Of a stretch of DNA of 50,154 nt, positions 1 to 50,154 are shown one piece after another (positions within the stretch are counted from its first letter, which is position 1; the number at the start of each line of letters is the position of its first letter). Origin of the DNA: a virus; the IMG/VR virus record IMGVR_UViG_3300037041_001770, positions 1 through 50,154 of that record. One strand, written 5' to 3'. The notes beneath the pieces were generated by a model that was not told the origin of the DNA, did not search any database, and was given only the letters and a program-made list of their open reading frames with translations. Position numbers and translations under genes: made by a program.

Positions 1-127
1 ATGATAGAACACAGTTTGCGGGAACAGTACCGTTTGATAACTCAGTAAATTTGTTTTCAGCCGATAATGTTCAGGCAGCAATTGAAGAAGTAAAACAGGC
101 TAATGAAAACATAGCAAGGTTTCTCAC
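1..127. repeat. Terminal direct repeat, left copy (circular closure)
   Basis: Bases 1-127 are identical to bases 50028-50154, and an open reading frame passes through the junction without a break. This is what an assembler leaves when a circular or circularly permuted genome is written as a line. The length of 127 equals a common assembler k-mer size, so the repeat is more likely an assembly overlap than a biological terminal repeat. Confidence 0.93.
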
Positions 128-446
128 GATAGCTGGTTTCGATGGTACGGCTTCAACAGGCCGATGGCTTGAAATGACTAAAAGCGTACCGAGTAACACA
201 ACTCCTTTTGTCTTTCCAAAAAATGCTTATCTAACCGAGTTTAGTTATGCTTGCGCGGCTTCAACTACTGTTACATTTGGCGTCTATATCGATGCTATAA
301 AAGTTTTAAATTTAGTTATGACAGCTTCTCAAACTGGCGCTACTGTTCAGCAGGTTACAGTTAACTCACTTGATCAAATGAGCTGGAAAGTTGAAAGCGG
401 CTCTTGTTCCAGGCCAATAGTTGCAACATTTGCGAGGTTTCGATAA
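1..446 (+). CDS. C-terminal part of exported virion-like protein (continues from 49955)
   Basis: This frame enters the window open at position 3 and ends at 446. Joined across the circle junction it begins at the ATG at 49955 and makes about 172 residues. The N-terminus is a clear signal peptide (MKLIKSLIVG start, cleavage after ANA). The mature part begins ALYLYDRTQFAG and contains SADNVQAAIEEV, a segment common in phage tail fibre and structural proteins. It sits between another exported small protein (49546-49968) and the 446 gene, which it overlaps by one base (TAATG). Family not recognised beyond this. A TTG at 51 could be mistaken for a start, but the upstream reading is continuous. Confidence 0.75.
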   Translation, partial: DRTQFAGTVPFDNSVNLFSADNVQAAIEEVKQANENIARFLTIAGFDGTASTGRWLEMTKSVPSNTTPFVFPKNAYLTEFSYACAASTTVTFGVYIDAIKVLNLVMTASQTGATVQQVTVNSLDQMSWKVESGSCSRPIVATFARFR

Positions 447-1234
447 TGATTTTAATTAAAAATAAGACAGCAGAACTTAAAACATGGTGCGGCCAAGAGA
501 TTGCTGCAAATGATACTCATACTATAAGCCAAGAAGAGAGAAACACTTGGGGGTATGACGCTATTTTTCTCGGTGCGGTAATAAATGGCGAGGCTTCTAT
601 AATCTCAGATGGTATTGAAATAACTGATTTGATAGAGGTTGAGATTGTACTACGAAACGAGAACAAGAGAGACGAAGAAGGAAACCCGATTTATCGAAAT
701 ATCATTGCAGAGGCTAACATGCTTTTTCAGCCTCGTTGTATTGATTTTTCAACGGCAACATATAAATCAATATGCAATAAGTCAAGTGATTTGGTTGATA
801 TTGGCGACGCTGAACTTTTATTTTTTGATGAAGAAAAAAATCAAATACTAAAGGGCGAAACTGAAACCGATGAAGAGTATCAGGCGCGGCTAAATTTGGA
901 ATGTGAACATACCTATATGTATTTTACACCAAGTTATAAATACGCGATTAAAAGCGGTGAAATTAGATATAGGGGAACTTTAGGGGAAGAGTCAGATGTT
1001 TGGATTGAGGTAGCGCCGCATATTCCAAAAGAGTATGGCGGCTCGGTTCCCTTTATTAACGGCGGCCTTCCTTTAGATTTTTATGAAGAGAAGAAATCGA
1101 TTTTGATTGACGGCGGTACTTGTACGGTAATTGATGTAGATACGACTTACTACACCCATAGACTTGGCGTAAAAATTGAGCACGGCATAGGTATCAAAAT
1201 TGGATTTTTAGCAATCTTTAACATATATAGGTAA
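446..1234 (+). CDS. Virion-associated protein, fibre-like
   Basis: 262 residues. The start is the ATG overlapping the previous stop (TAATG), giving MILIKNKTAELKTWCG. The N-terminal about 60 residues fit a recurrent phage structural motif: an N-K-T opening, then an acidic stretch with ER-x-x-W and a G-x-x-I-x-D-G turn, seen in short fibre or head-fibre proteins. The rest is beta-rich and acidic and has no recognised domain. Its position between the capsid-proximal genes and the connector genes favours a head-fibre or decoration role. That role is inferred from context and composition, not from a firm family match. Confidence 0.55.
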   Translation: MILIKNKTAELKTWCGQEIAANDTHTISQEERNTWGYDAIFLGAVINGEASIISDGIEITDLIEVEIVLRNENKRDEEGNPIYRNIIAEANMLFQPRCIDFSTATYKSICNKSSDLVDIGDAELLFFDEEKNQILKGETETDEEYQARLNLECEHTYMYFTPSYKYAIKSGEIRYRGTLGEESDVWIEVAPHIPKEYGGSVPFINGGLPLDFYEEKKSILIDGGTCTVIDVDTTYYTHRLGVKIEHGIGIKIGFLAIFNIYR

Positions 1235-1236
1235 GC

Positions 1237-1785
1237 ATGATAAAGCGGGTTAAAGGTAATCTTATAGGAAGATATCAAGCTATTTTCTGTCAGCATTGCG
1301 GGGTACTTCTTCCCTATGAATATATTAAGAATAATGATGCCTATTTTCTTATGGAAGGAAATAACGTCATAGGTGGATTTATCATTGCTTCGGAAAAGTA
1401 TAGTCGCTGTGAAGCTCAAATACCCGATCATATGGCAATGAGTAGATACAAGCTTAATGTTTACAGACCATTTTCAGAACTAAATGGCTATTTCATTTTG
1501 GTCAAGTCAAAGGGATGGATTCTTGTATCGTTCTGGTTTATACTTATCTTACTTTCTCGATCCAAATACTTCATCTATGCCTACGAAAATACGAATATTT
1601 CATTAAAAAAATATTACGCGGTCGCAAATCCAATAGTCATTTATGACGGGTTAGTAAACAATTTGGAGGGCATGACAGGCGAACATCGCGAGAGAATCGA
1701 ATTGATTTCAAAATGGGGTTTTCTTAAGTTATACTCCAACAGATTAATTAAACGAATGAGGATAAAATTATGGAACTTATACTGA
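1237..1785 (+). CDS. Unknown protein, possibly acyltransferase-like
   Basis: 182 residues, two bases after the preceding stop. The N-terminal half has a strand-turn-strand pattern around EGNNVIGGFIIA that resembles GNAT-type acetyltransferases. The middle is hydrophobic and aromatic (KGWILVSFWFILILL), followed by KYFIYAYEN and a C-terminal LEGMTGEHRERIEL. No structural-protein signature is visible, which is odd in the middle of a virion operon. It overlaps the 1770 gene by 16 bases, so it is translated with its neighbours. The GNAT-like reading is low confidence. A membrane-associated accessory enzyme is an alternative. Confidence 0.45.
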   Translation: MIKRVKGNLIGRYQAIFCQHCGVLLPYEYIKNNDAYFLMEGNNVIGGFIIASEKYSRCEAQIPDHMAMSRYKLNVYRPFSELNGYFILVKSKGWILVSFWFILILLSRSKYFIYAYENTNISLKKYYAVANPIVIYDGLVNNLEGMTGEHRERIELISKWGFLKLYSNRLIKRMRIKLWNLY

Positions 1786-2003
1786 AGGTAAAAGGCGCTC
1801 AAGATGATCGTGACCCGCTTCTTGTTATGCTCGAAGATCAAGAAAAAGGTACTAAAGAAGTAAGAAAGATTGCATTAGGTGAAACCATCACGGTTTCTGA
1901 TGATGTTGGTTACAATCTTCTTGCAAAATATAAAGGCATGTTTGTACAAAAAGCAGCGCCACAAGAAGGTTATGCAACAAAGGTAGTCAAAGCTAAGGAA
2001 TAA
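1770..2003 (+). CDS. Small hypothetical protein
   Basis: 77 residues, highly charged, beginning MELILKVKGAQDDRD. It overlaps the end of the previous gene by 16 bases and ends four bases before the connector gene. The sequence suggests a small beta-rich domain with an exposed charged surface and a lysine-rich tail. In siphophage maps this slot between capsid and connector often holds a small head-completion or accessory protein. I see no motif that fixes the function. Confidence 0.55.
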   Translation: MELILKVKGAQDDRDPLLVMLEDQEKGTKEVRKIALGETITVSDDVGYNLLAKYKGMFVQKAAPQEGYATKVVKAKE

Positions 2004-2007
2004 TCAA

Positions 2008-2610
2008 ATGGCTCTCAATGCGAACGCTCTTACAACTTTAGTCATGGCGAAGGCGTATTTAAAAATCCCAACAGTTGAAACCTCGATGGATTCAATGATT
2101 GAGCTTTTTATCAATGCATCTAGCCAGATGTTAGAGTCAGAGATAGACAGAAAAATTAAGGCTCAAAGTTTTACTGAAGTCCATCATGGTCGCAGCTCAA
2201 ATATAATCATGATGAATGAATGGCCGGTTAACTCTGTAACTGAGCTTCGCATTGGGAATGATTTCACAGATCCCTTGACGATTATAGACCCTTCTGACTA
2301 TTCAATCGGCGATGAATCAAACTGTGTTATTTTAAAAAATAGGCGGTTTTCACGCGGCTATAATAATGTTCAGATTATCTATAACGGCGGCTACTCTGCG
2401 ATTCCTTCAGATATTGAGCACGCTTGTCTTTGGATGGTTTTTTACTATCGCATGATGAGAGAGTCCGGTGATATTGGAAGAACTTCAAAAGGCAAGGGTG
2501 ATGAGTCAATTAGCATTTTGCAGGAAGCCCCGCTTGATGTTAAAAATACGATTAATCGCTATCGGCGAATGGAAATACCCAATAGCGGCCTACCGATGAG
2601 TAACATATAA
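2008..2610 (+). CDS. Head-tail connector protein (HK97 gp6-like)
   Basis: 200 residues. It opens with a helical segment (ALTTLVMAKAYLKIP, then DSMIELFINASSQMLES), which is the usual start of the Phage_connect_1/gp6 connector family: L-x-x-v-K-x-y-L-x-I with a pair of helices. A beta region follows with NEWPVNSVTELRI and IIYNGGYSAIPSDIEHAC, matching the y-x-aGy-x-x-vP-x-d-v/i pattern of these proteins. They form a ring under the portal that joins head to tail. The next gene encodes the gp10-like completion protein and begins at the base after this stop, the normal order in HK97-like phages. Confidence 0.8.
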   Translation: MALNANALTTLVMAKAYLKIPTVETSMDSMIELFINASSQMLESEIDRKIKAQSFTEVHHGRSSNIIMMNEWPVNSVTELRIGNDFTDPLTIIDPSDYSIGDESNCVILKNRRFSRGYNNVQIIYNGGYSAIPSDIEHACLWMVFYYRMMRESGDIGRTSKGKGDESISILQEAPLDVKNTINRYRRMEIPNSGLPMSNI

Positions 2611-3072
2611 ATGCCTACCCCAAGCTTCATCATTGGGCGCATGAATATCCTGGCTAAAAATCTAGCGCCAGGAAGCCCACAAATCACTGAAACCTTACTG
2701 CGAATAGCTATGATGGTAATTGCTAAGGCAAAGGTTAACGTAAGGCGTCATAGAATGATCGATACAGGTCGCCTTATCAACTCGCTTCGCTGGGAATTTC
2801 ACCGTCAAGGTGATACCGATGGCGTCTATATTGGTTCGTTCGGTGTGCGCTATGCTGCTATGAACGAGTTTGGGGGCGAGGTTTCAGAAAGACAGCGACG
2901 CGCAATGTTCGCGGCCATGGGCCGAAGAAGAGTTAAGCTACCATCCAAAGGGATCATTACCAAGTCAGGTGCTGGATGGAGATGGAAGCCGAGGCCATAC
3001 CTGCGGCCAGCTCTCAAAGAGTCCCAGCAATATATCGTTGAAACAATCAGAGAATACTTGAGGCTAAAATAA
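2611..3072 (+). CDS. Tail completion protein (HK97 gp10 / Mu G-like)
   Basis: 153 residues, basic. It contains MIDTGRLINSLRW, the diagnostic v-D-TG-x-L-x-x-S segment of HK97 gp10-like and virion morphogenesis proteins. This is followed by VYIGSFGVRYAAMNEFGG (y-a-x-x-x-E-f-G) and the C-terminal RPYLRPALKESQ (RPfl-RPAl). These proteins complete the tail end that meets the head. Start and stop abut the flanking genes, with TAATG overlap at the 3' end, consistent with translational coupling. Confidence 0.82.
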   Translation: MPTPSFIIGRMNILAKNLAPGSPQITETLLRIAMMVIAKAKVNVRRHRMIDTGRLINSLRWEFHRQGDTDGVYIGSFGVRYAAMNEFGGEVSERQRRAMFAAMGRRRVKLPSKGIITKSGAGWRWKPRPYLRPALKESQQYIVETIREYLRLK

Positions 3073-3509
3073 TGTCATCTATGAGAACCCAGATTGCTCA
3101 AAATATAATCAGCACGATAGTTGCAAGCGGCCTTTATAAATACGCTAGCTACTCAGTTATCAAGATGCTAGCAAGCGATTTCTCAGATTACGAACTTCCT
3201 GCGGTTCAGTTTATTGACCTTGGCGACGATAACATTCACGAAAGAAGTAGAGCCAAAAAGACATGGAATGTTACCCTGGAACTTGTGATAGGACCAAAAA
3301 CAAACTATATTCCCAAGCAAGAAGATCTTTGGGATTTGATCGAGCTAACCGAACAAGCTCTATTTTTTGATCCAAAATTGAACATCCCCGAAGTTATCCA
3401 CATGAAGCTTTTGGGATCAACTACCGACCTTCACACTCTCCAGCCTCTTTATACCGCACGAATTGACATCCAAATAGACTACTACCAGCCCCTTGTCAGA
3501 CCATGCTAA
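3072..3509 (+). CDS. Putative tail terminator / neck protein
   Basis: 145 residues. The start overlaps the previous stop (TAATG). The N-terminus is helical (RTQIAQNIISTIVAS), followed by alternating beta segments and DLWDLIELTEQALFFDP, a helix typical of minor tail terminator-type proteins (lambda U/gp37-like fold). It lies between the gp10-like gene and the major tail protein, exactly where the terminator is expected. The assignment rests on order and general architecture more than on motifs. Confidence 0.6.
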   Translation: MSSMRTQIAQNIISTIVASGLYKYASYSVIKMLASDFSDYELPAVQFIDLGDDNIHERSRAKKTWNVTLELVIGPKTNYIPKQEDLWDLIELTEQALFFDPKLNIPEVIHMKLLGSTTDLHTLQPLYTARIDIQIDYYQPLVRPC

Positions 3510-3560
3510 GATAGTAAAAAATCCCCAAGCATCTAGGAAGAAGCCCGCAGGACTTTTGAT

Positions 3561-3575
3561 TTGTTTAATAAACAA
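3561..3575 (+). promoter_or_regulatory. Palindrome upstream of the major tail gene
   Basis: TTGTTTAATAAACAA is a perfect 15-base inverted repeat, 18 bases before the major tail protein start. A GGAG ribosome site (3580-3583) follows it. It could be an operator or a 5' leader hairpin controlling this high-output gene. The gene has its own terminator downstream. Confidence 0.45.
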
Positions 3576-3592
3576 CACAGGAGTTTGTTATC

Positions 3593-4831
3593 ATGGCGAA
3601 AAATTACAAAAGTATTTATGATTCTGGAAATGTGAGTATTGCGCTCGAGCAACGCTTTTTTGCAAAGCGGGAAACCACACGGGGGGAACTCAAAGCCCCA
3701 ATCGGCGCTGATTTCTTTTACCACACGACAGGAACAATCGAGCACACCCAAGCGGTGGAAAGCTCGCCACACAAATCAGGGCGGCACCACAACAACATTA
3801 TCAAAAAGAAAAAAGAGGCATCCTTTTCGTTCAGCACATTTTTTAACATCAACACGCTTTTACCAGCGGCCTCGGTCAACGAGATTGACCCAGCGGTTAG
3901 AATGCTATGGCACAACATGCTCGGTAGTGAAGATGTAACTGCCGGCGCTAAGTTCATGGCGGCGGTTCCTGCTTTTACATTCTCTCTTTTTGAAGTCTCT
4001 GATAAGTGGGCGCGTCAAGCACGCGGCTGTTTTATGCAGGGCGCTAACATGAGCTTTCCAGGCGATGGTGAGGCTACTATCGAGTGGTCCGGTATGTGCA
4101 AAGATGCTCTTTATGTAGGCATGGGAAAATCTACAACCTCTAACGACGGTGGTCAGACTGTAACACTCCAAGCGGGTGAAGGCGCACTATTCAGCAAAGC
4201 AATTGGCGGCCTCGTCATGCTCATTAAGTCTGATGGTATAACCCGCTCGGCTGATACGGTCGATGGTTCACCGCGTAAGATCGTGTCAGTTTTGGGCGAT
4301 GTTGTGACTCTTGACGGTGCGGTTTTAGCTGATGCTGATGGATCGGGCCTTGCTGATGAAATCTACCTTGTTTACTACGAACCTACTACCCCACTCGCAA
4401 TCGATAATCCTCAGACCGGCCTTGTTGGTTCCTTTGCTGTAACTGGCTTTGGATCTTTTTGCGCTCGCTCAATAGGCGTCAATTTGACCAATGATCATGA
4501 AGCGGCTAACTACTGCTATGGGTCTGACTCGCTATCTGCTCCATTTTTTATTGCGGGAAGCCGGTTAACTGCTGAAGTGACTTTTGAAGCTAACTGGGAC
4601 GAAAAAATGCTTGCTCTCTTCAACTCTGTTCAGTCATTCGAAAGTAAGGAGCTGCAAATAGTCTTGGGTGAAGCTGCTGGGCGAAGGCTTCAAATCGATA
4701 TTCCTACCGCTATTTTTCAGGTTCCCTCTGTTGCTATCCCCGATAGCGGCTCGGTTCCTGTTCCATTCACGGGTACGGCATACCAGTCAACATTTGACGC
4801 CGCCGATGAAATCTCGGTACACTATAAGTAG
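3593..4831 (+). CDS. Major tail (tube) protein
   Basis: 412 residues. It begins MAKNYKSIYDSGNVSIALEQR, then FFAKRETTRGELKAP, the opening typical of large siphophage tail tube proteins. Hydrophilic strand-rich sequence follows, with FSLFEVSDKWARQARGCFMQGANMS and a repeated beta-sandwich layout. The C-terminal half (about 300-412) resembles a second tube-like domain, with repeated EVTFEANWD/ELQIVLGEAAGRRL segments. It is preceded by an AGGAG-type ribosome site and a palindrome, and followed by a strong terminator. This isolates a heavily expressed structural gene between the connector genes and the tail chaperones. Confidence 0.75.
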   Translation: MAKNYKSIYDSGNVSIALEQRFFAKRETTRGELKAPIGADFFYHTTGTIEHTQAVESSPHKSGRHHNNIIKKKKEASFSFSTFFNINTLLPAASVNEIDPAVRMLWHNMLGSEDVTAGAKFMAAVPAFTFSLFEVSDKWARQARGCFMQGANMSFPGDGEATIEWSGMCKDALYVGMGKSTTSNDGGQTVTLQAGEGALFSKAIGGLVMLIKSDGITRSADTVDGSPRKIVSVLGDVVTLDGAVLADADGSGLADEIYLVYYEPTTPLAIDNPQTGLVGSFAVTGFGSFCARSIGVNLTNDHEAANYCYGSDSLSAPFFIAGSRLTAEVTFEANWDEKMLALFNSVQSFESKELQIVLGEAAGRRLQIDIPTAIFQVPSVAIPDSGSVPVPFTGTAYQSTFDAADEISVHYK

Positions 4832-4864
4832 TCAATCCGAGCACTCAAAGATTTTTTACAATTG

Positions 4865-4897
4865 AACTACCCTCAGCTATGGGGGTAGTTTTTTTTT
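4865..4897 (+). terminator. Rho-independent terminator after the major tail gene
   Basis: An 8-bp perfect stem (AACTACCC / GGGTAGTT) with a 10-base loop is followed by seven further T residues. It lies 34 bases after the major tail stop and before the chaperone genes. Confidence 0.88.
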
Positions 4898-4952
4898 AGG
4901 TTTCGTGGCAATCTTTCGTTAGAGTAAATAGATAAAAAATAAGGATTATTTT

Positions 4953-5423
4953 ATGGGTGTTAAACTTAGTCAAATAAGCGATGGATCGATTGAAGTAATT
5001 GCGAGAATTGATGACTCTCTTGAATACAATGAAGATGATTATCAAGAGTATTTAAAAACTCTCGATGAAAGCAAACTAAAATTTGTTGAGGGAAAGAGTC
5101 CAACAAAATTTATTATGAGAAAAGTATTGCCTTACAAACTTGCTCAGAAAGTTCAAAACAAGCAGATGAGACTAGAAAAGGGTGAGGCTCAGTTTTCTTT
5201 AAGCTTCATGGCTGAAGAGGTTCGTTGTTCTTTGACGGGTGTTAAAAATCCTGATTACCTGCCAGATGATGAAAAGATTAAGTTTGAAAAAAGCCGTGAT
5301 GATGATGGAGCTAGCGATGGACTCATTGAGAAGCTTATTGCTTGCGGCATTGCCTCCGATCTTTATGTTGCTCGCCAGACATTCATGCATGGCAATAAGG
5401 GTGCTGATTTAAAAAAAAGTTGA
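4953..5423 (+). CDS. Tail assembly chaperone, upstream frame (G-like)
   Basis: 156 residues. It lies between the major tail gene and the tape measure, the position of lambda G. The protein is acidic and helical, opening MGVKLSQISDGSIEV. Its last codons run over an eight-A tract (GADLKKS then stop), which is where the -1 frame opens into the 5420 frame. In lambda-like phages the unshifted protein (G) and the shifted fusion (GT) bind the tape measure and recruit tail tube subunits. The ribosome site is AAGGA. I infer function from synteny and frameshift architecture, since the family itself is diverse. Confidence 0.78.
   Translation: MGVKLSQISDGSIEVIARIDDSLEYNEDDYQEYLKTLDESKLKFVEGKSPTKFIMRKVLPYKLAQKVQNKQMRLEKGEAQFSLSFMAEEVRCSLTGVKNPDYLPDDEKIKFEKSRDDDGASDGLIEKLIACGIASDLYVARQTFMHGNKGADLKKS
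5411..5420 (+). other. Programmed -1 frameshift site (tail chaperone)
   Basis: Eight consecutive A bases (5411-5418), then GT, lie four codons before the upstream stop. Reading tta-aaa-aaa then slipping back one base gives aag-ttg-aca, which enters the downstream frame directly. A -1 shift at this gene position is a widely conserved feature of long-tailed phages. Confidence 0.82.
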
Positions 5424-5860
5424 CAGCACTTGCAGAACTAAGCTTGAGCGACATGAGCAAATTGAAATCAGATGGCCGATCATTTGATTGTCAAACGTGC
5501 AAAGAGTCTGTTAGAAAGCTTAGAAGATGCTCAGAAGATAGAGAAGACTTCACCAAAGATGATGGCCCATTCTGGCCAATTCAGCTATTTCAAGGCGGGG
5601 AACTATACGGATTTTGTCCGGCTAAAGCGGCTTGGGATAGCGAACTAATATCAATATTCAAACTCTTAATTTTATCAGCGGAAACAGGTAATATAAATCT
5701 AGTGGCCGGTGCAATTGAAGATCAACCAAGTTGGTGGCTTGACAATGCTTCTTGGTTCATCCCAAAGTATAAGCAGATTCAATTCATAACCCGCGTTAAG
5801 ATGGTAGTAGGTGACGGAAAAGTCACAAGCAATACAAAAACCCCACAAACAAAAAGGTAA
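5420..5860 (+). CDS. Tail assembly chaperone, frameshifted C-terminal part (T-like)
   Basis: 146 residues in the -1 frame relative to 4953-5423. It has only a TTG at its beginning and overlaps the upstream stop, so it is best read as the C-terminal part of a fused protein (4953 to 5860, about 301 residues). It holds four cysteines (CQTC near residue 22-25, RRC, GFC), which may form a small metal site. The C-terminal half is aromatic (PSWWLDNASWFIPKYKQ). The tape measure begins six bases after its stop, exactly the G-GT-tape measure order. Confidence 0.78.
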   Translation: MTALAELSLSDMSKLKSDGRSFDCQTCKESVRKLRRCSEDREDFTKDDGPFWPIQLFQGGELYGFCPAKAAWDSELISIFKLLILSAETGNINLVAGAIEDQPSWWLDNASWFIPKYKQIQFITRVKMVVGDGKVTSNTKTPQTKR

Positions 5861-5866
5861 AATGCT

Positions 5867-8800
5867 ATGGCTGTTACCGAGAATATGTTGGTCGATATAC
5901 AAGTAAAGTCAGGAGATGCAGAAAAACAAGTAATCAAGCTAGGTCAAGAATTAGAGATATTAAATAAAAAAGTTGTTTCAAATAACGAAGCAATCAAAAG
6001 GTCATCGGCTGAATTCGCTCGAAACTCCAGCGCTATAAACATGGCTGTAAACAACTATGATAGAACACAATCTACAATTAAAAATACTGACACTTCAGTT
6101 AAAAAATTAAATCAGTCATTGGCTACTTCATCACAAACTATGGTTCAGTATAATAGTTCGACAGCTATGGCTAACACAACTGTTATGAAGATGAGTTCTA
6201 ATATTAGAAATTTAGAGATGGCGGTAAATTCTCTAACGATGAATGTTCAGTTTCTAATTAGGTCGATTAAATATTTCACAGATCCAAAAGTATTAAAAAA
6301 TATTTCTGATGTTTCTAACGTTCTTGGGGCGCTAGCATATTCAAAAGGAATGGGTGGAACTGCAAACGCTCTAAGAGAAGTGGGAAAATCATTTGATACA
6401 TTATCAACCAAATCACAAAATTTTAGAGATAATGCAGATAATAATTTAAATGATGTAGTTGAAAGGGCTAGGTTACTTAATGAAGTTGTTGAAAAATCAC
6501 CTTCAGCGTTTAAGGTGTTAAGCGGGGCGATTGCTTTAGCTGCTGGTGATATGGTCTATTCATATTCGAAAGCACAGAAAGCCAATAAGGCATTAGATAG
6601 TCAAATACTCACAACAGGTGAAACCAGTAGAAAAACATTTTCAAAATTAGCTACTGATGTTGAAAAACCTGTGAGTGGTTTTTCAAAGATGACAGCAGGT
6701 ATAAGACACAGTGCCTCTGCTGTAGAGGCGTTATCACTTCTTTCTCCAGTTTTAATTATATTAGGAAATAAACTTAAAGAATCAGAAAACGCCTTTATCC
6801 GTTGGGGAGGCGTGATTATGAAAACTATCGGCATAATTAGCGCCGGACTTATGGGCTTTATCGGATTAGCTTTAGGGGCTTTCGCTGCGTTATCAATTTC
6901 AATTGGTAATAATATTTTAGCTTCTACACAAGAGGCTATGGATAAATTTATAAAGTTTGAATCAGTAATGGCGCAATTTAAATTTACGGTTCAAGGATTT
7001 TCAAAAGTCTTTGGTGTTGATGCTGTTGGTTCCATGGAATACTGGAATAAGACAATGCAACAACTATATAAAACTACTGTTTTCACAAGAGAAGAATTAT
7101 CTAAATCAATCAAGCTTCTAATAGCTGAAGGTCAAGTAATTGGGTTAACTGTTGAAGATAATACGAAGCTTCTTGATCGTGCTGCTGATGTTGCTGCGGC
7201 TACTGGCAGGGATCTATACGAAGTAACACAGATGATAATAAATGGTTTAACTAACAATGCTGATGCTGTTTTAGGTCTTGGCATAGATATTAGAAACACC
7301 TCTTTAGCGCACTCTAAATATGTTGAGGAAAGCGGCCTTGCTGTAGAACAAATGAGCGCACAAGAATTAGCAATGGCTAGATTAAATGCTCTTTATGAAA
7401 AGACGGTTCCCTTGGTTGGAGCAGCTGCTAACCAAACAAAAACTATCGCCGGATCAAATATGATATATCAAAAAACATTAACTGATATATCAGTAGCCAT
7501 AGGTCAAACAGGAACAGCAACAGAATTATATTATGCTTCAATAAATAAATTCTTATCAGTTATCAGGGATCTTCCTAAACCTCTTCTTAGCACTTATGGA
7601 AGTTTAAAAGATATTCTAGGGGTCACATTAGTTATCATTGGGCAAATGCTCAAACTTGGTGCTGTAGTTTTTGCATTAACAACCGTATTCAAACTTCTTA
7701 ACTTTGTTCTTAGTTCTACATGGGGAATAACTGTTTCTCTATCTGCTACTCTTCTTTATCTTGGAACTGTTATTCTTCCAATTACGGCTTTTGTTATAGC
7801 TCTCATAGCTTCAATGAAGGATTTGATTGATACCAGCAAAGGATTTGAAGATACATTAAAATCAGTAACCGGATCTTTATTTGTATTTAGTGAAACTGTA
7901 GATGGTGCTGAAAAATCTACATTCTCATTCGCTTCTGGAATAAATAGGCTAATAAATATAGCACTTCTTCCATTTAAAATTGTTTTAATTGCTATAGCTG
8001 ATACGGTTAATATTTTTGGTATAGCGTTTATAAATATAAAAAAGATTTTTACAAGCAATGATAAAACTATATCTGAATATAATAGTAAATTAAATATTCT
8101 TTGGAGTAGGTTAAGAGATCTATCTAATGCTACCGGAAAAGCATTTAAGGCACTTGACTTTTTTTCTGAATCTTCAGCATTAGCGGCTTCTAAAACAAAA
8201 GAATTAATTGATACACAGGAAAAAGGAGCTAACTTAACTCAAAAATATAAAGAGAGAGTTTTAAAGCTTGCTGCTGCGATTAATGAGGGATTTGATAAGG
8301 GAATCGAAAGGCAAAAGTTTTTAGGTAATGAGTTCGATAAATCAATTGCTACATATAAACAGGCGCAAAATGAGCTTAATAATGTATTTAAAACTAAGTC
8401 AACAGATAAAGATGCTGCACAAAAATATGCAGATAATGAAAGGAAAGTTCTACAAGCTTCTTTAGAGATAGATAAGCTACGACTCGATACACTCAAAAAA
8501 ATAAATGAACAAAGAAAGACTTTAGAAACTGAAATTCTTCGCTCTCAAGGAAGAAATATCGAAGCTATAAATAGAGAAAAAATAGAAAACCTAAAAGCAA
8601 TAGATGAGCAAATAGCAGGTCTAAAATTACTTGAAAACTTTAAGCAGGAAGATTTAAAAACTTTAGAAGAAACAAGAAAACTCATAGAAAAATCAAGTGA
8701 TATTAAAGTTGGTGAGGAAAGATCAAAGAGCTTACAAAAAGCTATTGAAGCTGAAAAATTACTAGCAGATTTGAAGAGAGAAAATGCAAGACTTGATAAA

Positions 8801-11083
8801 AATATTGTCGATGATTTGAAGGGTAGAGTAGAGGGGCGAAGTCAAGAAATCAAGAAAATGGAAGAGGCTCTTAGATTATCCAATGATCTTTATGGCAGAT
8901 CAAAACAAGCAATAGCAGAATCTAAAGTTCAAGTAGATAAAATGTTTGATACTGGACTCGCACGAGTACAGATGGATTTACTTAATGAGCTGAATATAAA
9001 ACGACAAGAGATGCAAGACAATGTAAACAAAGAAACCCTAACCCAATTCGAAAACATAAACCTTGCATACGAAAAAGAAAAAGAGCTTTTAGATATCAAG
9101 CGTCAACAGTACGAAACACAGGGGTTAATGAATGAGTCAATGAAAGCTCAATTCGGTCAAATGGATGAACTTCTTAAGCAACAAAAAGAATTGCAGATAA
9201 AAAAAGCTCCAGGCAAAGAGTCCGAAGCATTAGAAAAAACAGGTTCAAATATTGCGGGATCAATTGCATCTACCTTCTCAACTGGTGCTATGGGAATGGT
9301 AACTGGCGCTATGGGTATGGTATCGGCAATTGCTGATATTGTAGATAAGATATTAGACTTTGTGCCTCAGTTTATAAATAAAATAGCTGGTATATTTGAT
9401 AAGATCACAAACCTTCCTAAAGTCCTTTTAGACTCTGTTAAAAACCTATCTCGCGCTGCTATTGATATGGTTAAAAATGCAATACCTAACCTTATCAATT
9501 ATCTTCCTGATATTGTTGATGAGCTTATTACTCTTCTATTTGAGGGCCTTCCCGATGCTTTCATGAGTCTCATTGATTCTCTTCCTGATATCATAAATAA
9601 ATTCATGGATAGATTACCAGAACTTGTAGAGAGAATCATAACGGGATTAATCGAAAGCGCGCCAAGAATAATGGCTATGATGATTCAAGCTCAAATAACC
9701 TTGATACCAGCACTTTGGAAGGCATGGTATAAATATATGCTTAAAATACCTGGAATAATTGTTAATGGCATTGTTGAAGGGCTAAAGAAAATTGGTAATC
9801 TATTCAAAGGAATTTCAATCAAAGGGCCTAATATTAAAAAGACTGTCGAAGGTCTTAAGCTTGGCATGAAGGCAGCAACTAAAACACTTACGGGAGAAGC
9901 GAGTAAACTATTCCAGGTAATGGATTTAGGGGCAAGCGATACAACAAAAGATGCTTTGAAAGATATTCCTGGAAATATTGAGAAGGGCGCAAAGAAAGCA
10001 GTTGATTACCTGACTATGTGGTGGAGAAAACTTATAAAAGAACTCCAAGCAGTATGGGACGGTATTGTTTCGGTATGGCGAAACCTATGGGATGGTATCA
10101 AAGTTATTTGGAGTGAATTAATTAGGGCCGGTAAAGCTGTTGTGGAATTTCTAAAAAATGTTTGGGATAAAGCCGTAAGTGCTCTTAAATCTGTATTTGA
10201 TTTTCTAAAATCTGTTTGGGATGAAATATGGAAATTTTTCGATGAAAAAATTATACAGCCATTAAAAGATGCGTGGAACGAGGTATGGAAATTTTTCGAT
10301 GAAAAAATCATACAGCCACTTACTGCGGCCTGGAATGCTGTATGGAAATTTTTTGATGAAAATATCATACAACCAATATCTAAAGTTTTTTCATCGATTA
10401 GTGAAATACTATTTAAGGCAGTAGATGGCTTTAGAGATGTTTTCGATTTTTTTATGAAGGGTATAACCTTTATTGTTTCTATTTTTAAGGGAGTAGCTGA
10501 ACTTTTAAAACCAATAGCCGACGTATTTTCTAAAGTTTTTGGAGGAATAGCCGACGTATTTAGCGCGGTAGATTGGTCAAGCATAGGAACAAAAATAGGC
10601 GAAGCATTCAGTAGCGTATTTGACGGGGTAAAAGGCTTCTTTTCAAAATTCTACAATACGCTTGCCGATCTTATAAACGCCATGAAGATACCAGCTTTTG
10701 AATATGGCGTGAGTATCTTAGGCAAAAAATACTCAGGTAAGTTATGGAATGAAATCGACCTTGTTCCAGGCAATATAGCATATCTTGCTGATGGTGGATT
10801 TATTCCAAGGGGAACGGATACTATCCCAGCAATGTTAAGTCCTGGCGAGTTTGTGCTAAACAAAAATGCTACCCAAGGTTTAGGATTAAACTTTCTGAAT
10901 AATCTTAATAGAGGAGGCGGCCAAACTTCTCAGCCTAACATAACGCTAAATATTCAAATCGAAACAACTCAGCCTATCGATGAAACATTCTTTAGAAATA
11001 ACCTTATGCCAAGAATAAAAGACGATATCAGAAGAAGAACTTTAAATGGTGAATTTATCATCTCAAGCAAAGGGGTCCGTTAA
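5867..11083 (+). CDS. Tape measure protein
   Basis: 1738 residues, the longest gene in the window. In siphophages this protein spans the tail lumen and sets tail length. The N-terminal 150 residues are coiled-coil (AEKQVIKLGQELEILNKK onward). Several hydrophobic stretches lie around residues 290-340 and 560-700. A charged coiled-coil occupies about 780-1110, followed by glycine/alanine-rich hydrophobic helices near 1130-1260. Three tandem 19-residue repeats carrying WKFFDEKIIQP lie near residues 1455-1510. The C-terminus has the common closing motif GGFIPRGTDTIPAMLSPGEF. The start is the ATG at 5867; an ATG at 5862 is out of frame. A 192-residue open frame on the opposite strand over the repeats is a shadow. 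Confidence 0.93.
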   Translation: MAVTENMLVDIQVKSGDAEKQVIKLGQELEILNKKVVSNNEAIKRSSAEFARNSSAINMAVNNYDRTQSTIKNTDTSVKKLNQSLATSSQTMVQYNSSTAMANTTVMKMSSNIRNLEMAVNSLTMNVQFLIRSIKYFTDPKVLKNISDVSNVLGALAYSKGMGGTANALREVGKSFDTLSTKSQNFRDNADNNLNDVVERARLLNEVVEKSPSAFKVLSGAIALAAGDMVYSYSKAQKANKALDSQILTTGETSRKTFSKLATDVEKPVSGFSKMTAGIRHSASAVEALSLLSPVLIILGNKLKESENAFIRWGGVIMKTIGIISAGLMGFIGLALGAFAALSISIGNNILASTQEAMDKFIKFESVMAQFKFTVQGFSKVFGVDAVGSMEYWNKTMQQLYKTTVFTREELSKSIKLLIAEGQVIGLTVEDNTKLLDRAADVAAATGRDLYEVTQMIINGLTNNADAVLGLGIDIRNTSLAHSKYVEESGLAVEQMSAQELAMARLNALYEKTVPLVGAAANQTKTIAGSNMIYQKTLTDISVAIGQTGTATELYYASINKFLSVIRDLPKPLLSTYGSLKDILGVTLVIIGQMLKLGAVVFALTTVFKLLNFVLSSTWGITVSLSATLLYLGTVILPITAFVIALIASMKDLIDTSKGFEDTLKSVTGSLFVFSETVDGAEKSTFSFASGINRLINIALLPFKIVLIAIADTVNIFGIAFINIKKIFTSNDKTISEYNSKLNILWSRLRDLSNATGKAFKALDFFSESSALAASKTKELIDTQEKGANLTQKYKERVLKLAAAINEGFDKGIERQKFLGNEFDKSIATYKQAQNELNNVFKTKSTDKDAAQKYADNERKVLQASLEIDKLRLDTLKKINEQRKTLETEILRSQGRNIEAINREKIENLKAIDEQIAGLKLLENFKQEDLKTLEETRKLIEKSSDIKVGEERSKSLQKAIEAEKLLADLKRENARLDKNIVDDLKGRVEGRSQEIKKMEEALRLSNDLYGRSKQAIAESKVQVDKMFDTGLARVQMDLLNELNIKRQEMQDNVNKETLTQFENINLAYEKEKELLDIKRQQYETQGLMNESMKAQFGQMDELLKQQKELQIKKAPGKESEALEKTGSNIAGSIASTFSTGAMGMVTGAMGMVSAIADIVDKILDFVPQFINKIAGIFDKITNLPKVLLDSVKNLSRAAIDMVKNAIPNLINYLPDIVDELITLLFEGLPDAFMSLIDSLPDIINKFMDRLPELVERIITGLIESAPRIMAMMIQAQITLIPALWKAWYKYMLKIPGIIVNGIVEGLKKIGNLFKGISIKGPNIKKTVEGLKLGMKAATKTLTGEASKLFQVMDLGASDTTKDALKDIPGNIEKGAKKAVDYLTMWWRKLIKELQAVWDGIVSVWRNLWDGIKVIWSELIRAGKAVVEFLKNVWDKAVSALKSVFDFLKSVWDEIWKFFDEKIIQPLKDAWNEVWKFFDEKIIQPLTAAWNAVWKFFDENIIQPISKVFSSISEILFKAVDGFRDVFDFFMKGITFIVSIFKGVAELLKPIADVFSKVFGGIADVFSAVDWSSIGTKIGEAFSSVFDGVKGFFSKFYNTLADLINAMKIPAFEYGVSILGKKYSGKLWNEIDLVPGNIAYLADGGFIPRGTDTIPAMLSPGEFVLNKNATQGLGLNFLNNLNRGGGQTSQPNITLNIQIETTQPIDETFFRNNLMPRIKDDIRRRTLNGEFIISSKGVR
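10227..10397 (+). repeat. Three tandem 57-bp repeats in the tape measure gene
   Basis: Units start at 10227, 10284 and 10341 with the same opening (TATGGAAATTTTT). Each codes for 19 residues, and the unit is an exact number of codons, so copy changes would alter tail length in frame. Confidence 0.85.
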
Positions 11084-12756
11084 TGACTAACCCAGTAACT
11101 CAAGGCTACCTTGAAAATCCATATTTAGAAGGAAATTACTTAGCTGGAACTGCTCAATTTGCATTTGGCCAGCAAGTTAAAATGATGATTACAAAAAGAG
11201 AATCTTATGGGATGCAAGCCCAGAAGATAATCAAAGACGAGATAAACTCTTTAGGTATGGAGGTATCAAGGTCAATAGCTAATATGCCAAAAGCTTTTGG
11301 TATGGAAATGATCGGGGGATTATTTAAACAGGCGACTATAGGCAAACAAGTTCAAAAAATAATAGAAAACTCTGAATATCTAGCCAATCAAGTTGAAGCT
11401 GTTTTGATTAAAGATTATACAACAGGCATTCAGGTTGAGCTTATCATTGATGCCAGCCATACAATGGGCTATCAGGTCAAAGCCCAAATGCTTGACGAGT
11501 ATGACTTTAAAGCCATGCAAACCGAAGCAAGACTATTCAAAGATAAGTCTCAGGCTTTCGAAGTGAAAAGAATCATTAAGAATTATCTATCTGAAAATGC
11601 ATCACAGTTTAAAGGCTACCTTCTCGATAGGATGGACAGCGCAGGGATGGAGGTAAGGCGAGACAAAAGCTTTCCGCATATATCTTGCTCAGGCTTCGGC
11701 TATCTTAATCAGCCATACCTGACCACGGCATATCTTGCGGCTGGTTACTGTGTTCCTGGTCCTATGCAGATAGAGCTTTTACTAAAGAAAAATGCACCGC
11801 GTGGGATAGAAGTAAATAGGATAGTCGAAACATTTACCCAAGTTGCTGTTGAAGTTAAAAAGGTGATTGCTGATAAGCTCTACTCATTCGGGATGCAAAT
11901 AGAAAGATTCAGGGCAACAAACGCCGGTATGCAAGTTAGGTTTATTCTCTATAATGATTACAATTTGCGCGTTCTTTGTGACTTCCCGTCAAGGGGGGTT
12001 ACAGGGAATAACTGGACATCTTCATCAACAGCGGCGGGTGACTTCTCCGTCAATAATGTCAATACCGATATTGTTGAACAGAGATGGCAATCAGTAACGG
12101 GAGTTAAATTTTCAACGCTGGTATGCGATACCCAAAAAACTCAGGGTATCGGTGTTGATACGCTGGCAATCTTAAACCATAACTTTACGACTTCGGCAGC
12201 GATATCATTAGAAGCTTCAAATCAATCTGACTTTTCAACAGTGGGATTTCAAAAGAATCTAACGATAAACAGAAATGAGGATATCTACTACATAGCTCCA
12301 ACCTACCCGACTCAGCAGTTTAGATATTGGCGTCTTATCTGCAATGATCCAACAAACCCAGATAACTACTTAAGAATTGGGACAATCGTATTTGGTAGCT
12401 CAATTATTATGCAGGGTGAAAGCTTTGTTGATACGGTTCGTAAGAGAAAAATACATTTTTCGGATAAAGTTGAAACAGAAGGCTACACGAATGTAAGCAA
12501 CGATAGATCACTTAAAAGGGCAATCAATATTGACTTTCTAAAGATCGCTTACGCACGGGGGAACTATAACGCGCTAACCAATGTTTTTGACTATTCGCGC
12601 ACAAGCCTAAAATGTCTTTGGATACCCGACCCACTTAAACCCTCTCGCTTTGCTGTGTTCGGAAAGCTTGCGACTATGCCAGAAGAAACCCATTTGAATA
12701 TGGGAACGGGCGCGGATTATGTCGATTTTTCCATGGAGGTCGATGAAAGCTTATGA
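11083..12756 (+). CDS. Tail protein with GMQV-type repeats (distal tail / fibre)
   Basis: 557 residues, overlapping the tape measure stop by one base. The N-terminal 290 residues are built from about 17 degenerate repeats of 14-17 residues of the form G-M/x-Q/E-V-x-x-x-I, for example GMQAQKIIKDEI, GMEVSRSI, GIQVELII and FEVKRIIKN. The repeats are interrupted around 190-225 by YLNQPYLTTAYLAAGY, which echoes the N-terminal GYLENPYLEGNYLAG. The C-terminal part (about 300-557) is beta-rich with LAILNHNFTTSAAISLEASNQ, resembling a jelly-roll or discoidin-like domain of distal tail proteins. It sits directly after the tape measure, where the distal tail protein is expected. I do not recognise a named family for the repeats. 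Confidence 0.7.
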   Translation: MTNPVTQGYLENPYLEGNYLAGTAQFAFGQQVKMMITKRESYGMQAQKIIKDEINSLGMEVSRSIANMPKAFGMEMIGGLFKQATIGKQVQKIIENSEYLANQVEAVLIKDYTTGIQVELIIDASHTMGYQVKAQMLDEYDFKAMQTEARLFKDKSQAFEVKRIIKNYLSENASQFKGYLLDRMDSAGMEVRRDKSFPHISCSGFGYLNQPYLTTAYLAAGYCVPGPMQIELLLKKNAPRGIEVNRIVETFTQVAVEVKKVIADKLYSFGMQIERFRATNAGMQVRFILYNDYNLRVLCDFPSRGVTGNNWTSSSTAAGDFSVNNVNTDIVEQRWQSVTGVKFSTLVCDTQKTQGIGVDTLAILNHNFTTSAAISLEASNQSDFSTVGFQKNLTINRNEDIYYIAPTYPTQQFRYWRLICNDPTNPDNYLRIGTIVFGSSIIMQGESFVDTVRKRKIHFSDKVETEGYTNVSNDRSLKRAINIDFLKIAYARGNYNALTNVFDYSRTSLKCLWIPDPLKPSRFAVFGKLATMPEETHLNMGTGADYVDFSMEVDESL

Positions 12757-14726
12757 GTAGTTCAGACAGAAAACCTTATTTATCCTCAACGTCAATCGAT
12801 CAAGACTTGCTTGATGATTGCTCAGATAATCTTGAAAATCGTCTTGAGCTGGTTGTTGAAATTCAAACGCCGGACGGGACCATATATGCGAGTGATCGCA
12901 ACAAATATGTTGGCAGCACATTTTATGAAGCTTTACTTAACTTCCCTGTCATCAATCGAACGATTGGCGAGTGGTTAGCTCCAGACCTTCAATTCTCTTC
13001 AATCAATATTGACCTGTCAAATGTGGATGGGAGATTTAATAAATATCTTCCTGGCGGCGCAAACTTCGGCAACTGGATTGGTAAAAGGGTATTGGTGAAG
13101 CTTGGTATTGCCGAGTCTCTGGCTTCATACCGCACCATATTCGAGGGATTCGTAACCGATATAGGCGGCTTCAAACGCTCGGTAAGCTCTATAACAATCA
13201 TAGCGCGTGATAAGTTCGACACAATAAACGCTAGCTTTCCAAAAGTTCTTTTGACAAAAACCAGCTACCCGATGCTTGAAGAAAAAAACATTAACAAGCT
13301 TCTTCCTGTCATTTATGGAAGCTGGAAAGAGGAGTTAGAACCAGACCCTGCAATTGTTCCCTCATACTGTACAAATGGCACAGACCCTCTAGTTGATTTC
13401 AAAGAAAGAATTGTTGAGATATCGATTAGTAGTCCTGCAATTTTTACATGCAATGAGCACCACTTGCAAAATGGCGATAAAGTTCAGCTCAATACAAGCG
13501 GGGCTTTGCCGAGTCCACTTGTGGCCGAGAGTGATTATTATGTCAAAAGCATATCGGGCGATATCACCTTTGAACTTTCAACGACTCCGGGCGGCGGCTC
13601 GATAAACACAAGCGGCGGCCAAAGCGGTGTGCACAAATTTATAGCATCGCCAACAGCAACAGCAAGAAATTCAAAATATGTCATATCTGAAAACAGCCTA
13701 AAGGAGCTTGTTACAACAGAAATCTACATGAAAAGAAGTGAGGTTTATAATCTTGTTCCTATCGGTGAAATCGAGAACATTGGAACAGATAATCGCACGT
13801 TCGAAGTAAAGCAAAGAACAGCCACTCTTTGGGTCGATAATGGCGAGAGCGCCCTAGTCGCTTACGAGTGGGAAAGCGGCGATGAATTTTTTATTAGGTG
13901 TATCGGTTTGGACCTTGATATCTATACCGACAACATAATCAGCCAATGCAAGCATATCCTTCTGACTCATGGGGGAATTGGAATTGGTGATTTTGATAGC
14001 TCTTGGGATTACTATAGAGCAAAGTCATCGCCAGCAGAGAGCGCCATAGCTCAATTCAAATCAAGGATATGGCTACAAGAAGCGCAAGGGGCATTGTCTT
14101 ATGTTCTCTCCATGCTTGAGCAGGTAAGGCTTGAGGCTTTTATTGATGCAAACCTCAAGCTAAAACTTTCATCTCTGCACTTTGACGAATTTGTAAGTAA
14201 TCCGACATTTGTTATAAAAAATTGGGATATCGAAAAAGGTTCATTCACTACCTCAGTGGATGACAAAAACAATTTCAATCGGGCGCAAGCTGTCTTTAAC
14301 TTTTCACCGATTCGAAACGAAAACGCACGCTCTACAAAGATCCATAAAAACCAAGACTCAATAACACAAATTGGTAAAGAGATTTCTAAAAAACTTGTCT
14401 TTCCAAATCTGTATCAAGAAACCGTTGTTTCTTCACAATTAATAGAGATTTTGAAATTAGCATCGGCTACCATCGAAATCATAAGTTGTACAGTGACGTG
14501 GAGAAGTTTACTTAAAGACATTAGCCAATTTGCCCTACTTGATGTTAAAATTGGTTCGAGTGAATTTGAGCTTGTGACATGTCAAATTAGAGAAATTGGG
14601 TATGATCCCCAAGGACTTAAGCTACCGATCAAGCTTTGGTCTTTCCAAATGTGTCCTTATCCAGGCTATGAGCCAGGATATGCGGGTACAGTTGGGGGTT
14701 TTAACGCGAACATAACTTTCGAATAA
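12753..14726 (+). CDS. Tail hub / tail-tip protein
   Basis: 657 residues, start overlapping the previous stop by four bases (ATGA). The first 200 residues include LELVVEIQTPDGTIYASDRN, SSINIDLSNVDGRFNKYLPGG and YRTIFEGFVTDIG, a layout typical of siphophage tail hub (tail-associated) proteins. Around 210-290 lies an inserted beta domain (FTCNEHHLQNGDKVQL, ALPSP, YYVKSISGDITFELSTT). Phage tail proteins often carry this small sandwich repeat, with the pattern H-x-L-x-x-GD-x-V then YYV. The C-terminus (about 430-640) resumes hub-like sequence with ISQFALLDVKIGSSEFELV. It most likely closes the distal end of the tube and anchors the fibres encoded next. Confidence 0.72.
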   Translation: MSSSDRKPYLSSTSIDQDLLDDCSDNLENRLELVVEIQTPDGTIYASDRNKYVGSTFYEALLNFPVINRTIGEWLAPDLQFSSINIDLSNVDGRFNKYLPGGANFGNWIGKRVLVKLGIAESLASYRTIFEGFVTDIGGFKRSVSSITIIARDKFDTINASFPKVLLTKTSYPMLEEKNINKLLPVIYGSWKEELEPDPAIVPSYCTNGTDPLVDFKERIVEISISSPAIFTCNEHHLQNGDKVQLNTSGALPSPLVAESDYYVKSISGDITFELSTTPGGGSINTSGGQSGVHKFIASPTATARNSKYVISENSLKELVTTEIYMKRSEVYNLVPIGEIENIGTDNRTFEVKQRTATLWVDNGESALVAYEWESGDEFFIRCIGLDLDIYTDNIISQCKHILLTHGGIGIGDFDSSWDYYRAKSSPAESAIAQFKSRIWLQEAQGALSYVLSMLEQVRLEAFIDANLKLKLSSLHFDEFVSNPTFVIKNWDIEKGSFTTSVDDKNNFNRAQAVFNFSPIRNENARSTKIHKNQDSITQIGKEISKKLVFPNLYQETVVSSQLIEILKLASATIEIISCTVTWRSLLKDISQFALLDVKIGSSEFELVTCQIREIGYDPQGLKLPIKLWSFQMCPYPGYEPGYAGTVGGFNANITFE

Positions 14727-14738
14727 GGGGTTTAGAAA

Positions 14739-15428
14739 ATGGCGGTACTTTTAACAGTTAGCGAAACACTTAGCGGCGCGGCGTTCAACGATGACCTTGA
14801 AGGGCCTGATGGTATCGGTATTGACCTTGGATCTTGTATCAACGGACAATATGCGCCAATCATTTCTCAGCCAGCGAATACGGGTCACAAGAATGTCTAT
14901 ATTCGGCATGACGCAGTTGTAGACCCGATCACTGATGTTAAAACCTTTCTACAACAATTTGGCGTAGGTACAGGCTTCACATACGGCGGCGCGAATTCAG
15001 CGGCTACCGACCTAACCACAATTCTTAATATGGGTGACGCCTCAGCCTCAGCGAATCCAAACAATGCTGATGGCCTTGCGGGTGGACTTCATATCGATAT
15101 GGATTGGCAGGTATCCACGGCAAACCAGTTTTCACCAACACGGATTGGTAGCCAAGTGAGAATTTATGGCGATGGCGGCGGCGCGGCAAGCGGGGAAGGT
15201 CGCAGCTTACTAACAGCAATTCCCATGCATGTTGATGCAATGAGTTTTGATAGCGCGGGAACTGAGGTAGACGCAACGACTCCTCAAGCTGGAAAAATTG
15301 GAAAAATAGGCGATGCAGTTTTAGGTGATCGTGCTCATTCAAGAATGAGATTTTTCCTCAGAAATGATGAAGTGGACGGCGGCATACTTCAGTGGGAGAT
15401 TGTTTTTGCGTACTCGTATACTGCTTGA
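14739..15428 (+). CDS. Tail-tip structural protein
   Basis: 229 residues, preceded by a GGGG ribosome site (aaggggtttagaaaATG) of the kind used throughout this operon. The sequence is glycine- and alanine-rich beta structure, with DGIGIDLGSCINGQ, YIRHDAVVDPI and a C-terminal MRFFLRNDEVDGGILQWEIV. This pattern recurs in siphophage tail modules that follow the hub protein. Exact function is not known. Position suggests a component of the baseplate or fibre attachment ring. Confidence 0.6.
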   Translation: MAVLLTVSETLSGAAFNDDLEGPDGIGIDLGSCINGQYAPIISQPANTGHKNVYIRHDAVVDPITDVKTFLQQFGVGTGFTYGGANSAATDLTTILNMGDASASANPNNADGLAGGLHIDMDWQVSTANQFSPTRIGSQVRIYGDGGGAASGEGRSLLTAIPMHVDAMSFDSAGTEVDATTPQAGKIGKIGDAVLGDRAHSRMRFFLRNDEVDGGILQWEIVFAYSYTA

Positions 15429-15442
15429 TATAAGGTGTTGAT

Positions 15443-15847
15443 ATGTTTGGACAAAATCTATTTGATATGCGCTTTCGGTTCGAATTTTCGGACGGTAAGC
15501 CAACGATGTTTGGTAAATGGAACGACACGAACAAGCACGCAAAAAAACAGGCTTGGAGTGTTAATAGAAACGGTCTTTCCCGTGTGATGATTGAAGCAAG
15601 AAACATAGAAACGGGAGAAATTAAGGTTGTAGTTGATTGCCCTGGTCATGACTATCGCTTCATGCAATGGCGTGCGGTGCGGTCAGTCAATCTTAACGCG
15701 CTATCAAATCAAACTTTGACAAGAAACATCGGGCTAGTCTTATGGACAAGCTCCAAAAAAATATACGTCTATAACTGGGGGAAAGTTGAAATAGAGGAAC
15801 TAAGTATTGATGATAAAAAATATCACTTTGCAGCTTATGGGAGATAA
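15443..15847 (+). CDS. Tail-module hypothetical protein
   Basis: 134 residues, beginning MFGQNLFDMRFRFEFSDGKP, with an AAGGTG ribosome site. A beta-rich protein with RFEFSDG, W-N-D and VVDCPGHDYRFMQW segments. A small protein of this type is seen in the tail modules of several marine and environmental siphophages just before the fibre gene. No catalytic motif is visible. The overlapping open frames on the other strand (15339-15667) are shadows. Confidence 0.55.
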   Translation: MFGQNLFDMRFRFEFSDGKPTMFGKWNDTNKHAKKQAWSVNRNGLSRVMIEARNIETGEIKVVVDCPGHDYRFMQWRAVRSVNLNALSNQTLTRNIGLVLWTSSKKIYVYNWGKVEIEELSIDDKKYHFAAYGR

Positions 15848-15851
15848 GTAA

Positions 15852-18200
15852 ATGACAGTAGTGTCAAAACTAAAGCTTAACCATCCACCCTTGGGGGATG
15901 AAGGTGGTTCGGCATTGCATACATCAGTAGAGGCTATCTATCAAAAGGTAGGCGACTCTATAAACTCACGCTTTTTTGTTTATGAGAATCTAGCAGATAC
16001 AGCAAGCATTGACTTTGATCACAACTTTATTACCGACTTTGCAAATCTAAGAATCGATCTTTATGCTTACAATGACGTAACTGATGAAATCACGTTAATT
16101 ACTGATTTGTCAGATTGGGTTATTGCTGAAAAAGTAGGTAACGAAACAACGCACGTCAGAGTCACGAACAACACGGGATCGGTTCAGGATATCGGCATTA
16201 TCATCATGCTTGATCCAATCAAGCTTGGTAATCTCAAAAATGTTGATGTTCCAACTCCCGAAGATGGTCAGGCTCTTGTTTTTGATTCTGCTACCGGCAA
16301 ATGGAAGGCGGGGGCCTCTGGTGATGCCTCTTTTAAATTCCAATCGCTGAATGCTGGAATACTTACGGTTAAAAAGGGTTTCTTGTTTCTCTCTTCAAAA
16401 GAGGAGCTTTACGCGGCAAATGATATTCTGATAACTCTCGCAAGTTATATCAGCTCAGATGGTGCGTACTACGGATATATTGATAGGCTTAGACTTGGTC
16501 AACCAGCTATCGTGGGCGGTCGCAAGCTTGTAGCTGTTGATGATACCATGTGGCTTTTTAGCACAACTTCACCGGATAATATCAACTCCTCTCGCTATAT
16601 CGGTGTAGGTATTGTGGTCAGGGCTGGCGGTGTATTTACCACTTTCGCAACTCTCGCGACTCGCCTTCATGATGTTGCTCTTGGGGTAGATGGATCTTTG
16701 GAGCATACTGTTTCATATACTGCGCTTGGTGATATTGGATCGATTGGACAAAGAAAAGCTGGTCATGTTTTAACAAGTAATTCTTTCCCAGTTGCAGCAT
16801 ATGCAGCTACAAGTTTTTTTAATCTTGCAGCGAATCCAAATGATGGCAATACGACCCTAGGCAAAAACCTAACCAACGACAATGCGGCCTTATTCAACGC
16901 GGATGATATTTTAGGCTCAGTTAATGCGGCGGCAACGCTGAATGGGACTAACCAAAGATTTTCAAGCACAAACGCGCATTTTGATCCCCAAGATTTAGGA
17001 AACACAATCGACTTTACAGCTGGCGGTTGGTTCAAAGCTACTAACTGGGCGGCTGCGGCTGGTCTATTTGGGCAATGGGTAGCTGCGGCGCTATCATTTG
17101 CGGTAGGGGTCGATGCTTCGGGTTATCCTTATGTGAAAGCAACAACAGACGGGGCAACAGCAAGCCAAGCAACAAGCGATACAGCACTAACAGGAACGGG
17201 ATGGCACCACTTCGCGGTTAGATACATTGCAGCTTCAAACAAGTTTGAACTGAAGGTGGACGGGGATCTTGTCGCTACTCTCACGCTAGGGGCAAATCTT
17301 TATAACGCGGGGGCTTCGCGGGTCTTTACCCTTGGATCACACCATAGCGCGGCATACTTTGCGGGAGTAGTCAGCAACTTCATGTTCTGCAATGGAACTG
17401 CCTATACTGATTCACAGCTGTCTAAAATTTGGGCAGCAAAGGAAACTCATTACCGCACGATTAGCACAGAATCACAACTTTGGTGGTTGTGGGTGAAGGG
17501 CGAGGGGATTCAGCGCAATGCTTTGGACCGTGTAGTTGATATCAATTCAGATGAGCTTTACTACAATCTTTTTGATATGCCAGCTACCAACGAAATTGCA
17601 ATGAAGCTTTATAATGGCGGGGCCGGTGGAGCTTCAAAGCCTTCAAAGCCAAGGGAACTTGAGCTAACTGTTGATCAACTCGATGCTATGCTGCCTCTTT
17701 CTCATGGCCTCGGAGCGGTTCCAGTCATTCAGTTTAAGGTCAAAAATATCGATGGTGACTATGAGACTTTAAATTCTGGTTCCTACTTTCTTTTGACAGC
17801 AACACAGATAAAGCTTGCGGGGGCTTCGCTGGTTTCGCTGTTCGGTACGGGTGTTACAGTGCTGCTTAATTATTCAACAGGGAACTTGTCGCAGTTTGTG
17901 CCGAACAGGTTTTGGAATAGTTATGTGACATCTTCGAATCAGGGTGTAGCTGTTAATGATCAGGCAATTTTTAACACAACTGGAGGAGCTAAAACGGCAA
18001 CTCTTCCCGCGTCTCCCGCGTGCGGTGATAAGGTTTTATTAGTCGATGGCCGTAGTAATTTTGGTGTTAATGCTTTGACACTCGATAGAAACGGCAAGCT
18101 AATAAATGGGGCGGCCTCTAACTTTGATTGTGATGTTTCCGGTGCGGTTTACACGGCAACTTTTATTGATGACACTTTTGGCTGGTTAATCAGCTTTTAA
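15852..18200 (+). CDS. Tail fibre with LamG / concanavalin-like domain
   Basis: 782 residues, no signal peptide. The N-terminal about 160 residues are probably the attachment domain (with NLADTASIDFDHNFITDF and a linker PEDGQALVFDSATGKWKAG, the common fibre motif). Residues about 350-540 form a LamG-like lectin domain: ATLNGTNQRFSS, FTAGGWFKA, GWHHFAVRYIAASNKFELKVDG and a closing FAGVVSNFMFCNG. LamG folds bind sugars. The C-terminus has FNTTGGAKTATLPASPACGDKV, a late fibre-tip segment. This is the best candidate for the main receptor-binding fibre, followed by three tail-collar tip proteins. Confidence 0.8.
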   Translation: MTVVSKLKLNHPPLGDEGGSALHTSVEAIYQKVGDSINSRFFVYENLADTASIDFDHNFITDFANLRIDLYAYNDVTDEITLITDLSDWVIAEKVGNETTHVRVTNNTGSVQDIGIIIMLDPIKLGNLKNVDVPTPEDGQALVFDSATGKWKAGASGDASFKFQSLNAGILTVKKGFLFLSSKEELYAANDILITLASYISSDGAYYGYIDRLRLGQPAIVGGRKLVAVDDTMWLFSTTSPDNINSSRYIGVGIVVRAGGVFTTFATLATRLHDVALGVDGSLEHTVSYTALGDIGSIGQRKAGHVLTSNSFPVAAYAATSFFNLAANPNDGNTTLGKNLTNDNAALFNADDILGSVNAAATLNGTNQRFSSTNAHFDPQDLGNTIDFTAGGWFKATNWAAAAGLFGQWVAAALSFAVGVDASGYPYVKATTDGATASQATSDTALTGTGWHHFAVRYIAASNKFELKVDGDLVATLTLGANLYNAGASRVFTLGSHHSAAYFAGVVSNFMFCNGTAYTDSQLSKIWAAKETHYRTISTESQLWWLWVKGEGIQRNALDRVVDINSDELYYNLFDMPATNEIAMKLYNGGAGGASKPSKPRELELTVDQLDAMLPLSHGLGAVPVIQFKVKNIDGDYETLNSGSYFLLTATQIKLAGASLVSLFGTGVTVLLNYSTGNLSQFVPNRFWNSYVTSSNQGVAVNDQAIFNTTGGAKTATLPASPACGDKVLLVDGRSNFGVNALTLDRNGKLINGAASNFDCDVSGAVYTATFIDDTFGWLISF

Positions 18201-18211
18201 CGGGGGTTAAA

Positions 18212-19042
18212 ATGAAATTTTTATTTGGTATTTTTCTTTTATCTTTGGGTATAGGTATTGGGCCTCTCATGGCTCAGAATCAGAAGGCAAGCGATAAGGC
18301 TAGCGAAATGGGCATGATAATTCCATCGGGAACCATCATGCCATATGCTGGCGCAACAGCTCCAGCCGGTTGGGTCTTTGCAGCGGGTCAGGAATATAAC
18401 ACCACGGGAACATATGCGAAGCTTTTTGCTGCGATTGGTTCGGCCTATTGTACGAATGACCACGGCGCGGGAGGCTCATGTACCACGGGAGTTTTTAGAC
18501 TTCCTGATTTGCGCGGTAGATTTGTGGGCGGTCGCGATAATATGAACGGCATTGCTGCGAATCGAATCACAGCAGCTAAAACACTTGATGGAACTATCCT
18601 TGGAAAAGCTGGCGGCTCACAAAATGTTGCTGGTCATTATCATGGCCACACTTTAAACATTACTTCGAGCGGTAGCGGTACGGTAACAGGAACAGTTGGA
18701 GGCGCTGATGGAACTCATAACCATACAATAACTGACCCTGGTCATGCTCATAATCAACTAGCAACATATGCAGGGACGGGTGGAGGTGGTTTTGCTGGAA
18801 TTAGTGGAGGAGGTAATACAAATACACAGATTACATCTTCACTGACTTCGATATCTATTAATTCAACTAATTCAGGTCATGGCCATGGATTTTCTTTAAC
18901 AGCTCCAAACCATGCACATGCAAACGGAAACTTTGCGGGAACGGTCGGCCTCGCATCAGGATCAGGCGGCTGTGATGGCAATAGCGATTCATGCAACAAC
19001 CTTTCACCAACAATTATTCTAAATTACATTATCAAACTTTAA
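18212..19042 (+). CDS. Tail-collar fibre-tip protein with signal peptide (paralogue 1)
   Basis: 276 residues. The first about 21 residues are a signal peptide (MKFLFGIFLLSLGIGIGPLMA, then QNQK). The mature protein opens with the phage tail-collar domain: IIPSGTIMPYAGATAPAGWVFAAGQEY, then FRLPDLRGRFVGGRD. The C-terminal half is glycine/serine-rich with paired histidines (GHYHGH, THNHT, GHAHN, GHGHG, NHAHA). These resemble the metal-binding HxH sites on the trimeric tips of short fibres such as T4 gp12. It ends GGCDGNSDSCNN and IILNYIIKL. An export signal is unexpected on a virion protein made in the cytoplasm. The ribosome site is cgggggttaaaATG. Confidence 0.82.
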   Translation: MKFLFGIFLLSLGIGIGPLMAQNQKASDKASEMGMIIPSGTIMPYAGATAPAGWVFAAGQEYNTTGTYAKLFAAIGSAYCTNDHGAGGSCTTGVFRLPDLRGRFVGGRDNMNGIAANRITAAKTLDGTILGKAGGSQNVAGHYHGHTLNITSSGSGTVTGTVGGADGTHNHTITDPGHAHNQLATYAGTGGGGFAGISGGGNTNTQITSSLTSISINSTNSGHGHGFSLTAPNHAHANGNFAGTVGLASGSGGCDGNSDSCNNLSPTIILNYIIKL

Positions 19043-19051
19043 GGGGTAAAA

Positions 19052-19291
19052 ATGAAAGCAAGACACTTCGCAGCATTATCAACATTTATTATTTTCGTTC
19101 TTTCGATTGCGGTTTTACTCGTGGTCAAGGGACTTAAAGACGATCCAAAGCCAACAGAAATTGGTGAATTTGAATTTGAAGGGGCGAGAACTAAAGTTTT
19201 TAAAACTGGCGATTGCCAAGTTTTCGTTACAAAATGGAAGTCAAACGAAAATCCTAACTTTTTCTTTTCGTGCGGCGAGAGGGGTAAATAA
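19052..19291 (+). CDS. Small membrane-anchored protein between fibre genes
   Basis: 79 residues. One hydrophobic segment near the N-terminus (residues about 8-26, ALSTFIIFVLSIAVLLVVK) follows a basic start, so it is an inner-membrane anchor or uncleaved signal. The rest is charged with two cysteines (GDCQ, FSCG). Its stop overlaps the start of the next fibre-tip gene (TAATG), so the two are translationally coupled. Together with the neighbours' signal peptides this puts three consecutive gene products at the membrane or beyond it. Function unknown. Confidence 0.6.
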   Translation: MKARHFAALSTFIIFVLSIAVLLVVKGLKDDPKPTEIGEFEFEGARTKVFKTGDCQVFVTKWKSNENPNFFFSCGERGK

Positions 19292-20103
19292 TGAAAAAAA
19301 TACTTTTACTTTTATCTTTGTTTAGTTCGCTGGCATTTGGCGCGGATCACTTGCTATATGCTCCAAGCGGCAACTTAATTTTAGATGCTAAGGTCGGTTC
19401 TGTTATCAAAGTGAATAAAACTTTGCGGGTCGATAACATCACAAACTTAGCGGGAACAAGCGGCGCGCCTGGAATGGTTCCAATTGGGGGTATGGTCGCG
19501 GTCATGCCTAACACTCATGCGAATGCATGGCAACCACCGGCAACTGGAGTCATTAAAGATGGTTTTATGCGTGCTGATGGCGCTGTTGTTCCTACTTGTG
19601 CTGATTGTGTGATTCCAGCAGGAACCACAATGCCTAATATGGTTTCAAGGTTTCCAAAGGGATCAACGACAAGCGGGACAACGGCGGGAAGCGCAACAAA
19701 GAACCTACCAGGGCATTATCATAGCAATGGAAGTGGTACTAATGCACAAACTTCTGTTGATGTTACTGGTGGAACAGCATCTTTAACAGGAACAACAACT
19801 TTTGCAGCACACCCCCATACACATAGTGTAGTCGTTAATTTTTCAAGTGCTTATATTACATCGAATGGTTATAAATATACAGAAGGTGATACTATAGCTA
19901 GTAATCCACCTGGAACAAGTAATAATAATCTTTCTGCTTCTGTTGGTATTTCATCTGTACCTGCTTCAAGAACTGGTTCAAACTCTGTTACAGGTAATTT
20001 TGGCCTTGTAACAGGCGGCTGCGATGGTAACAGCGGGGCTAGCTGCTCGATAAACGTCGAACCCGCATACATGGAAACAGTTTGGATAATCAGAGTAAAA
20101 TAA
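19291..20103 (+). CDS. Tail-collar fibre-tip protein with signal peptide (paralogue 2)
   Basis: 270 residues. Signal peptide MKKILLLLSLFSSLAFG, cleaved before ADHLL. The mature protein has a short beta N-region, then the tail-collar core VPIGGMVAVMPNTHAN and PPATGVIKDGFMRADG, nearly the same as in the 20114 paralogue. The histidine/glycine-rich tip has PGHYHSNGSG and AAHPHTHSV. It ends GGCDGNSGASCSINVEPAYM, then ETVWIIRVK, the usual E-P-a-y-x-x-x-x-w-i-I-r-v-K end of collar proteins. The gene overlaps the small membrane protein before it and is followed by aaggggtaaaaaATG of the next copy. Confidence 0.8.
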   Translation: MKKILLLLSLFSSLAFGADHLLYAPSGNLILDAKVGSVIKVNKTLRVDNITNLAGTSGAPGMVPIGGMVAVMPNTHANAWQPPATGVIKDGFMRADGAVVPTCADCVIPAGTTMPNMVSRFPKGSTTSGTTAGSATKNLPGHYHSNGSGTNAQTSVDVTGGTASLTGTTTFAAHPHTHSVVVNFSSAYITSNGYKYTEGDTIASNPPGTSNNNLSASVGISSVPASRTGSNSVTGNFGLVTGGCDGNSGASCSINVEPAYMETVWIIRVK

Positions 20104-20113
20104 GGGGTAAAAA

Positions 20114-20881
20114 ATGAGTAAGTATATTTTAGCGATACTTTTGTTTTTTAGCGCAGAATTCGCGCTAGCAGGTAAACACAAAATTGCTGTTCCTGGTAAA
20201 GCTGATGTTTATGTGCCGACATTTGAAAGCGATGGAAGAACTTTAAACGTAGAGTCTCTTAATGGTCCTGGTACGGTTCCAATCGGCGGCATGGTCGCAG
20301 TTATGCCAGCGATTCAGTCAACTGATGCATGGCAACCACCGGCAACTGGCGTCATCAAAGATGGTTTCATGCGTGCCGATGGTCACACTATTACGACTCA
20401 AAACGTAGCGAGTGGCAGCAAGCTAAGGCAAGGAACAGTATTACCGAATATGACGGCAAAATATTTGAGGGGTAATACAACAAGCGGGACAACTGGCGGG
20501 GCGAATACTCAGGGTCTTATTGCTGCAAATATTCCACAAATGAGCGGGGCATTTACTTCTGGTAACAACAGTGTAGATCACTCGCATACTTGGTCAACAG
20601 CTTCAACAGGTGGTCATACAAATCATTCTTTTGGATTCAGAACACAATCAGGTTTAACATTTGGCGGTCAAGATGGTAGGTATATGATGCTTGGTAATGA
20701 TGCACCAATGGGAGCTACGCCAACGCAATCTGGTGGAGAGCATTCACATTCTGGCACTTCAAGCGGTATTTCAGTTAATCATACTCATAGTACAACAGTA
20801 ACACTTGGATCAGGCACACCAACAGCAGTAAACAATGAACCAGCTTATATAGAAACAATTTGGGTTATAAGGGTGAAGTAA
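20114..20881 (+). CDS. Tail-collar fibre-tip protein with signal peptide (paralogue 3)
   Basis: 255 residues. Signal peptide MSKYILAILLFFSAEFALA, then GKHKIAVPGK. The collar core is nearly the same as in the 19291 product (VPIGGMVAVMPAIQSTD, PPATGVIKDGFMRADG), while the tip differs (VDHSHTWST, HTNHSFGFR, GEHSHSG, VNHTHST). It ends NEPAYIETIWVIRVK. The conserved core with divergent histidine-rich tips is what duplication plus tip diversification would produce. The stop overlaps the start of the small regulator at 20881. Confidence 0.8.
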   Translation: MSKYILAILLFFSAEFALAGKHKIAVPGKADVYVPTFESDGRTLNVESLNGPGTVPIGGMVAVMPAIQSTDAWQPPATGVIKDGFMRADGHTITTQNVASGSKLRQGTVLPNMTAKYLRGNTTSGTTGGANTQGLIAANIPQMSGAFTSGNNSVDHSHTWSTASTGGHTNHSFGFRTQSGLTFGGQDGRYMMLGNDAPMGATPTQSGGEHSHSGTSSGISVNHTHSTTVTLGSGTPTAVNNEPAYIETIWVIRVK

Positions 20882-21198
20882 TGCTAAAAAAGCAAACTGA
20901 AATGATTTGTGCTTATAGGAAGCTAGATATAGATGATTTCATAATTTTATCATTTTTATCAAATGATGCTTCGTTCAAAAAAATTTCAGATAAGCTTATG
21001 ATTAGCAGGTCAGCAATCACACACAGGATAAACAAATATAAAGATTTGTTTGAAGGTTTCGATGTTGAGATAAAGAGGTACGGTAAAAAAGTTTGTAGTC
21101 CGGTAGCAATGGAGCTAGCGGATAAAGCTAAAATGTTTCTAGAAATATTATTAACAATGGGAGAGAAAAATGTCACGTCTTGTCATCAAGAAGAATAA
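20881..21198 (+). CDS. Small winged-helix (LysR-type HTH) regulator
   Basis: 105 residues, chosen from the ATG at 20881 because of the aagggtgaagta ribosome site. Residues about 18-75 read as a winged helix of the LysR/MarR sort: DDFIILSFLSNDASFKKISD, LMISRSAITHRINKY, then a wing around VEIKRYGKKVCSPV. It lacks an effector domain, so it may be a compact phage regulator. It is the first non-structural gene after the fibres and overlaps the next gene by 29 bases. A late-gene regulatory role is an inference. Confidence 0.6.
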   Translation: MLKKQTEMICAYRKLDIDDFIILSFLSNDASFKKISDKLMISRSAITHRINKYKDLFEGFDVEIKRYGKKVCSPVAMELADKAKMFLEILLTMGEKNVTSCHQEE

Positions 21199-21565
21199 TC
21201 CTATCGACGGCGGCGAAGCTAACTTAGTTTATGATCCAAACAGTGAACAGCTTCATTATCATGGTTGGGTTAAACTAAAGATCGGACCATTCAAAAAGAA
21301 ATTCCCTTTCAACGGGAATGAAAAAGTTGCTAAAGAGCTGATGCGCTCGGACTCTTTAGAAGCTGGAAAAGTAATCGATATCGAAGGAGTCAAAATAACT
21401 GTTATGGCGATCCATGAGGGATCGGCTACGGTTTCCTTTGACTCTGAAGATTTTGATGGCTTTGCAGAACTCGACACAAAGGGCGAATATCTCGATGTTA
21501 TGAGTGTTAAAGCCGAGGGAAAATTCCAAGGAATTAAACTCAAAGTTGAAGCTTACAGGGTTTAA
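21170..21565 (+). CDS. Hypothetical protein at the end of the structural operon
   Basis: 131 residues, overlapping the regulator by 29 bases. The protein is beta-rich and highly charged (KIGPFKKKFPFNG, IEGVKITVMAIHEG, ATVSFDSEDFDGFAEL), compatible with a small beta-barrel or sandwich. It has no signal peptide and no catalytic motif. A strong hairpin overlaps its stop, so it is the last gene of the transcript. Function unknown. Confidence 0.6.
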   Translation: MSRLVIKKNNPIDGGEANLVYDPNSEQLHYHGWVKLKIGPFKKKFPFNGNEKVAKELMRSDSLEAGKVIDIEGVKITVMAIHEGSATVSFDSEDFDGFAELDTKGEYLDVMSVKAEGKFQGIKLKVEAYRV

Positions 21566-21576
21566 AACCTTGTAAG
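21552..21576 (+). terminator. Hairpin terminator ending the late operon
   Basis: CTTACAGGGTTT pairs with AAACCTTGTAAG (12 bp with one G-U pair, tight A loop). It overlaps the last codons of the 21170 gene and is followed by a pyrimidine-rich run (TCTCTTCTTTTCC). Confidence 0.7.
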
Positions 21577-21606
21577 TCTCTTCTTTTCCTACCTCAAAAA
21601 AAATAA

Positions 21607-21618
21607 TTACAAATGTAA
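21607..21618. promoter_or_regulatory. Operator copy 1 (TTACAAATGTAA)
   Basis: This imperfect 12-base palindrome occurs in exactly the same sequence or its reverse complement at 21607, 23520, 38960 and 39785, all between genes. Here it is 10 bases before a -35 element. Confidence 0.65.
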
Positions 21619-21627
21619 ATTTTTATG

Positions 21628-21684
21628 TTGACCTTTTTTTGCGAATAGGCGATAACTGCTTTGTCACCACTAACGGTAACAAAG
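21628..21684 (+). promoter_or_regulatory. Promoter and leader hairpin, cassette 1
   Basis: A -35-like TTGACC (21628-21633) and -10-like GATAAC (21651-21656) are 17 bases apart. A hairpin CTTTGTCACC / GGTAACAAAG with loop ACTAAC (21659-21684) follows, then CACAAGAA and the ribosome site. The same order of parts recurs at 21919 and 23540. Confidence 0.7.
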
Positions 21685-21704
21685 CACAAGAAAAGAGTTA
21701 AAAC

Positions 21705-21890
21705 ATGAAAAAATTTATAGCATCACAAAAATATATCTCTGAAGAAAAATCATATTGCTGGTGTGTTTGTAGGTATGATGGCCGATCCTTCAGAGATGGG
21801 GTTTTATCTTATAATTTCCCATATACAGAACAAGGCGCAATCGACGCCATTGCTTGTGCTAAAAAGCTCGACGAAGAGCACGAATTTTAA
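21705..21890 (+). CDS. Small protein after promoter cassette 1
   Basis: 61 residues beginning MKKFIASQKYISEEKSYCWC. Three cysteines cluster near residues 18-22 (CWCVC) and one more is at about 50. A mixed alpha/beta small domain ends in an acidic helix (AIACAKKLDEEHEF). It is transcribed from the 21628 promoter as a single gene, since cassette 2 begins soon after it. Single-gene early units of this kind often encode host-takeover or defence-related factors, but nothing here shows the function. Confidence 0.6.
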   Translation: MKKFIASQKYISEEKSYCWCVCRYDGRSFRDGVLSYNFPYTEQGAIDAIACAKKLDEEHEF

Positions 21891-21896
21891 AAATAA

Positions 21897-21975
21897 TTAC
21901 AAAAGAGAATTTATTTTCTTGCATTATCTACCTGCTACTGTATAACTATCTTTGTCACCACTAACGGTAACAAAG
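21897..21975 (+). promoter_or_regulatory. Promoter and leader hairpin, cassette 2
   Basis: A partial operator-like TTACAAAAGAGAA starts at 21897. A -35-like TTGCAT (21919-21924) and -10 TATAAC (21941-21946) are separated by 16 bases. The hairpin CTTTGTCACC-ACTAAC-GGTAACAAAG (21950-21975) is identical to cassette 1 and is followed by GAAGGAAAAAATATG. Confidence 0.72.
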
Positions 21976-21992
21976 CACAAGAAGGAAAAAAT

Positions 21993-22241
21993 ATGAGAGT
22001 AGTAAACTGGAACGAAGTAGCACAAAAAGCGGTACTTATGAGCACCGAAAGCCTTATCTTCACAATCAATGATTGCAGAGAAGCGGCGAAGGTTTCGCGC
22101 GGTTGGAATCCTGAGAATGAAGGTTACTACGATGATGAAGCTTCGGTATATGCTTCAGAACTCAGAAGAAGAGAGAGATGTAATACAGTTGCATCTATAA
22201 GAAAAAGTTGGAGCGATTTACCAGCTAGAAAAAAAAGTTAA
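21993..22241 (+). CDS. Small protein after promoter cassette 2
   Basis: 82 residues, ribosome site GAAGGA. A helical, charged protein: ESLIFTINDCREAAKVSRGWNP, then DDEASVYASELRRRE and a basic tail ending SDLPARKKS. Similar short acidic-then-basic helical proteins are common in phage early regions, and no family is recognised. It is the first gene of the run 21993-23517 driven by cassette 2. Confidence 0.6.
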   Translation: MRVVNWNEVAQKAVLMSTESLIFTINDCREAAKVSRGWNPENEGYYDDEASVYASELRRRERCNTVASIRKSWSDLPARKKS

Positions 22242-22267
22242 TTCTTCAAATAAATAAGAGGTTAAAA

Positions 22268-22549
22268 ATGGAATGCATGGGATTAGATAGAAATGGGTGT
22301 AGGCATAAGAATTTAAAATCAAAAGTTTGGTATGTATGCGATGCTTGCGATGCTGATTTTAGAGAACAGGTTAAACAGCAAAATAAAAGTATTGCTAGGG
22401 CGAAAGAATTAGCTGGTTTAGCAATCGTAAGGGCCTCTCAAGGTTTGAAGTATGGCGATGATATGAGATGGTCAACAAAGGTATGCTTACAAGATGCTGC
22501 TAAATTATTGCGAGATGCATTAGAAGATTTAGAAAACAATAGGATTTAA
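22268..22549 (+). CDS. Small cysteine-containing protein (possible zinc finger)
   Basis: 93 residues. The N-terminus has C-x8-C-x12-C-x2-C spacing (MECMGLDRNGCRHKNLK, then WYVCDACDADFREQ), suggesting a small zinc-binding head. A long helix follows (REQVKQQNKSIARAKELAGL) and another near the C-terminus (LLRDALEDLEN). The combination suggests a nucleic-acid or protein adaptor. Preceded by an AAGAGG ribosome site. One base separates its stop from the next start, so the genes are co-translated. Confidence 0.58.
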   Translation: MECMGLDRNGCRHKNLKSKVWYVCDACDADFREQVKQQNKSIARAKELAGLAIVRASQGLKYGDDMRWSTKVCLQDAAKLLRDALEDLENNRI

Positions 22550-22550
22550 T

Positions 22551-22847
22551 ATGGAAAATGTACTTAAAAAACAATCTGAAATAATGTGTAAATTTGCTTT
22601 AACACTTAAACCCGGTTCAGCTCGCGCTCAATGCTATACGATTGCAAATTATAAGTTAGATCATGGTGAAACTATCGCCGAAAGAATTATGAGGGATCAC
22701 TATAGTTTAGGTCATGCATTAAGAGCAGCACGGCTCATGTTTGATGCTGGGTGTGCAACTGAAATTCCAAACAAAAAACCGCATCTATTTGGGACTTTTA
22801 TTTTTCTCGATGGTTCAGAATTAGGTGTAAAAAAGGTTGAAGCATGA
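22551..22847 (+). CDS. Small hypothetical protein
   Basis: 98 residues, mostly helical, with KQSEIMCKFALTLKPGSARAQ, then AERIMRDHYSLGHALRAARLMFDAG. Its stop overlaps the start of the 22844 gene by four bases (ATGA). No signal peptide or motif is recognised. It belongs to the cassette 2 operon. Confidence 0.55.
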   Translation: MENVLKKQSEIMCKFALTLKPGSARAQCYTIANYKLDHGETIAERIMRDHYSLGHALRAARLMFDAGCATEIPNKKPHLFGTFIFLDGSELGVKKVEA

Positions 22848-23080
22848 CAACACTAGCTAACGGTTTAAACGCTGTTGTCTTACTTTCTGGAGGATTTCAT
22901 AATCGGCCTGAAATGTGGATACGGGTTAACAAGAAATATTTAATCGAGTACGATGAAAGCTATTTGACAGAACATCATATAAAACGACTAGAAAAACATT
23001 TTTGTGGAATTAAAGGTTGTAATTGCGGGTCATATCACAAAGCAACCATAAAAATACATCATGGTAAAAAATGGAAATGA
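22844..23080 (+). CDS. Small cysteine-motif protein
   Basis: 78 residues, ATGA overlap with the previous gene. The C-terminal half holds C-x4-C-x-C plus histidines (HFCGIKGCNCGSYHK), a compact likely metal-binding knuckle of a kind I have seen in small phage proteins. The N-terminal part is a hydrophobic-charged strand region (WIRVNKKYLIEYDESYLTEHH). Function unknown. Confidence 0.55.
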   Translation: MTTLANGLNAVVLLSGGFHNRPEMWIRVNKKYLIEYDESYLTEHHIKRLEKHFCGIKGCNCGSYHKATIKIHHGKKWK

Positions 23081-23086
23081 GGTTAT

Positions 23087-23284
23087 ATGAATAATAATGA
23101 GATCCCAAAAAGGCAAGATGCAATAAGTTGTTATTTTTGTAAGCACTATTTTTTAATAGAAAAAGATGATGAACAATTATCGAGCTGCTCAAAACATGAC
23201 TTCGTTTTTAGTTTAATTACAAATGGTTTCTCTACTCTTTTCAGTAAATGTGAATCTTTTGAAGAAAGCGGTAGTAAGAGATGA
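23087..23284 (+). CDS. Small CxxC protein, member 1 of a tandem pair
   Basis: 65 residues, GAGGTT ribosome site. Cysteine layout C-x2-C (CYFCKHY) then C near residue 36 (SSCSKHDF) and another near 57 (SKCESFEE). This matches the layout of the next gene, so 23087 and 23281 look like tandem paralogues. Four cysteines in such a short protein indicate a structural zinc site. The four-base overlap (ATGA) couples them. Confidence 0.58.
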   Translation: MNNNEIPKRQDAISCYFCKHYFLIEKDDEQLSSCSKHDFVFSLITNGFSTLFSKCESFEESGSKR

Positions 23285-23517
23285 AAGAACTAATGAAAAA
23301 TCCACCGAACTACCGACACATAGAAGATAGGTCATGCTTTTCTTGTATTCATTTAAGAGAAAAAGAAAAATCAATTTTACCGCCATTTAAAAGCTATTAC
23401 TGCCATATGTTCCTAAACAATTTATCAGCAGTTGAATCATGTTATTATGTATGTGACGATTATTTTCGTGCGGGATCTTATGCATTGGAACAAAGATACC
23501 AGCTACCCCATAAATAA
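23281..23517 (+). CDS. Small CxxC protein, member 2 of a tandem pair
   Basis: 78 residues. It has CFSCIHLRE, then YYCHMF, then ESCYYVCDDYF, paralleling the C-x2-C...C...C arrangement of the preceding protein with an aromatic ending. Likely a small zinc-binding protein of unknown role. Last gene of the cassette 2 operon. The third promoter cassette starts three bases after its stop. Confidence 0.58.
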   Translation: MKELMKNPPNYRHIEDRSCFSCIHLREKEKSILPPFKSYYCHMFLNNLSAVESCYYVCDDYFRAGSYALEQRYQLPHK

Positions 23518-23519
23518 AA

Positions 23520-23595
23520 TTACATTTGTAAATTAATGCTTGCATTATCTTTCCACTACTGTATAACTATCTTTGTCACCAATAACGATGACAAG
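23520..23595 (+). promoter_or_regulatory. Operator copy 2 plus promoter and leader hairpin, cassette 3
   Basis: TTACATTTGTAA (23520-23531) is the reverse complement of operator copy 1. A -35-like TTGCAT (23540-23545), 16-base gap and -10 TATAAC (23562-23567) follow. The leader hairpin (23571-23595) differs from cassettes 1 and 2 at several bases (loop AATAAC, right arm GATGACAAG), but the stem is kept by altered pairing, as expected for a functional RNA hairpin. Confidence 0.72.
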
Positions 23596-23614
23596 CACAA
23601 GAAAGAAGAAAAAA

Positions 23615-23848
23615 ATGAAGCACGAAACACTAATCAAAAGAATCGAAAAAACAGGCATTAAAGTTGAAAATCATGACGATAGAAGATTTGTAGCAAGGGG
23701 AAAAACAAATAATGTTTCTTGGTACAAGCAAGGTGATAGGGCGGTATGTGTTTCGACAGCTTCGCCATATACAGATAGTTCAACAGATTGTTTTTGCGAT
23801 ATCTGGCATAGAACAATCAAATCAGCGGTTACCTACTTGAGCAAATAA
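23615..23848 (+). CDS. Small HicA-like toxin / basic protein
   Basis: 77 residues from the ATG at 23615 (ribosome site GAAAGAAGAA). An upstream in-frame start at 23573 would read through the leader hairpin and is rejected. The protein begins MKHETLIKRIEKTGIKVENH, basic and helical, then strand segments (RRFVARGKTNNVSWYKQGDRAVCV). A HicA-like dsRNA-binding fold is a weak possibility from the helix-then-strands layout. The catalytic G-H-[HR] of HicA is not clear, so I leave it as a small basic protein of unknown role. Confidence 0.5.
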   Translation: MKHETLIKRIEKTGIKVENHDDRRFVARGKTNNVSWYKQGDRAVCVSTASPYTDSSTDCFCDIWHRTIKSAVTYLSK

Positions 23849-23868
23849 GCTCAAGTATTTACTTTAAT

Positions 23869-23893
23869 TTCCATCATATCGGTGGATTTTTTT
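23869..23893 (+). terminator. Rho-independent terminator
   Basis: TCCATC pairs with GGTGGA (one G-U pair) around loop ATATC, followed by seven T residues. A second hairpin, CTTGAGC / GCTCAAG, overlaps the stop of the gene just upstream. Confidence 0.75.
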
Positions 23894-23907
23894 ATACAGG
23901 AGTATTT

Positions 23908-24168
23908 ATGAATAAGTTGTTTTTGATCGGTTTAGTTATGTCGTCTGTATCATTCGGAGAATCGCGAGTCATTGAAGTAAATAGGGATTACCCTAACGTC
24001 CCTGGCGCAAATGAAGCAACAGGGTCAAGAGAGGTTGTAAGAATTGCTAATGGTAACAGAGATATTATTGGCGCTGTTGCCGGTAACATCATTGGTCGTG
24101 GGGGCTGGGCTTCTGGCGTGGGCGCTGTTGCCGGTGCTATCATTTCAAGAGATCCAAACAAAAAATGA
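23908..24168 (+). CDS. Exported glycine-zipper protein
   Basis: 86 residues. Signal peptide MNKLFLIGLVMSSVSFG, cleaved before ESRVIE. The C-terminal half carries small-residue G-x3-G spacing (IIGAVAGNIIGRGGWASG, then VGAVAGAIISRD), the glycine-zipper pattern of periplasmic or outer-membrane proteins that insert into or associate with membranes. A phage-encoded exported zipper protein could alter the envelope, for example in lysis or superinfection exclusion. It overlaps the small membrane protein that follows by four bases. Confidence 0.68.
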   Translation: MNKLFLIGLVMSSVSFGESRVIEVNRDYPNVPGANEATGSREVVRIANGNRDIIGAVAGNIIGRGGWASGVGAVAGAIISRDPNKK

Positions 24169-24341
24169 TAAATCATGAGTTAAAAAAGAACTTGAGAATC
24201 GGCGCTGCGATGTTTGTAGCTATGTTTATAGCTACCAGCTCGCTAAAAAGATCGTTAATTTTTATTATTGTTTATGCAATAATAATTTTAGCAATTAGCG
24301 CGATAACGATAGTAATCAGAAAATTAACAAAAAAGGTTTAA
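24165..24341 (+). CDS. Two-helix small membrane protein (holin-like candidate)
   Basis: 58 residues from the ATG overlapping the previous stop (ATGA). Two hydrophobic helices at about 12-24 (GAAMFVAMFIATS) and 31-51 (LIFIIVYAIIILAISAITIV) are joined by a short polar turn (SLKRS). The C-terminus is basic (IRKLTKKV). Size, two transmembrane helices and a charged tail fit class II holins. The neighbour is an exported glycine-zipper protein. The amidase is far away on the other strand, so holin is only a candidate role. Confidence 0.55.
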   Translation: MINHELKKNLRIGAAMFVAMFIATSSLKRSLIFIIVYAIIILAISAITIVIRKLTKKV

Positions 24342-24342
24342 C

Positions 24343-24618
24343 ATGAACACCCTGATAGTTTTAACTCGCTTCGATGAATCTAGGAATTACTTAATAGTAA
24401 CAAGTGGAGACTATAGACATCTGAATGGGTTAACTCTATCAGTTGAAACCATAAATGAGCACTACCCAAAGAATTTAGAACTATATAATCTACTGTTTGA
24501 CGAAGAAGGTTTACTTAAGATGAACGGCTATAATTTATCAACAAATCATCATTTATCTATGGAGCTTCTTGAAGCTAATAAGATTAAATTTATTATTTTT
24601 TGCCGAGGTGATTTTTGA
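24343..24618 (+). CDS. Small hypothetical protein
   Basis: 91 residues, directly after the membrane protein (one-base gap) and overlapping the TTG start of the next gene. Mixed alpha/beta with LIVLTRFDESRNYLIV, DYRHLNGLTLSVETI and an ending IIFCRGDF. No motif recognised. Its place in front of a Cro-like gene suggests a small regulatory unit. Confidence 0.5.
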   Translation: MNTLIVLTRFDESRNYLIVTSGDYRHLNGLTLSVETINEHYPKNLELYNLLFDEEGLLKMNGYNLSTNHHLSMELLEANKIKFIIFCRGDF

Positions 24619-24821
24619 GTATAGATACAAAGGAGAGTATCAAAGAAGCTATTTTGATAGCGGGGTCACAAACGGCGCTATCAAATCATATGGATGTTAC
24701 AAGGCAGATGGTCAGCAGATGGCTTAAAACTGGAAAGATTTCTCTGCAACATTATCTCAAGCTTAATCAGTACATAAATTATAACTCAATTAAAAAAGAT
24801 GTTAATTTGCGAAATTCCTAA
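24615..24821 (+). CDS. Cro-like helix-turn-helix DNA-binding protein
   Basis: 68 residues from a TTG start that overlaps the preceding stop. Residues about 14-45 contain a classical helix-turn-helix: AGSQTALSNHMDVTRQMVSR, then WLKTGKIS, as in Cro/YdaS-type phage repressors (Q-t-x-L-a-x-x-l-x-v-s-r-q-x-V-s-x-W). Small size fits Cro-type proteins. It is a candidate for the factor that reads the TTACAAATGTAA sites, which is an inference from proximity and size. Confidence 0.68.
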   Translation: MSIDTKESIKEAILIAGSQTALSNHMDVTRQMVSRWLKTGKISLQHYLKLNQYINYNSIKKDVNLRNS

Positions 24822-24861
24822 AATAATATAAACTAGAATAACAACCAAAAAAGGGAGAGAT

Positions 24862-25389
24862 ATGAAAATTATAATACCGTTTTTATTGTTGTTTTCTAGT
24901 AGCGCATTTGGTCAGTATTTATATAATGGTGAAACCTTTCCATTTTCTAAAGGGGTCAAATGGGATGGGAACAACTCCATTATTGAAGAGTCCACTAAGC
25001 TACCATTTAGCAAACCGAGACATATTAGGGCGAACATAGTTAGCGTAAATTATTGGGGCGCGGTCGGATATGCTTTTGACAACTGGATGCCAATAGATTT
25101 TTCTAATCATATCACGCTATCTTTCGCACTAAGGTCAAGCGAAAAGGAAACGCTTTTAGGGGTTCAGCTCCACGATGTAAATGGTAAAACAAGTACATTT
25201 GCAAGAGTGGAAACAAAATATAACTATGAACAAATAGTCATACCAATATCTATGTTTAATGATGTTGACCTAAAGAATATAACAGCTGTTATATTTTCAT
25301 TGAGCAAACCAGGGACAACAATACAGCTTATCGATATTGATGATATTGAGCTTTTTGGTAAAAAAAAAGTGAACCAATATCTGGAGTAA
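24862..25389 (+). CDS. Secreted N-terminal domain of split GH5 enzyme (0 frame)
   Basis: 175 residues in the unshifted frame. Signal peptide MKIIIPFLLLFSSSAFG, cleaved before QYLYNG. The mature part (about 20-165) is a beta-sandwich-like module with VNYWGAVGYAFDNWMPIDFS, SFALRSSEKETLLGVQLHD and QIVIPISMF, ending IQLIDIDDIELFG. This is the layout of a carbohydrate-binding module (CBM11/CBM35-like sandwich). The frame closes with KKKVNQYLE right after a nine-A tract. A -1 shift there joins it in frame to the GH5 catalytic domain, giving about 476 residues. Without the shift the product is a free exported binding module. Confidence 0.72.
   Translation: MKIIIPFLLLFSSSAFGQYLYNGETFPFSKGVKWDGNNSIIEESTKLPFSKPRHIRANIVSVNYWGAVGYAFDNWMPIDFSNHITLSFALRSSEKETLLGVQLHDVNGKTSTFARVETKYNYEQIVIPISMFNDVDLKNITAVIFSLSKPGTTIQLIDIDDIELFGKKKVNQYLE
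25360..25370 (+). other. A9 slippery run joining binding module to GH5 domain
   Basis: Nine A residues (25360-25368). Reading ggt-aaa-aaa-aaa and slipping back one base gives agt-gaa-cca, which continues SEPISGVITTNGRAIFD and then into the catalytic domain with no stop. The coding signal is continuous on both sides, so the alternatives are programmed -1 frameshifting, transcript slippage, a recent inactivating mutation or an indel error in the homopolymer. Confidence 0.75.
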
Positions 25390-25457
25390 TAACCACAAAC
25401 GGTAGAGCAATATTTGATTCATGCGGGAAAGAGATAATACCAATCGGCGTCAATCAT

Positions 25458-26291
25458 ATGACAGTTTACACGGATTGGATCGGTACGCCTCGCGATGGCC
25501 TACCCATGTATGAAGAAATAGCGAAAACCGGCGCTAATACTGTCAGGATAGTTTGGAGCTACAAAGAAAACACCACAGCCAAAGAGCTTGATAATGCTAT
25601 TACAAACGCAGCAAATAACAAACTTTTTCCTATGGTTGAGGTTTTAGATAGAACATGTCAATGGTCAAGAGAGGCTTTTGACGAGATTTTATCTTTTTGG
25701 CTTCGAACTGATATCCTTGCGGTACTTAAAAAGCATGAGAAATATTTACTTTTGAACTTTGCTAATGAGCTTGGTAATAATGTAACTACTCTTGAGACAT
25801 ATAAAAGCGAGTACAAAAGAGCTGTTGAGAAGCTTCGCGCCGCTGGAATAAAAAGCCCAATAGTTATCGATGCTCCAGGATGCGGCCAAGATGAAACAAC
25901 TATGTTACAAGCGGGAAACTATCTTATTAATTCTGATCCTCTGCATAATATCATCATGAGCCTTCATTTATGGTGGGTTCCTCAGAATAATGAGAGAATC
26001 ACAAAGCTATTTACCGAAGCGGTAAGGCTAAATATTCCTCTTATCATTGGGGAATTTAGCGGTTTAGCGGTTGATTGTAAAACAAGCACAAATGTTGATC
26101 ATATTTTAAAAATGGCGCGTGATAATAAAGTTGGATGGCTTCCATGGTCATGGGATTCAGCAAATGGTTGTAAGCCTCATTCAATGACAACAGACAATAC
26201 ATTTAACGGGCTATTTGGATATGGAAAAGAGGTCGCCGTAACTCATTCCTATTCAATCAAAAACACCGCCGTTAGATCGCAATGCTTTTAG
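25458..26291 (+). CDS. GH5-type mannanase/glucanase catalytic domain (-1 frame)
   Basis: The open frame starts inside the domain at ATG 25458. The real N-terminal edge is upstream at 25368 in the shifted frame, where GVITTNGRAIFDSCGKEI and IPIGVNHMTVYTDW match the first strand of GH5 enzymes. In the portion from 25458, residues 25-33 (GANTVRIVW), 100-104 (NFANE, with E104 the acid/base), 166-173 (IMSLHLWW), 194-200 (PLIIGEF, with E199 the nucleophile) and VGWLPWSWDSANG all fit clan GH-A. The subfamily of bacterial beta-1,4-mannanases (GH5_8) is closest in pattern. It probably acts outside the cell on polysaccharide. All catalytic residues appear intact. Confidence 0.82.
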   Translation: MTVYTDWIGTPRDGLPMYEEIAKTGANTVRIVWSYKENTTAKELDNAITNAANNKLFPMVEVLDRTCQWSREAFDEILSFWLRTDILAVLKKHEKYLLLNFANELGNNVTTLETYKSEYKRAVEKLRAAGIKSPIVIDAPGCGQDETTMLQAGNYLINSDPLHNIIMSLHLWWVPQNNERITKLFTEAVRLNIPLIIGEFSGLAVDCKTSTNVDHILKMARDNKVGWLPWSWDSANGCKPHSMTTDNTFNGLFGYGKEVAVTHSYSIKNTAVRSQCF

Positions 26292-26521
26292 ATGAAAAGA
26301 AAAGAATAAAAGAGATATTTAAACTCATAGGCGCTTCGGCAACGCTCGATGAAATAAAATATCTCTATGCTGAGTTTGTTTTAGAATCTTTAAACTGGAA
26401 CCGAACACATGCAGCTAAATCTCTTAAGGTTCCTATTAAAACTTTTAGGCAATGGTATAATTTAAAAGAGTTTATAAAAATACCAGAGGAAAAAAAATGG
26501 AAGAAAAAGAGTTCTGGATAG
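26282..26521 (+). CDS. Fis-type helix-turn-helix protein
   Basis: 79 residues, overlapping the GH5 stop by ten bases. Residues about 30-58 (LESLNWNRTHAAKSLKVPIK, then TFRQWYN) match the Fis-family C-terminal helix-turn-helix (A-l-x-x-x-x-w-N-r-t-x-A-A-k-x-L-g-v-x-x-x-T-f-R). A lysine-rich tail follows (EEKKWKKKSSG). Such proteins bind DNA in regulation or recombination. Its coupling to a secreted enzyme is unusual, and it may regulate that block. Confidence 0.6.
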   Translation: MLLDEKKRIKEIFKLIGASATLDEIKYLYAEFVLESLNWNRTHAAKSLKVPIKTFRQWYNLKEFIKIPEEKKWKKKSSG

Positions 26522-26646
26522 GAACAATTATTACCACCTTATACTTGGGTTTTTTAACTTTCATTGCTATGTTGTTTTTGTCTTGTTATAAAATTATCAT
26601 ATTGTCGTTATGGAGGTTTGCAAAATGGCTAACAGCGAAAAAGTAA
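26497..26646 (+). CDS. Very small membrane protein
   Basis: 49 residues. ATG at 26497 has a strong AGAGG ribosome site. After MEEKEFW comes a long hydrophobic stretch (IGTIITTLYLGFLTFIAMLF, then LSCYKIIILSLW) and a basic end (RFAKWLTAKK). One long or two short transmembrane helices. It overlaps both the Fis-like gene (26521) and the next gene's start (26625), which supports real coupled translation. Role unknown; a holin-like or regulatory membrane peptide is possible. Confidence 0.5.
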   Translation: MEEKEFWIGTIITTLYLGFLTFIAMLFLSCYKIIILSLWRFAKWLTAKK

Positions 26647-26843
26647 TAGGGCGAAGATTTGGGAGGCTAGTAGCTATAGAAATTTTAGGCCAAAAAAACG
26701 GCAAGACGATGATAAAGGTTCAGTGCGATTGTGGTAATTCGAAAGAAATTGTATTAGGCAATTTCACCTCTTCAGGTTCAAAAAGTTGTGGATGTTTAAA
26801 TCTCGAAAACATTAAAAGAAGAAAAAAAAGCTGGCAATTCTAA
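26625..26843 (+). CDS. Small zinc-ribbon protein (AP2/HNH-associated N-domain type)
   Basis: 72 residues from ATG 26625, chosen for its perfect GGAGG ribosome site; the 26610 start is less likely. It has RRFGRLVAIEI, then VQCDCGNSKEIV and GSKSCGCLNLENI. This G-x-x-FGrL...C-x-CG...SCGCl pattern is found in small phage proteins and at the N-terminus of some AP2/HNH homing endonucleases. Four cysteines likely bind one zinc. No nuclease domain follows, so it is either a stand-alone zinc ribbon or a remnant of a homing endonuclease. Confidence 0.65.
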   Translation: MANSEKVIGRRFGRLVAIEILGQKNGKTMIKVQCDCGNSKEIVLGNFTSSGSKSCGCLNLENIKRRKKSWQF

Positions 26844-26859
26844 AAACAAGTGGGGAAGT

Positions 26860-27237
26860 ATGAAAAGTCTATTTGAAGCTCTCAAGGGTGAATTTAACAA
26901 CGACATCACTAAAGCAGAGGCTGCTTTAGAAAAGTCAATTAGCGAAACCCTAACCAATTTCACGGCAAATCTATCTCAAGTTGCTGCGATATCTGAAAAT
27001 GATAAACAGGCGCTTATACTCGTCAACAGCTATACGTTAAGCCTTATTGTTAATATGGCTTTTTGGAAACTCGCCAATGAGCTAAGAATGTCAAAGGAGG
27101 CAAACGAAACGAAAGAAACCATGATTAATATTTGTAGAATGAACATTCAACTTTTCAGCCAAACGCATGAACAAATTTTAACTAAGCTCGATGATATCAT
27201 TAAAAAAGAGATTGGTGAAAATATTGCGCTTATATAG
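26860..27237 (+). CDS. Helical hypothetical protein
   Basis: 125 residues, all-helical and charged: MKSLFEALKGEFNNDITKAE, then LVNSYTLSLIVNMAFWKLAN, then QTHEQILTKLDDIIKKEIG. No transmembrane helix is confident. It converges on a minus-strand gene, overlapping it by eight bases at the 3' ends. Function unknown. Confidence 0.55.
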   Translation: MKSLFEALKGEFNNDITKAEAALEKSISETLTNFTANLSQVAAISENDKQALILVNSYTLSLIVNMAFWKLANELRMSKEANETKETMINICRMNIQLFSQTHEQILTKLDDIIKKEIGENIALI

Positions 27238-27472
27238 GAATTCTTTTGTTTTTAAACTCAATTGGTAGGTCGTATATTTTATCTGTTCCTATGAATATTG
27301 CGCTAGAAAAGTGAATATTTTTTTTCTTGATATATCCTATATCTTCCAAATCAAGAGCGTCAATCCATAGTTTACTTTTAAAATCTTTAGTAATTGTTGC
27401 ATACCCGTAGTAATCAATTGAAGATATGATGTACACCTGTTCACGGCTTAATTTTAATCCACAATTACTCAT
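27230..27472 (-). CDS. Hypothetical protein, isolated minus-strand gene
   Basis: 80 residues on the minus strand, with an AAGG ribosome site before the ATG at 27472. The protein begins MSNCGLKLSREQVYIISSID and is hydrophobic-charged alternating. It is the only minus-strand gene inside the plus-strand accessory block, and its 3' end overlaps the convergent 26860 gene. A hairpin with a T run lies just upstream (27493-27516). Function unknown. Confidence 0.5.
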   Translation of the reverse strand: MSNCGLKLSREQVYIISSIDYYGYATITKDFKSKLWIDALDLEDIGYIKKKNIHFSSAIFIGTDKIYDLPIEFKNKRIPI

Positions 27473-27492
27473 GTAAAACCTTGCTAATAGAG

Positions 27493-27516
27493 AAAAGATT
27501 TATTAGAATCTTTTTT
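27493..27516. terminator. Hairpin with T tract between convergent and divergent genes
   Basis: AAAAGATT pairs with AATCTTTT around TATTAG and is followed by further T residues on the plus strand. On the minus strand it also reads as a weak terminator (TCTTTTC). Confidence 0.55.
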
Positions 27517-27541
27517 CCCTCGAATGTTGTCCAAATTTCCT

Positions 27542-27868
27542 ATGAATAATCTATACTATCATATCGATTTCTTCCAAATGCAACCAAAAAATCTCAAAGC
27601 AACTTTCGGGGGATTTATGCGATTACACGAACAGACCGGCTATAAAATATTTGATGATAATAATCAGATGCTTCCAATTTCTACTGAGTCCATGACAGTT
27701 TCTGACGTTGTGGCATTTATGTCCGAGATATCAGGATTTAAGCTATTCACGCAGGTTAAGACCGAAAAAGAAATCCTTCTTTGGTCGCACTATGAACTTG
27801 ATAAAAATGAAAATTCTAGGGTGTTATTCAGACTCGTAGGCAATCCCGCCCCTTGTTGTGGTAGATAG
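27542..27868 (+). CDS. Hypothetical protein
   Basis: About 108 residues from ATG 27542. An upstream TTG at 27524 is possible, and no strong ribosome site decides. Contains FGGFMRLHEQTGYKIFD, VSDVVAFMSEISGFKLF and a closing GNPAPCCGR. No family recognised. It is the first gene of the secreted-hydrolase block and is followed by about 50 bases before the papain-like lipoprotein. Confidence 0.48.
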   Translation: MNNLYYHIDFFQMQPKNLKATFGGFMRLHEQTGYKIFDDNNQMLPISTESMTVSDVVAFMSEISGFKLFTQVKTEKEILLWSHYELDKNENSRVLFRLVGNPAPCCGR

Positions 27869-27919
27869 TGCGAACTGCTATAATACATAATAGTAATCAT
27901 TTTTTTAGGGGGCAAATTT

Positions 27920-29104
27920 ATGAAATGGTTTTTGAGTATTTTTCTAGCATTAATTTTCAATGTGGGATGCTCTCACTTAGAGAGCGATGGCGTAACAGTT
28001 TTGAAATCAGAAACGGGAGAGAAGTTTTATAGTGGTTTAATCGTTCCCAAGGATTTTAAACCAACAAATGTAAGATCGGCGAAAGACGGGCTGCAAGGAA
28101 CCCTTCCCGCAGAGTTCGACGCAAGGACAAAAGGATATAAGGCACCAGAATCTCAGGGGAATTGCGGCAGTTGCTGGGCCTACGCCATGTCGGCCACTGT
28201 ACAAGATGCATACAAGTATCAGATGGGAAAAGACTTCGATACTTCGGAGCAACATGTACTCTCGTGCACAAAACCAGGGGAATACACTTGTAACGGTGGT
28301 TTCTTCGATTACAACAGACATCAGAATCCTTTTGGTGGCGTAACAGGCGCATCGTGGCCCTACTCTGGGACTGATGAAGCTTGCAGAACGGGACTCAATC
28401 ACCAGCTTAAGATTAAGCAATGGGCATACCTTCCAGGCGGTGAAAACCCTCCAATTGATGAAATCAAATCAGCTATCTATCGGTGGGGAATCGTCTCTGT
28501 TGGGGTCGCGGCCACAGATGGAATGTCTAATTATAAAAGTGGAATTTGGGAAGGAGACGGTTCAACTGCGCTTAATCATGCTGTTACCCTGGTAGGCTGG
28601 TCAGACGCCGGTCAATATTGGATAATGAAAAACTCATGGGGGACATCGTGGGGCCAAAATGGCTATATGTATATTCGGTACGGTGCTAACGGAATAGGCA
28701 CTTGGGCAAACTATGTCGTTTTTGACGATAACCCAACGCCAAATCCAGACCCAACTCCGGACCCTAAACCAACGCCCGATCCAGACCCAACGCCTCCACC
28801 ACCACCGCCTTGCACACCACAGCCATACGCGGATACTGGCTACGGTGATGAAATCCAGGTGTATGCTAATGCAAGTATAAGGGTAGGAACAAGAGGCCAA
28901 AGAGGTCATCGCTATTATTGGACAGCAGAACCAGCTTTTGATAATCAAGCGGTTCCTCAGTCAGCACAGATAAACTACCGCCCACGTATTACAAAGCGGC
29001 TTACGATTCACGCGGTCACCCAATGCGGCGAAGCTACCGACTCTGTGAATGTAAAATTAATTGGATATTATAAGCAGAAAATAGAGCAAGAAGTTGAAGA
29101 ATAA
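27920..29104 (+). CDS. Papain-family (C1A) cysteine protease, predicted lipoprotein
   Basis: 394 residues. Lipoprotein-type signal ending FNVGC (Cys17 as the lipidated residue), or an ordinary signal peptide, since the -3 residue is Asn. A short pro-like segment leads to LPAEFDARTKGY at about 62. The papain core is complete: Q79 and C85 in ESQGNCGSCWAYAM, the conserved CNGG at 124-127, H220 in LNHAVTLVGW and N238 in MKNSWGTSWG. A proline/aspartate repeat linker (PTPNPDPTPDPKPTPDPDP) covers about 273-298, then a C-terminal beta domain of about 90 residues. Active proteases of this type on phage are rare. Membrane-anchored, it could act on envelope or extracellular protein. Confidence 0.87.
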   Translation: MKWFLSIFLALIFNVGCSHLESDGVTVLKSETGEKFYSGLIVPKDFKPTNVRSAKDGLQGTLPAEFDARTKGYKAPESQGNCGSCWAYAMSATVQDAYKYQMGKDFDTSEQHVLSCTKPGEYTCNGGFFDYNRHQNPFGGVTGASWPYSGTDEACRTGLNHQLKIKQWAYLPGGENPPIDEIKSAIYRWGIVSVGVAATDGMSNYKSGIWEGDGSTALNHAVTLVGWSDAGQYWIMKNSWGTSWGQNGYMYIRYGANGIGTWANYVVFDDNPTPNPDPTPDPKPTPDPDPTPPPPPPCTPQPYADTGYGDEIQVYANASIRVGTRGQRGHRYYWTAEPAFDNQAVPQSAQINYRPRITKRLTIHAVTQCGEATDSVNVKLIGYYKQKIEQEVEE

Positions 29105-29124
29105 ACCTCTCATATAATATAAAA

Positions 29125-29154
29125 TTCCCCCGTAAGCTCGACTTTACGGGGGAA
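29125..29154 (+). promoter_or_regulatory. Perfect hairpin covering the ribosome site of the 29157 gene
   Basis: An 11-bp perfect stem (TTCCCCCGTAA / TTACGGGGGAA, loop GCTCGACT) ends two bases before the ATG. The right arm contains the only purine-rich ribosome-site sequence (GGGGGAA), so folding would hide it. There is no T run, so it is not a good terminator. A TATAAT/TATAAA -10 lies just upstream at 29113-29123. Confidence 0.62.
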
Positions 29155-29156
29155 CC

Positions 29157-29735
29157 ATGAAAAACTTCAGCACTAAACTAATAGCATTCGTTCTTTTTAC
29201 CTCAACGGGTGCATTATCACAACCAATTTATAATGTAGATGAGAAGGAATTTCGCTTAATTGTGTCAGAAATAGTTAAAATCTATTCACCTATTTTTGAT
29301 AAAAAAGGCGTCGATTTCTGGATGGAACCTAATTGGGGGTCTAATGATGTTCATTTGTATGCTAAAAAGTTCGATGATTTATCCTGGAAAATTGTAGTAT
29401 CGGGGGGCTTTGCTCGCCAGCCTGAAATCTCCAATGAGGGGCTGATACTCGCCATATGCCACCAAATCGGTCATCTCATGAGCGGTAAGCTATCGGACTA
29501 TTCGACAGAAGAAAAATCATGGCAGTACGCTTATAACATATGTTCAGAGAAAATATTCCTTGAGTGGTCAAAAAGGTATAATCTCAAAAAACTCGGTGTA
29601 AAGATTGATGAATGCGAAAAGCTAAAAACAAGCAGCGATGTTTGCTATTATAAAGCATTCGCAAAAAAATCAATCGAGTTTTTAAATGAGAGGCTTTGCT
29701 ATGGACCACAGCGCGCGGGTCAAACGGGTCATTGA
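29157..29735 (+). CDS. Secreted metalloprotease-like protein with HQxxH
   Basis: 192 residues. Signal peptide (about 1-21, ending TGALS) before QPIYNVDEK. Around residue 100 lies LAICHQIGHLMSG, the position of the zinc-binding helix in gluzincin-type secreted proteins. The catalytic glutamate of HExxH is replaced by glutamine (H102, Q103, H106). A later glutamate (STEEKSWQYAYNICSEKI) could be the third zinc ligand. So it may bind metal but lack normal peptidase activity. Translation is probably gated by the hairpin in front of it. The SNase-like gene overlaps its 3' end. Confidence 0.62.
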   Translation: MKNFSTKLIAFVLFTSTGALSQPIYNVDEKEFRLIVSEIVKIYSPIFDKKGVDFWMEPNWGSNDVHLYAKKFDDLSWKIVVSGGFARQPEISNEGLILAICHQIGHLMSGKLSDYSTEEKSWQYAYNICSEKIFLEWSKRYNLKKLGVKIDECEKLKTSSDVCYYKAFAKKSIEFLNERLCYGPQRAGQTGH

Positions 29736-30039
29736 TGGCGACACATTTGAATGCATTGTGATGCTAGATTTTTGCCTATCAATTGAGGTTACTGTTAGGC
29801 TTTTGGATGTTGATACCTGGGAGATGACAGGACCGCAAAAAGAACTAGGATTAGCTGCAAAGCTGTTTTTGAAGGATAAAATAGAGAATAAGAAGATTAT
29901 TTTAGACCCGCTTAAAAAAGATTCATTTGGCAGATGGCTTTCCCTAGCATATTTTAGGGGTGAAAATCTAAGTGAAATGATGCAAATCTACCAAAAGAAG
30001 ATTATAAAATCCTTAGAAACAAAAAACCTTATAGTTTAG
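29701..30039 (+). CDS. SNase-like (thermonuclease family) nuclease
   Basis: 112 residues from ATG 29701, chosen over ATG 29686 because a GAGAGGC ribosome site lies 7-8 bases upstream. It has RVKRVIDGDTFECIV (the V-x-DGDT strand), VTVRLLDVDTWEMTG (the V-R-L-x-x-x-D-x-x-E loop), KELGLAAKLFLKDKI and DSFGRWLS (the D-x-x-GR signature). The Arg and Glu of the active site are present. There is no signal peptide, so it acts inside the cell or on DNA released at lysis. Phage use of SNase folds ranges from nucleolysis to recombination. Confidence 0.78.
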   Translation: MDHSARVKRVIDGDTFECIVMLDFCLSIEVTVRLLDVDTWEMTGPQKELGLAAKLFLKDKIENKKIILDPLKKDSFGRWLSLAYFRGENLSEMMQIYQKKIIKSLETKNLIV

Positions 30040-30048
30040 GAAAACTCC

Positions 30049-30858
30049 ATGTTAACAATTGAAGCCGTTGTAGTTTGTTATAATTACTCTGATTTCCTTG
30101 AGGCGACCCTACCGCACAATATCCAAATGGTAGATAGGCTAGTCGTTGTTACTCACCCAAGCGATAAAATGACGGGAAAACTCTGTGATAAATATTCAGT
30201 TGATTGCATAAAAACTGAGATATTTCACGATGATAACGACAGATTCAATAAGGGTCGCGCAATCAATCTAGGGCTTCAAAATCTAAGGCATGACGGTTGG
30301 CTGATGCATCTCGATGCTGATATCCTTCTACCGCACCGCTTCCACAATGCTTTAAAAATGGCAAAGCTCGATACGACTTGTCTGTATGGTGCTGATCGGC
30401 TTAACACGGTCACCTATGAAAACTGGGAGAGACACAAAAATAGAAGCATCCCTCAGCACTCATGGAGATTCATGGTTAACCCACAAAAAGAATTCCCGCT
30501 TGGCTCACGGCTTCTTCACTTAGAGTATGGATATTGTCCTATAGGCTACTTCCAACTTTGGTCATCAAAAGCACGGCGACAATACCCGATAGTATGCGGT
30601 AGCGCCGAGCATTCCGATGTTTTATTTGCTACCCAATGGCCGAGAGAAAAGAGAGTTTTACTACCTGAATTTTTCGTTTATCACCTGGAAAGCGAGGATG
30701 TAAAAATGGGGGCAAACTGGGACGGGAGAAAAACCAAGGCTTTTGGCCCTGCTGGAACCCCGAATCCTGGCGAAATCCAGAATCCAGGGGGAAAAAAAAT
30801 CATTCATCCTTTCGGGAGTAATGGACTAGCCAAAGACTTTGGTAATCCAACTTATTAG
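30049..30858 (+). CDS. GT-A family glycosyltransferase
   Basis: 269 residues. Begins MLTIEAVVVCYNYSDFLEATL, the usual GT2 start (V-v-x-x-Y-N). The metal-binding DxD is in DGWLMHLDADILLPHRF (about residue 90). The second half has CPIGYFQLWSSKARRQYPIV, WPREKRVLLPEFFVYHLES, then a G/P-rich tail (GTPNPGEIQNPGGKK). It would transfer a sugar from a nucleotide sugar. On phages such enzymes modify host surface polysaccharide, virion proteins or DNA. Its stop overlaps the stop of the convergent gene 30855-31112, marking the boundary with the minus-strand early region. Confidence 0.72.
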   Translation: MLTIEAVVVCYNYSDFLEATLPHNIQMVDRLVVVTHPSDKMTGKLCDKYSVDCIKTEIFHDDNDRFNKGRAINLGLQNLRHDGWLMHLDADILLPHRFHNALKMAKLDTTCLYGADRLNTVTYENWERHKNRSIPQHSWRFMVNPQKEFPLGSRLLHLEYGYCPIGYFQLWSSKARRQYPIVCGSAEHSDVLFATQWPREKRVLLPEFFVYHLESEDVKMGANWDGRKTKAFGPAGTPNPGEIQNPGGKKIIHPFGSNGLAKDFGNPTY

Positions 30859-31112
30859 ATAACCTTGAAGAGCTTTAGAAGCTTAAAGATGCTTCCAAGT
30901 GGCCCCGCTGTTAATTTCAAAGCTGCAATGATTTGCATGATTGCAGATAGTGCTTCAATCACTAAGTCTTTCACTTCGATAGGGTCCGCGTCTTTAAGCT
31001 CCTCAACTACTTCATGCCAGTTGATATTAACAAGCTCTACAACATTTTCTTTAATTGCTCTTAAAACCTTAAGAGTCTCAGAAATTCCTTTCTTTACTTG
31101 TACTTCTTCCAT
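30855..31112 (-). CDS. Small amphipathic hypothetical protein
   Basis: 85 residues. Helical, with an acidic middle (WHEVVEELKDADPIEVKD), then a hydrophobic C-terminal helix (ALSAIMQIIAALKLTAG, then GSIFKLLKLFKVI). The C-terminus could associate with membrane. It overlaps the upstream gene by 35 bases and is the last gene of the minus-strand transcript. Holin-associated or membrane-active roles are possible but unproven. Confidence 0.48.
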   Translation of the reverse strand: MEEVQVKKGISETLKVLRAIKENVVELVNINWHEVVEELKDADPIEVKDLVIEALSAIMQIIAALKLTAGPLGSIFKLLKLFKVI

Positions 31113-31329
31113 GTATGCATCCTCCTTTTAAAAACGTGTCGATAATGGTCGAATTGACTGCTAGCCTCTTATCAATCTCAATCAATGAGCTGGTAAGCTT
31201 ATCGATGGTAATTGTAAAAGTTGTTTCAAGTTTGGTGATGCGAGAAAAGAATATTTTAGACAGAACAATAGTCGTTGTAACCACTCCAGAACTTGCCGTG
31301 ATAATATCCCGAATTGGTATATCTTCCAT
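31078..31329 (-). CDS. Small membrane protein with coiled-coil (holin/spanin-like candidate)
   Basis: 83 residues. A hydrophobic segment near residues 8-30 (IITASSGVVTTTIVLSKIFF) is followed by a coiled-coil-like polar helix (TKLETTFTITIDKLTSSLIE). One membrane anchor plus coiled coil is compatible with a holin or i-spanin-like protein. No amidase is adjacent, and the lysin gene lies 4 kb upstream. Overlaps the next gene (35 bases). Confidence 0.48.
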   Translation of the reverse strand: MEDIPIRDIITASSGVVTTTIVLSKIFFSRITKLETTFTITIDKLTSSLIEIDKRLAVNSTIIDTFLKGGCIHGRSTSKERNF

Positions 31330-31339
31330 TTTTTTAGCC

Positions 31340-32215
31340 TTATGAGTAGGACTCTATTTGATTTGCTAGAATCAATTTTCCCATAAAAAAAAGATCCCAA
31401 CCACAACAGCTTTCTAAGTGGCTCTCGATGCTCGACTTCTCCCATATCCAGCTATGGCCAAAATTGTTGAAATCAACTCGGTTTGATATTTCTATGAATC
31501 TTTCAATCATATCTAAGGTGAAACATCTTTTTGCAACAAACTCATAAAATATATTATCAGGCAATCTTTGGTGGGCTATTTCTGCAATCTTTTGGCTATA
31601 CTCACGGCTTTGATTTATTAAAAATTTTATGTAGGCTGCTACAACTTTTAAATGGAGCTGATAACCGAGGTCGGTTGTTTTTGCTTCTATGACGCTAAAA
31701 TCCCCGTCAAATCCGTTGAATTTTTTCATTTGATCATGTTTTTTCCAAAGCCGATATCCCCAAACTCTACCCATGAGCGCCCAATTCGCGGGGGTAATAG
31801 CCGAGCGAGAATCGGGGGCAAATTTATAAAGCAGCCAATGCCACTCTTTAAGGTTGTCGATGTAGTTCAGCCAGGAAATGGCGGCGCTTTCGGGGAACAA
31901 AACATTTGTCATCGCGCATAAAACGCCGTGCGACATATCGCGGGAGAAAAAAGCCTCATGACCTTCATTGTTTGTTTCCTTTCGGTGTGGTGAACGGTAG
32001 AACATACCATTTTCGCCCTGGGAGTCTAACACCGCATCAAGCGCCCAGTTATCATAGGAATGAATCACAGTTGATAAAAGCCCATTGAACAGCATGGCGT
32101 CACCGTCAGATTCTCCGAGGATTGCAAACTTTTTTCCATTTTTTGAGATGAGATAAGGCGCTTTTTCTTCGGCCTCTTTGACGATTTCTTTTACTTTATC
32201 GATGAGAACTTGCAT
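31340..32215 (-). CDS. Unknown conserved-looking protein, possible alpha/alpha-toroid enzyme
   Basis: 291 residues. It has GESDGDAMLFNGLLSTVIHS, ALDAVLDSQGENGMFYRSP, EAFFSRDMSHGVLCAMTN and WNLMGRVWGYRLW-type segments (actual ANWALMGRVWGYRLWKK), with conserved-looking aromatic and acidic residues. The pattern of paired helices with short catalytic-like loops (GDAMLFNG, SQGENG, FFSRDMS) resembles an (alpha/alpha)6 toroid such as polysaccharide lyases or glycosidases. I cannot assign a family. No signal peptide. Its location in an early operon with anti-defence genes is unusual for a virion depolymerase. Confidence 0.5.
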   Translation of the reverse strand: MQVLIDKVKEIVKEAEEKAPYLISKNGKKFAILGESDGDAMLFNGLLSTVIHSYDNWALDAVLDSQGENGMFYRSPHRKETNNEGHEAFFSRDMSHGVLCAMTNVLFPESAAISWLNYIDNLKEWHWLLYKFAPDSRSAITPANWALMGRVWGYRLWKKHDQMKKFNGFDGDFSVIEAKTTDLGYQLHLKVVAAYIKFLINQSREYSQKIAEIAHQRLPDNIFYEFVAKRCFTLDMIERFIEISNRVDFNNFGHSWIWEKSSIESHLESCCGWDLFFMGKLILANQIESYS

Positions 32216-32246
32216 GGCATTCCTTTACTACCATGCAGGGGCATGG

Positions 32247-32570
32247 TTAAAAATCGCAGTTTAATTTGTACCAGAACCATGGACCCATTTTACAATACCA
32301 CTGCTTAGGTTTCCACTGGTCGCAGATATGCACCGGCTCACCTTCGAAATACATTTTGAACTTTGTAGCTGTTTCAAATTGATAAGTCCCTTCGGTTTCA
32401 GCATCGCCAGGGTTAGGACCAAAGTAAAGAAGGGTTCCCGCAGCTCCAGCGGCTCCAATATCGCCCTCAAATTTTGTTTCAGCGTTCCACTTCGGGGCCT
32501 CACAGTAGTAAGTTGCTGAATACGAGTAAGAAGCCATGAGTAGAAACATAAACCCTATTAATTTTTTCAT
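32247..32570 (-). CDS. Exported cysteine-rich small protein
   Basis: 107 residues. Signal peptide MKKLIGFMFLLMASYSYS before ATYYCEAPKW. The mature part has four cysteines (YYCEAP, HICDQW, WYCKMG, KLNCDF), likely two disulfides, and many aromatic residues, so it should fold outside the cytoplasm. A long gap (32571-32733) separates it from the Acb2-like gene. Role unknown, perhaps an exported exclusion or envelope factor. Confidence 0.6.
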   Translation of the reverse strand: MKKLIGFMFLLMASYSYSATYYCEAPKWNAETKFEGDIGAAGAAGTLLYFGPNPGDAETEGTYQFETATKFKMYFEGEPVHICDQWKPKQWYCKMGPWFWYKLNCDF

Positions 32571-32733
32571 TGCACCATCTCCTTAAACAAAATAGATTGA
32601 ACATTCAGGGTACTAAAAAAACTTAACAAGCCATTGCCATGTTGATATTTTCAGCGTGGCATTTTACTATGATTAATTCACGTTACTCCATGTTTTCTAT
32701 TTATTGCTTTTCTTTTTTCAAAGGAAGGCATTT
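32571..32733. other. Short gap, nothing convincing
   Basis: AT-rich gap between the Acb2-like gene and the exported small protein. A weak hairpin with GCCATTGCCATG/CATGGCA-like pairing lies around 32628-32665. I see no gene over 20 codons that I would support. Confidence 0.4.
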
Positions 32734-33033
32734 TTATTCTAAATCGGTTAGGCGCATCTCTAACATTAGATGATCGATATATTTTTGCTCGGTTTCAGCA
32801 ATTGGGTATTTTAGAACGATTGAAGCATTGGCTTGCATCATGACAGATGAGAGAAGAGTCAAAGCGGTATTTTTTTCTCTAGCATTTGGGCATAACGATT
32901 CAATTGTGATCGCTAGCCTTCTTACTTCCTGCCTTATAAGCTGCATTCTTTTAACAGCCTCCTCGTCACAATCATGATAAGAAAATCTATCGACAATCTC
33001 ATTTAACTTTTCTTTGCTTAGTTCTTTTTTCAT
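32734..33033 (-). CDS. acb2: Acb2-like anti-CBASS cyclic-nucleotide sponge
   Basis: 99 residues from ATG 33033, which has the AAAGGAAAC ribosome site; a start at 33063 is unlikely. Residues 16-20 (RFSYH), the helix at 34-46 (RQEVRRLAITIES), LCPNAREKNTALTL (47-60) and SSVMMQANASI (62-72) match the Acb2/Tad1 helical-hairpin family: the RFsYh start, then cP-x-x-RE-x-x-x-Al-t-x-l-x-x-x-m-x-x-A-n-a-s-I. Acb2 proteins form hexamers that sequester cyclic nucleotides made by CBASS and so keep the abortive effector off. It overlaps the 32999 gene. The call rests on pattern recognition of a short conserved hairpin. Confidence 0.78.
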   Translation of the reverse strand: MKKELSKEKLNEIVDRFSYHDCDEEAVKRMQLIRQEVRRLAITIESLCPNAREKNTALTLLSSVMMQANASIVLKYPIAETEQKYIDHLMLEMRLTDLE

Positions 33034-33313
33034 TTTTTGTTTCCTTTGAATATTCGATACCAATTAATAGATCAACGTCGGCTGGCGATTCTATAAAATA
33101 AAAAGGTCTATGACCATCAAGGTACATTTCAGTAAGCATGATTGAACCGTCATCATTGTCATAGTAGTACATTATTTTGTTGACGTTGACTCTTACATAC
33201 TTGTTTCCCTGCGCCTCAAGAATGATGAATTTATCTTTATTAGAGGGGCTTGGTTCCTGCGCGTGTAAAGATCCAACAAATGCTAAGGATAAAGTTAAAA
33301 TGAGTCTTTTCAT
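32999..33313 (-). CDS. Small exported protein between the two sponge-like genes
   Basis: 104 residues from ATG 33313, where the signal peptide begins (MKRLILTLSLAFVGSLHA, then QEPSPSNKD). The longer open frame to 33373 would bury it. The mature part is beta-rich with FIILEAQGNKYVRVNV, MYYYDNDDGSIM and PFYFIESPADVDL. It overlaps the upstream (33310) and downstream (33033) genes, so all three are co-translated. A periplasmic factor co-expressed with anti-defence proteins is noteworthy. Confidence 0.6.
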   Translation of the reverse strand: MKRLILTLSLAFVGSLHAQEPSPSNKDKFIILEAQGNKYVRVNVNKIMYYYDNDDGSIMLTEMYLDGHRPFYFIESPADVDLLIGIEYSKETKNEKRTKQRKVK

Positions 33314-33678
33314 TTGTTGCTTGTCCCTTCTACTTGTCGTCTTTCCCTGCTTTTTTTTCTTTGGTCTAACCAAAATAGGGCATTTTGAAGTCCTATAATC
33401 GCGTGAAAGTTTTCAATGCAAGGGAATTCTTCATTTAGTTCTGAAATTATCATCCTTGCTGCTTCTATCATGGTATCGATTTGACATCCATTTTTTCCAA
33501 ACTCTTTGATGGGGCCTTTTTGAATCTTGAATGAAATCATATTTAGATGTTCAGTAATAAAAATAGGAACCTCTTTTCGATACTGGTCGAATTCTTCCCA
33601 GCTCATACCGTCGGGAACTTTTCTAATAACCTTAAACCCGCCAATTTCTTCAATTCCTTCTAATACCTCTAAAGCCAT
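33310..33678 (-). CDS. Tad1/Acb2-type hairpin protein (anti-Thoeris-like candidate)
   Basis: 122 residues, ribosome site AAAGGG. After an N-terminal extension it has MISFKIQKGPIKEFGKNGCQ (47-66), then ID-x-M-I-E-x-A helix, then NEEFPCIENFHAIIGLQNAL and FWLDQRKKSRERRQVEGTS. The F-x-I-Q-x-GPIKE-x-G-x-NG-x-QID lead and the FPC-x-EN-x-x-A-i-x-x-L-x-x-A-l-x-W-L-x-x-R end resemble the Tad1-related half of the Acb2/Tad1 family. Tad1 binds the signalling molecules of Thoeris. Assignment is from pattern only and less certain than the neighbour. Confidence 0.55.
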   Translation of the reverse strand: MALEVLEGIEEIGGFKVIRKVPDGMSWEEFDQYRKEVPIFITEHLNMISFKIQKGPIKEFGKNGCQIDTMIEAARMIISELNEEFPCIENFHAIIGLQNALFWLDQRKKSRERRQVEGTSNK

Positions 33679-33690
33679 TTTTTACCCTTT

Positions 33691-33771
33691 CTATCTCATA
33701 CGATGATTGTCAAAAAGCCCCCAAATGAGGAGCGCAACAATAATGATGCCAATTATATGAAGTATAATAAT
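33691..33771 (-). CDS. Possible 26-residue membrane peptide
   Basis: A short minus-strand reading codes for a single hydrophobic helix with HIIGIIIVALLIWGLFD and a basic end (NHRMR). It has a GAGG ribosome site but only an ATT as the likely start, a rare start codon. It lies exactly in the gap between the MazG-like and Tad1-like genes. Such tiny single-helix peptides occur in phages. Support is weak. Confidence 0.3.
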   Translation of the reverse strand: MIILHIIGIIIVALLIWGLFDNHRMR

Positions 33772-33774
33772 TTT

Positions 33775-34140
33775 TTAGCCTCTTTCATTTTTGAGAGTCA
33801 TTTGCTTTTCAATTCTGTTATCAAGGCGACTGATTTTAAATTTGATACGATCGGCTACTTCATCCATCCCGATGATCTTTGCTGCTTGAATTGCTGTGAT
33901 AAGCACGTCGGCAATTTCATCAGCTACAACCTGGTTATTTTCATTTTTGACGTAGTCAGGCGATGGCTGGTTGAGGTTATGGATAGCTGTTAAAAGCTCT
34001 AAACATTCCTCTTTACATTTATTGAGCTGGTGTTTGGTTCCATACCAGAAGATAGCCTTTTCCATAATGTCTAAAGTTGCTGGGTCGAATAGCGTTGATT
34101 GCAGCATTTCAGACCAAATAAAAGCTTTTTTTTCATTCAT
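33775..34140 (-). CDS. MazG-like nucleotide pyrophosphohydrolase
   Basis: 121 residues. Two MazG-type helices: CKEECLELLTAIH (the E-E-x-x-E metal motif) and VADEIADVLITAIQAAKII (E-x-x-D). The D-rich C-terminus MDEVADRIKFKIS is also typical. MazG-fold phage enzymes hydrolyse nucleoside triphosphates or lower (p)ppGpp-type alarmones. It lies between the Tad1-like gene and a small protein, in an early operon that looks devoted to controlling host responses. Confidence 0.72.
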   Translation of the reverse strand: MNEKKAFIWSEMLQSTLFDPATLDIMEKAIFWYGTKHQLNKCKEECLELLTAIHNLNQPSPDYVKNENNQVVADEIADVLITAIQAAKIIGMDEVADRIKFKISRLDNRIEKQMTLKNERG

Positions 34141-34152
34141 AATTTTTTCCTT

Positions 34153-34338
34153 TTAAATCTCTTGAACATCAGCGTCATATGAGTCATTGGCTTCGCCAAT
34201 TTCTATTTCATCTGAACACTGATGACATAAGTTTGGGAAACAAGTATCAGCTTTTCTAATAGCTTGTTCCTTATTTTCAGCCTCTACTTTAACTAAAAAA
34301 GCACAATGATAGGGTATTGATACTAAATATTTAGGCAT
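34153..34338 (-). CDS. Small conserved-type protein
   Basis: 61 residues from ATG 34338, chosen for a strong GGAGG ribosome site; the 34362 start lacks one. It begins MPKYLVSIPYHCAFLVKVEA, with ENKEQAIRKADTCFP, a strand-strand-helix layout common in small phage proteins with the v-x-A-e-x-x-e-q-A-i-x-x-A pattern. C-x6-C-x2-C (CFPNLCHQC) may bind metal. Promoter and operator-like sequence lie directly upstream (34363-34444). Confidence 0.58.
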   Translation of the reverse strand: MPKYLVSIPYHCAFLVKVEAENKEQAIRKADTCFPNLCHQCSDEIEIGEANDSYDADVQEI

Positions 34339-34368
34339 AAAACCTCCATAAATTAAACGCAAAAACTA

Positions 34369-34380
34369 TCACAATTGTAA
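34369..34380. promoter_or_regulatory. Operator-like site in a divergent promoter region
   Basis: TCACAATTGTAA is a variant of the repeated operator, between the divergent genes 34338 (minus) and 34445 (plus). A plus-strand -10-like TATAAT sits about 34 bases to its right, and the 34445 start has a GGAGG ribosome site. Confidence 0.45.
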
Positions 34381-34444
34381 ATATATGACATCTATTATTT
34401 TTAAGCCTACAATGCTATAATTATTAAAAAATGGAGGCTAATCG

Positions 34445-34999
34445 ATGGTAATTTATTTTACGACTAATGAAAAGTTTTACGCAAAGCTGTTAAGATGGAT
34501 CTTTTTAGAGCCAGTTAGTCATGTGGGTATGTGCCTTTATCCTACTGGTGTAACTCCCATAGTTATTGATTGCACCAAGCCTTATGGCAAAATTTATGCT
34601 TATAATGCTTGGAAAAAGAAACACAGCCCAATTTTTGCGGCTCAAATACCTATGTCCCTGGAAGATGAAATCAAATGCTTTGATACCGTCGCCCTTCGTT
34701 CTGTTATGCGCCCCTATGATTTCTCGGCCTATTTTCATGGCTTTTACCATGGCCTTAAATGGCGTCTATTTGGTACAAAGCTTCCTAAAAGAAACACTAA
34801 ATCGGACCATGAAAAGGATCTTTGTACAGAAATTTTCAATCCTATTAAGCAGCTTCTTCAAAAATATGGAATCGATCTTTATGGAGTTGATTTAGCAGCT
34901 ATGACGCCTCATATGCTGGCAAAAGAAATCTATAGGCAAACTGTCGGAAATGAAAATGTCACCTGGATAGGTGAGAAATTAGATACTCTTTCCCTTTAA
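34445..34999 (+). CDS. NlpC/P60- or YiiX-like papain-fold hydrolase
   Basis: 184 residues, plus strand inside the minus-strand operon, with its own GGAGG ribosome site. It has LEPVSHVGMCLYP (H26), IVIDCTKPYG, RPYDFSAYF and KDLCTEIFNPI (C127). A catalytic histidine placed before the cysteine, S-H-x-G and then L-C-T/S-E, fits the circularly permuted papain-like (YiiX/NlpC) fold. These act on peptidoglycan or lipid/amide bonds. There is no signal peptide. It could be a second lysis enzyme or a host-directed amidase. Confidence 0.62.
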   Translation: MVIYFTTNEKFYAKLLRWIFLEPVSHVGMCLYPTGVTPIVIDCTKPYGKIYAYNAWKKKHSPIFAAQIPMSLEDEIKCFDTVALRSVMRPYDFSAYFHGFYHGLKWRLFGTKLPKRNTKSDHEKDLCTEIFNPIKQLLQKYGIDLYGVDLAAMTPHMLAKEIYRQTVGNENVTWIGEKLDTLSL

Positions 35000-35108
35000 C
35001 TCTGATTGTGACGCCGGTATTTGATTTATATCTGAAGTGAGAAACCCAGTTGATTTGAGAAATCTTATAGCCAAGCGTCAATCCGATAATAAAAAGAAAA
35101 AGTGACAT
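34959..35108 (-). CDS. Small membrane protein
   Basis: 49 residues, ATG at 35108 with a GAGG ribosome site just after the stop of the preceding minus-strand gene. MSLFLFIIGLTLGYK forms one hydrophobic segment, and the rest is basic with KSNTGVTIRVKGKEYLI. It overlaps the 3' end of the convergent NlpC-like gene (41 bases). Role unknown; a membrane-anchored accessory peptide. Confidence 0.5.
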   Translation of the reverse strand: MSLFLFIIGLTLGYKISQINWVSHFRYKSNTGVTIRVKGKEYLISHLSR

Positions 35109-35114
35109 AAAACC

Positions 35115-35330
35115 TCACAAGTCTATTTCATAAAAATAACCATGGTCATCCTCTTCAAATCCTAAATCATCAATATCGCATACAATTTTTTGGCTACCAG
35201 TATCGAGCTGAACCGCGTTGTTTTTAAATGTTACGCAAGCCTCTTTGCAGCTTAGTTTATTTTCTCTTGAAAAACTGGTATCGCCGAACCTAATTAACGA
35301 GTTATTGTTGAGGTAGATTTTAGTGATCAT
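35115..35330 (-). CDS. Small hypothetical protein
   Basis: 71 residues, minus strand. MITKIYLNNNSLIRFGDTSF, then KEACVTFKNNAVQLD and an acidic ending DDLGFEEDDHGYFYEIDL. Beta-rich small domain with two cysteines. It follows the amidase across a hairpin (35366-35391). Function unknown. Confidence 0.5.
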   Translation of the reverse strand: MITKIYLNNNSLIRFGDTSFSRENKLSCKEACVTFKNNAVQLDTGSQKIVCDIDDLGFEEDDHGYFYEIDL

Positions 35331-35365
35331 TGTATAACCTCCAACTAAAAATTACGAACATAAAA

Positions 35366-35391
35366 GTATGGACAAAATTATTTATCCATAC
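35366..35391 (-). terminator. Minus-strand hairpin after the amidase gene
   Basis: GTATGGA pairs with TCCATAC with an 12-base loop. On the minus strand TTTTATG follows, giving a moderate terminator between the amidase and the 35115 gene. Confidence 0.5.
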
Positions 35392-35413
35392 CTCTATATT
35401 AAGTAAAATTTAA

Positions 35414-35848
35414 CTAAATGGAAATTAAATCTCTAATTACAGACATTTCAAAACCTGGACATTCGGTTTTAGCGAAGTCACGATGGGCAAACCATCGATT
35501 TATCGAAATGTTGTAGCGGTCAAAAATTACTTTATAAAGTTTTTTAAGTGACTTTATTTGTGCGGTAGTGGGTATTTTTGTTCCAATGTAACAAATCCCG
35601 ATTGAGTAGGAATTGGTCGGTTTACAGTGTGCGCCTTTTTCAACTTTGGGCGGTATTAAAGCTCTCCCATACTCAATAGCTCCACTTCTTCTTATGACGA
35701 TATGGTATCCAATCTTGTCAAAGCCCCGCTGCTTATGCCACTCATTGATTTCATCAGCTCCAAAGAAGTCAAAAAGCTCATTATTGGCGCTATAGTCGGG
35801 TGTAGCCGAACAGTGAAGAATGACAGCAGTTGGGGTTATAAGATCCAA
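35414..35848 (-). CDS. N-acetylmuramoyl-L-alanine amidase, T7-lysozyme type (endolysin)
   Basis: 144 residues. Zinc ligands and catalytic residues of amidase_2 are visible: H12 (VILHCSAT), Y48 (KIGYHIVI), H122 (FAHRDF) and C130 (TECPGF), very close to the T7 lysozyme positions. The IVIRRSGAIEYGR, GAHCKPTNSYSIGICYIG and H-R-D segments complete the family. It cleaves the amide bond between MurNAc and the stem peptide. No signal peptide, so it would need a holin. It lies in the early minus operon rather than next to tail genes. Confidence 0.85.
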   Translation of the reverse strand: MDLITPTAVILHCSATPDYSANNELFDFFGADEINEWHKQRGFDKIGYHIVIRRSGAIEYGRALIPPKVEKGAHCKPTNSYSIGICYIGTKIPTTAQIKSLKKLYKVIFDRYNISINRWFAHRDFAKTECPGFEMSVIRDLISI

Positions 35849-35849
35849 T

Positions 35850-36140
35850 TTACCACTCCTTTGGCCCGATCATGCGCTTAAGGGCTTTTCTGGTATCGGC
35901 GTTTTTTACAAAATTTATCTGAATTGAACACTTATCGGGATCAACTTTAGCAATCCCAAAATACACTAGCGCCCTAACCCAAGATTCGGCTGGCCAACGC
36001 CTTTCACCGCGAAAGTAAAACCATGTGCTTGTAAGTTTGACGCCGCTATCTTCTGAGAAGTGGGCTAAATTAAATTTCTTCTCATTCTTTTTGCACCACT
36101 CTTTTTTGCATTCATCGATCAAAATATTAGGTGATTCCAT
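35850..36140 (-). CDS. Hypothetical DNA-binding-like small protein
   Basis: 96 residues. The KFNLAHFSEDSGVKLTST segment, then WFYFRGERRWPAESWVRA, resembles a helix-turn-helix followed by a basic helix with a W-P-x-E-x-W pair. It ends KALKRMIGPKEW. Likely a small phage regulator or replication accessory. It is separated by one base from the amidase start. Confidence 0.5.
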   Translation of the reverse strand: MESPNILIDECKKEWCKKNEKKFNLAHFSEDSGVKLTSTWFYFRGERRWPAESWVRALVYFGIAKVDPDKCSIQINFVKNADTRKALKRMIGPKEW

Positions 36141-36143
36141 GTA

Positions 36144-37043
36144 TTACGCTCCTATCTTATCTTTAACGCTAGATATCTTTTCATTCAGGCTATCTAGTGT
36201 GTTTTTTATATTATCTATGTATCCCTTATCAAGCTGCTCATAGCGTGAATTGAGTAGAAGTTCATTTAGCATGATTTCAGCTTCTGAGCACGCCCTAATC
36301 ACCCTTTGAGTTGTGATTATAGCTTCCAATAGTCTTTTATCGTCAACTTGCGGAGCGTGTTCTTTTTCTTTTTTAGATTTTTTAATCTGCTCCTTATTTT
36401 TAATCGCGTTCACATAATCTTTAATGATCATTTTTGTTTCTGCAATTGAAGTCCCTTTAACTTTTTCGAGTATTCGATTCTGTTCGTCAACTGGTAGCTT
36501 GACGATTTCATCAATTTGGCTAGAAGTGATTTCATCAGACTCATAAGAAAGCCTGACCTCTTCGCTCGCGCCTTCAACCCGCTTTGTAAGCTTCCTAACT
36601 TTATCCTCCGATATTCCTGTCTTTTCTGCTGTATCAGTTGCAAATGATTTAGGCTCTTCGTCATCTTTCGGCCCTCTTTTAGTGGATTGTGGATGAAGTA
36701 GCTCATAAATTCTGCGCCTTTCGGCTAGTGCTTTTTCAAAGTCCTTTTCATTCAGATTTTTAGCTTCAATATTTTCGTCGATATGCGCCAGTCTTTCATG
36801 CATCTCAGAATCAAATATTGTGATAAGAGCGGGGATTTTATCCCAACCAAGGTCTTTACAGGCTTGAAGCCTACGATGGCCGGAAACTATCTGAAATTCG
36901 CTGTTGACGGTAATAGGGTGATGAAGTCCAGTCATCAAAATACTTGCCTTGAGGGAATTGATATCGGCCTTGATGATAGAATTTCTTATATTCCAATTTT
37001 CTCTGATTTTAATATCACAGATGTTTATTTTTATGATTTCCAA
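36144..37043 (-). CDS. ParB-like nuclease/partition protein
   Basis: 299 residues. The N-terminal ParB/Srx domain (about 1-90) has INICDIKIRENWNIR, LKASILMTGLHHPITV and IVSGHRRLQACKDLGWDKIP, the GHRR version of the ParB box. A helical middle with TGISEDKVRKLTKRVEGASE resembles the ParB helix-turn-helix. The lysine/glutamate-rich C-terminus could be a dimerization helix. ParB acts as a CTP-dependent clamp at parS in plasmids, or as a nuclease or regulator in phages. No ParA is in the window. Confidence 0.7.
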   Translation of the reverse strand: MEIIKINICDIKIRENWNIRNSIIKADINSLKASILMTGLHHPITVNSEFQIVSGHRRLQACKDLGWDKIPALITIFDSEMHERLAHIDENIEAKNLNEKDFEKALAERRRIYELLHPQSTKRGPKDDEEPKSFATDTAEKTGISEDKVRKLTKRVEGASEEVRLSYESDEITSSQIDEIVKLPVDEQNRILEKVKGTSIAETKMIIKDYVNAIKNKEQIKKSKKEKEHAPQVDDKRLLEAIITTQRVIRACSEAEIMLNELLLNSRYEQLDKGYIDNIKNTLDSLNEKISSVKDKIGA

Positions 37044-37045
37044 CT

Positions 37046-37372
37046 TTATCCTCCAAATGCTTCAATGACAGTTTTTAAATCCCTTGCGATCACAACAAAT
37101 ACGCCAAACTTTTCTAGCTCTCTTATTTCATTTTTCTGGCCGTCCGATAGCCTCCCGATTTCTGTCTTAACTTCTATCGCAAAAAGCTTGCCTGATTTGT
37201 CGTTATAGATCCCGAAAATATCAGGTTGACCGGCGTTAGGGTTTTTTGCGAAATAACCACCCTTAATTAATTTTGGGCCTAGGTAGTTTTTCCAAACTTT
37301 ATGACCCTTGAGGGAGAGCCAGTCTAAGATTTCTTTTTGTATTTCCGACTCTTTTTGATGATTGATCGACAT
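37046..37372 (-). CDS. VRR-NUC domain nuclease
   Basis: 108 residues from ATG 37372, preferred to 37435 because it begins MSINHQKESEIQKEILDWL and has a GAGGG ribosome site. The core is PNAGQPDIFGIYND, KLFAIEVKTEIGRL and GQKNEIRELEKFG, matching the VRR-NUC family (G-x-PD, E-x-K, Q-x-x-x-i-x-x-L). It is a Holliday-junction or single-strand DNA nuclease suited to replication and recombination. It overlaps the 37299 gene and is followed two bases later by the ParB-like gene. Confidence 0.8.
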   Translation of the reverse strand: MSINHQKESEIQKEILDWLSLKGHKVWKNYLGPKLIKGGYFAKNPNAGQPDIFGIYNDKSGKLFAIEVKTEIGRLSDGQKNEIRELEKFGVFVVIARDLKTVIEAFGG

Positions 37373-37886
37373 CTCGACTAAGTCCCTCGATAAGCTGTTG
37401 AGTTTTTCCACTAGGCAAAGCTTGGGTGAAATCATAGTTTGACCTCAAAAGACTTGCTGCATTGTCTTTGATCGTGTTTTGCATGTAAGATAGATTGGCG
37501 TCTGATATTGCATCAGAAAGATGTTGCCAGCCTCCCATAAGATTTACAACCTTCTCGCCTTCTGGTCCGATGTAGGCCATAGCTTCCTTATAGTTGTTCC
37601 AACCAAATTTGCGAATAGCGGCAATGATATTCATCGCAATGATACTTGAGCGCGTGGAGTCATCGATTTGACCTTTCCCAGCGACAAGATGAATTTCTCT
37701 GAGAGAGGGGAAGTGATCCGCTTTTTTAATGTGCCGATCAAGAGCAATCTTTAATTCGTCAAAAGAGTAATTTTTTAGCTCTTGAAAATAATACCAAGCT
37801 ACCTCTGGCTTTGTGAAATCCGGCGCTCTCCATGGCTGAATTGCTGCGTACGCTCGCATAAGTCCCATGAACTTTTCCCTGTCCAT
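37299..37886 (-). CDS. Helicase-loader / replication accessory-like protein
   Basis: 195 residues, beginning MDREKFMGLMRAYAAI. A helical first half has AWYYFQELKNYSFDELKIAL and KADHFPSLREIHLVAG, which resemble loader/inhibitor proteins of the G39P type (W-y-x-x-l-x-x-y-x-f-d-e-l-x-x-A). Its position between the replication gene and a nuclease fits a replisome loader. No ATP motif is seen. Assignment is moderate. Confidence 0.55.
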   Translation of the reverse strand: MDREKFMGLMRAYAAIQPWRAPDFTKPEVAWYYFQELKNYSFDELKIALDRHIKKADHFPSLREIHLVAGKGQIDDSTRSSIIAMNIIAAIRKFGWNNYKEAMAYIGPEGEKVVNLMGGWQHLSDAISDANLSYMQNTIKDNAASLLRSNYDFTQALPSGKTQQLIEGLSRDVDQSSKRVGNTKRNLRLALPQGS

Positions 37887-37910
37887 AGCATCCTTTCAAC
37901 AGTGAAAAAA

Positions 37911-38861
37911 TCATTCGAAAGGATTTACCCAATCAGATGATTCAACTTCGTAAAATGGATTGTCTGAGTTAATTCTCTTTTTCAATTGCAATAGTATATT
38001 ATCAATTTTACGAAGTCCATTCTTACTTACGTTCAAAAGACTCATGGGTGAAATTGCGTTCTCTTTCCAAAAATCATTATTTTTTACGAACTGAAATAGG
38101 TTTTCTATCCCGCTTTCATTGAGAGAAACTGATTTAGCAATTTTCAATAGCCCCTGATAAAATTTTTCTGGTGAAATATTCTCTTTGAGCCATGGTGCTT
38201 TTACGAGTGTCCATTCATGCCAATTAATAGCCGTGCTCATAATTTGATCATTGATATTTTTCTCATGGGGAATTTTCTTCTTTGTAATAGTTGGGCTTTT
38301 TCGTTTTCGCTTGACAGGGGTATTTGATAGGTCTAGATCATGCATTACTTCTTCGAAGCTAGAACCTTCGGTTGGGTTTGAATCCGCTGCTGAAACTGAT
38401 ACTCGCTGCAAATCTTCGGAGTCTAAATCGCATTCCCCCAAGCTCGCTAGCGCGAGTAAATCGCTTCGCAAGCTACGCGATTTAGGGGCCCTCCTTGATA
38501 GGAAATAATCAAACAGTGAAATTAAAGATTCGAGCATTAAGATTTGGCTCGGCTTAGATACAGACTCACGGGCATGGCTGAGATAGTTCAAGAGTGGATC
38601 AAGGGAATCAGATACAGACTCTCGGCCTACAGGAAGGCCGATAGATTCATTGCACTCTGATGATGGTGACAGGGTAGAGATGAAAGAAGGATTCAATGAC
38701 TTATCGCGCATGGCGTCTGAATTGCTCAAAAAAACATCACTTTGAATCATCCTCACAAAGCCGCAATCTGATAAAAATTCTAAATATAAAAGTTCATGCT
38801 CTTCGAGTTTAAGTTCAATTCCATCGAAAGTTACGACGGTTTTTTTGCTTGTAGCTCTCAT
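37911..38861 (-). CDS. Replication initiator-like protein
   Basis: 316 residues. A basic/hydrophobic N-terminal domain (FDGIELKLEEHELLYLEFL) is followed by a low-complexity serine/aspartate-rich linker (about residues 60-190). A C-terminal helical domain (about 200-316) has INWHEWTLVKAPWLKENISP, EKFYQGLLKIAKSV, FQFVKNNDFWKENA and RKIDNILLQLKKRI. The layout of DNA-binding ends around a linker that carries DNA repeats is like lambda O. It lies between the ERF gene and a loader-like gene. The name rests on context and architecture. Confidence 0.58.
   Translation of the reverse strand: MRATSKKTVVTFDGIELKLEEHELLYLEFLSDCGFVRMIQSDVFLSNSDAMRDKSLNPSFISTLSPSSECNESIGLPVGRESVSDSLDPLLNYLSHARESVSKPSQILMLESLISLFDYFLSRRAPKSRSLRSDLLALASLGECDLDSEDLQRVSVSAADSNPTEGSSFEEVMHDLDLSNTPVKRKRKSPTITKKKIPHEKNINDQIMSTAINWHEWTLVKAPWLKENISPEKFYQGLLKIAKSVSLNESGIENLFQFVKNNDFWKENAISPMSLLNVSKNGLRKIDNILLQLKKRINSDNPFYEVESSDWVNPFE
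38424..38488. other. Iteron-like repeats and hairpins in the replication gene (origin candidate)
   Basis: TAAATCGC occurs at 38424-38431 and 38457-38464, and its inverse GCGATTTA at 38477-38484. A second hairpin CTCGC/GCGAG (38443-38456) sits between. An outer CCCC/GGGG pairing closes the element. It lies in the linker part of the initiator-like gene, as in lambda ori. Confidence 0.5.
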
Positions 38862-38901
38862 TTTTTCCTCAAATGTTTGTAATTATTGATAAATATTTTG
38901 G

Positions 38902-38942
38902 TATGCCATAGTTTCGCGTGATTCACGCGAAACTATGGCATA
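38902..38942. repeat. Perfect 41-bp palindrome between ERF and replication genes
   Basis: Two 20-base arms (38902-38921 and 38923-38942) are exact inverse complements around a single T. No T run follows on either strand, so it is not an ordinary terminator. Possible roles are an initiator or ParB binding site, or a telomere-like site. Confidence 0.85.
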
Positions 38943-38959
38943 GTTGAAAGAATTCATTT

Positions 38960-38971
38960 TTACATTTGTAA
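38960..38971. promoter_or_regulatory. Operator copy 3
   Basis: TTACATTTGTAA is an exact reverse complement of copies 1 and 4, between the ERF stop and the palindrome and upstream of the replication gene. Confidence 0.65.
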
Positions 38972-38988
38972 TTTAAAAAAGTAATTTA

Positions 38989-39753
38989 TTATTTTTCTGG
39001 TTCATTTTCTGATGGGATTGCTTCGGGAAGTTCAAAAAGAAGTTTTTGCAGAACTTTCCATCGACCTTTTAATCTTTCTTCCCTAGTCTCTGCACTTATT
39101 ATAGTTATGATCTGATCAAGCGGCTTTCCGGTGAGCGCAATCCAATCGACGTTCTCAGTTGTCGAAACGAGATTTATCATCTCTTCTTTCATTTTTGTAA
39201 CTTTTTGCTGCTCGGCTTCACTGATTATTTCTTGAGCATGTTGTTGCTCTTGATTCGGTCGCTGCTTACCTTGATTTGGTCGCTGTTGCTGCTGTTGTCT
39301 CTGCTGATTATCGTGGTAGACCATATCATCATGCAAGGGTGAATCCTTGTCGGGATCTTCAATTTCAGAAACGGGAATCATGAACACTTGAAAGAGCGCG
39401 TATTTGTGGGCAATGCTCATGCACTTGTTTGTCGTTTTATCGCTTCCATAATCCGCGCTCTCGCCCCAAACGGTACATTCAACGAATGATCCATCGGGCG
39501 CACAAAACTTGTAAGAAATTTCTAAAATCTGATGCCAACCCTCTTGGCCCTTCGCACTCTTTATTTTTTCCCGAAAAATGATCTTTTTGATTTCAGGAAG
39601 GCAAAAAATCCCGTGCTTCTTTACTGCACTATGAACCGCGTTGTAAACGTCATCAACTCCCCTAAACTTATATCCCTGTGAATTATTTTTTTGCATCTTA
39701 TCCACAGCGCCGATATCAGCCAAAACCGCACCCATTAACTTGTAAATTTCCAT
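38989..39753 (-). CDS. erf: ERF-family single-strand annealing recombinase
   Basis: 254 residues. The core (about 1-130) is KNNSQGYKFRGVDDVYNAVH, SAVKKHGIFCLPEIK, GSFVECTVWGESADYGSDK and TTNKCMSIAHKYALFQVFMIP, the f-r-x-x-D-v-x-n-a-v-x-x-x-x-x-x-g and K-a-x-t-x-A-x-K-Y-a-l-x-x-x-f-x-i-p signature of Erf. A glutamine-rich linker (RQQQQQRPNQGKQRPNQEQ) leads to a helical C-terminal domain. It anneals complementary strands in genome circularization and recombination. It is the first gene of the early minus operon. Confidence 0.85.
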   Translation of the reverse strand: MEIYKLMGAVLADIGAVDKMQKNNSQGYKFRGVDDVYNAVHSAVKKHGIFCLPEIKKIIFREKIKSAKGQEGWHQILEISYKFCAPDGSFVECTVWGESADYGSDKTTNKCMSIAHKYALFQVFMIPVSEIEDPDKDSPLHDDMVYHDNQQRQQQQQRPNQGKQRPNQEQQHAQEIISEAEQQKVTKMKEEMINLVSTTENVDWIALTGKPLDQIITIISAETREERLKGRWKVLQKLLFELPEAIPSENEPEK

Positions 39754-39784
39754 TTTTTCTCCTAATTTTGATTGTCTTAAGCTT

Positions 39785-39796
39785 TTACAAATGTAA
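39785..39796. promoter_or_regulatory. Operator copy 4, overlapping the ERF promoter
   Basis: TTACAAATGTAA. A minus-strand -35 TTGACA (39818-39813) with a 17-base spacer places a -10 (TACATT, 39795-39790) inside this operator. Binding would block early transcription. Confidence 0.72.
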
Positions 39797-39956
39797 TTTT
39801 ATGTAGCTATTTTGTCAACACAAATGATAACAAACAGCCAAAACCTAAAATACTTTTCAGCACATATATTTTTATCTCTATTGACTCCGATAGATTTATA
39901 ATTGTAAAACACCAATGAACTAAAAAATTTCCTGGTTTTAGTCTTGTGCTGAGGTT
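39797..39956. other. Non-coding region between early and late operons
   Basis: This stretch is AT-rich and holds the -35 of the ERF promoter plus half-site versions of the operator (ATAATTGTAA near 39899). No gene is supported. TTGACT at about 39881 is only 10 bases from TATAAT at 39897, too close for one promoter. Confidence 0.5.
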
Positions 39957-39987
39957 CGATTGTTTTACAACAATCGGGCCTTTTTTT
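39957..39987 (+). terminator. Terminator-like hairpin before the late operon
   Basis: CGATTGT pairs with ACAATCG (loop TTTACA), then GGCC and a run of seven T residues. It would stop any plus-strand transcript (for example a small RNA) entering from the left. Confidence 0.65.
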
Positions 39988-40057
39988 ATAATTGCAAATG
40001 GCGCAAGACTCGCATAGAAAGAGCATGATATTATTTAATCTGAAAAGAGGTAAAAAA

Positions 40058-40381
40058 ATGACCGCCAACGATATTAAAAATGAATTTCAAACTATGCAAA
40101 TAATTGCAAAAAAACTGCTTAATTTATCTGATGAACAAAGGGCGCGGGTTATCAACTTCCTTCTTCAGTCAGTTTCTGAAGAAAGCAGCGACGCTCAAAA
40201 TGAAATCAAGACAATTGGGTTTTGCCTTTCCAAACTTGAGAAGCTTGGCAAAGACGAAAGCAACGCCGTTGTTAAATTTCTGGTTGATCGGTTCATGGCG
40301 ACACGCTGCGAAAAATCAGAAGTAGAGACAAGTGAGCCAGAAGCAGAAACCGAGCTTTGGGAAGACTTAGAGGCAAAATGA
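40058..40381 (+). CDS. Small helical protein, first gene of the late operon
   Basis: 107 residues from ATG 40058 (ribosome site AAGAGG); the longer open frame from 39992 is unlikely. Two helices, MQIIAKKLLNLSDEQRARVI and KTIGFCLSKLEKLGKDESNAVV, then an acidic tail. The L-s-x-e-x-r-x-R-v-x-x-f-L pattern appears in small phage proteins near terminase. It overlaps the next gene by four bases (ATGA). Confidence 0.55.
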   Translation: MTANDIKNEFQTMQIIAKKLLNLSDEQRARVINFLLQSVSEESSDAQNEIKTIGFCLSKLEKLGKDESNAVVKFLVDRFMATRCEKSEVETSEPEAETELWEDLEAK

Positions 40382-40845
40382 GCGAAGTAAAAGCTGCAAC
40401 TCTGCAACAATTCATTGCAGCAAAAACCCTCGATAATCTTGACAGGGTTCTCCTTAAGTATTCAGTAGAATATCCCAGCCTTGACGCGGTCAAACTTTCA
40501 AAAATGCTTAACATCGGTGTGAAAGTTATTCGTTCAAGGCGAGGTGATCCCCTTTTCCAGTTAGAGCTTCAAAGACTATCGCGTACAACTGACTCACTTC
40601 TTGAAGAAGCTGCAAAAAAAGCAACGCTCAGACTTATTGAGCTGATTGACTCCTCAGACCCAGACATCGCCCTTGCCGCGTGCAAGCTGGCACTTACTCG
40701 TAAGATGCAAGAACTTCCCGAAAACACTCAGCGCCGCATCATTGCATATCAAACAAGCATCAGCCCCGACGGAACTTTGTTACAAGAGATTGTACAAGAA
40801 GAGCTTTCTGGGCATATTATTGATGTTGAGTGTTCATCCAAATAA
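40378..40845 (+). CDS. Putative terminase small subunit
   Basis: 155 residues from ATG 40378 (ATGA overlap). The N-terminal half has a helix-turn-helix: KYSVEYPSLDAVKLSKMLNI, then GVKVIRSRRGDPLFQLELQR. A helical oligomerization region follows (LEEAAKKATLRLIELIDS, then DPDIALAACKLALTRKM). Size and location two genes before the large terminase fit TerS, which recognizes the packaging start. The family is diverse, so order is the main support. Confidence 0.65.
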   Translation: MSEVKAATLQQFIAAKTLDNLDRVLLKYSVEYPSLDAVKLSKMLNIGVKVIRSRRGDPLFQLELQRLSRTTDSLLEEAAKKATLRLIELIDSSDPDIALAACKLALTRKMQELPENTQRRIIAYQTSISPDGTLLQEIVQEELSGHIIDVECSSK

Positions 40846-40863
40846 AAACAAAAGGGGGTTTTC

Positions 40864-41076
40864 TTGCCTCTACACATGCTTGTAGCAATCGGCGATACCA
40901 TCAATATTGGCGATGAAATCACTATCAAATATGTCAAGCGCATGGGTAACAATGTTGGGCTTGCGATAACCGCACCAATATCTATAAAAATCAATCGTAT
41001 CAAAGGGGATCAAAATGCCAGAAAGCAAGACAGAACTAACGGCGATAGTGGGGGAGTTAATCGAGGTAGGGATTAG
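40864..41076 (+). CDS. csrA: CsrA-like RNA-binding translational regulator
   Basis: 70 residues from TTG 40864. The GGGGG ribosome site is five bases away, and the extra residues MPLH complete the first strand that an ATG start at 40876 would lose. Residues 4-49 follow the CsrA core: HMLVAIGDTINIGDEITIKY, then MGNNVGLAITAPISIKIN and RIKG. Key positions are G-D-x-I-x-I-G-D-e, the G-x-x-V-x-L-a-i-x-A-P, and the R near position 45 that contacts GGA RNA. The C-terminal tail (RTNGDSGGVNRGRD) is not CsrA-like. It may control phage or host mRNAs with GGA loops. The 41015 gene overlaps its end by 62 bases. Confidence 0.78.
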   Translation: MPLHMLVAIGDTINIGDEITIKYVKRMGNNVGLAITAPISIKINRIKGDQNARKQDRTNGDSGGVNRGRD

Positions 41077-41290
41077 CTATTTCAGCCGGTGCGGTAACAA
41101 AGCAAAGATTTTGGAGTACAAGGAAGTAGTTGTCAGTGGCAAAATTGTTTATCAGTACAAGGGTCAAATCATCGCGGTGATTCCTGGACATGAAATTTTG
41201 CTCTATAAAATGCATTGGTATGATGCCAAAGGAAAATGGCTTAAAAATCCTGGAGGGATTCACGACCTTGTCAGAAAAGCAAACAGCTAA
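41015..41290 (+). CDS. Hypothetical protein overlapping csrA and terminase
   Basis: 91 residues, AGGGGATC ribosome site. A beta-rich protein: TELTAIVGELIEVGISYF, then KILEYKEVVVSGKIVYQY and IAVIPGHEILLYKMHWYD. It overlaps csrA upstream (62 bases) and the TTG of the large terminase downstream (23 bases). It may assist packaging, or only be a coupled small gene. Confidence 0.55.
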   Translation: MPESKTELTAIVGELIEVGISYFSRCGNKAKILEYKEVVVSGKIVYQYKGQIIAVIPGHEILLYKMHWYDAKGKWLKNPGGIHDLVRKANS

Positions 41291-42650
41291 ACCAATTATC
41301 GTCACACCACCCAAGGCTCATAGTAAAAAGCAGCAATTTATCTATTCTGCTTTCGGATACCCAAGCATTAGAGAAGTTTGGGTATGCGCGGGAACCAAAT
41401 TTGGTAAAACGCTAGCGGCCTCCGCTTGCCAAATCAATTACGCACTCCCGCGCCCCAATACCAAACATCGATGGGTCGCCCCTATTTACGCTCAGACTCG
41501 CCAGCCAATGGAATATTTTGAAAGGATTCTGCCAAGCGGGGATCACAGAAAGATTAACAAAGGCGAGAATGTTATCTATCTCCCGCACACCAATAGCCGA
41601 ATCGAATTCTGGCACTCGCAAAGCCCAAGCTCCTTAGAGGGTGATGGTATCCACTCGTATGTTTTCGATGAAGCGGCGCGGCAACCTCCCGACATAAAAT
41701 CATCGGCGCGAACGACTACCACAAAAACCAAAGGGCCGATGATATTCATCTCATACCCGTATGGTAAAAACTGGTTTTATGATGGATGCATGGAAGCTCA
41801 AGACCATATGCTTTGGGCCTTCAAAAATAATAAACCCTATGAAAAAATCTTCCTTCACGCCCGTACCGCAGATAATCCAACAATCGACCCGCAGGTCATC
41901 GAAAACGCAAAAAAAGAACTTCCTTGGAGGCTTTTTAGGCAATTTTATCTTGCCGAATTTGTGGATGATGGTGCGGTATTCACCAATATTGATGGCTGTA
42001 CCTTCGGCGAAAAGTTCATCTTAACCGGCGAAATTCATCAGTGGTTCGATCCATCATTCAAGGAATACTCGGTTGTCATTGGGGCCGACTGGGCTAAAAA
42101 ACAGGACTTCACGGTTTTCATTGCTATCGATATGGCAAGCGGTAGGGTAGTTGGAATCATGAGATTTCACCGAAAGCCTTATACCGAGCAAGTAAGAATT
42201 TTGGCATTTTTTGCGAGAAAGTTTAAATATGTCGAAATGATACTTCACGATAAGACGGGAGTAGGCGAAGCGATTGATGACAATCTGGCTTATATCAATC
42301 AACCCTATCGTGGTATAATTCAAACAAATAGCCTTAAAGCAGAACTGATGATGAAACTCATTACCGGATTTGAGCAGGGGCAAATAAAAATACCATTTTG
42401 GTCAGAAATGATTGGTGAACTAAGAGCATATGAAGTTAAGGTAAATGCACTCGGTACTACACAATACGGCGCTCCTTCTGGTAAGCATGACGATATTGTT
42501 TCAAGTCTCGCCTTTGCTTGGTATGGGTATGAAACGTATTCAGAACACGACATGCAGGTTAAGTTTTTAGATGATTTGCAAAGCGAATCTCAAAACGATA
42601 AAACAGAGTTAGAGCAATACTATAATGATATGATGGAAGATGATTTTTAA
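41268..42650 (+). CDS. terL: Terminase large subunit (TerL)
   Basis: 460 residues from TTG 41268, which has GGAGGG eleven bases upstream; the longer frame to 41190 would overlap the previous gene fully. The ATPase has Walker A GTKFGKT (about 42-48), with VFDEA as Walker B (about 132-136). A nuclease domain of RNase H type has VIGADWAKKQDFTVF (Asp in GADW), LHDKTGVGEAIDD and PSGKHDDIVSSLAF (conserved Asp pair). It cuts and translocates DNA into heads. Confidence 0.92.
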   Translation: MSEKQTAKPIIVTPPKAHSKKQQFIYSAFGYPSIREVWVCAGTKFGKTLAASACQINYALPRPNTKHRWVAPIYAQTRQPMEYFERILPSGDHRKINKGENVIYLPHTNSRIEFWHSQSPSSLEGDGIHSYVFDEAARQPPDIKSSARTTTTKTKGPMIFISYPYGKNWFYDGCMEAQDHMLWAFKNNKPYEKIFLHARTADNPTIDPQVIENAKKELPWRLFRQFYLAEFVDDGAVFTNIDGCTFGEKFILTGEIHQWFDPSFKEYSVVIGADWAKKQDFTVFIAIDMASGRVVGIMRFHRKPYTEQVRILAFFARKFKYVEMILHDKTGVGEAIDDNLAYINQPYRGIIQTNSLKAELMMKLITGFEQGQIKIPFWSEMIGELRAYEVKVNALGTTQYGAPSGKHDDIVSSLAFAWYGYETYSEHDMQVKFLDDLQSESQNDKTELEQYYNDMMEDDF

Positions 42651-42664
42651 AAAAAGGGTATCAC

Positions 42665-44938
42665 ATGGACGAAACCCCAGTAACTCGCAAAATTGACAAA
42701 ACCGCTAGCCTTGTCGCAAGCTATCAAAAGCTTGCTAAAACCATATCAGACATGGAATCCAAGGCGTACGATATCGTAAACGATTTTGAAAAAACGGGTG
42801 GAGTTTGGAACGAAGAAGAAAAAGCCTTTTTAGACATGATGACACTCAAGGGGCTTTTCACTTCTGAACACTGGGTTTTCATCATTGTCGATTTGATAGC
42901 AATGAAAATCTGTAATCAAAAGCTTCAGGTTTTTAGGAAAACGGTTACAGATGGAAGCGAAAAAATAGAGCCAGCTTTAAATCATCCCCTTCAAAAAGTT
43001 ATCGATAATCCAAACCCCATGATGAGCTACGCTGATATGATGTATAGTCATACGGTTGATTTAACTCTTCTTGGTAATGCTCTACTTTGGAAAGGGCCTC
43101 TTAGTTCAAGCTTGTGGCCAATTCCCGCTGATACGGTGATGCTCAGTTTCGATAAAATGGAAACGCTCATAGGATATAATCGCTATAATTTTAGGGGATA
43201 TCTTGAGCCTCTTCAGCTTGTAAAATACTTCCCGCTCAATGAAATCATTCACAACAAAAAACCAAATCCATCTAATTACTATTGGGGCCTCTCTCCTTTT
43301 ATTCCAGGCAGGAAACCAATTTTATTTAACCGCTTTACAAGCGAGTATTTGAACAACTACTATTTAAAAGGCGCGACCCCTGGGCTGTCATTAGAAATGT
43401 CTAACGAAGCCAACGAAAAAAACGCAACGAGACTTTTACGTTCCTTTGAAGCAGCCTATACGGGTCGCGCCAACCAAAGAAGAACCCTTGTTTTACCAAA
43501 GGGTGTAACAGCAAAGCAGATAGCACACACCCTAGCCGACCAGCAACTAAAAGATTACCTCATAGCCAATAAGGAAGATATTTTAGCACTTCTTAAGGTT
43601 CCCAAGCATGAAGTAGGGCTTCAAACCGGCGGCTCACTTGGTTCTGAAGAGTATAAAACAGCTCTCAAAAACTTCTGGGCTTCAACTCTTGTGCCGACCC
43701 AAAACCTTATAGCAAGCGGATTTAACCGAGCCTACAAAGACCTTTTAGGGGATAGTTATTTTTGTGCGTTTAATAACGATAATGTTGAGATTTTGAAGGA
43801 AAACGAAGTTGAAAAGTCCAATATTGCGGTAGGACTTTTAAAGACTCATACCATCAACGAAGTAAGGGCAAAGCTCTATCAGCTTACCCCACTTCCTGGC
43901 GGTGATGAGATTCCAGGCGCTTCAACGCAGCAATACCCGACTTTCAATCTTCATAGTCAGGCCGAAGCGATAAAATCAAATGATGAGATAACCGCACCAA
44001 TCGAAAAAAAAATAGAAAACGCTGCTGATGTTGTCATCAAAGCCAATGGCGACTGGTTTGAAGGTCATAAGCAAAAAATCAAAGAGGCAATAGAGAAACC
44101 AGAAATTGAGCTGCAAAAAGCGGCTATCAAACTATTTGCCGATCAATCGGTTAGTGTTATAAAAAAGCTAAATAAAATACTTGGAAAATCAAAAGCAAAC
44201 TACGAAATAAAAAACGATACCTTTATAAAACAACTGATATCAAAAGAAGTTGGTGCTTACTTAGCTGATTGGGTTAGTCATTATAAAGATATTGGTGACG
44301 GTATTGCTGTTTCTGGATGGGTTTTAGCGGGTGACTCTCCCGTCAAAGTTGACGAACTTAACATTGAAATCAGCGATAAATATAAAAAAGAGCTAAATAA
44401 TGAACTTGAGCAAAGAGCTAAAAACAGTTTTGCTTATATGTCTCAGACAACCACAAATGATATTTTTAGCATCATAAAAAGAGGTATCGACGACTCAAGC
44501 ACGGGCCAGCAAATAGCCGAAAAAATCAGCGGTATCTTTGCAAATCCCGAAAAAATGCTAGGCAGGGCGCAAACTATCGCAAGAACCGAATCTCTATCAG
44601 CTCTTTCAATGGGAAAAGCAAAGCAGTTTCAGCAAGCTTCAAAAGTCATTCTAGACTTAAAAAAACTTTGGATGAGCACAAACGACAATCGCACGCGGGG
44701 CAACCCGTCCGGATTATATCCCGATAGTGATTCAGACCATTGGGATCTTCACGGTCAAGTGGTTGATCATGACAAAAAGTTTGTTGACCCTCGCTCAAAG
44801 GAACAACTATCTTTTCCTCGTGATCCAGCGGGTTCGGCTAGTGCGGTGATAAATTGCCGGTGTACTTGGATCACTTTACCGGCCAAAGAGATGGATCAAT
44901 TAATTAAAAGCGAAGCAGAGGTAAAACCGAATGACTAA
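42665..44938 (+). CDS. Portal protein fused to a Mu F-like head morphogenesis domain
   Basis: 757 residues. Residues about 60-420 are HK97-type portal: PLQKVIDNPNPMMSYADMMY, TLLGNALLWKGPLSSSLWPI, YFPLNEIIHNKKPNPSN, GLSPFIPGRK and a wing with KVPKHEVGLQTGGSLGSEEYK. Residues about 590-745 match the Mu F-like domain: FANPEKMLGRAQTIARTES, GKAKQFQQASK, then W-x-S-T-x-D-x-R-T-R and INCRCTWITLP. These two functions are usually separate genes. One protein carrying both is unusual but known in some phages. Confidence 0.88.
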   Translation: MDETPVTRKIDKTASLVASYQKLAKTISDMESKAYDIVNDFEKTGGVWNEEEKAFLDMMTLKGLFTSEHWVFIIVDLIAMKICNQKLQVFRKTVTDGSEKIEPALNHPLQKVIDNPNPMMSYADMMYSHTVDLTLLGNALLWKGPLSSSLWPIPADTVMLSFDKMETLIGYNRYNFRGYLEPLQLVKYFPLNEIIHNKKPNPSNYYWGLSPFIPGRKPILFNRFTSEYLNNYYLKGATPGLSLEMSNEANEKNATRLLRSFEAAYTGRANQRRTLVLPKGVTAKQIAHTLADQQLKDYLIANKEDILALLKVPKHEVGLQTGGSLGSEEYKTALKNFWASTLVPTQNLIASGFNRAYKDLLGDSYFCAFNNDNVEILKENEVEKSNIAVGLLKTHTINEVRAKLYQLTPLPGGDEIPGASTQQYPTFNLHSQAEAIKSNDEITAPIEKKIENAADVVIKANGDWFEGHKQKIKEAIEKPEIELQKAAIKLFADQSVSVIKKLNKILGKSKANYEIKNDTFIKQLISKEVGAYLADWVSHYKDIGDGIAVSGWVLAGDSPVKVDELNIEISDKYKKELNNELEQRAKNSFAYMSQTTTNDIFSIIKRGIDDSSTGQQIAEKISGIFANPEKMLGRAQTIARTESLSALSMGKAKQFQQASKVILDLKKLWMSTNDNRTRGNPSGLYPDSDSDHWDLHGQVVDHDKKFVDPRSKEQLSFPRDPAGSASAVINCRCTWITLPAKEMDQLIKSEAEVKPND

Positions 44939-46436
44939 TAGACTTAGTTTTGATTTCAAAATAAAAGCAAAAGAGCAAAACGGTAGGATTGTTATTGCTG
45001 GTTTTGCTAATGCTAATACAGTGGATCGGGGGATTGAACGAATCGACCCAAAAGCCTGGAAGCTCGCGAACTATATCAAAAACCCTGTTGTTCTCTTTGA
45101 TCATGGGATTGATTCATCATTCGGGGCAATGCCAATCGGTAGGGCAACGAAGGTCGAAGCTCGCGATGGTGGGTTATTTGCTGAAATAGAAATCAGCAAT
45201 AGCAAAACTGAAAAAATAACAGCAATTAGGGATTTGATTGAAGAAGGCATATTAAAAACTTTTTCAGTTGGATTTGATCCAAAAAACGCTAACCGCGATG
45301 GTGAGACAAAAATAATAACAGATGCTGAACTTTTAGAAATTTCTGTTGTTCCTATCCCGATGAACCAAGATTCTACTTTCTCGCTTCTTTCGAAGTCTTT
45401 GGGCGAAAACCGCACCAAAATAGCTAAAAAATGGCTAGCTAAGTATCAAAAAGGCATTAGACAGAAAGTCATTGATAGCACAAAGAAAGAGCTTGGTTGT
45501 AGTAGTTTAATTTTGCTTAACCTTAAACTCGCCAAAGAAGGCTTCAAAGACTTAGAAGCGGCTCAAAAACTTGCTAAACAATTTGGCTATGCTGTTGATA
45601 AGGTTAGCGAGGATGAAAAACATTTCATTTTCAAGCAATCAGATGCAGAGTATCAGGATAGCATTTTAATAAATTTGGCTAACAATGTTCAAGCCGAGGT
45701 TAAGGGGCAAAAGATGGAAGTCAATGAAGAAGAAAAACCCAAGGAAGGCGAAGAAAAACTACCCTCTGAAGATGCTGAAACCAAACCTATCGTTACAGAT
45801 GAAGAGCTACCCAAAGAGGGTGAGGAAGAGCCAGAGATAAAAGCAGAACTCACCAAGGAAGATATCGACGCCTCCGTATCAGCTTGGCATGATGAAGCGA
45901 TGGCTTGCGCGGCTAATGAGGGTGAAACGCCTTCATGGGTTACTGATGCGGCGGCTTGGGATAAAGCAAAGGAAGCGGCTGATTTATCCTACTCGCGGGA
46001 TGATCCAGAAAAATATCTGGCGGTAGTATCTTGGCTCTATCTCAATAAATTTAAAAATGATGAAATAGAGCCTTTACCTTTAGATGATCAAAAAGGGTGC
46101 GGTAATAAAGAAGATGAAAAAGAAATCAAATCGGCACCAATTCCAACAGGTTCAAATGCGGTCGATAACAACACGTCGCCAGCTCTTGACCTTAGTCGTC
46201 AAACCAATGTACTTTTGGGGGCATTAATATCAGAAGTTCAGCGACTCAATCAGGCTATGGAAAAATTAGTTGTAAAACCGATGGAGTCAGGCGAAACTGA
46301 AACTATGACAAATGAGTCAGAAGAGTCAGAAGAAGGGGCCGAAACTCCTCAAGACGACGAAGAAATGAAGTCATTCATTGCGCGTATCAGAAAAAATCAG
46401 GATGATTTAAATATGAGATTAAAAAGTTTTCAATAA
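44931..46436 (+). CDS. HK97-type prohead protease with long acidic C-terminal region
   Basis: 501 residues. The protease domain (about 1-155) carries H58 (VVLFDHG), S112 (LKTFSVGFDP) and E136 (ELLEISVVPIPMN), the catalytic set of the HK97 protease family. The remaining 340 residues include a helical part, a Glu/Pro/Lys-rich stretch (EEKPKEGEEKLPSEDAETK), a folded segment with DIDASVSAWHDEAMACAAN, and a C-terminal helical region (LLGALISEVQRLNQAMEKL). Such extensions often act as an internal scaffold that the protease removes. The start overlaps the portal stop. Confidence 0.85.
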   Translation: MTNRLSFDFKIKAKEQNGRIVIAGFANANTVDRGIERIDPKAWKLANYIKNPVVLFDHGIDSSFGAMPIGRATKVEARDGGLFAEIEISNSKTEKITAIRDLIEEGILKTFSVGFDPKNANRDGETKIITDAELLEISVVPIPMNQDSTFSLLSKSLGENRTKIAKKWLAKYQKGIRQKVIDSTKKELGCSSLILLNLKLAKEGFKDLEAAQKLAKQFGYAVDKVSEDEKHFIFKQSDAEYQDSILINLANNVQAEVKGQKMEVNEEEKPKEGEEKLPSEDAETKPIVTDEELPKEGEEEPEIKAELTKEDIDASVSAWHDEAMACAANEGETPSWVTDAAAWDKAKEAADLSYSRDDPEKYLAVVSWLYLNKFKNDEIEPLPLDDQKGCGNKEDEKEIKSAPIPTGSNAVDNNTSPALDLSRQTNVLLGALISEVQRLNQAMEKLVVKPMESGETETMTNESEESEEGAETPQDDEEMKSFIARIRKNQDDLNMRLKSFQ

Positions 46437-46450
46437 TTTGGGGGATACAA

Positions 46451-47845
46451 ATGTATACGAAAGAACAGTTAGAAGCGATGTTGAAAGAAACCGAAACTCT
46501 GAAGAGTCGGGTCGATGCTGCCGAAATGAAGTCAAAAGAGCTTGAAACAGAAAATCTTAAGCTTCAAACAAGCATGAAAACAATCGGAAATCGTTCTGAT
46601 TCAGACGAAGCAAGAGCAATGCGTTATTTTGGTGTATCTCACCCCAAGCAGCTTCTTTCTGTCAATGTTGCATCACCTGCTTTTAGAATGGTTCCTGATG
46701 AGCTAAAGCATCTCGTTCTTAACTTCAAAAAATCTGTTGATGTTGCTCGATTCACGGCTCAAATGTTTCACGGTGCGGCTCTTGATGATGTTCGCGGTGA
46801 CTCTGAATCACCTGCAAAAATCAAAGGACTTCTTGAAACCCGTTATGGCAGAGAAATCCTTGTTCCTGCACTCAAGGCTTTTGGTTCAACTGTTGTTGGC
46901 GGCGGTGACGAGTGGGTTCCTACTGCTACCGCATCGAGCTATATTGATGAATACTCTTTGGAGCGCGTACTTGAGCAGCGTTTTAAAGTTGTAAACATGC
47001 CAACAAACCCATTTGATCAGCCAGTTGTTAAGCAAGGCACAAAGGCAAGAAAATCAACAGAAGGTACAATCATGACAGCTGGTCAGTTTCAAACTGATAA
47101 GCTCACCATGTCTGCTGTTAAACTTGCTGAATACTATGAGATTCCAGAAGAACTTAACGAAGATTCCGCGCCAGATTTCTTGGCTGCTGGACGTGATCAT
47201 GTGGTTAAAGCTCAGAAGGATGCTGTTGAAGCAGCTCTTTTAAACGGTGATGACGATGGTGCTCACATTGATAGTGATACCCAAGCTTTGGGCGCTGATA
47301 TTGCCGAGAAAATTTGGAAGGGACTTCGCCGCGAAGCTCTTTCGAACTCTGCAAACGGTGCAACTTTTGACTTTACAAACGCCGTAGCCGATGAAACTAA
47401 GCTGCGTACTCTTCGCGCACGCATGGGCAAGTTTGGCAAAAACGAGAAAGAACTTTGCTGGATTGTTGGAACCAATGTTTATACCCAAATGTTGGGCTTT
47501 GACACTGTTGCAACTCTTGACAAGTTTGGCCCCAATGCTACCGTACTTCAGGGCGCACTTGCTGCATACCAAGGCATTCCAATCATTTGTAGCGAGTACA
47601 TGCGCGAAGATTTGAACGCTAACGGTGTATTTGATGGCATTGTGTCCACAAAAGCGGCAATGCTTCTTGTGAACCTAACCCGTTGGTACATCGGCAACAG
47701 AAGGCCGATCCAAGTTAAGCTCATGATGGATCTTCCTTACCACGACAGATGGCTCCTTGCTTCTTATCGCCGCGTAGCTTTCAAAGGGTTCGCGCAGTCA
47801 GCGACAGAAACAAGCGTTGTTTACGGTTACAATATCGCTAAATAA
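46451..47845 (+). CDS. HK97-fold major capsid protein
   Basis: 464 residues. The N-terminal 50 residues form a coiled coil (TKEQLEAMLKETETLKSRVD) like the delta (scaffold) domain. The HK97 fold follows with VGGGDEWVPTATASSYIDEY, SLERVLEQRFKVVNMPTNPF, STEGTIMTAGQF and an A-domain loop (RDHVVKAQKDAVEAALLNGD). The C-terminal portion has YQGIPIICSEYMREDLNANG and VNLTRWYIGNRRPIQVKLMM. Strong terminator after the stop, as expected for the most expressed protein. Confidence 0.9.
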   Translation: MYTKEQLEAMLKETETLKSRVDAAEMKSKELETENLKLQTSMKTIGNRSDSDEARAMRYFGVSHPKQLLSVNVASPAFRMVPDELKHLVLNFKKSVDVARFTAQMFHGAALDDVRGDSESPAKIKGLLETRYGREILVPALKAFGSTVVGGGDEWVPTATASSYIDEYSLERVLEQRFKVVNMPTNPFDQPVVKQGTKARKSTEGTIMTAGQFQTDKLTMSAVKLAEYYEIPEELNEDSAPDFLAAGRDHVVKAQKDAVEAALLNGDDDGAHIDSDTQALGADIAEKIWKGLRREALSNSANGATFDFTNAVADETKLRTLRARMGKFGKNEKELCWIVGTNVYTQMLGFDTVATLDKFGPNATVLQGALAAYQGIPIICSEYMREDLNANGVFDGIVSTKAAMLLVNLTRWYIGNRRPIQVKLMMDLPYHDRWLLASYRRVAFKGFAQSATETSVVYGYNIAK

Positions 47846-47866
47846 CCCGTTGTTGTCGTAAAAAGG

Positions 47867-47900
47867 ACCGGCTGCTATAAAAAGTAGTCGGTTTTTTTTT
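47867..47900 (+). terminator. Rho-independent terminator after the capsid gene
   Basis: A ten-base stem ACCGGCTGCT / AGTAGTCGGT with two G-U pairs and loop ATAAAA is followed by nine T residues. Confidence 0.85.
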
Positions 47901-47923
47901 GCAAAAATTAAGGATAAATTTTT

Positions 47924-48781
47924 ATGAGCGCACAACAACTAACGCGACTCAATCTATATGAGTCCATGCCTGTTATTCCGGTTCAGGTGTTCGATATCGG
48001 CTCAGAAATTACACAAATTGCATCATACGGCAATAGTTTGTTGGCTACTCTTTGGGTCAAAGAACTCGACCCAGGTGCTTCGGTTTTGGTCAGATGGTAC
48101 GATATTGGGCCAGGGTCGGGAGATTTTCCGGGCGAAAAAATATATGTGGCGCAGCACGCCGTAGTAGCAACCGCAGACACAAGCGATAGGCGGCTTGTGC
48201 CTGGAATCCATAACAAAGTATGGTGCGAAATTATTGTAACAGGCGGTCAGGTTACACTTGGGATTTATGCAACAAGCGTCTCAGCTTTTCCGCAGCAATC
48301 ACCTTTTAAAGATCAAGATGATGCTAATCTTGGTAACGATGCTGGAAACTCTTTTGTTTTACTCGATAGGGATTTGAATAAATATTTTTTAGCAACAGGA
48401 AAAGAGGGAGCAACAAACGTCAATATCGTTGGGGGATCAATAGCGGCTGAAATTGCTGGTGATCCCCTTATTTTAATAAATAGATCAATAACAGATGGGA
48501 CACTTCAAACACTTATAAGTCAAGCAGTACCAACAAATAAGCTTTGGAAATTAAGAAAAGTAGATATTTGTTCAAGGTGCTATGGCGAATTTTATTTGAA
48601 AGCCAATAGTGTTATAATTGGGGAAGGTAAGACTTCTCCAGCTCAATCTAATGTTTCATTTACGCTCGCTCCATATATGAAACTTGATGAGAATTTAATG
48701 GTAGAGGTTGATTTTAAAATGAACTACGGGCCTCAACTGGATGTTTCGGCCTATTTACATTTAACAGAGGAACCTAATTAA
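47924..48781 (+). CDS. Virion protein, decoration or head-fibre type
   Basis: 285 residues. Two beta-rich halves: the first (about 1-125) has GNSLLATLWVKELDPGASVL, VRWYDIGPGSGDFPG and VWCEIIVTGGQVTLGIYAT; the second (about 150-280) has NVNIVGGSIAAEIAGDP, LWKLRKVDICSRCYGEFYL. It follows the capsid gene, where decoration and head-fibre proteins usually sit. No enzymatic motif. Exact role unknown. Confidence 0.6.
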   Translation: MSAQQLTRLNLYESMPVIPVQVFDIGSEITQIASYGNSLLATLWVKELDPGASVLVRWYDIGPGSGDFPGEKIYVAQHAVVATADTSDRRLVPGIHNKVWCEIIVTGGQVTLGIYATSVSAFPQQSPFKDQDDANLGNDAGNSFVLLDRDLNKYFLATGKEGATNVNIVGGSIAAEIAGDPLILINRSITDGTLQTLISQAVPTNKLWKLRKVDICSRCYGEFYLKANSVIIGEGKTSPAQSNVSFTLAPYMKLDENLMVEVDFKMNYGPQLDVSAYLHLTEEPN

Positions 48782-48794
48782 AAGGGGTTAAAAA

Positions 48795-49343
48795 ATGGCT
48801 GATTTAAGAACAAGTTTTACAGTGCTCGAAGATGCTACAACACAAGCAGGACTCCCATTGCACAAAGTTGCACAGGGTGACGCACTAGCTGGAAAAAATG
48901 CAATTGCTGCACTAATTGCAAAAGATCCCGCTGGAAACCTCGTTTATCCCGTTACTAACTCGCTGGGTGAGCTTGTTGTATCTACCGAGTCATCAACAGC
49001 AGCGGCTCTTTTGTCAGAAGATGGAACAAGCGCAGGTAGTGCAAGCGATGCTGATATTGTGACTCTCACTCTACAAAATGATATGACCTACCGTGAACTT
49101 GAAGCAGTTGTATCTTGCTTTAGAGATGCAGTTTTCAAAATCGTTCATGTTGACGATGCTGTTACAAACATCTTGGTTCCTGGTGTTCGTTGTGGTGCTG
49201 GCTCTCTTAACTCTGTTTTAAATTTTAAAACTCTTGAGTTTGTTACTGGCGCAACTGGCACACAAGAGCTAAAAATCATTGGAAAGAACCTTAATGCACT
49301 AGCCACAATGGATGGTGTTCTTTCGGTAAAAGAAATCCAGTAA
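48795..49343 (+). CDS. Head decoration / virion protein
   Basis: 182 residues, ribosome site aaaaggggttaaaaaATG. A compact beta protein: SFTVLEDATTQAGLPLHKV, then VYPVTNSLGELVVSTESST, SDADIVTLTLQNDMTY and a C-terminal KTLEFVTGATGTQELKIIG. Context (after capsid) and sequence suggest a capsid decoration protein. No firm family. Confidence 0.58.
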   Translation: MADLRTSFTVLEDATTQAGLPLHKVAQGDALAGKNAIAALIAKDPAGNLVYPVTNSLGELVVSTESSTAAALLSEDGTSAGSASDADIVTLTLQNDMTYRELEAVVSCFRDAVFKIVHVDDAVTNILVPGVRCGAGSLNSVLNFKTLEFVTGATGTQELKIIGKNLNALATMDGVLSVKEIQ

Positions 49344-49415
49344 TTAACTTTCACGGTATAGCGATTCATCTTTTATAAGCTGTATCGCTTTTAATTTATG
49401 AAAATGAGGTAAATA

Positions 49416-49604
49416 ATGCTTAAATTCTATAGAAAAAGTTTTAAATCGGGTGTTACAATCGTGAGGGAAAAAATAATCACGGGTGGAGTAGAGTCATGGA
49501 AAAACCACCAATTTTATCCGCGCGATAATGGGAAGGTAGCAATTTATGAAAATGAGCCATACCTGCTTGAGAGGTATTCGACCCTTTTCACTGAAGTTGA
49601 TTAA
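49416..49604 (+). CDS. Small hypothetical virion-operon protein
   Basis: 62 residues, ribosome site GAGGT. It begins MLKFYRKSFKSGVTIVREK, basic start then strand segments (VAIYENEPYLLERYS). Its 3' end overlaps the beginning of the signal-peptide gene at 49546. No function recognised. Confidence 0.5.
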   Translation: MLKFYRKSFKSGVTIVREKIITGGVESWKNHQFYPRDNGKVAIYENEPYLLERYSTLFTEVD

Positions 49605-49968
49605 GGTTTTACCCCTGATACTTCTCAGTATCGGGGGGTTTTGTTTTGCCGCAGATGAAGAATCATCAATGGAAACACAAGATTTAGCTGGCTCAACTTC
49701 TCACTTTTCAGGAACAGCAAATACAACTTCTGTAACCATTCCAGCGGTAGCAAATAAAGTCATCTCTGAAGTTTTCTTCAAATGCGACAATCAAACACCA
49801 ATCGCGAAACAGTGCCTAATATCGTTTGATGCTGGCGTATCGTGGCTTTCTCTTGGAATTGGGGAAGCTATCGCATGGTCAGCTAAAGGAAGAATCAAGC
49901 AAATTAGAGTTAAGGCTTCAACGGCGGGAGTAACTTACCAGGGGCTAATAAATTATGAAGCTTATTAA
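49546..49968 (+). CDS. Exported virion-operon protein
   Basis: 140 residues from ATG 49546; starts at TTG 49567 or TTG 49597 are also possible. The N-region is basic, then LKLIKVLPLILLSIGGFCFA and ADEES: a clear signal peptide. The mature domain (about 45-140) is beta-rich with HFSGTANTTSVTIPAVANKV and CLISFDAGVSWLSLGIGEAI, like a fibre or decoration sandwich. A terminator-like hairpin (49611-49638) lies inside the signal-peptide coding region. Overlaps the following exported gene by 14 bases. Confidence 0.6.
   Translation: MKMSHTCLRGIRPFSLKLIKVLPLILLSIGGFCFAADEESSMETQDLAGSTSHFSGTANTTSVTIPAVANKVISEVFFKCDNQTPIAKQCLISFDAGVSWLSLGIGEAIAWSAKGRIKQIRVKASTAGVTYQGLINYEAY
49611..49638 (+). terminator. 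Hairpin with T tract inside a coding region
   Basis: ACCCCTGATACT and AGTATCGGGGGG form an 11-bp stem with a UCUC loop, followed by TTTTGTTTT. It lies just after the 49416 gene stop but also within the coding part of the signal peptide of the 49546 gene, so it may reduce, not end, transcription. Confidence 0.6.
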
Positions 49969-50154
49969 ATCTTTAATTGTCGGGCTTTTTTTGGTAGCTT
50001 CAAATGCCAACGCAGCTCTCTATCTCTATGATAGAACACAGTTTGCGGGAACAGTACCGTTTGATAACTCAGTAAATTTGTTTTCAGCCGATAATGTTCA
50101 GGCAGCAATTGAAGAAGTAAAACAGGCTAATGAAAACATAGCAAGGTTTCTCAC
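49955..50154 (+). CDS. N-terminal part of exported virion-like protein (continues at 1-446)
   Basis: The ATG at 49955 overlaps the stop of the preceding gene. Signal peptide MKLIKSLIVGLFLVASNANA, then ALYLYDRTQFAGTVPF. The frame is open at the window end and continues exactly in position 3-446, making a joined protein of about 172 residues. The run of exported small proteins (49546, 49955) next to capsid genes mirrors the exported fibre-tip proteins at 18212-20881. Confidence 0.75.
   Translation, partial: MKLIKSLIVGLFLVASNANAALYLYDRTQFAGTVPFDNSVNLFSADNVQAAIEEVKQANENIARFL
50028..50154. repeat. Terminal direct repeat, right copy (circular closure)
   Basis: Identical to bases 1-127. Removing one copy gives a circle of 50,027 bases. 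Confidence 0.93.

Follow-up and report, generated by a model that had tools for sequence, protein, structure and literature searches.

A phage cargo gene, predicted to encode an exported mannanase-like enzyme made of a carbohydrate-binding module (CBM) and a GH5 catalytic domain, is split between two reading frames at a run of nine A residues (A9). We lean toward the explanation that the gene was ancestrally a one-frame fusion and that this copy was interrupted at A9 by a change in run length, so that it would now give mainly the CBM, with some enzyme made via slippage.

The split gene and its phage

The window (the whole stretch of DNA analyzed here, IMG/VR record IMGVR_UViG_3300037041_001770, 50,154 bp) carries a direct terminal repeat of 127 bp (positions 1–127 = 50028–50154). 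Because both ends carry these same 127 bases, the phage genome is probably complete. Terminase, portal, capsid, and tape measure genes on the record, together with the repeat, identify a genuine phage. The split gene and its neighbors are laid out as follows.

24862–25389, + strand: 0-frame ORF of 175 codons (175 aa), predicted signal peptide and CBM-like beta-sandwich, no Pfam family
25360–25368, + strand: A9 run and frame-switch point, holding A_AAA_AAA in the 0 frame (25362–25368)
25362–26291, + strand: −1 frame, 309 codons long, encoding a mannanase-like GH5 with the whole (beta/alpha)8 barrel
25458–26291, + strand: GH5 frame from its first in-frame ATG, implausible as the start of a functional exported enzyme
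27920–29104, + strand: papain-like (C1) protease with a lipoprotein-type N terminus, cargo neighbor of GH5
29157–29735, + strand: zincin-like protein, apparently degenerate (HQIGH; metal-site motif and C terminus lost)
29686–30039, + strand: SNase-like nuclease of the same cargo block, with relatives in the contigs that carry the block
30049–30858, + strand: GT2 glycosyltransferase, about 70% identical in the GH5 phage G003

A GGGAG-type ribosome binding site lies immediately 5′ of the ATG of the upstream ORF, and the N terminus of its product is, judged by eye, a classical signal peptide (MKIIIPFLLLFSSSAFG, followed by Q). Around the A run the 0 frame reads GGT AAA AAA AAA GTG and stops at 25387–25389; the −1 frame is preceded by a TAA (25359–25361) and is then open from 25362 to its end. 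The two frames overlap by only 25 nt, with A9 inside the overlap and at the domain boundary, and just 0.07% of all 25-nt stretches of the window contain such a run, so A9 is the cause of the frame switch and not a bystander. Run and switch belong together, whether A9 is a site of mutation or of slippage. Nine As is the longest homopolymer class of the window, and a second A9 (44004–44012) lies within the portal gene, whose frame is intact.

The two encoded domains

The −1 frame belongs to GH5 by its match to PF00150 (E = 4e-16, 59.7 bits; curated cutoff 23.5), and its best PDB match is the beta-mannanase 1bqc (7e-32). An AlphaFold2 model computed from 18 sequences, with L003 left out, forms a full barrel with a pLDDT of 91, and the top 12 PDB matches of this model in Foldseek are all beta-mannanases (TM 0.86–0.89). 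The barrel carries the two catalytic Glu residues of the family (NE motif and IxGEF), with the acid/base codon at 25767–25769 and the nucleophile codon at 26052–26054 both kept. The active site of GH5 enzymes usually comprises eight residues. Six of these are present here, with His replaced by Leu at VHD and Tyr by Trp at HMY, and both substitutions are also found in an intact relative (L004). With all top solved-structure matches being mannanases, the sequence and the model point to a mannanase-like enzyme.

The solved relatives are GH5 beta-mannanases of Thermomonospora (1bqc), Bacillus (1wky, 2whl, and 3jug), and Streptomyces (4fk9 and 3wsu). Like them, the phage GH5 has the full (beta/alpha)8 barrel and both catalytic Glu, at 25–28% identity. 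The phage clade departs from them in that Leu or Trp replaces the beta-3 His, Trp replaces the HMY Tyr, and an insertion, TDWxGTPRDG, is present. A virus-encoded GH5 endomannanase from a bog soil virome, likewise phage-borne, was expressed and cut beta-1,4-mannan (PMC6786970); the portion of that report consulted here mentions neither a CBM nor a frame interruption. Phage proteins with GH5-like domains also occur in BFVD. A viral GH5 mannanase is an already known kind of gene, and the split frame would be new only if it were shown to be used.

The CBM-like half had no family match in a Pfam search and does not belong to CBM11 by sequence. Its AlphaFold2 model has a mean pLDDT of 65, with values above 80 across much of the C-terminal core; Foldseek matches it to 1v0a (3e-6), and a VIA comparison gives Z scores of about 11 with CBM11, CBM30, and CBM29. 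The model thus supports a beta-sandwich fold as in these three families, to which identity is just 10–19%. Filing the domain as a CBM11 member was dropped, since the likeness is one of fold, with no curated-family sequence match. Because a related phage (L126) encodes the CBM by itself, in a complete ORF (3089–3616, minus strand) whose exported product ends at the linker, a free CBM would be a plausible natural product in this family. The 45-kb record of that phage yielded no GH5.

These results agree with much of an earlier note on this DNA, which had described, on a phage (a context borne out here by terminase, portal, tape measure, and the 127-bp terminal repeat), an exported binding-module frame ending just past nine As, exact in its coordinates, and in the −1 frame an uninterrupted full GH5 domain with both catalytic Glu and a mannanase-like identity. 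Its remark that such an enzyme is rare on a phage was too strong, to go by the assayed viral GH5 mannanase as that report presents it (PMC6786970), and it stands insofar as a secreted, non-tail setting is less common.

Intact relatives and the origin of the break

Single-protein scans of viral and genome collections returned no matches, and relatives were recovered by alignment-based scans. The closest homologs lie on two viral contigs from two metagenomes (L004 and L005), identical across the compared 2.5 kb, whose phage origin rests on terminase-like genes (by eye) and an amidase (Pfam). In both, signal peptide, CBM, and GH5 share a single 484-codon frame. Identity to the window is 68% for GH5 and about 45% for the CBM, and the domain junction is an ordinary acidic linker with no A run or other homopolymer. 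A more distant GH5 (48–50% identity) is the C-terminal domain of a single 997-aa frame in L006 (L104 5937–8918) that also joins papain-like, beta, and GDSL-like domains; the GH5 of L006/G003 is likewise in one frame. As a side observation, this fusion of papain, GDSL, and GH5 domains hints at joint action of the hydrolases. In the tree the phage GH5s of the group fall into a single clade (support 99/97), for which two independent viral homologs were found; other viral contigs (L007–L019) have distant GH5 matches at 25–31%.

In the records of L004, L005, and L006 no counterpart of the window's terminase could be detected, and no GH5 was seen in L020 and L021, terminase relatives of the window that are both fragments. 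Another terminase relative (L113; G004:C1:11170-12615) has one TGA and one TAA within the match. MT835572, the sole GenBank “phage” match, was not used as a phage relative, since it resembles a bacterial scaffold; by eye, the adjoining gene is like nicotinate phosphoribosyltransferase. A TnpB-like gene (by eye) lies directly 5′ of the intact CBM-GH5 gene in L103 (6258–7289), a possible route of cargo movement.

The A9 contains a slippery heptamer for −1 frameshifting, A_AAA_AAA, of the weak type; in E. coli this heptamer shifts less than A_AAA_AAG (PMC5009743). No stimulatory RNA structure was found 3′ of A9, where folding was weaker than in shuffled sequence (z = +1.5, +1.3, and +0.8), and no SD-like site was found 5′ of it. 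The A run was sought in L004, L005, L006, and L126 and was absent from all of these few homologs. With the closest homologs in one frame without the run, and with no stimulator, a conserved programmed −1 frameshift is not supported by the sequences. The earlier note had named related genomes with one unbroken frame as evidence that would refute its reading, and the nearest homologs show just such a frame. Of the two products that it foresaw, the free CBM is plausible, given the CBM that stands alone in L126, and frameshifting as the designed route of the gene is unsupported.

Synonymous divergence between the homologs is saturated and dN/dS is unable to date the frameshift, so a relative-rate comparison was used. 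Identity to the GH5 of L006 is 50.0% for the window and 49.7% for intact L004, 4 of 40 conserved GH5 columns deviate in the window and the same number in L004, and the end branch in the GH5 tree is 0.20 for the window vs. 0.24 for L004. By these three measures the GH5 half appears free of decay, its constraint undiminished, and the break would therefore be young, artefactual, or bypassed. An undecayed GH5 is equally expected from a recent change and from an assembly error and does not decide between them.

In the explanation that we favor, the cargo gene would encode an exported CBM-GH5 mannanase-like enzyme, acting probably on a polysaccharide of the mannan type in the surroundings of the host cell or in its habitat. 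CBM and GH5 would originally have been one continuous frame, as L004 and L005 still show, until a lineage-specific change in the length of the A run, arising in the virus itself or during assembly, broke it. If the break is real, most transcripts would give the exported CBM only, and RNA-polymerase slippage on the nine As, by analogy with other bacteria, may add a minor share of full-length enzyme. A run of nine As is a known hot spot of mutation and slippage (PMC1088944). That cargo decays in this phage is supported by the degenerate zincin gene next to the split gene. The portal-gene A9 counts against an assembly error, since its intact frame indicates that the assembly does not generally fail at such runs. 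Two findings count against an interrupted ancestral fusion: the 309-codon GH5 frame without stop or decay, and the free exported CBM of a related phage, in the light of which the interrupted product may be useful. In addition, two independent viral GH5 homologs are a small sample from which to dismiss a functional site particular to this lineage.

Slippage that is actually utilized, by RNA polymerase or by the ribosome on A_AAA_AAA, with free exported CBM and full enzyme made in a selected ratio, seems to us a good deal less probable. At the frame boundary the run reaches the length of about nine A/T that marks a slippage candidate; nine As is also the length from which many bacteria show evident selection against slippage, and in Thermus dnaX, with the same count as the window gene, transcriptional slippage yields about 50% of an alternative product (PMC1088944). 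An A11 run makes two needed products of tssM in Citrobacter rodentium (PMC4256274), where, as in the window gene, a poly-A run stands shortly before an early stop and the shifted frame continues. The part of a report on an archaeal alpha-L-fucosidase used here describes an interrupted glycosidase that is read through by −1 frameshifting (PMC8037382). The undecayed GH5 half and the stand-alone CBM gene of L126, which ends at the same domain boundary, also fit utilized slippage. Against it stand the lack of an A run in every homolog, the lack of a detected stimulator, the weakness of the heptamer, and the A9 of the portal gene, by which such runs are not reserved for this use. Slippage was demonstrated experimentally for tssM and dnaX; in the window gene it would be putative, and the homologs of that gene are without the run. 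That A9 slippage exports both a free CBM and a CBM-mannanase, replacing the separate arrangements of the relatives (CBM alone or CBM-GH5 fusion), is a minority conjecture on our part.

Phase variation, in which changes of A9 length at replication would toggle the population between CBM-only and CBM-GH5 forms, is unlikely. Such switching via homopolymers is common in bacteria, and A9 is of the longest homopolymer class and sits inside the 25-nt overlap at the domain boundary, but a tract of nine As is on the short side for a contingency locus, and relatives lack it. Least credible are two separate genes, with GH5 translated alone or by reinitiation from the in-frame ATG at 25458, 68 nt past the 0-frame stop: this ATG has no SD, the GH5 frame has no ATG, GTG, or TTG 5′ of it, and an internal start there is unlikely because the product would lose the signal peptide and, according to the model, the N-terminal hairpin and barrel strand beta-1.

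The neighboring hydrolase block

The papain-like gene accompanies GH5 in all GH5 phages of the clade (the window, L004/L005, and L006, in which the two are fused). Papain, zincin, and SNase genes stand together in the window (27920–30039) and in L117, L118/L119, L120, L121, L123, L124, L125, L126, and L127, so that the block recurs in some ten phage contigs; in L103 it is preceded, in the same orientation, by an amidase gene. The comparison suggests that exported hydrolases travel from phage to phage as a module, with a possible role in host-cell exit or in clearing the surroundings. A literature search for the papain/zincin/SNase block found no description of it, and it is apparently undescribed.

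In the zincin of the window, HQIGH replaces HExGH, the second metal-site motif is absent, and the C terminus is truncated; nearly all relatives are intact, and the window protein looks like a degenerate or pseudo-enzyme. HQIGH is also seen in the zincin of L123. In a search for a bacterial host, papain-like relatives proved widespread across the sampled members of the phylum to which a Bdellovibrionales MAG belongs; the block was absent from the papain loci checked in that phylum, and GH5 was nearly absent from its sampled members.

The case shows how a frameshift that merely exists can be separated from one that is in use, the deciding facts being that homologs keep a single frame, that the downstream coding is undecayed, and that the upstream domain has a homolog standing alone. 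Also added is a small clade of mannanase-like enzymes in phages, tied to a recurring block of exported hydrolases, and that block is a more interesting lead than the split gene itself.

Follow-up and report, generated by a model that had tools for sequence, protein, structure and literature searches.

A diverged CsrA-family protein encoded between the terminase genes of a phage: a candidate regulator of late phage genes

Introduction

Why would a phage carry a gene for a CsrA-like protein in the middle of its packaging genes? The question is raised by a locus in a 50,154-nucleotide stretch of viral DNA (IMG/VR virus record IMGVR_UViG_3300037041_001770; hereafter the window, meaning the whole stretch), which represents a circular or terminally redundant phage with identical 127-base ends (1-127 and 50028-50154). 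Phage copies of CsrA have hitherto been interpreted as tools directed at the host. PF02599 proteins are recorded in 30 phages by Sobrero and Valverde (PMC7366521), and Campa et al. describe phage CsrA copies as strongly resembling the bacterial protein, note that their presence correlates with CsrA-bearing hosts, and propose an anti-CRISPR role for them (PMC8450108). An earlier note on the window, made from the sequence alone, described a CsrA-like regulator that could either silence host genes or time phage translation.

Results

A TerS-like gene and TerL flank the CsrA-like gene

The CsrA-like open reading frame was confirmed with the position, TTG start codon and 70-residue product first noted, and its description as lying beside terminase proved exact, since it sits between a TerS-like gene and the gene for TerL (Table 1). 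An alternative in-frame ATG at 40876 would give a protein that lacks strand 1. The claim that translation begins at the full-length TTG was borne out, because GGGGG stands 5 nt upstream and the N-terminal strand is common to the relatives L003 (MLHILIDIGDT) and L005 and L006 (MALMTTIDIGD, after GAGGAG).

Table 1. Features of the packaging and head region of the window
Feature	Position	Strand	Basis
TerS-like gene, 5' of the CsrA-like gene	40378..40845	+	position and conservation in L003, L005 and L009; without family match
Ribosome-binding site GGGGG, 5 nt 5' of the CsrA-like TTG	40854..40858	+	sequence
CsrA-like coding sequence, 70 aa, TTG start	40864..41076	+	open reading frame list and family matches
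PF02599 core match, profile positions 8-44 of 53	40888..40998	+	profile match
Ribosome-binding site GGGGA of ORF2, inside the CsrA-like gene	41005..41009	+	sequence
ORF2, small protein, predicted SH3/Tudor-like barrel, 62-base overlap with the CsrA-like gene	41015..41290	+	conserved together
TerL, start uncertain (open reading frame opens at 41190)	41268..42650	+	family matches
Portal with Mu-F-like C-terminal domain	42665..44938	+	family matches
S78 prohead protease	44931..46436	+	family matches
HK97-type major capsid protein	46451..47845	+	family matches

One caveat is that the final 62 bases of the CsrA-like gene are shared with ORF2. The open reading frame is not a chance one, because L003, L005 and L006 each have an orthologue in the corresponding position, and because the codon changes that separate L005 from L006 are synonymous only (3 synonymous and 0 non-synonymous in the CsrA-like gene; 8 and 0 in ORF2). 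The orthologues share about 50% identity. Judging by these substitutions, the CsrA-like gene is under purifying selection in the relatives.

The relatives were obtained by alignment of TerL and portal; scanning viral contigs with the CsrA-like protein alone returned none, and scanning genome contigs for a host with TerL and portal returned none either. The order TerS, CsrA-like gene, ORF2, TerL is common to L003, L005 and L006, with other small genes following TerS in L003, and the CsrA-like/ORF2 pair also stands upstream of TerL in L091, which was fetched with the portal. Among 69 portal-fetched loci, many of them fragments, the pair was present in four (L070, L072, L073 and L091), the first three being the contigs of L006, L005 and L003. 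L009 has TerS and TerL and lacks both the CsrA-like gene and ORF2; in every member of the clade seen, ORF2 accompanies the CsrA-like gene. The model of ORF2 was confident (pLDDT 86), with middling SH3/Tudor-like matches, namely CarD (Z 5.9, 62 aligned residues, 2.9 Å) and EF-P (Z 5.8, 59 aligned residues, 2.8 Å), the latter resemblance being to domain I.

A AAAAGGGGGTTTTCT-like stretch occupies window positions 40850-40863, before the CsrA-like gene; similar stretches in L005 (about 616-631) and L006 stand before another gene, two places upstream. Elsewhere, the window encodes a papain-family cysteine protease (27920-29104, E 8.8e-42), a GH5 cellulase-like protein (25458-26291) and a family 2 glycosyltransferase (30049-30858).

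The window protein is a far-diverged CsrA relative

The CsrA profile match on which the earlier note had staked its reading was found: the protein matched PF02599 with E=1.4e-8 and 35 bits, above the gathering score of 27. It also matched PHROGs 5527 (1.7e-6, the best), 9500 (3.6e-5) and 8397 (0.0012), and CsrA/RsmA chains in the PDB at E about 2e-4. The cut-offs of the NCBIfam CsrA equivalog models were missed (31.1 against 73 bits and 28.6 against 70.1 bits). Status as a CsrA/RsmA orthologue was rejected, as these models fail and Arg6 and Glu46 are both lost, although Arg44 is kept. Compared with CsrA/RsmA/RsmE, here E. coli CsrA, the protein shares the fold and the core motif IGDEITI...GNNV...ITAP and keeps Arg44, whereas LTRR in strand 1 and HREE in strand 5 and the helix are lost.

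The structural model, a monomer built from four sequences, was of moderate confidence (mean pLDDT 72.3, pTM 0.46); strands 1 and 5 were not assigned as strands, and the predicted C-terminal helix comprised only 3 residues, where pLDDT was about 49. The 15 best Foldseek matches of this model were all CsrA/RsmA chains at probability 0.99-1.00, with a best E of only 6.6e-3. VIA-align gave 1vpz_B as the best match (Z 5.2, 47 aligned residues, 2.5 Å) and, CsrA apart, listed no family above Z 2.1. Thus, the Pfam and PDB matches, Foldseek and VIA-align all support the CsrA-like fold and family first claimed from the core motif, and the window protein is a real, far-diverged CsrA relative.

Phage CsrA-like proteins form three branches that differ in gene surroundings

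In the records inspected, canonical phage copies lie amid early, regulatory or unannotated genes, and annotated head genes adjoin none of the six (F116, phi297, D273, VvAW1, PhiXhv-12 and PSTCR8lys); the neighbours of the Pondi copy are annotated only as hypothetical. The early-region copies of F116, phi297, Vibrio phage D273 and VvAW1 have PF02599 in common with the window protein, but their LTRR and HREE motifs are nearly intact and their surroundings are early or regulatory, unlike those of the window gene. A head-module class, by contrast, has the same kind of small CsrA-like protein inside late head and packaging genes (PHROG 8397; Lessievirus DC1, BcepMigl and JC1, Lastavirus LASTA, Ittyvirus Itty13, Parlovirus Parlo, and Pavtokvirus). 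Divergent copies stand directly 5' of the major capsid gene in DC1, BcepMigl, Itty13, ZX1, Parlo, LASTA, Pavtok, Skulduggery, JC1 and PEp14, the downstream gene of Itty13 being annotated as hypothetical and in fact a capsid homologue. A search of IMG/VR with the divergent class retrieved 36 loci, of which 30 were head-module and 6 canonical, without capsid context; in 29 of the head-module loci the capsid gene is immediately downstream, and the contig of the thirtieth ends first.

We compared the classes at three residues, counting identical proteins once; the counts are not an unbiased survey, as we split canonical from head-module copies by context and sequence and fetched the IMG/VR loci with head-module patterns. 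Arg6 was present in 13/13 canonical, 0/33 head-module and 0/4 window-clade proteins, Glu46 in 11/13, 2/33 and 0/4, and Arg44 in 13/13, 24/33 and 3/4 (the window, L005 and L091, with Lys in L003). Strand-1 Arg6 and Arg7 contribute to the RNA surface of known structures; they are replaced by Val/Ala in the window protein, Ile/Asp in L003 and L005, and Leu/Glu in L091, while the equivalent of Leu2 is retained in the window protein. In place of the pair Arg6-Glu46, an inter-subunit salt bridge in RsmA, the window protein has Val and Lys. The RsmN paper describes Arg8-Glu64 of RsmN as a pair that makes an inter-subunit contact in RsmA, and assigns the contacts with GGA mainly to backbone groups together with Arg44 (PMC3791407). 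Loss of both partners of this salt bridge may keep the window protein from pairing with host CsrA.

With Arg6 lost and Glu46 almost always lost, the head-module class shares these changes with the window clade, and it is also the closest class by profile-profile comparison (P 2.4e-12, against 5.9e-9 for canonical phage CsrA). PHROG 8397 is the best match of L003 and L005, while that of the window protein is 5527. In a tree of 47 columns, few for the number of rows, the canonical (98/91), head-module (97/89) and window (96/81) proteins formed three separate branches, the last made up of the window protein and three relatives. Placement of the window clade inside the head-module class was rejected on account of this separate branch and because its gene is not directly upstream of a capsid gene. 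Thus, the window gene represents a third lineage, in a late operon, and because of this separation any transfer of function from the head-module class is weak.

Capsid-gene leaders of the head-module class carry a conserved RNA element

Between the stop codon of the head-module CsrA-like gene and the capsid AUG, a pattern GCGC[A/U]-..GA.-G[U/C][G/U] was present in 38/38 leaders (33 distinct), and the hairpin GCGC-(AnGA)-GUGC in 33/33 distinct leaders against 0.41 expected from dinucleotide shuffles, the pattern having been derived from the same data in which it was counted. Examples are L044:4231-4290 and L058:4224-4284, and the element is also present in L017. Across 31 distinct trimmed leaders its core hardly changes.

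A second, long-range pairing joins the hairpin region to the 12 bases immediately 5' of the capsid AUG, and this pairing covaries. The summed duplex energy of leaders with their own partners was -430, compared to -319 (sd 11.8) with permuted partners, and -311 compared to -233 (sd 9.7) for 24 representatives, values reached in 0/2000 permutations in either case; the permutations ignore relatedness. Eight of the 31 leaders (L030, L034, L040, L050, L052, L055, ZX1 and Skulduggery) pair no better than most swaps. Covariation in the local hairpin was modest (18 double-changed cells against 10.9 in shuffles, with 10/500 as high), and its four core pairs hardly vary; the long-range pairing is therefore the stronger result.

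When the capsid leaders were folded at minimum free energy, a plain count of GGA in the hairpin loops showed no excess, with 1 case against 2.5 expected; pairing of the GGA arm with the sequence just 5' of the AUG may account for this. A loop GGA was present in 27/30 leaders of phages whose protein has Arg44 and in 1/10 of the others (Fisher p 7e-6), with Pavtok, PEp14, PBC5 and L053 as exceptions. This is only suggestive of a link between loop GGA and Arg44, which would be partly by descent, the cases without Arg44 coming mostly from one clade.

Four capsid-leader loci compared with Rfam gave no match at E 1 or below, and we found no prior description of the element in the literature searched; the founding Bcep22/BcepIL02 paper may mention it. 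Five distant capsid relatives that lack a head-module gene within 1.4-1.5 kb upstream of the capsid gene (K248, F116, KPP25, phiA008 and ctDrO) gave no significant match to the element (best E 0.2, phiA008). PBC5 was considered as a phage with the hairpin and no CsrA-like gene, and was rejected as such when a search of the whole record located the gene about 30 kb away (L146). Its leader element occurs in two copies about 60 bases apart, L138:1344-1392 (-) and L138:1454-1506 (+). Mwe-JY07, with a weak CsrA-like open reading frame before the capsid gene (E 6e-4) and a weak element (E 0.31), was excluded from the counts.

The window lacks the head-module leader element

R1, a covariance model of the leader element, gave no significant match to the window (best E 0.63) or to L002, L003, L005, L006, L009 and L091 (best E 0.28). 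The hairpin GCGC-AnGA-GUGC was absent from the start of the window's major capsid gene, no conserved GGA hairpin was found at its late-gene starts, and Rfam gave no match on the window at the gathering score. Thus, whereas the head-module gene stands directly upstream of a capsid gene of another family with a leader hairpin, the window gene, of its own clade, lies between TerS and TerL with ORF2 and is hairpin-free. GGA motifs at phage ribosome sites, suggested earlier as a check, showed nothing specific: at 59 window starts of our choosing, GGA occurred within 22 nt of 29 and GGGG at 13, a GGA frequency explained by Shine-Dalgarno sequences.

Discussion

We favour, at slightly less than even confidence, the reading that the window protein is a CsrA-family RNA-binding regulator dedicated to the phage. 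Made with the late packaging and head operon, it would act, presumably as a dimer, on the phage's own late mRNAs and so determine how much packaging or head protein is made, or when. We infer a late phage mRNA as the target because the distant head-module class pairs its gene with a capsid-leader hairpin and a covarying long-range pairing. The earlier suggestion that a late-operon copy times phage translation is thus plausible, with support that is indirect, coming from distant relatives that adjoin this hairpin; its companion, silencing of host genes, found no support, the canonical strand-1 Arg6/Arg7 and Glu46 being lost. Against regulation of late genes stand the absence of the leader element from the window and its relatives, the loss of the strand-1 arginines, and the ability of L009 to do without the gene.

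Other readings draw on the same evidence. The CsrA fold could have been reused for a small virion or packaging protein that no longer binds RNA, which would suit both the loss of the strand-1 arginines and the position of the gene amid packaging and head genes in the window clade and the head-module class. A single unique peptide points to the presence of the head-module CsrA of JC1, gp47, in virions, a finding that its authors call not definitively confirmed (PMC9144972). Retention of Arg44 (Lys in L003) and the conserved RNA element tied to the head-module relatives argue for RNA binding instead, and we regard a structural role as unlikely. We consider it quite unlikely that the protein is a mimic aimed at the host Csr network (metabolism, motility, CRISPR-Cas), which it would hijack or sequester. 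Arg44 is kept, and such a role was proposed for phage CsrA by Campa et al. together with the host correlation, but the window protein is unlike the copies that they call highly similar to bacterial CsrA (PMC8450108). Furthermore, its gene is part of the late operon for packaging, a setting not shared by the six canonical copies, and the genome-contig scans gave no relative.

In CsrA, a domain-swapped dimer that binds ANGGA RNA, each RNA site combines parts of both chains. A protein with its strand-1 contacts lost and Arg44 kept could therefore spoil one half-site in a mixed dimer and act as a dominant-negative antagonist of host CsrA; loss of both Arg6 and Glu46 argues for a separate dimer interface, and we think such antagonism very unlikely. 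That the gene is a decaying accessory without function is extremely improbable: it is small and is absent from L009 and most portal relatives, but about 50% identity is maintained at the same place, and neither it nor ORF2 has any non-synonymous change between L005 and L006.

Beyond the dedicated late-gene regulator favoured for the window, we put forward a broader and more doubtful scheme, in which at least two late-operon CsrA-family phage lineages, kept apart from host CsrA through the missing Arg6-Glu46 pair, would govern translation of their own head or packaging genes. The window clade would do so through a site in the TerS-TerL region, and the head-module class through a switch between the local hairpin, exposing AnGA, and the long-range helix that covers the sequence just 5' of the capsid AUG. 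In Bacillus subtilis, FliW-CsrA-flagellin homeostasis lets CsrA control the level of a major structural subunit. By analogy, the head-module class may do likewise for the capsid protein, and the switch, if true, would be the viral equivalent of flagellin control by CsrA. A CsrA-like class in the head operon beside a conserved RNA element would then be a regulator of capsid level instead of a tool against the host. The capsid-gene hairpin, which reaches beyond the window, is the most testable part, offering an RNA target that can be tested directly in phages open to cultivation (Lessievirus, Lastavirus and Parlo).

In six others of the 69 portal-fetched loci, a small open reading frame between TerL and portal weakly resembles the head-module CsrA-like proteins (L118, L119 at 4763-4987, L120, L123, L124, and L135 at 4670-4909; E 8e-5 to 7e-3).
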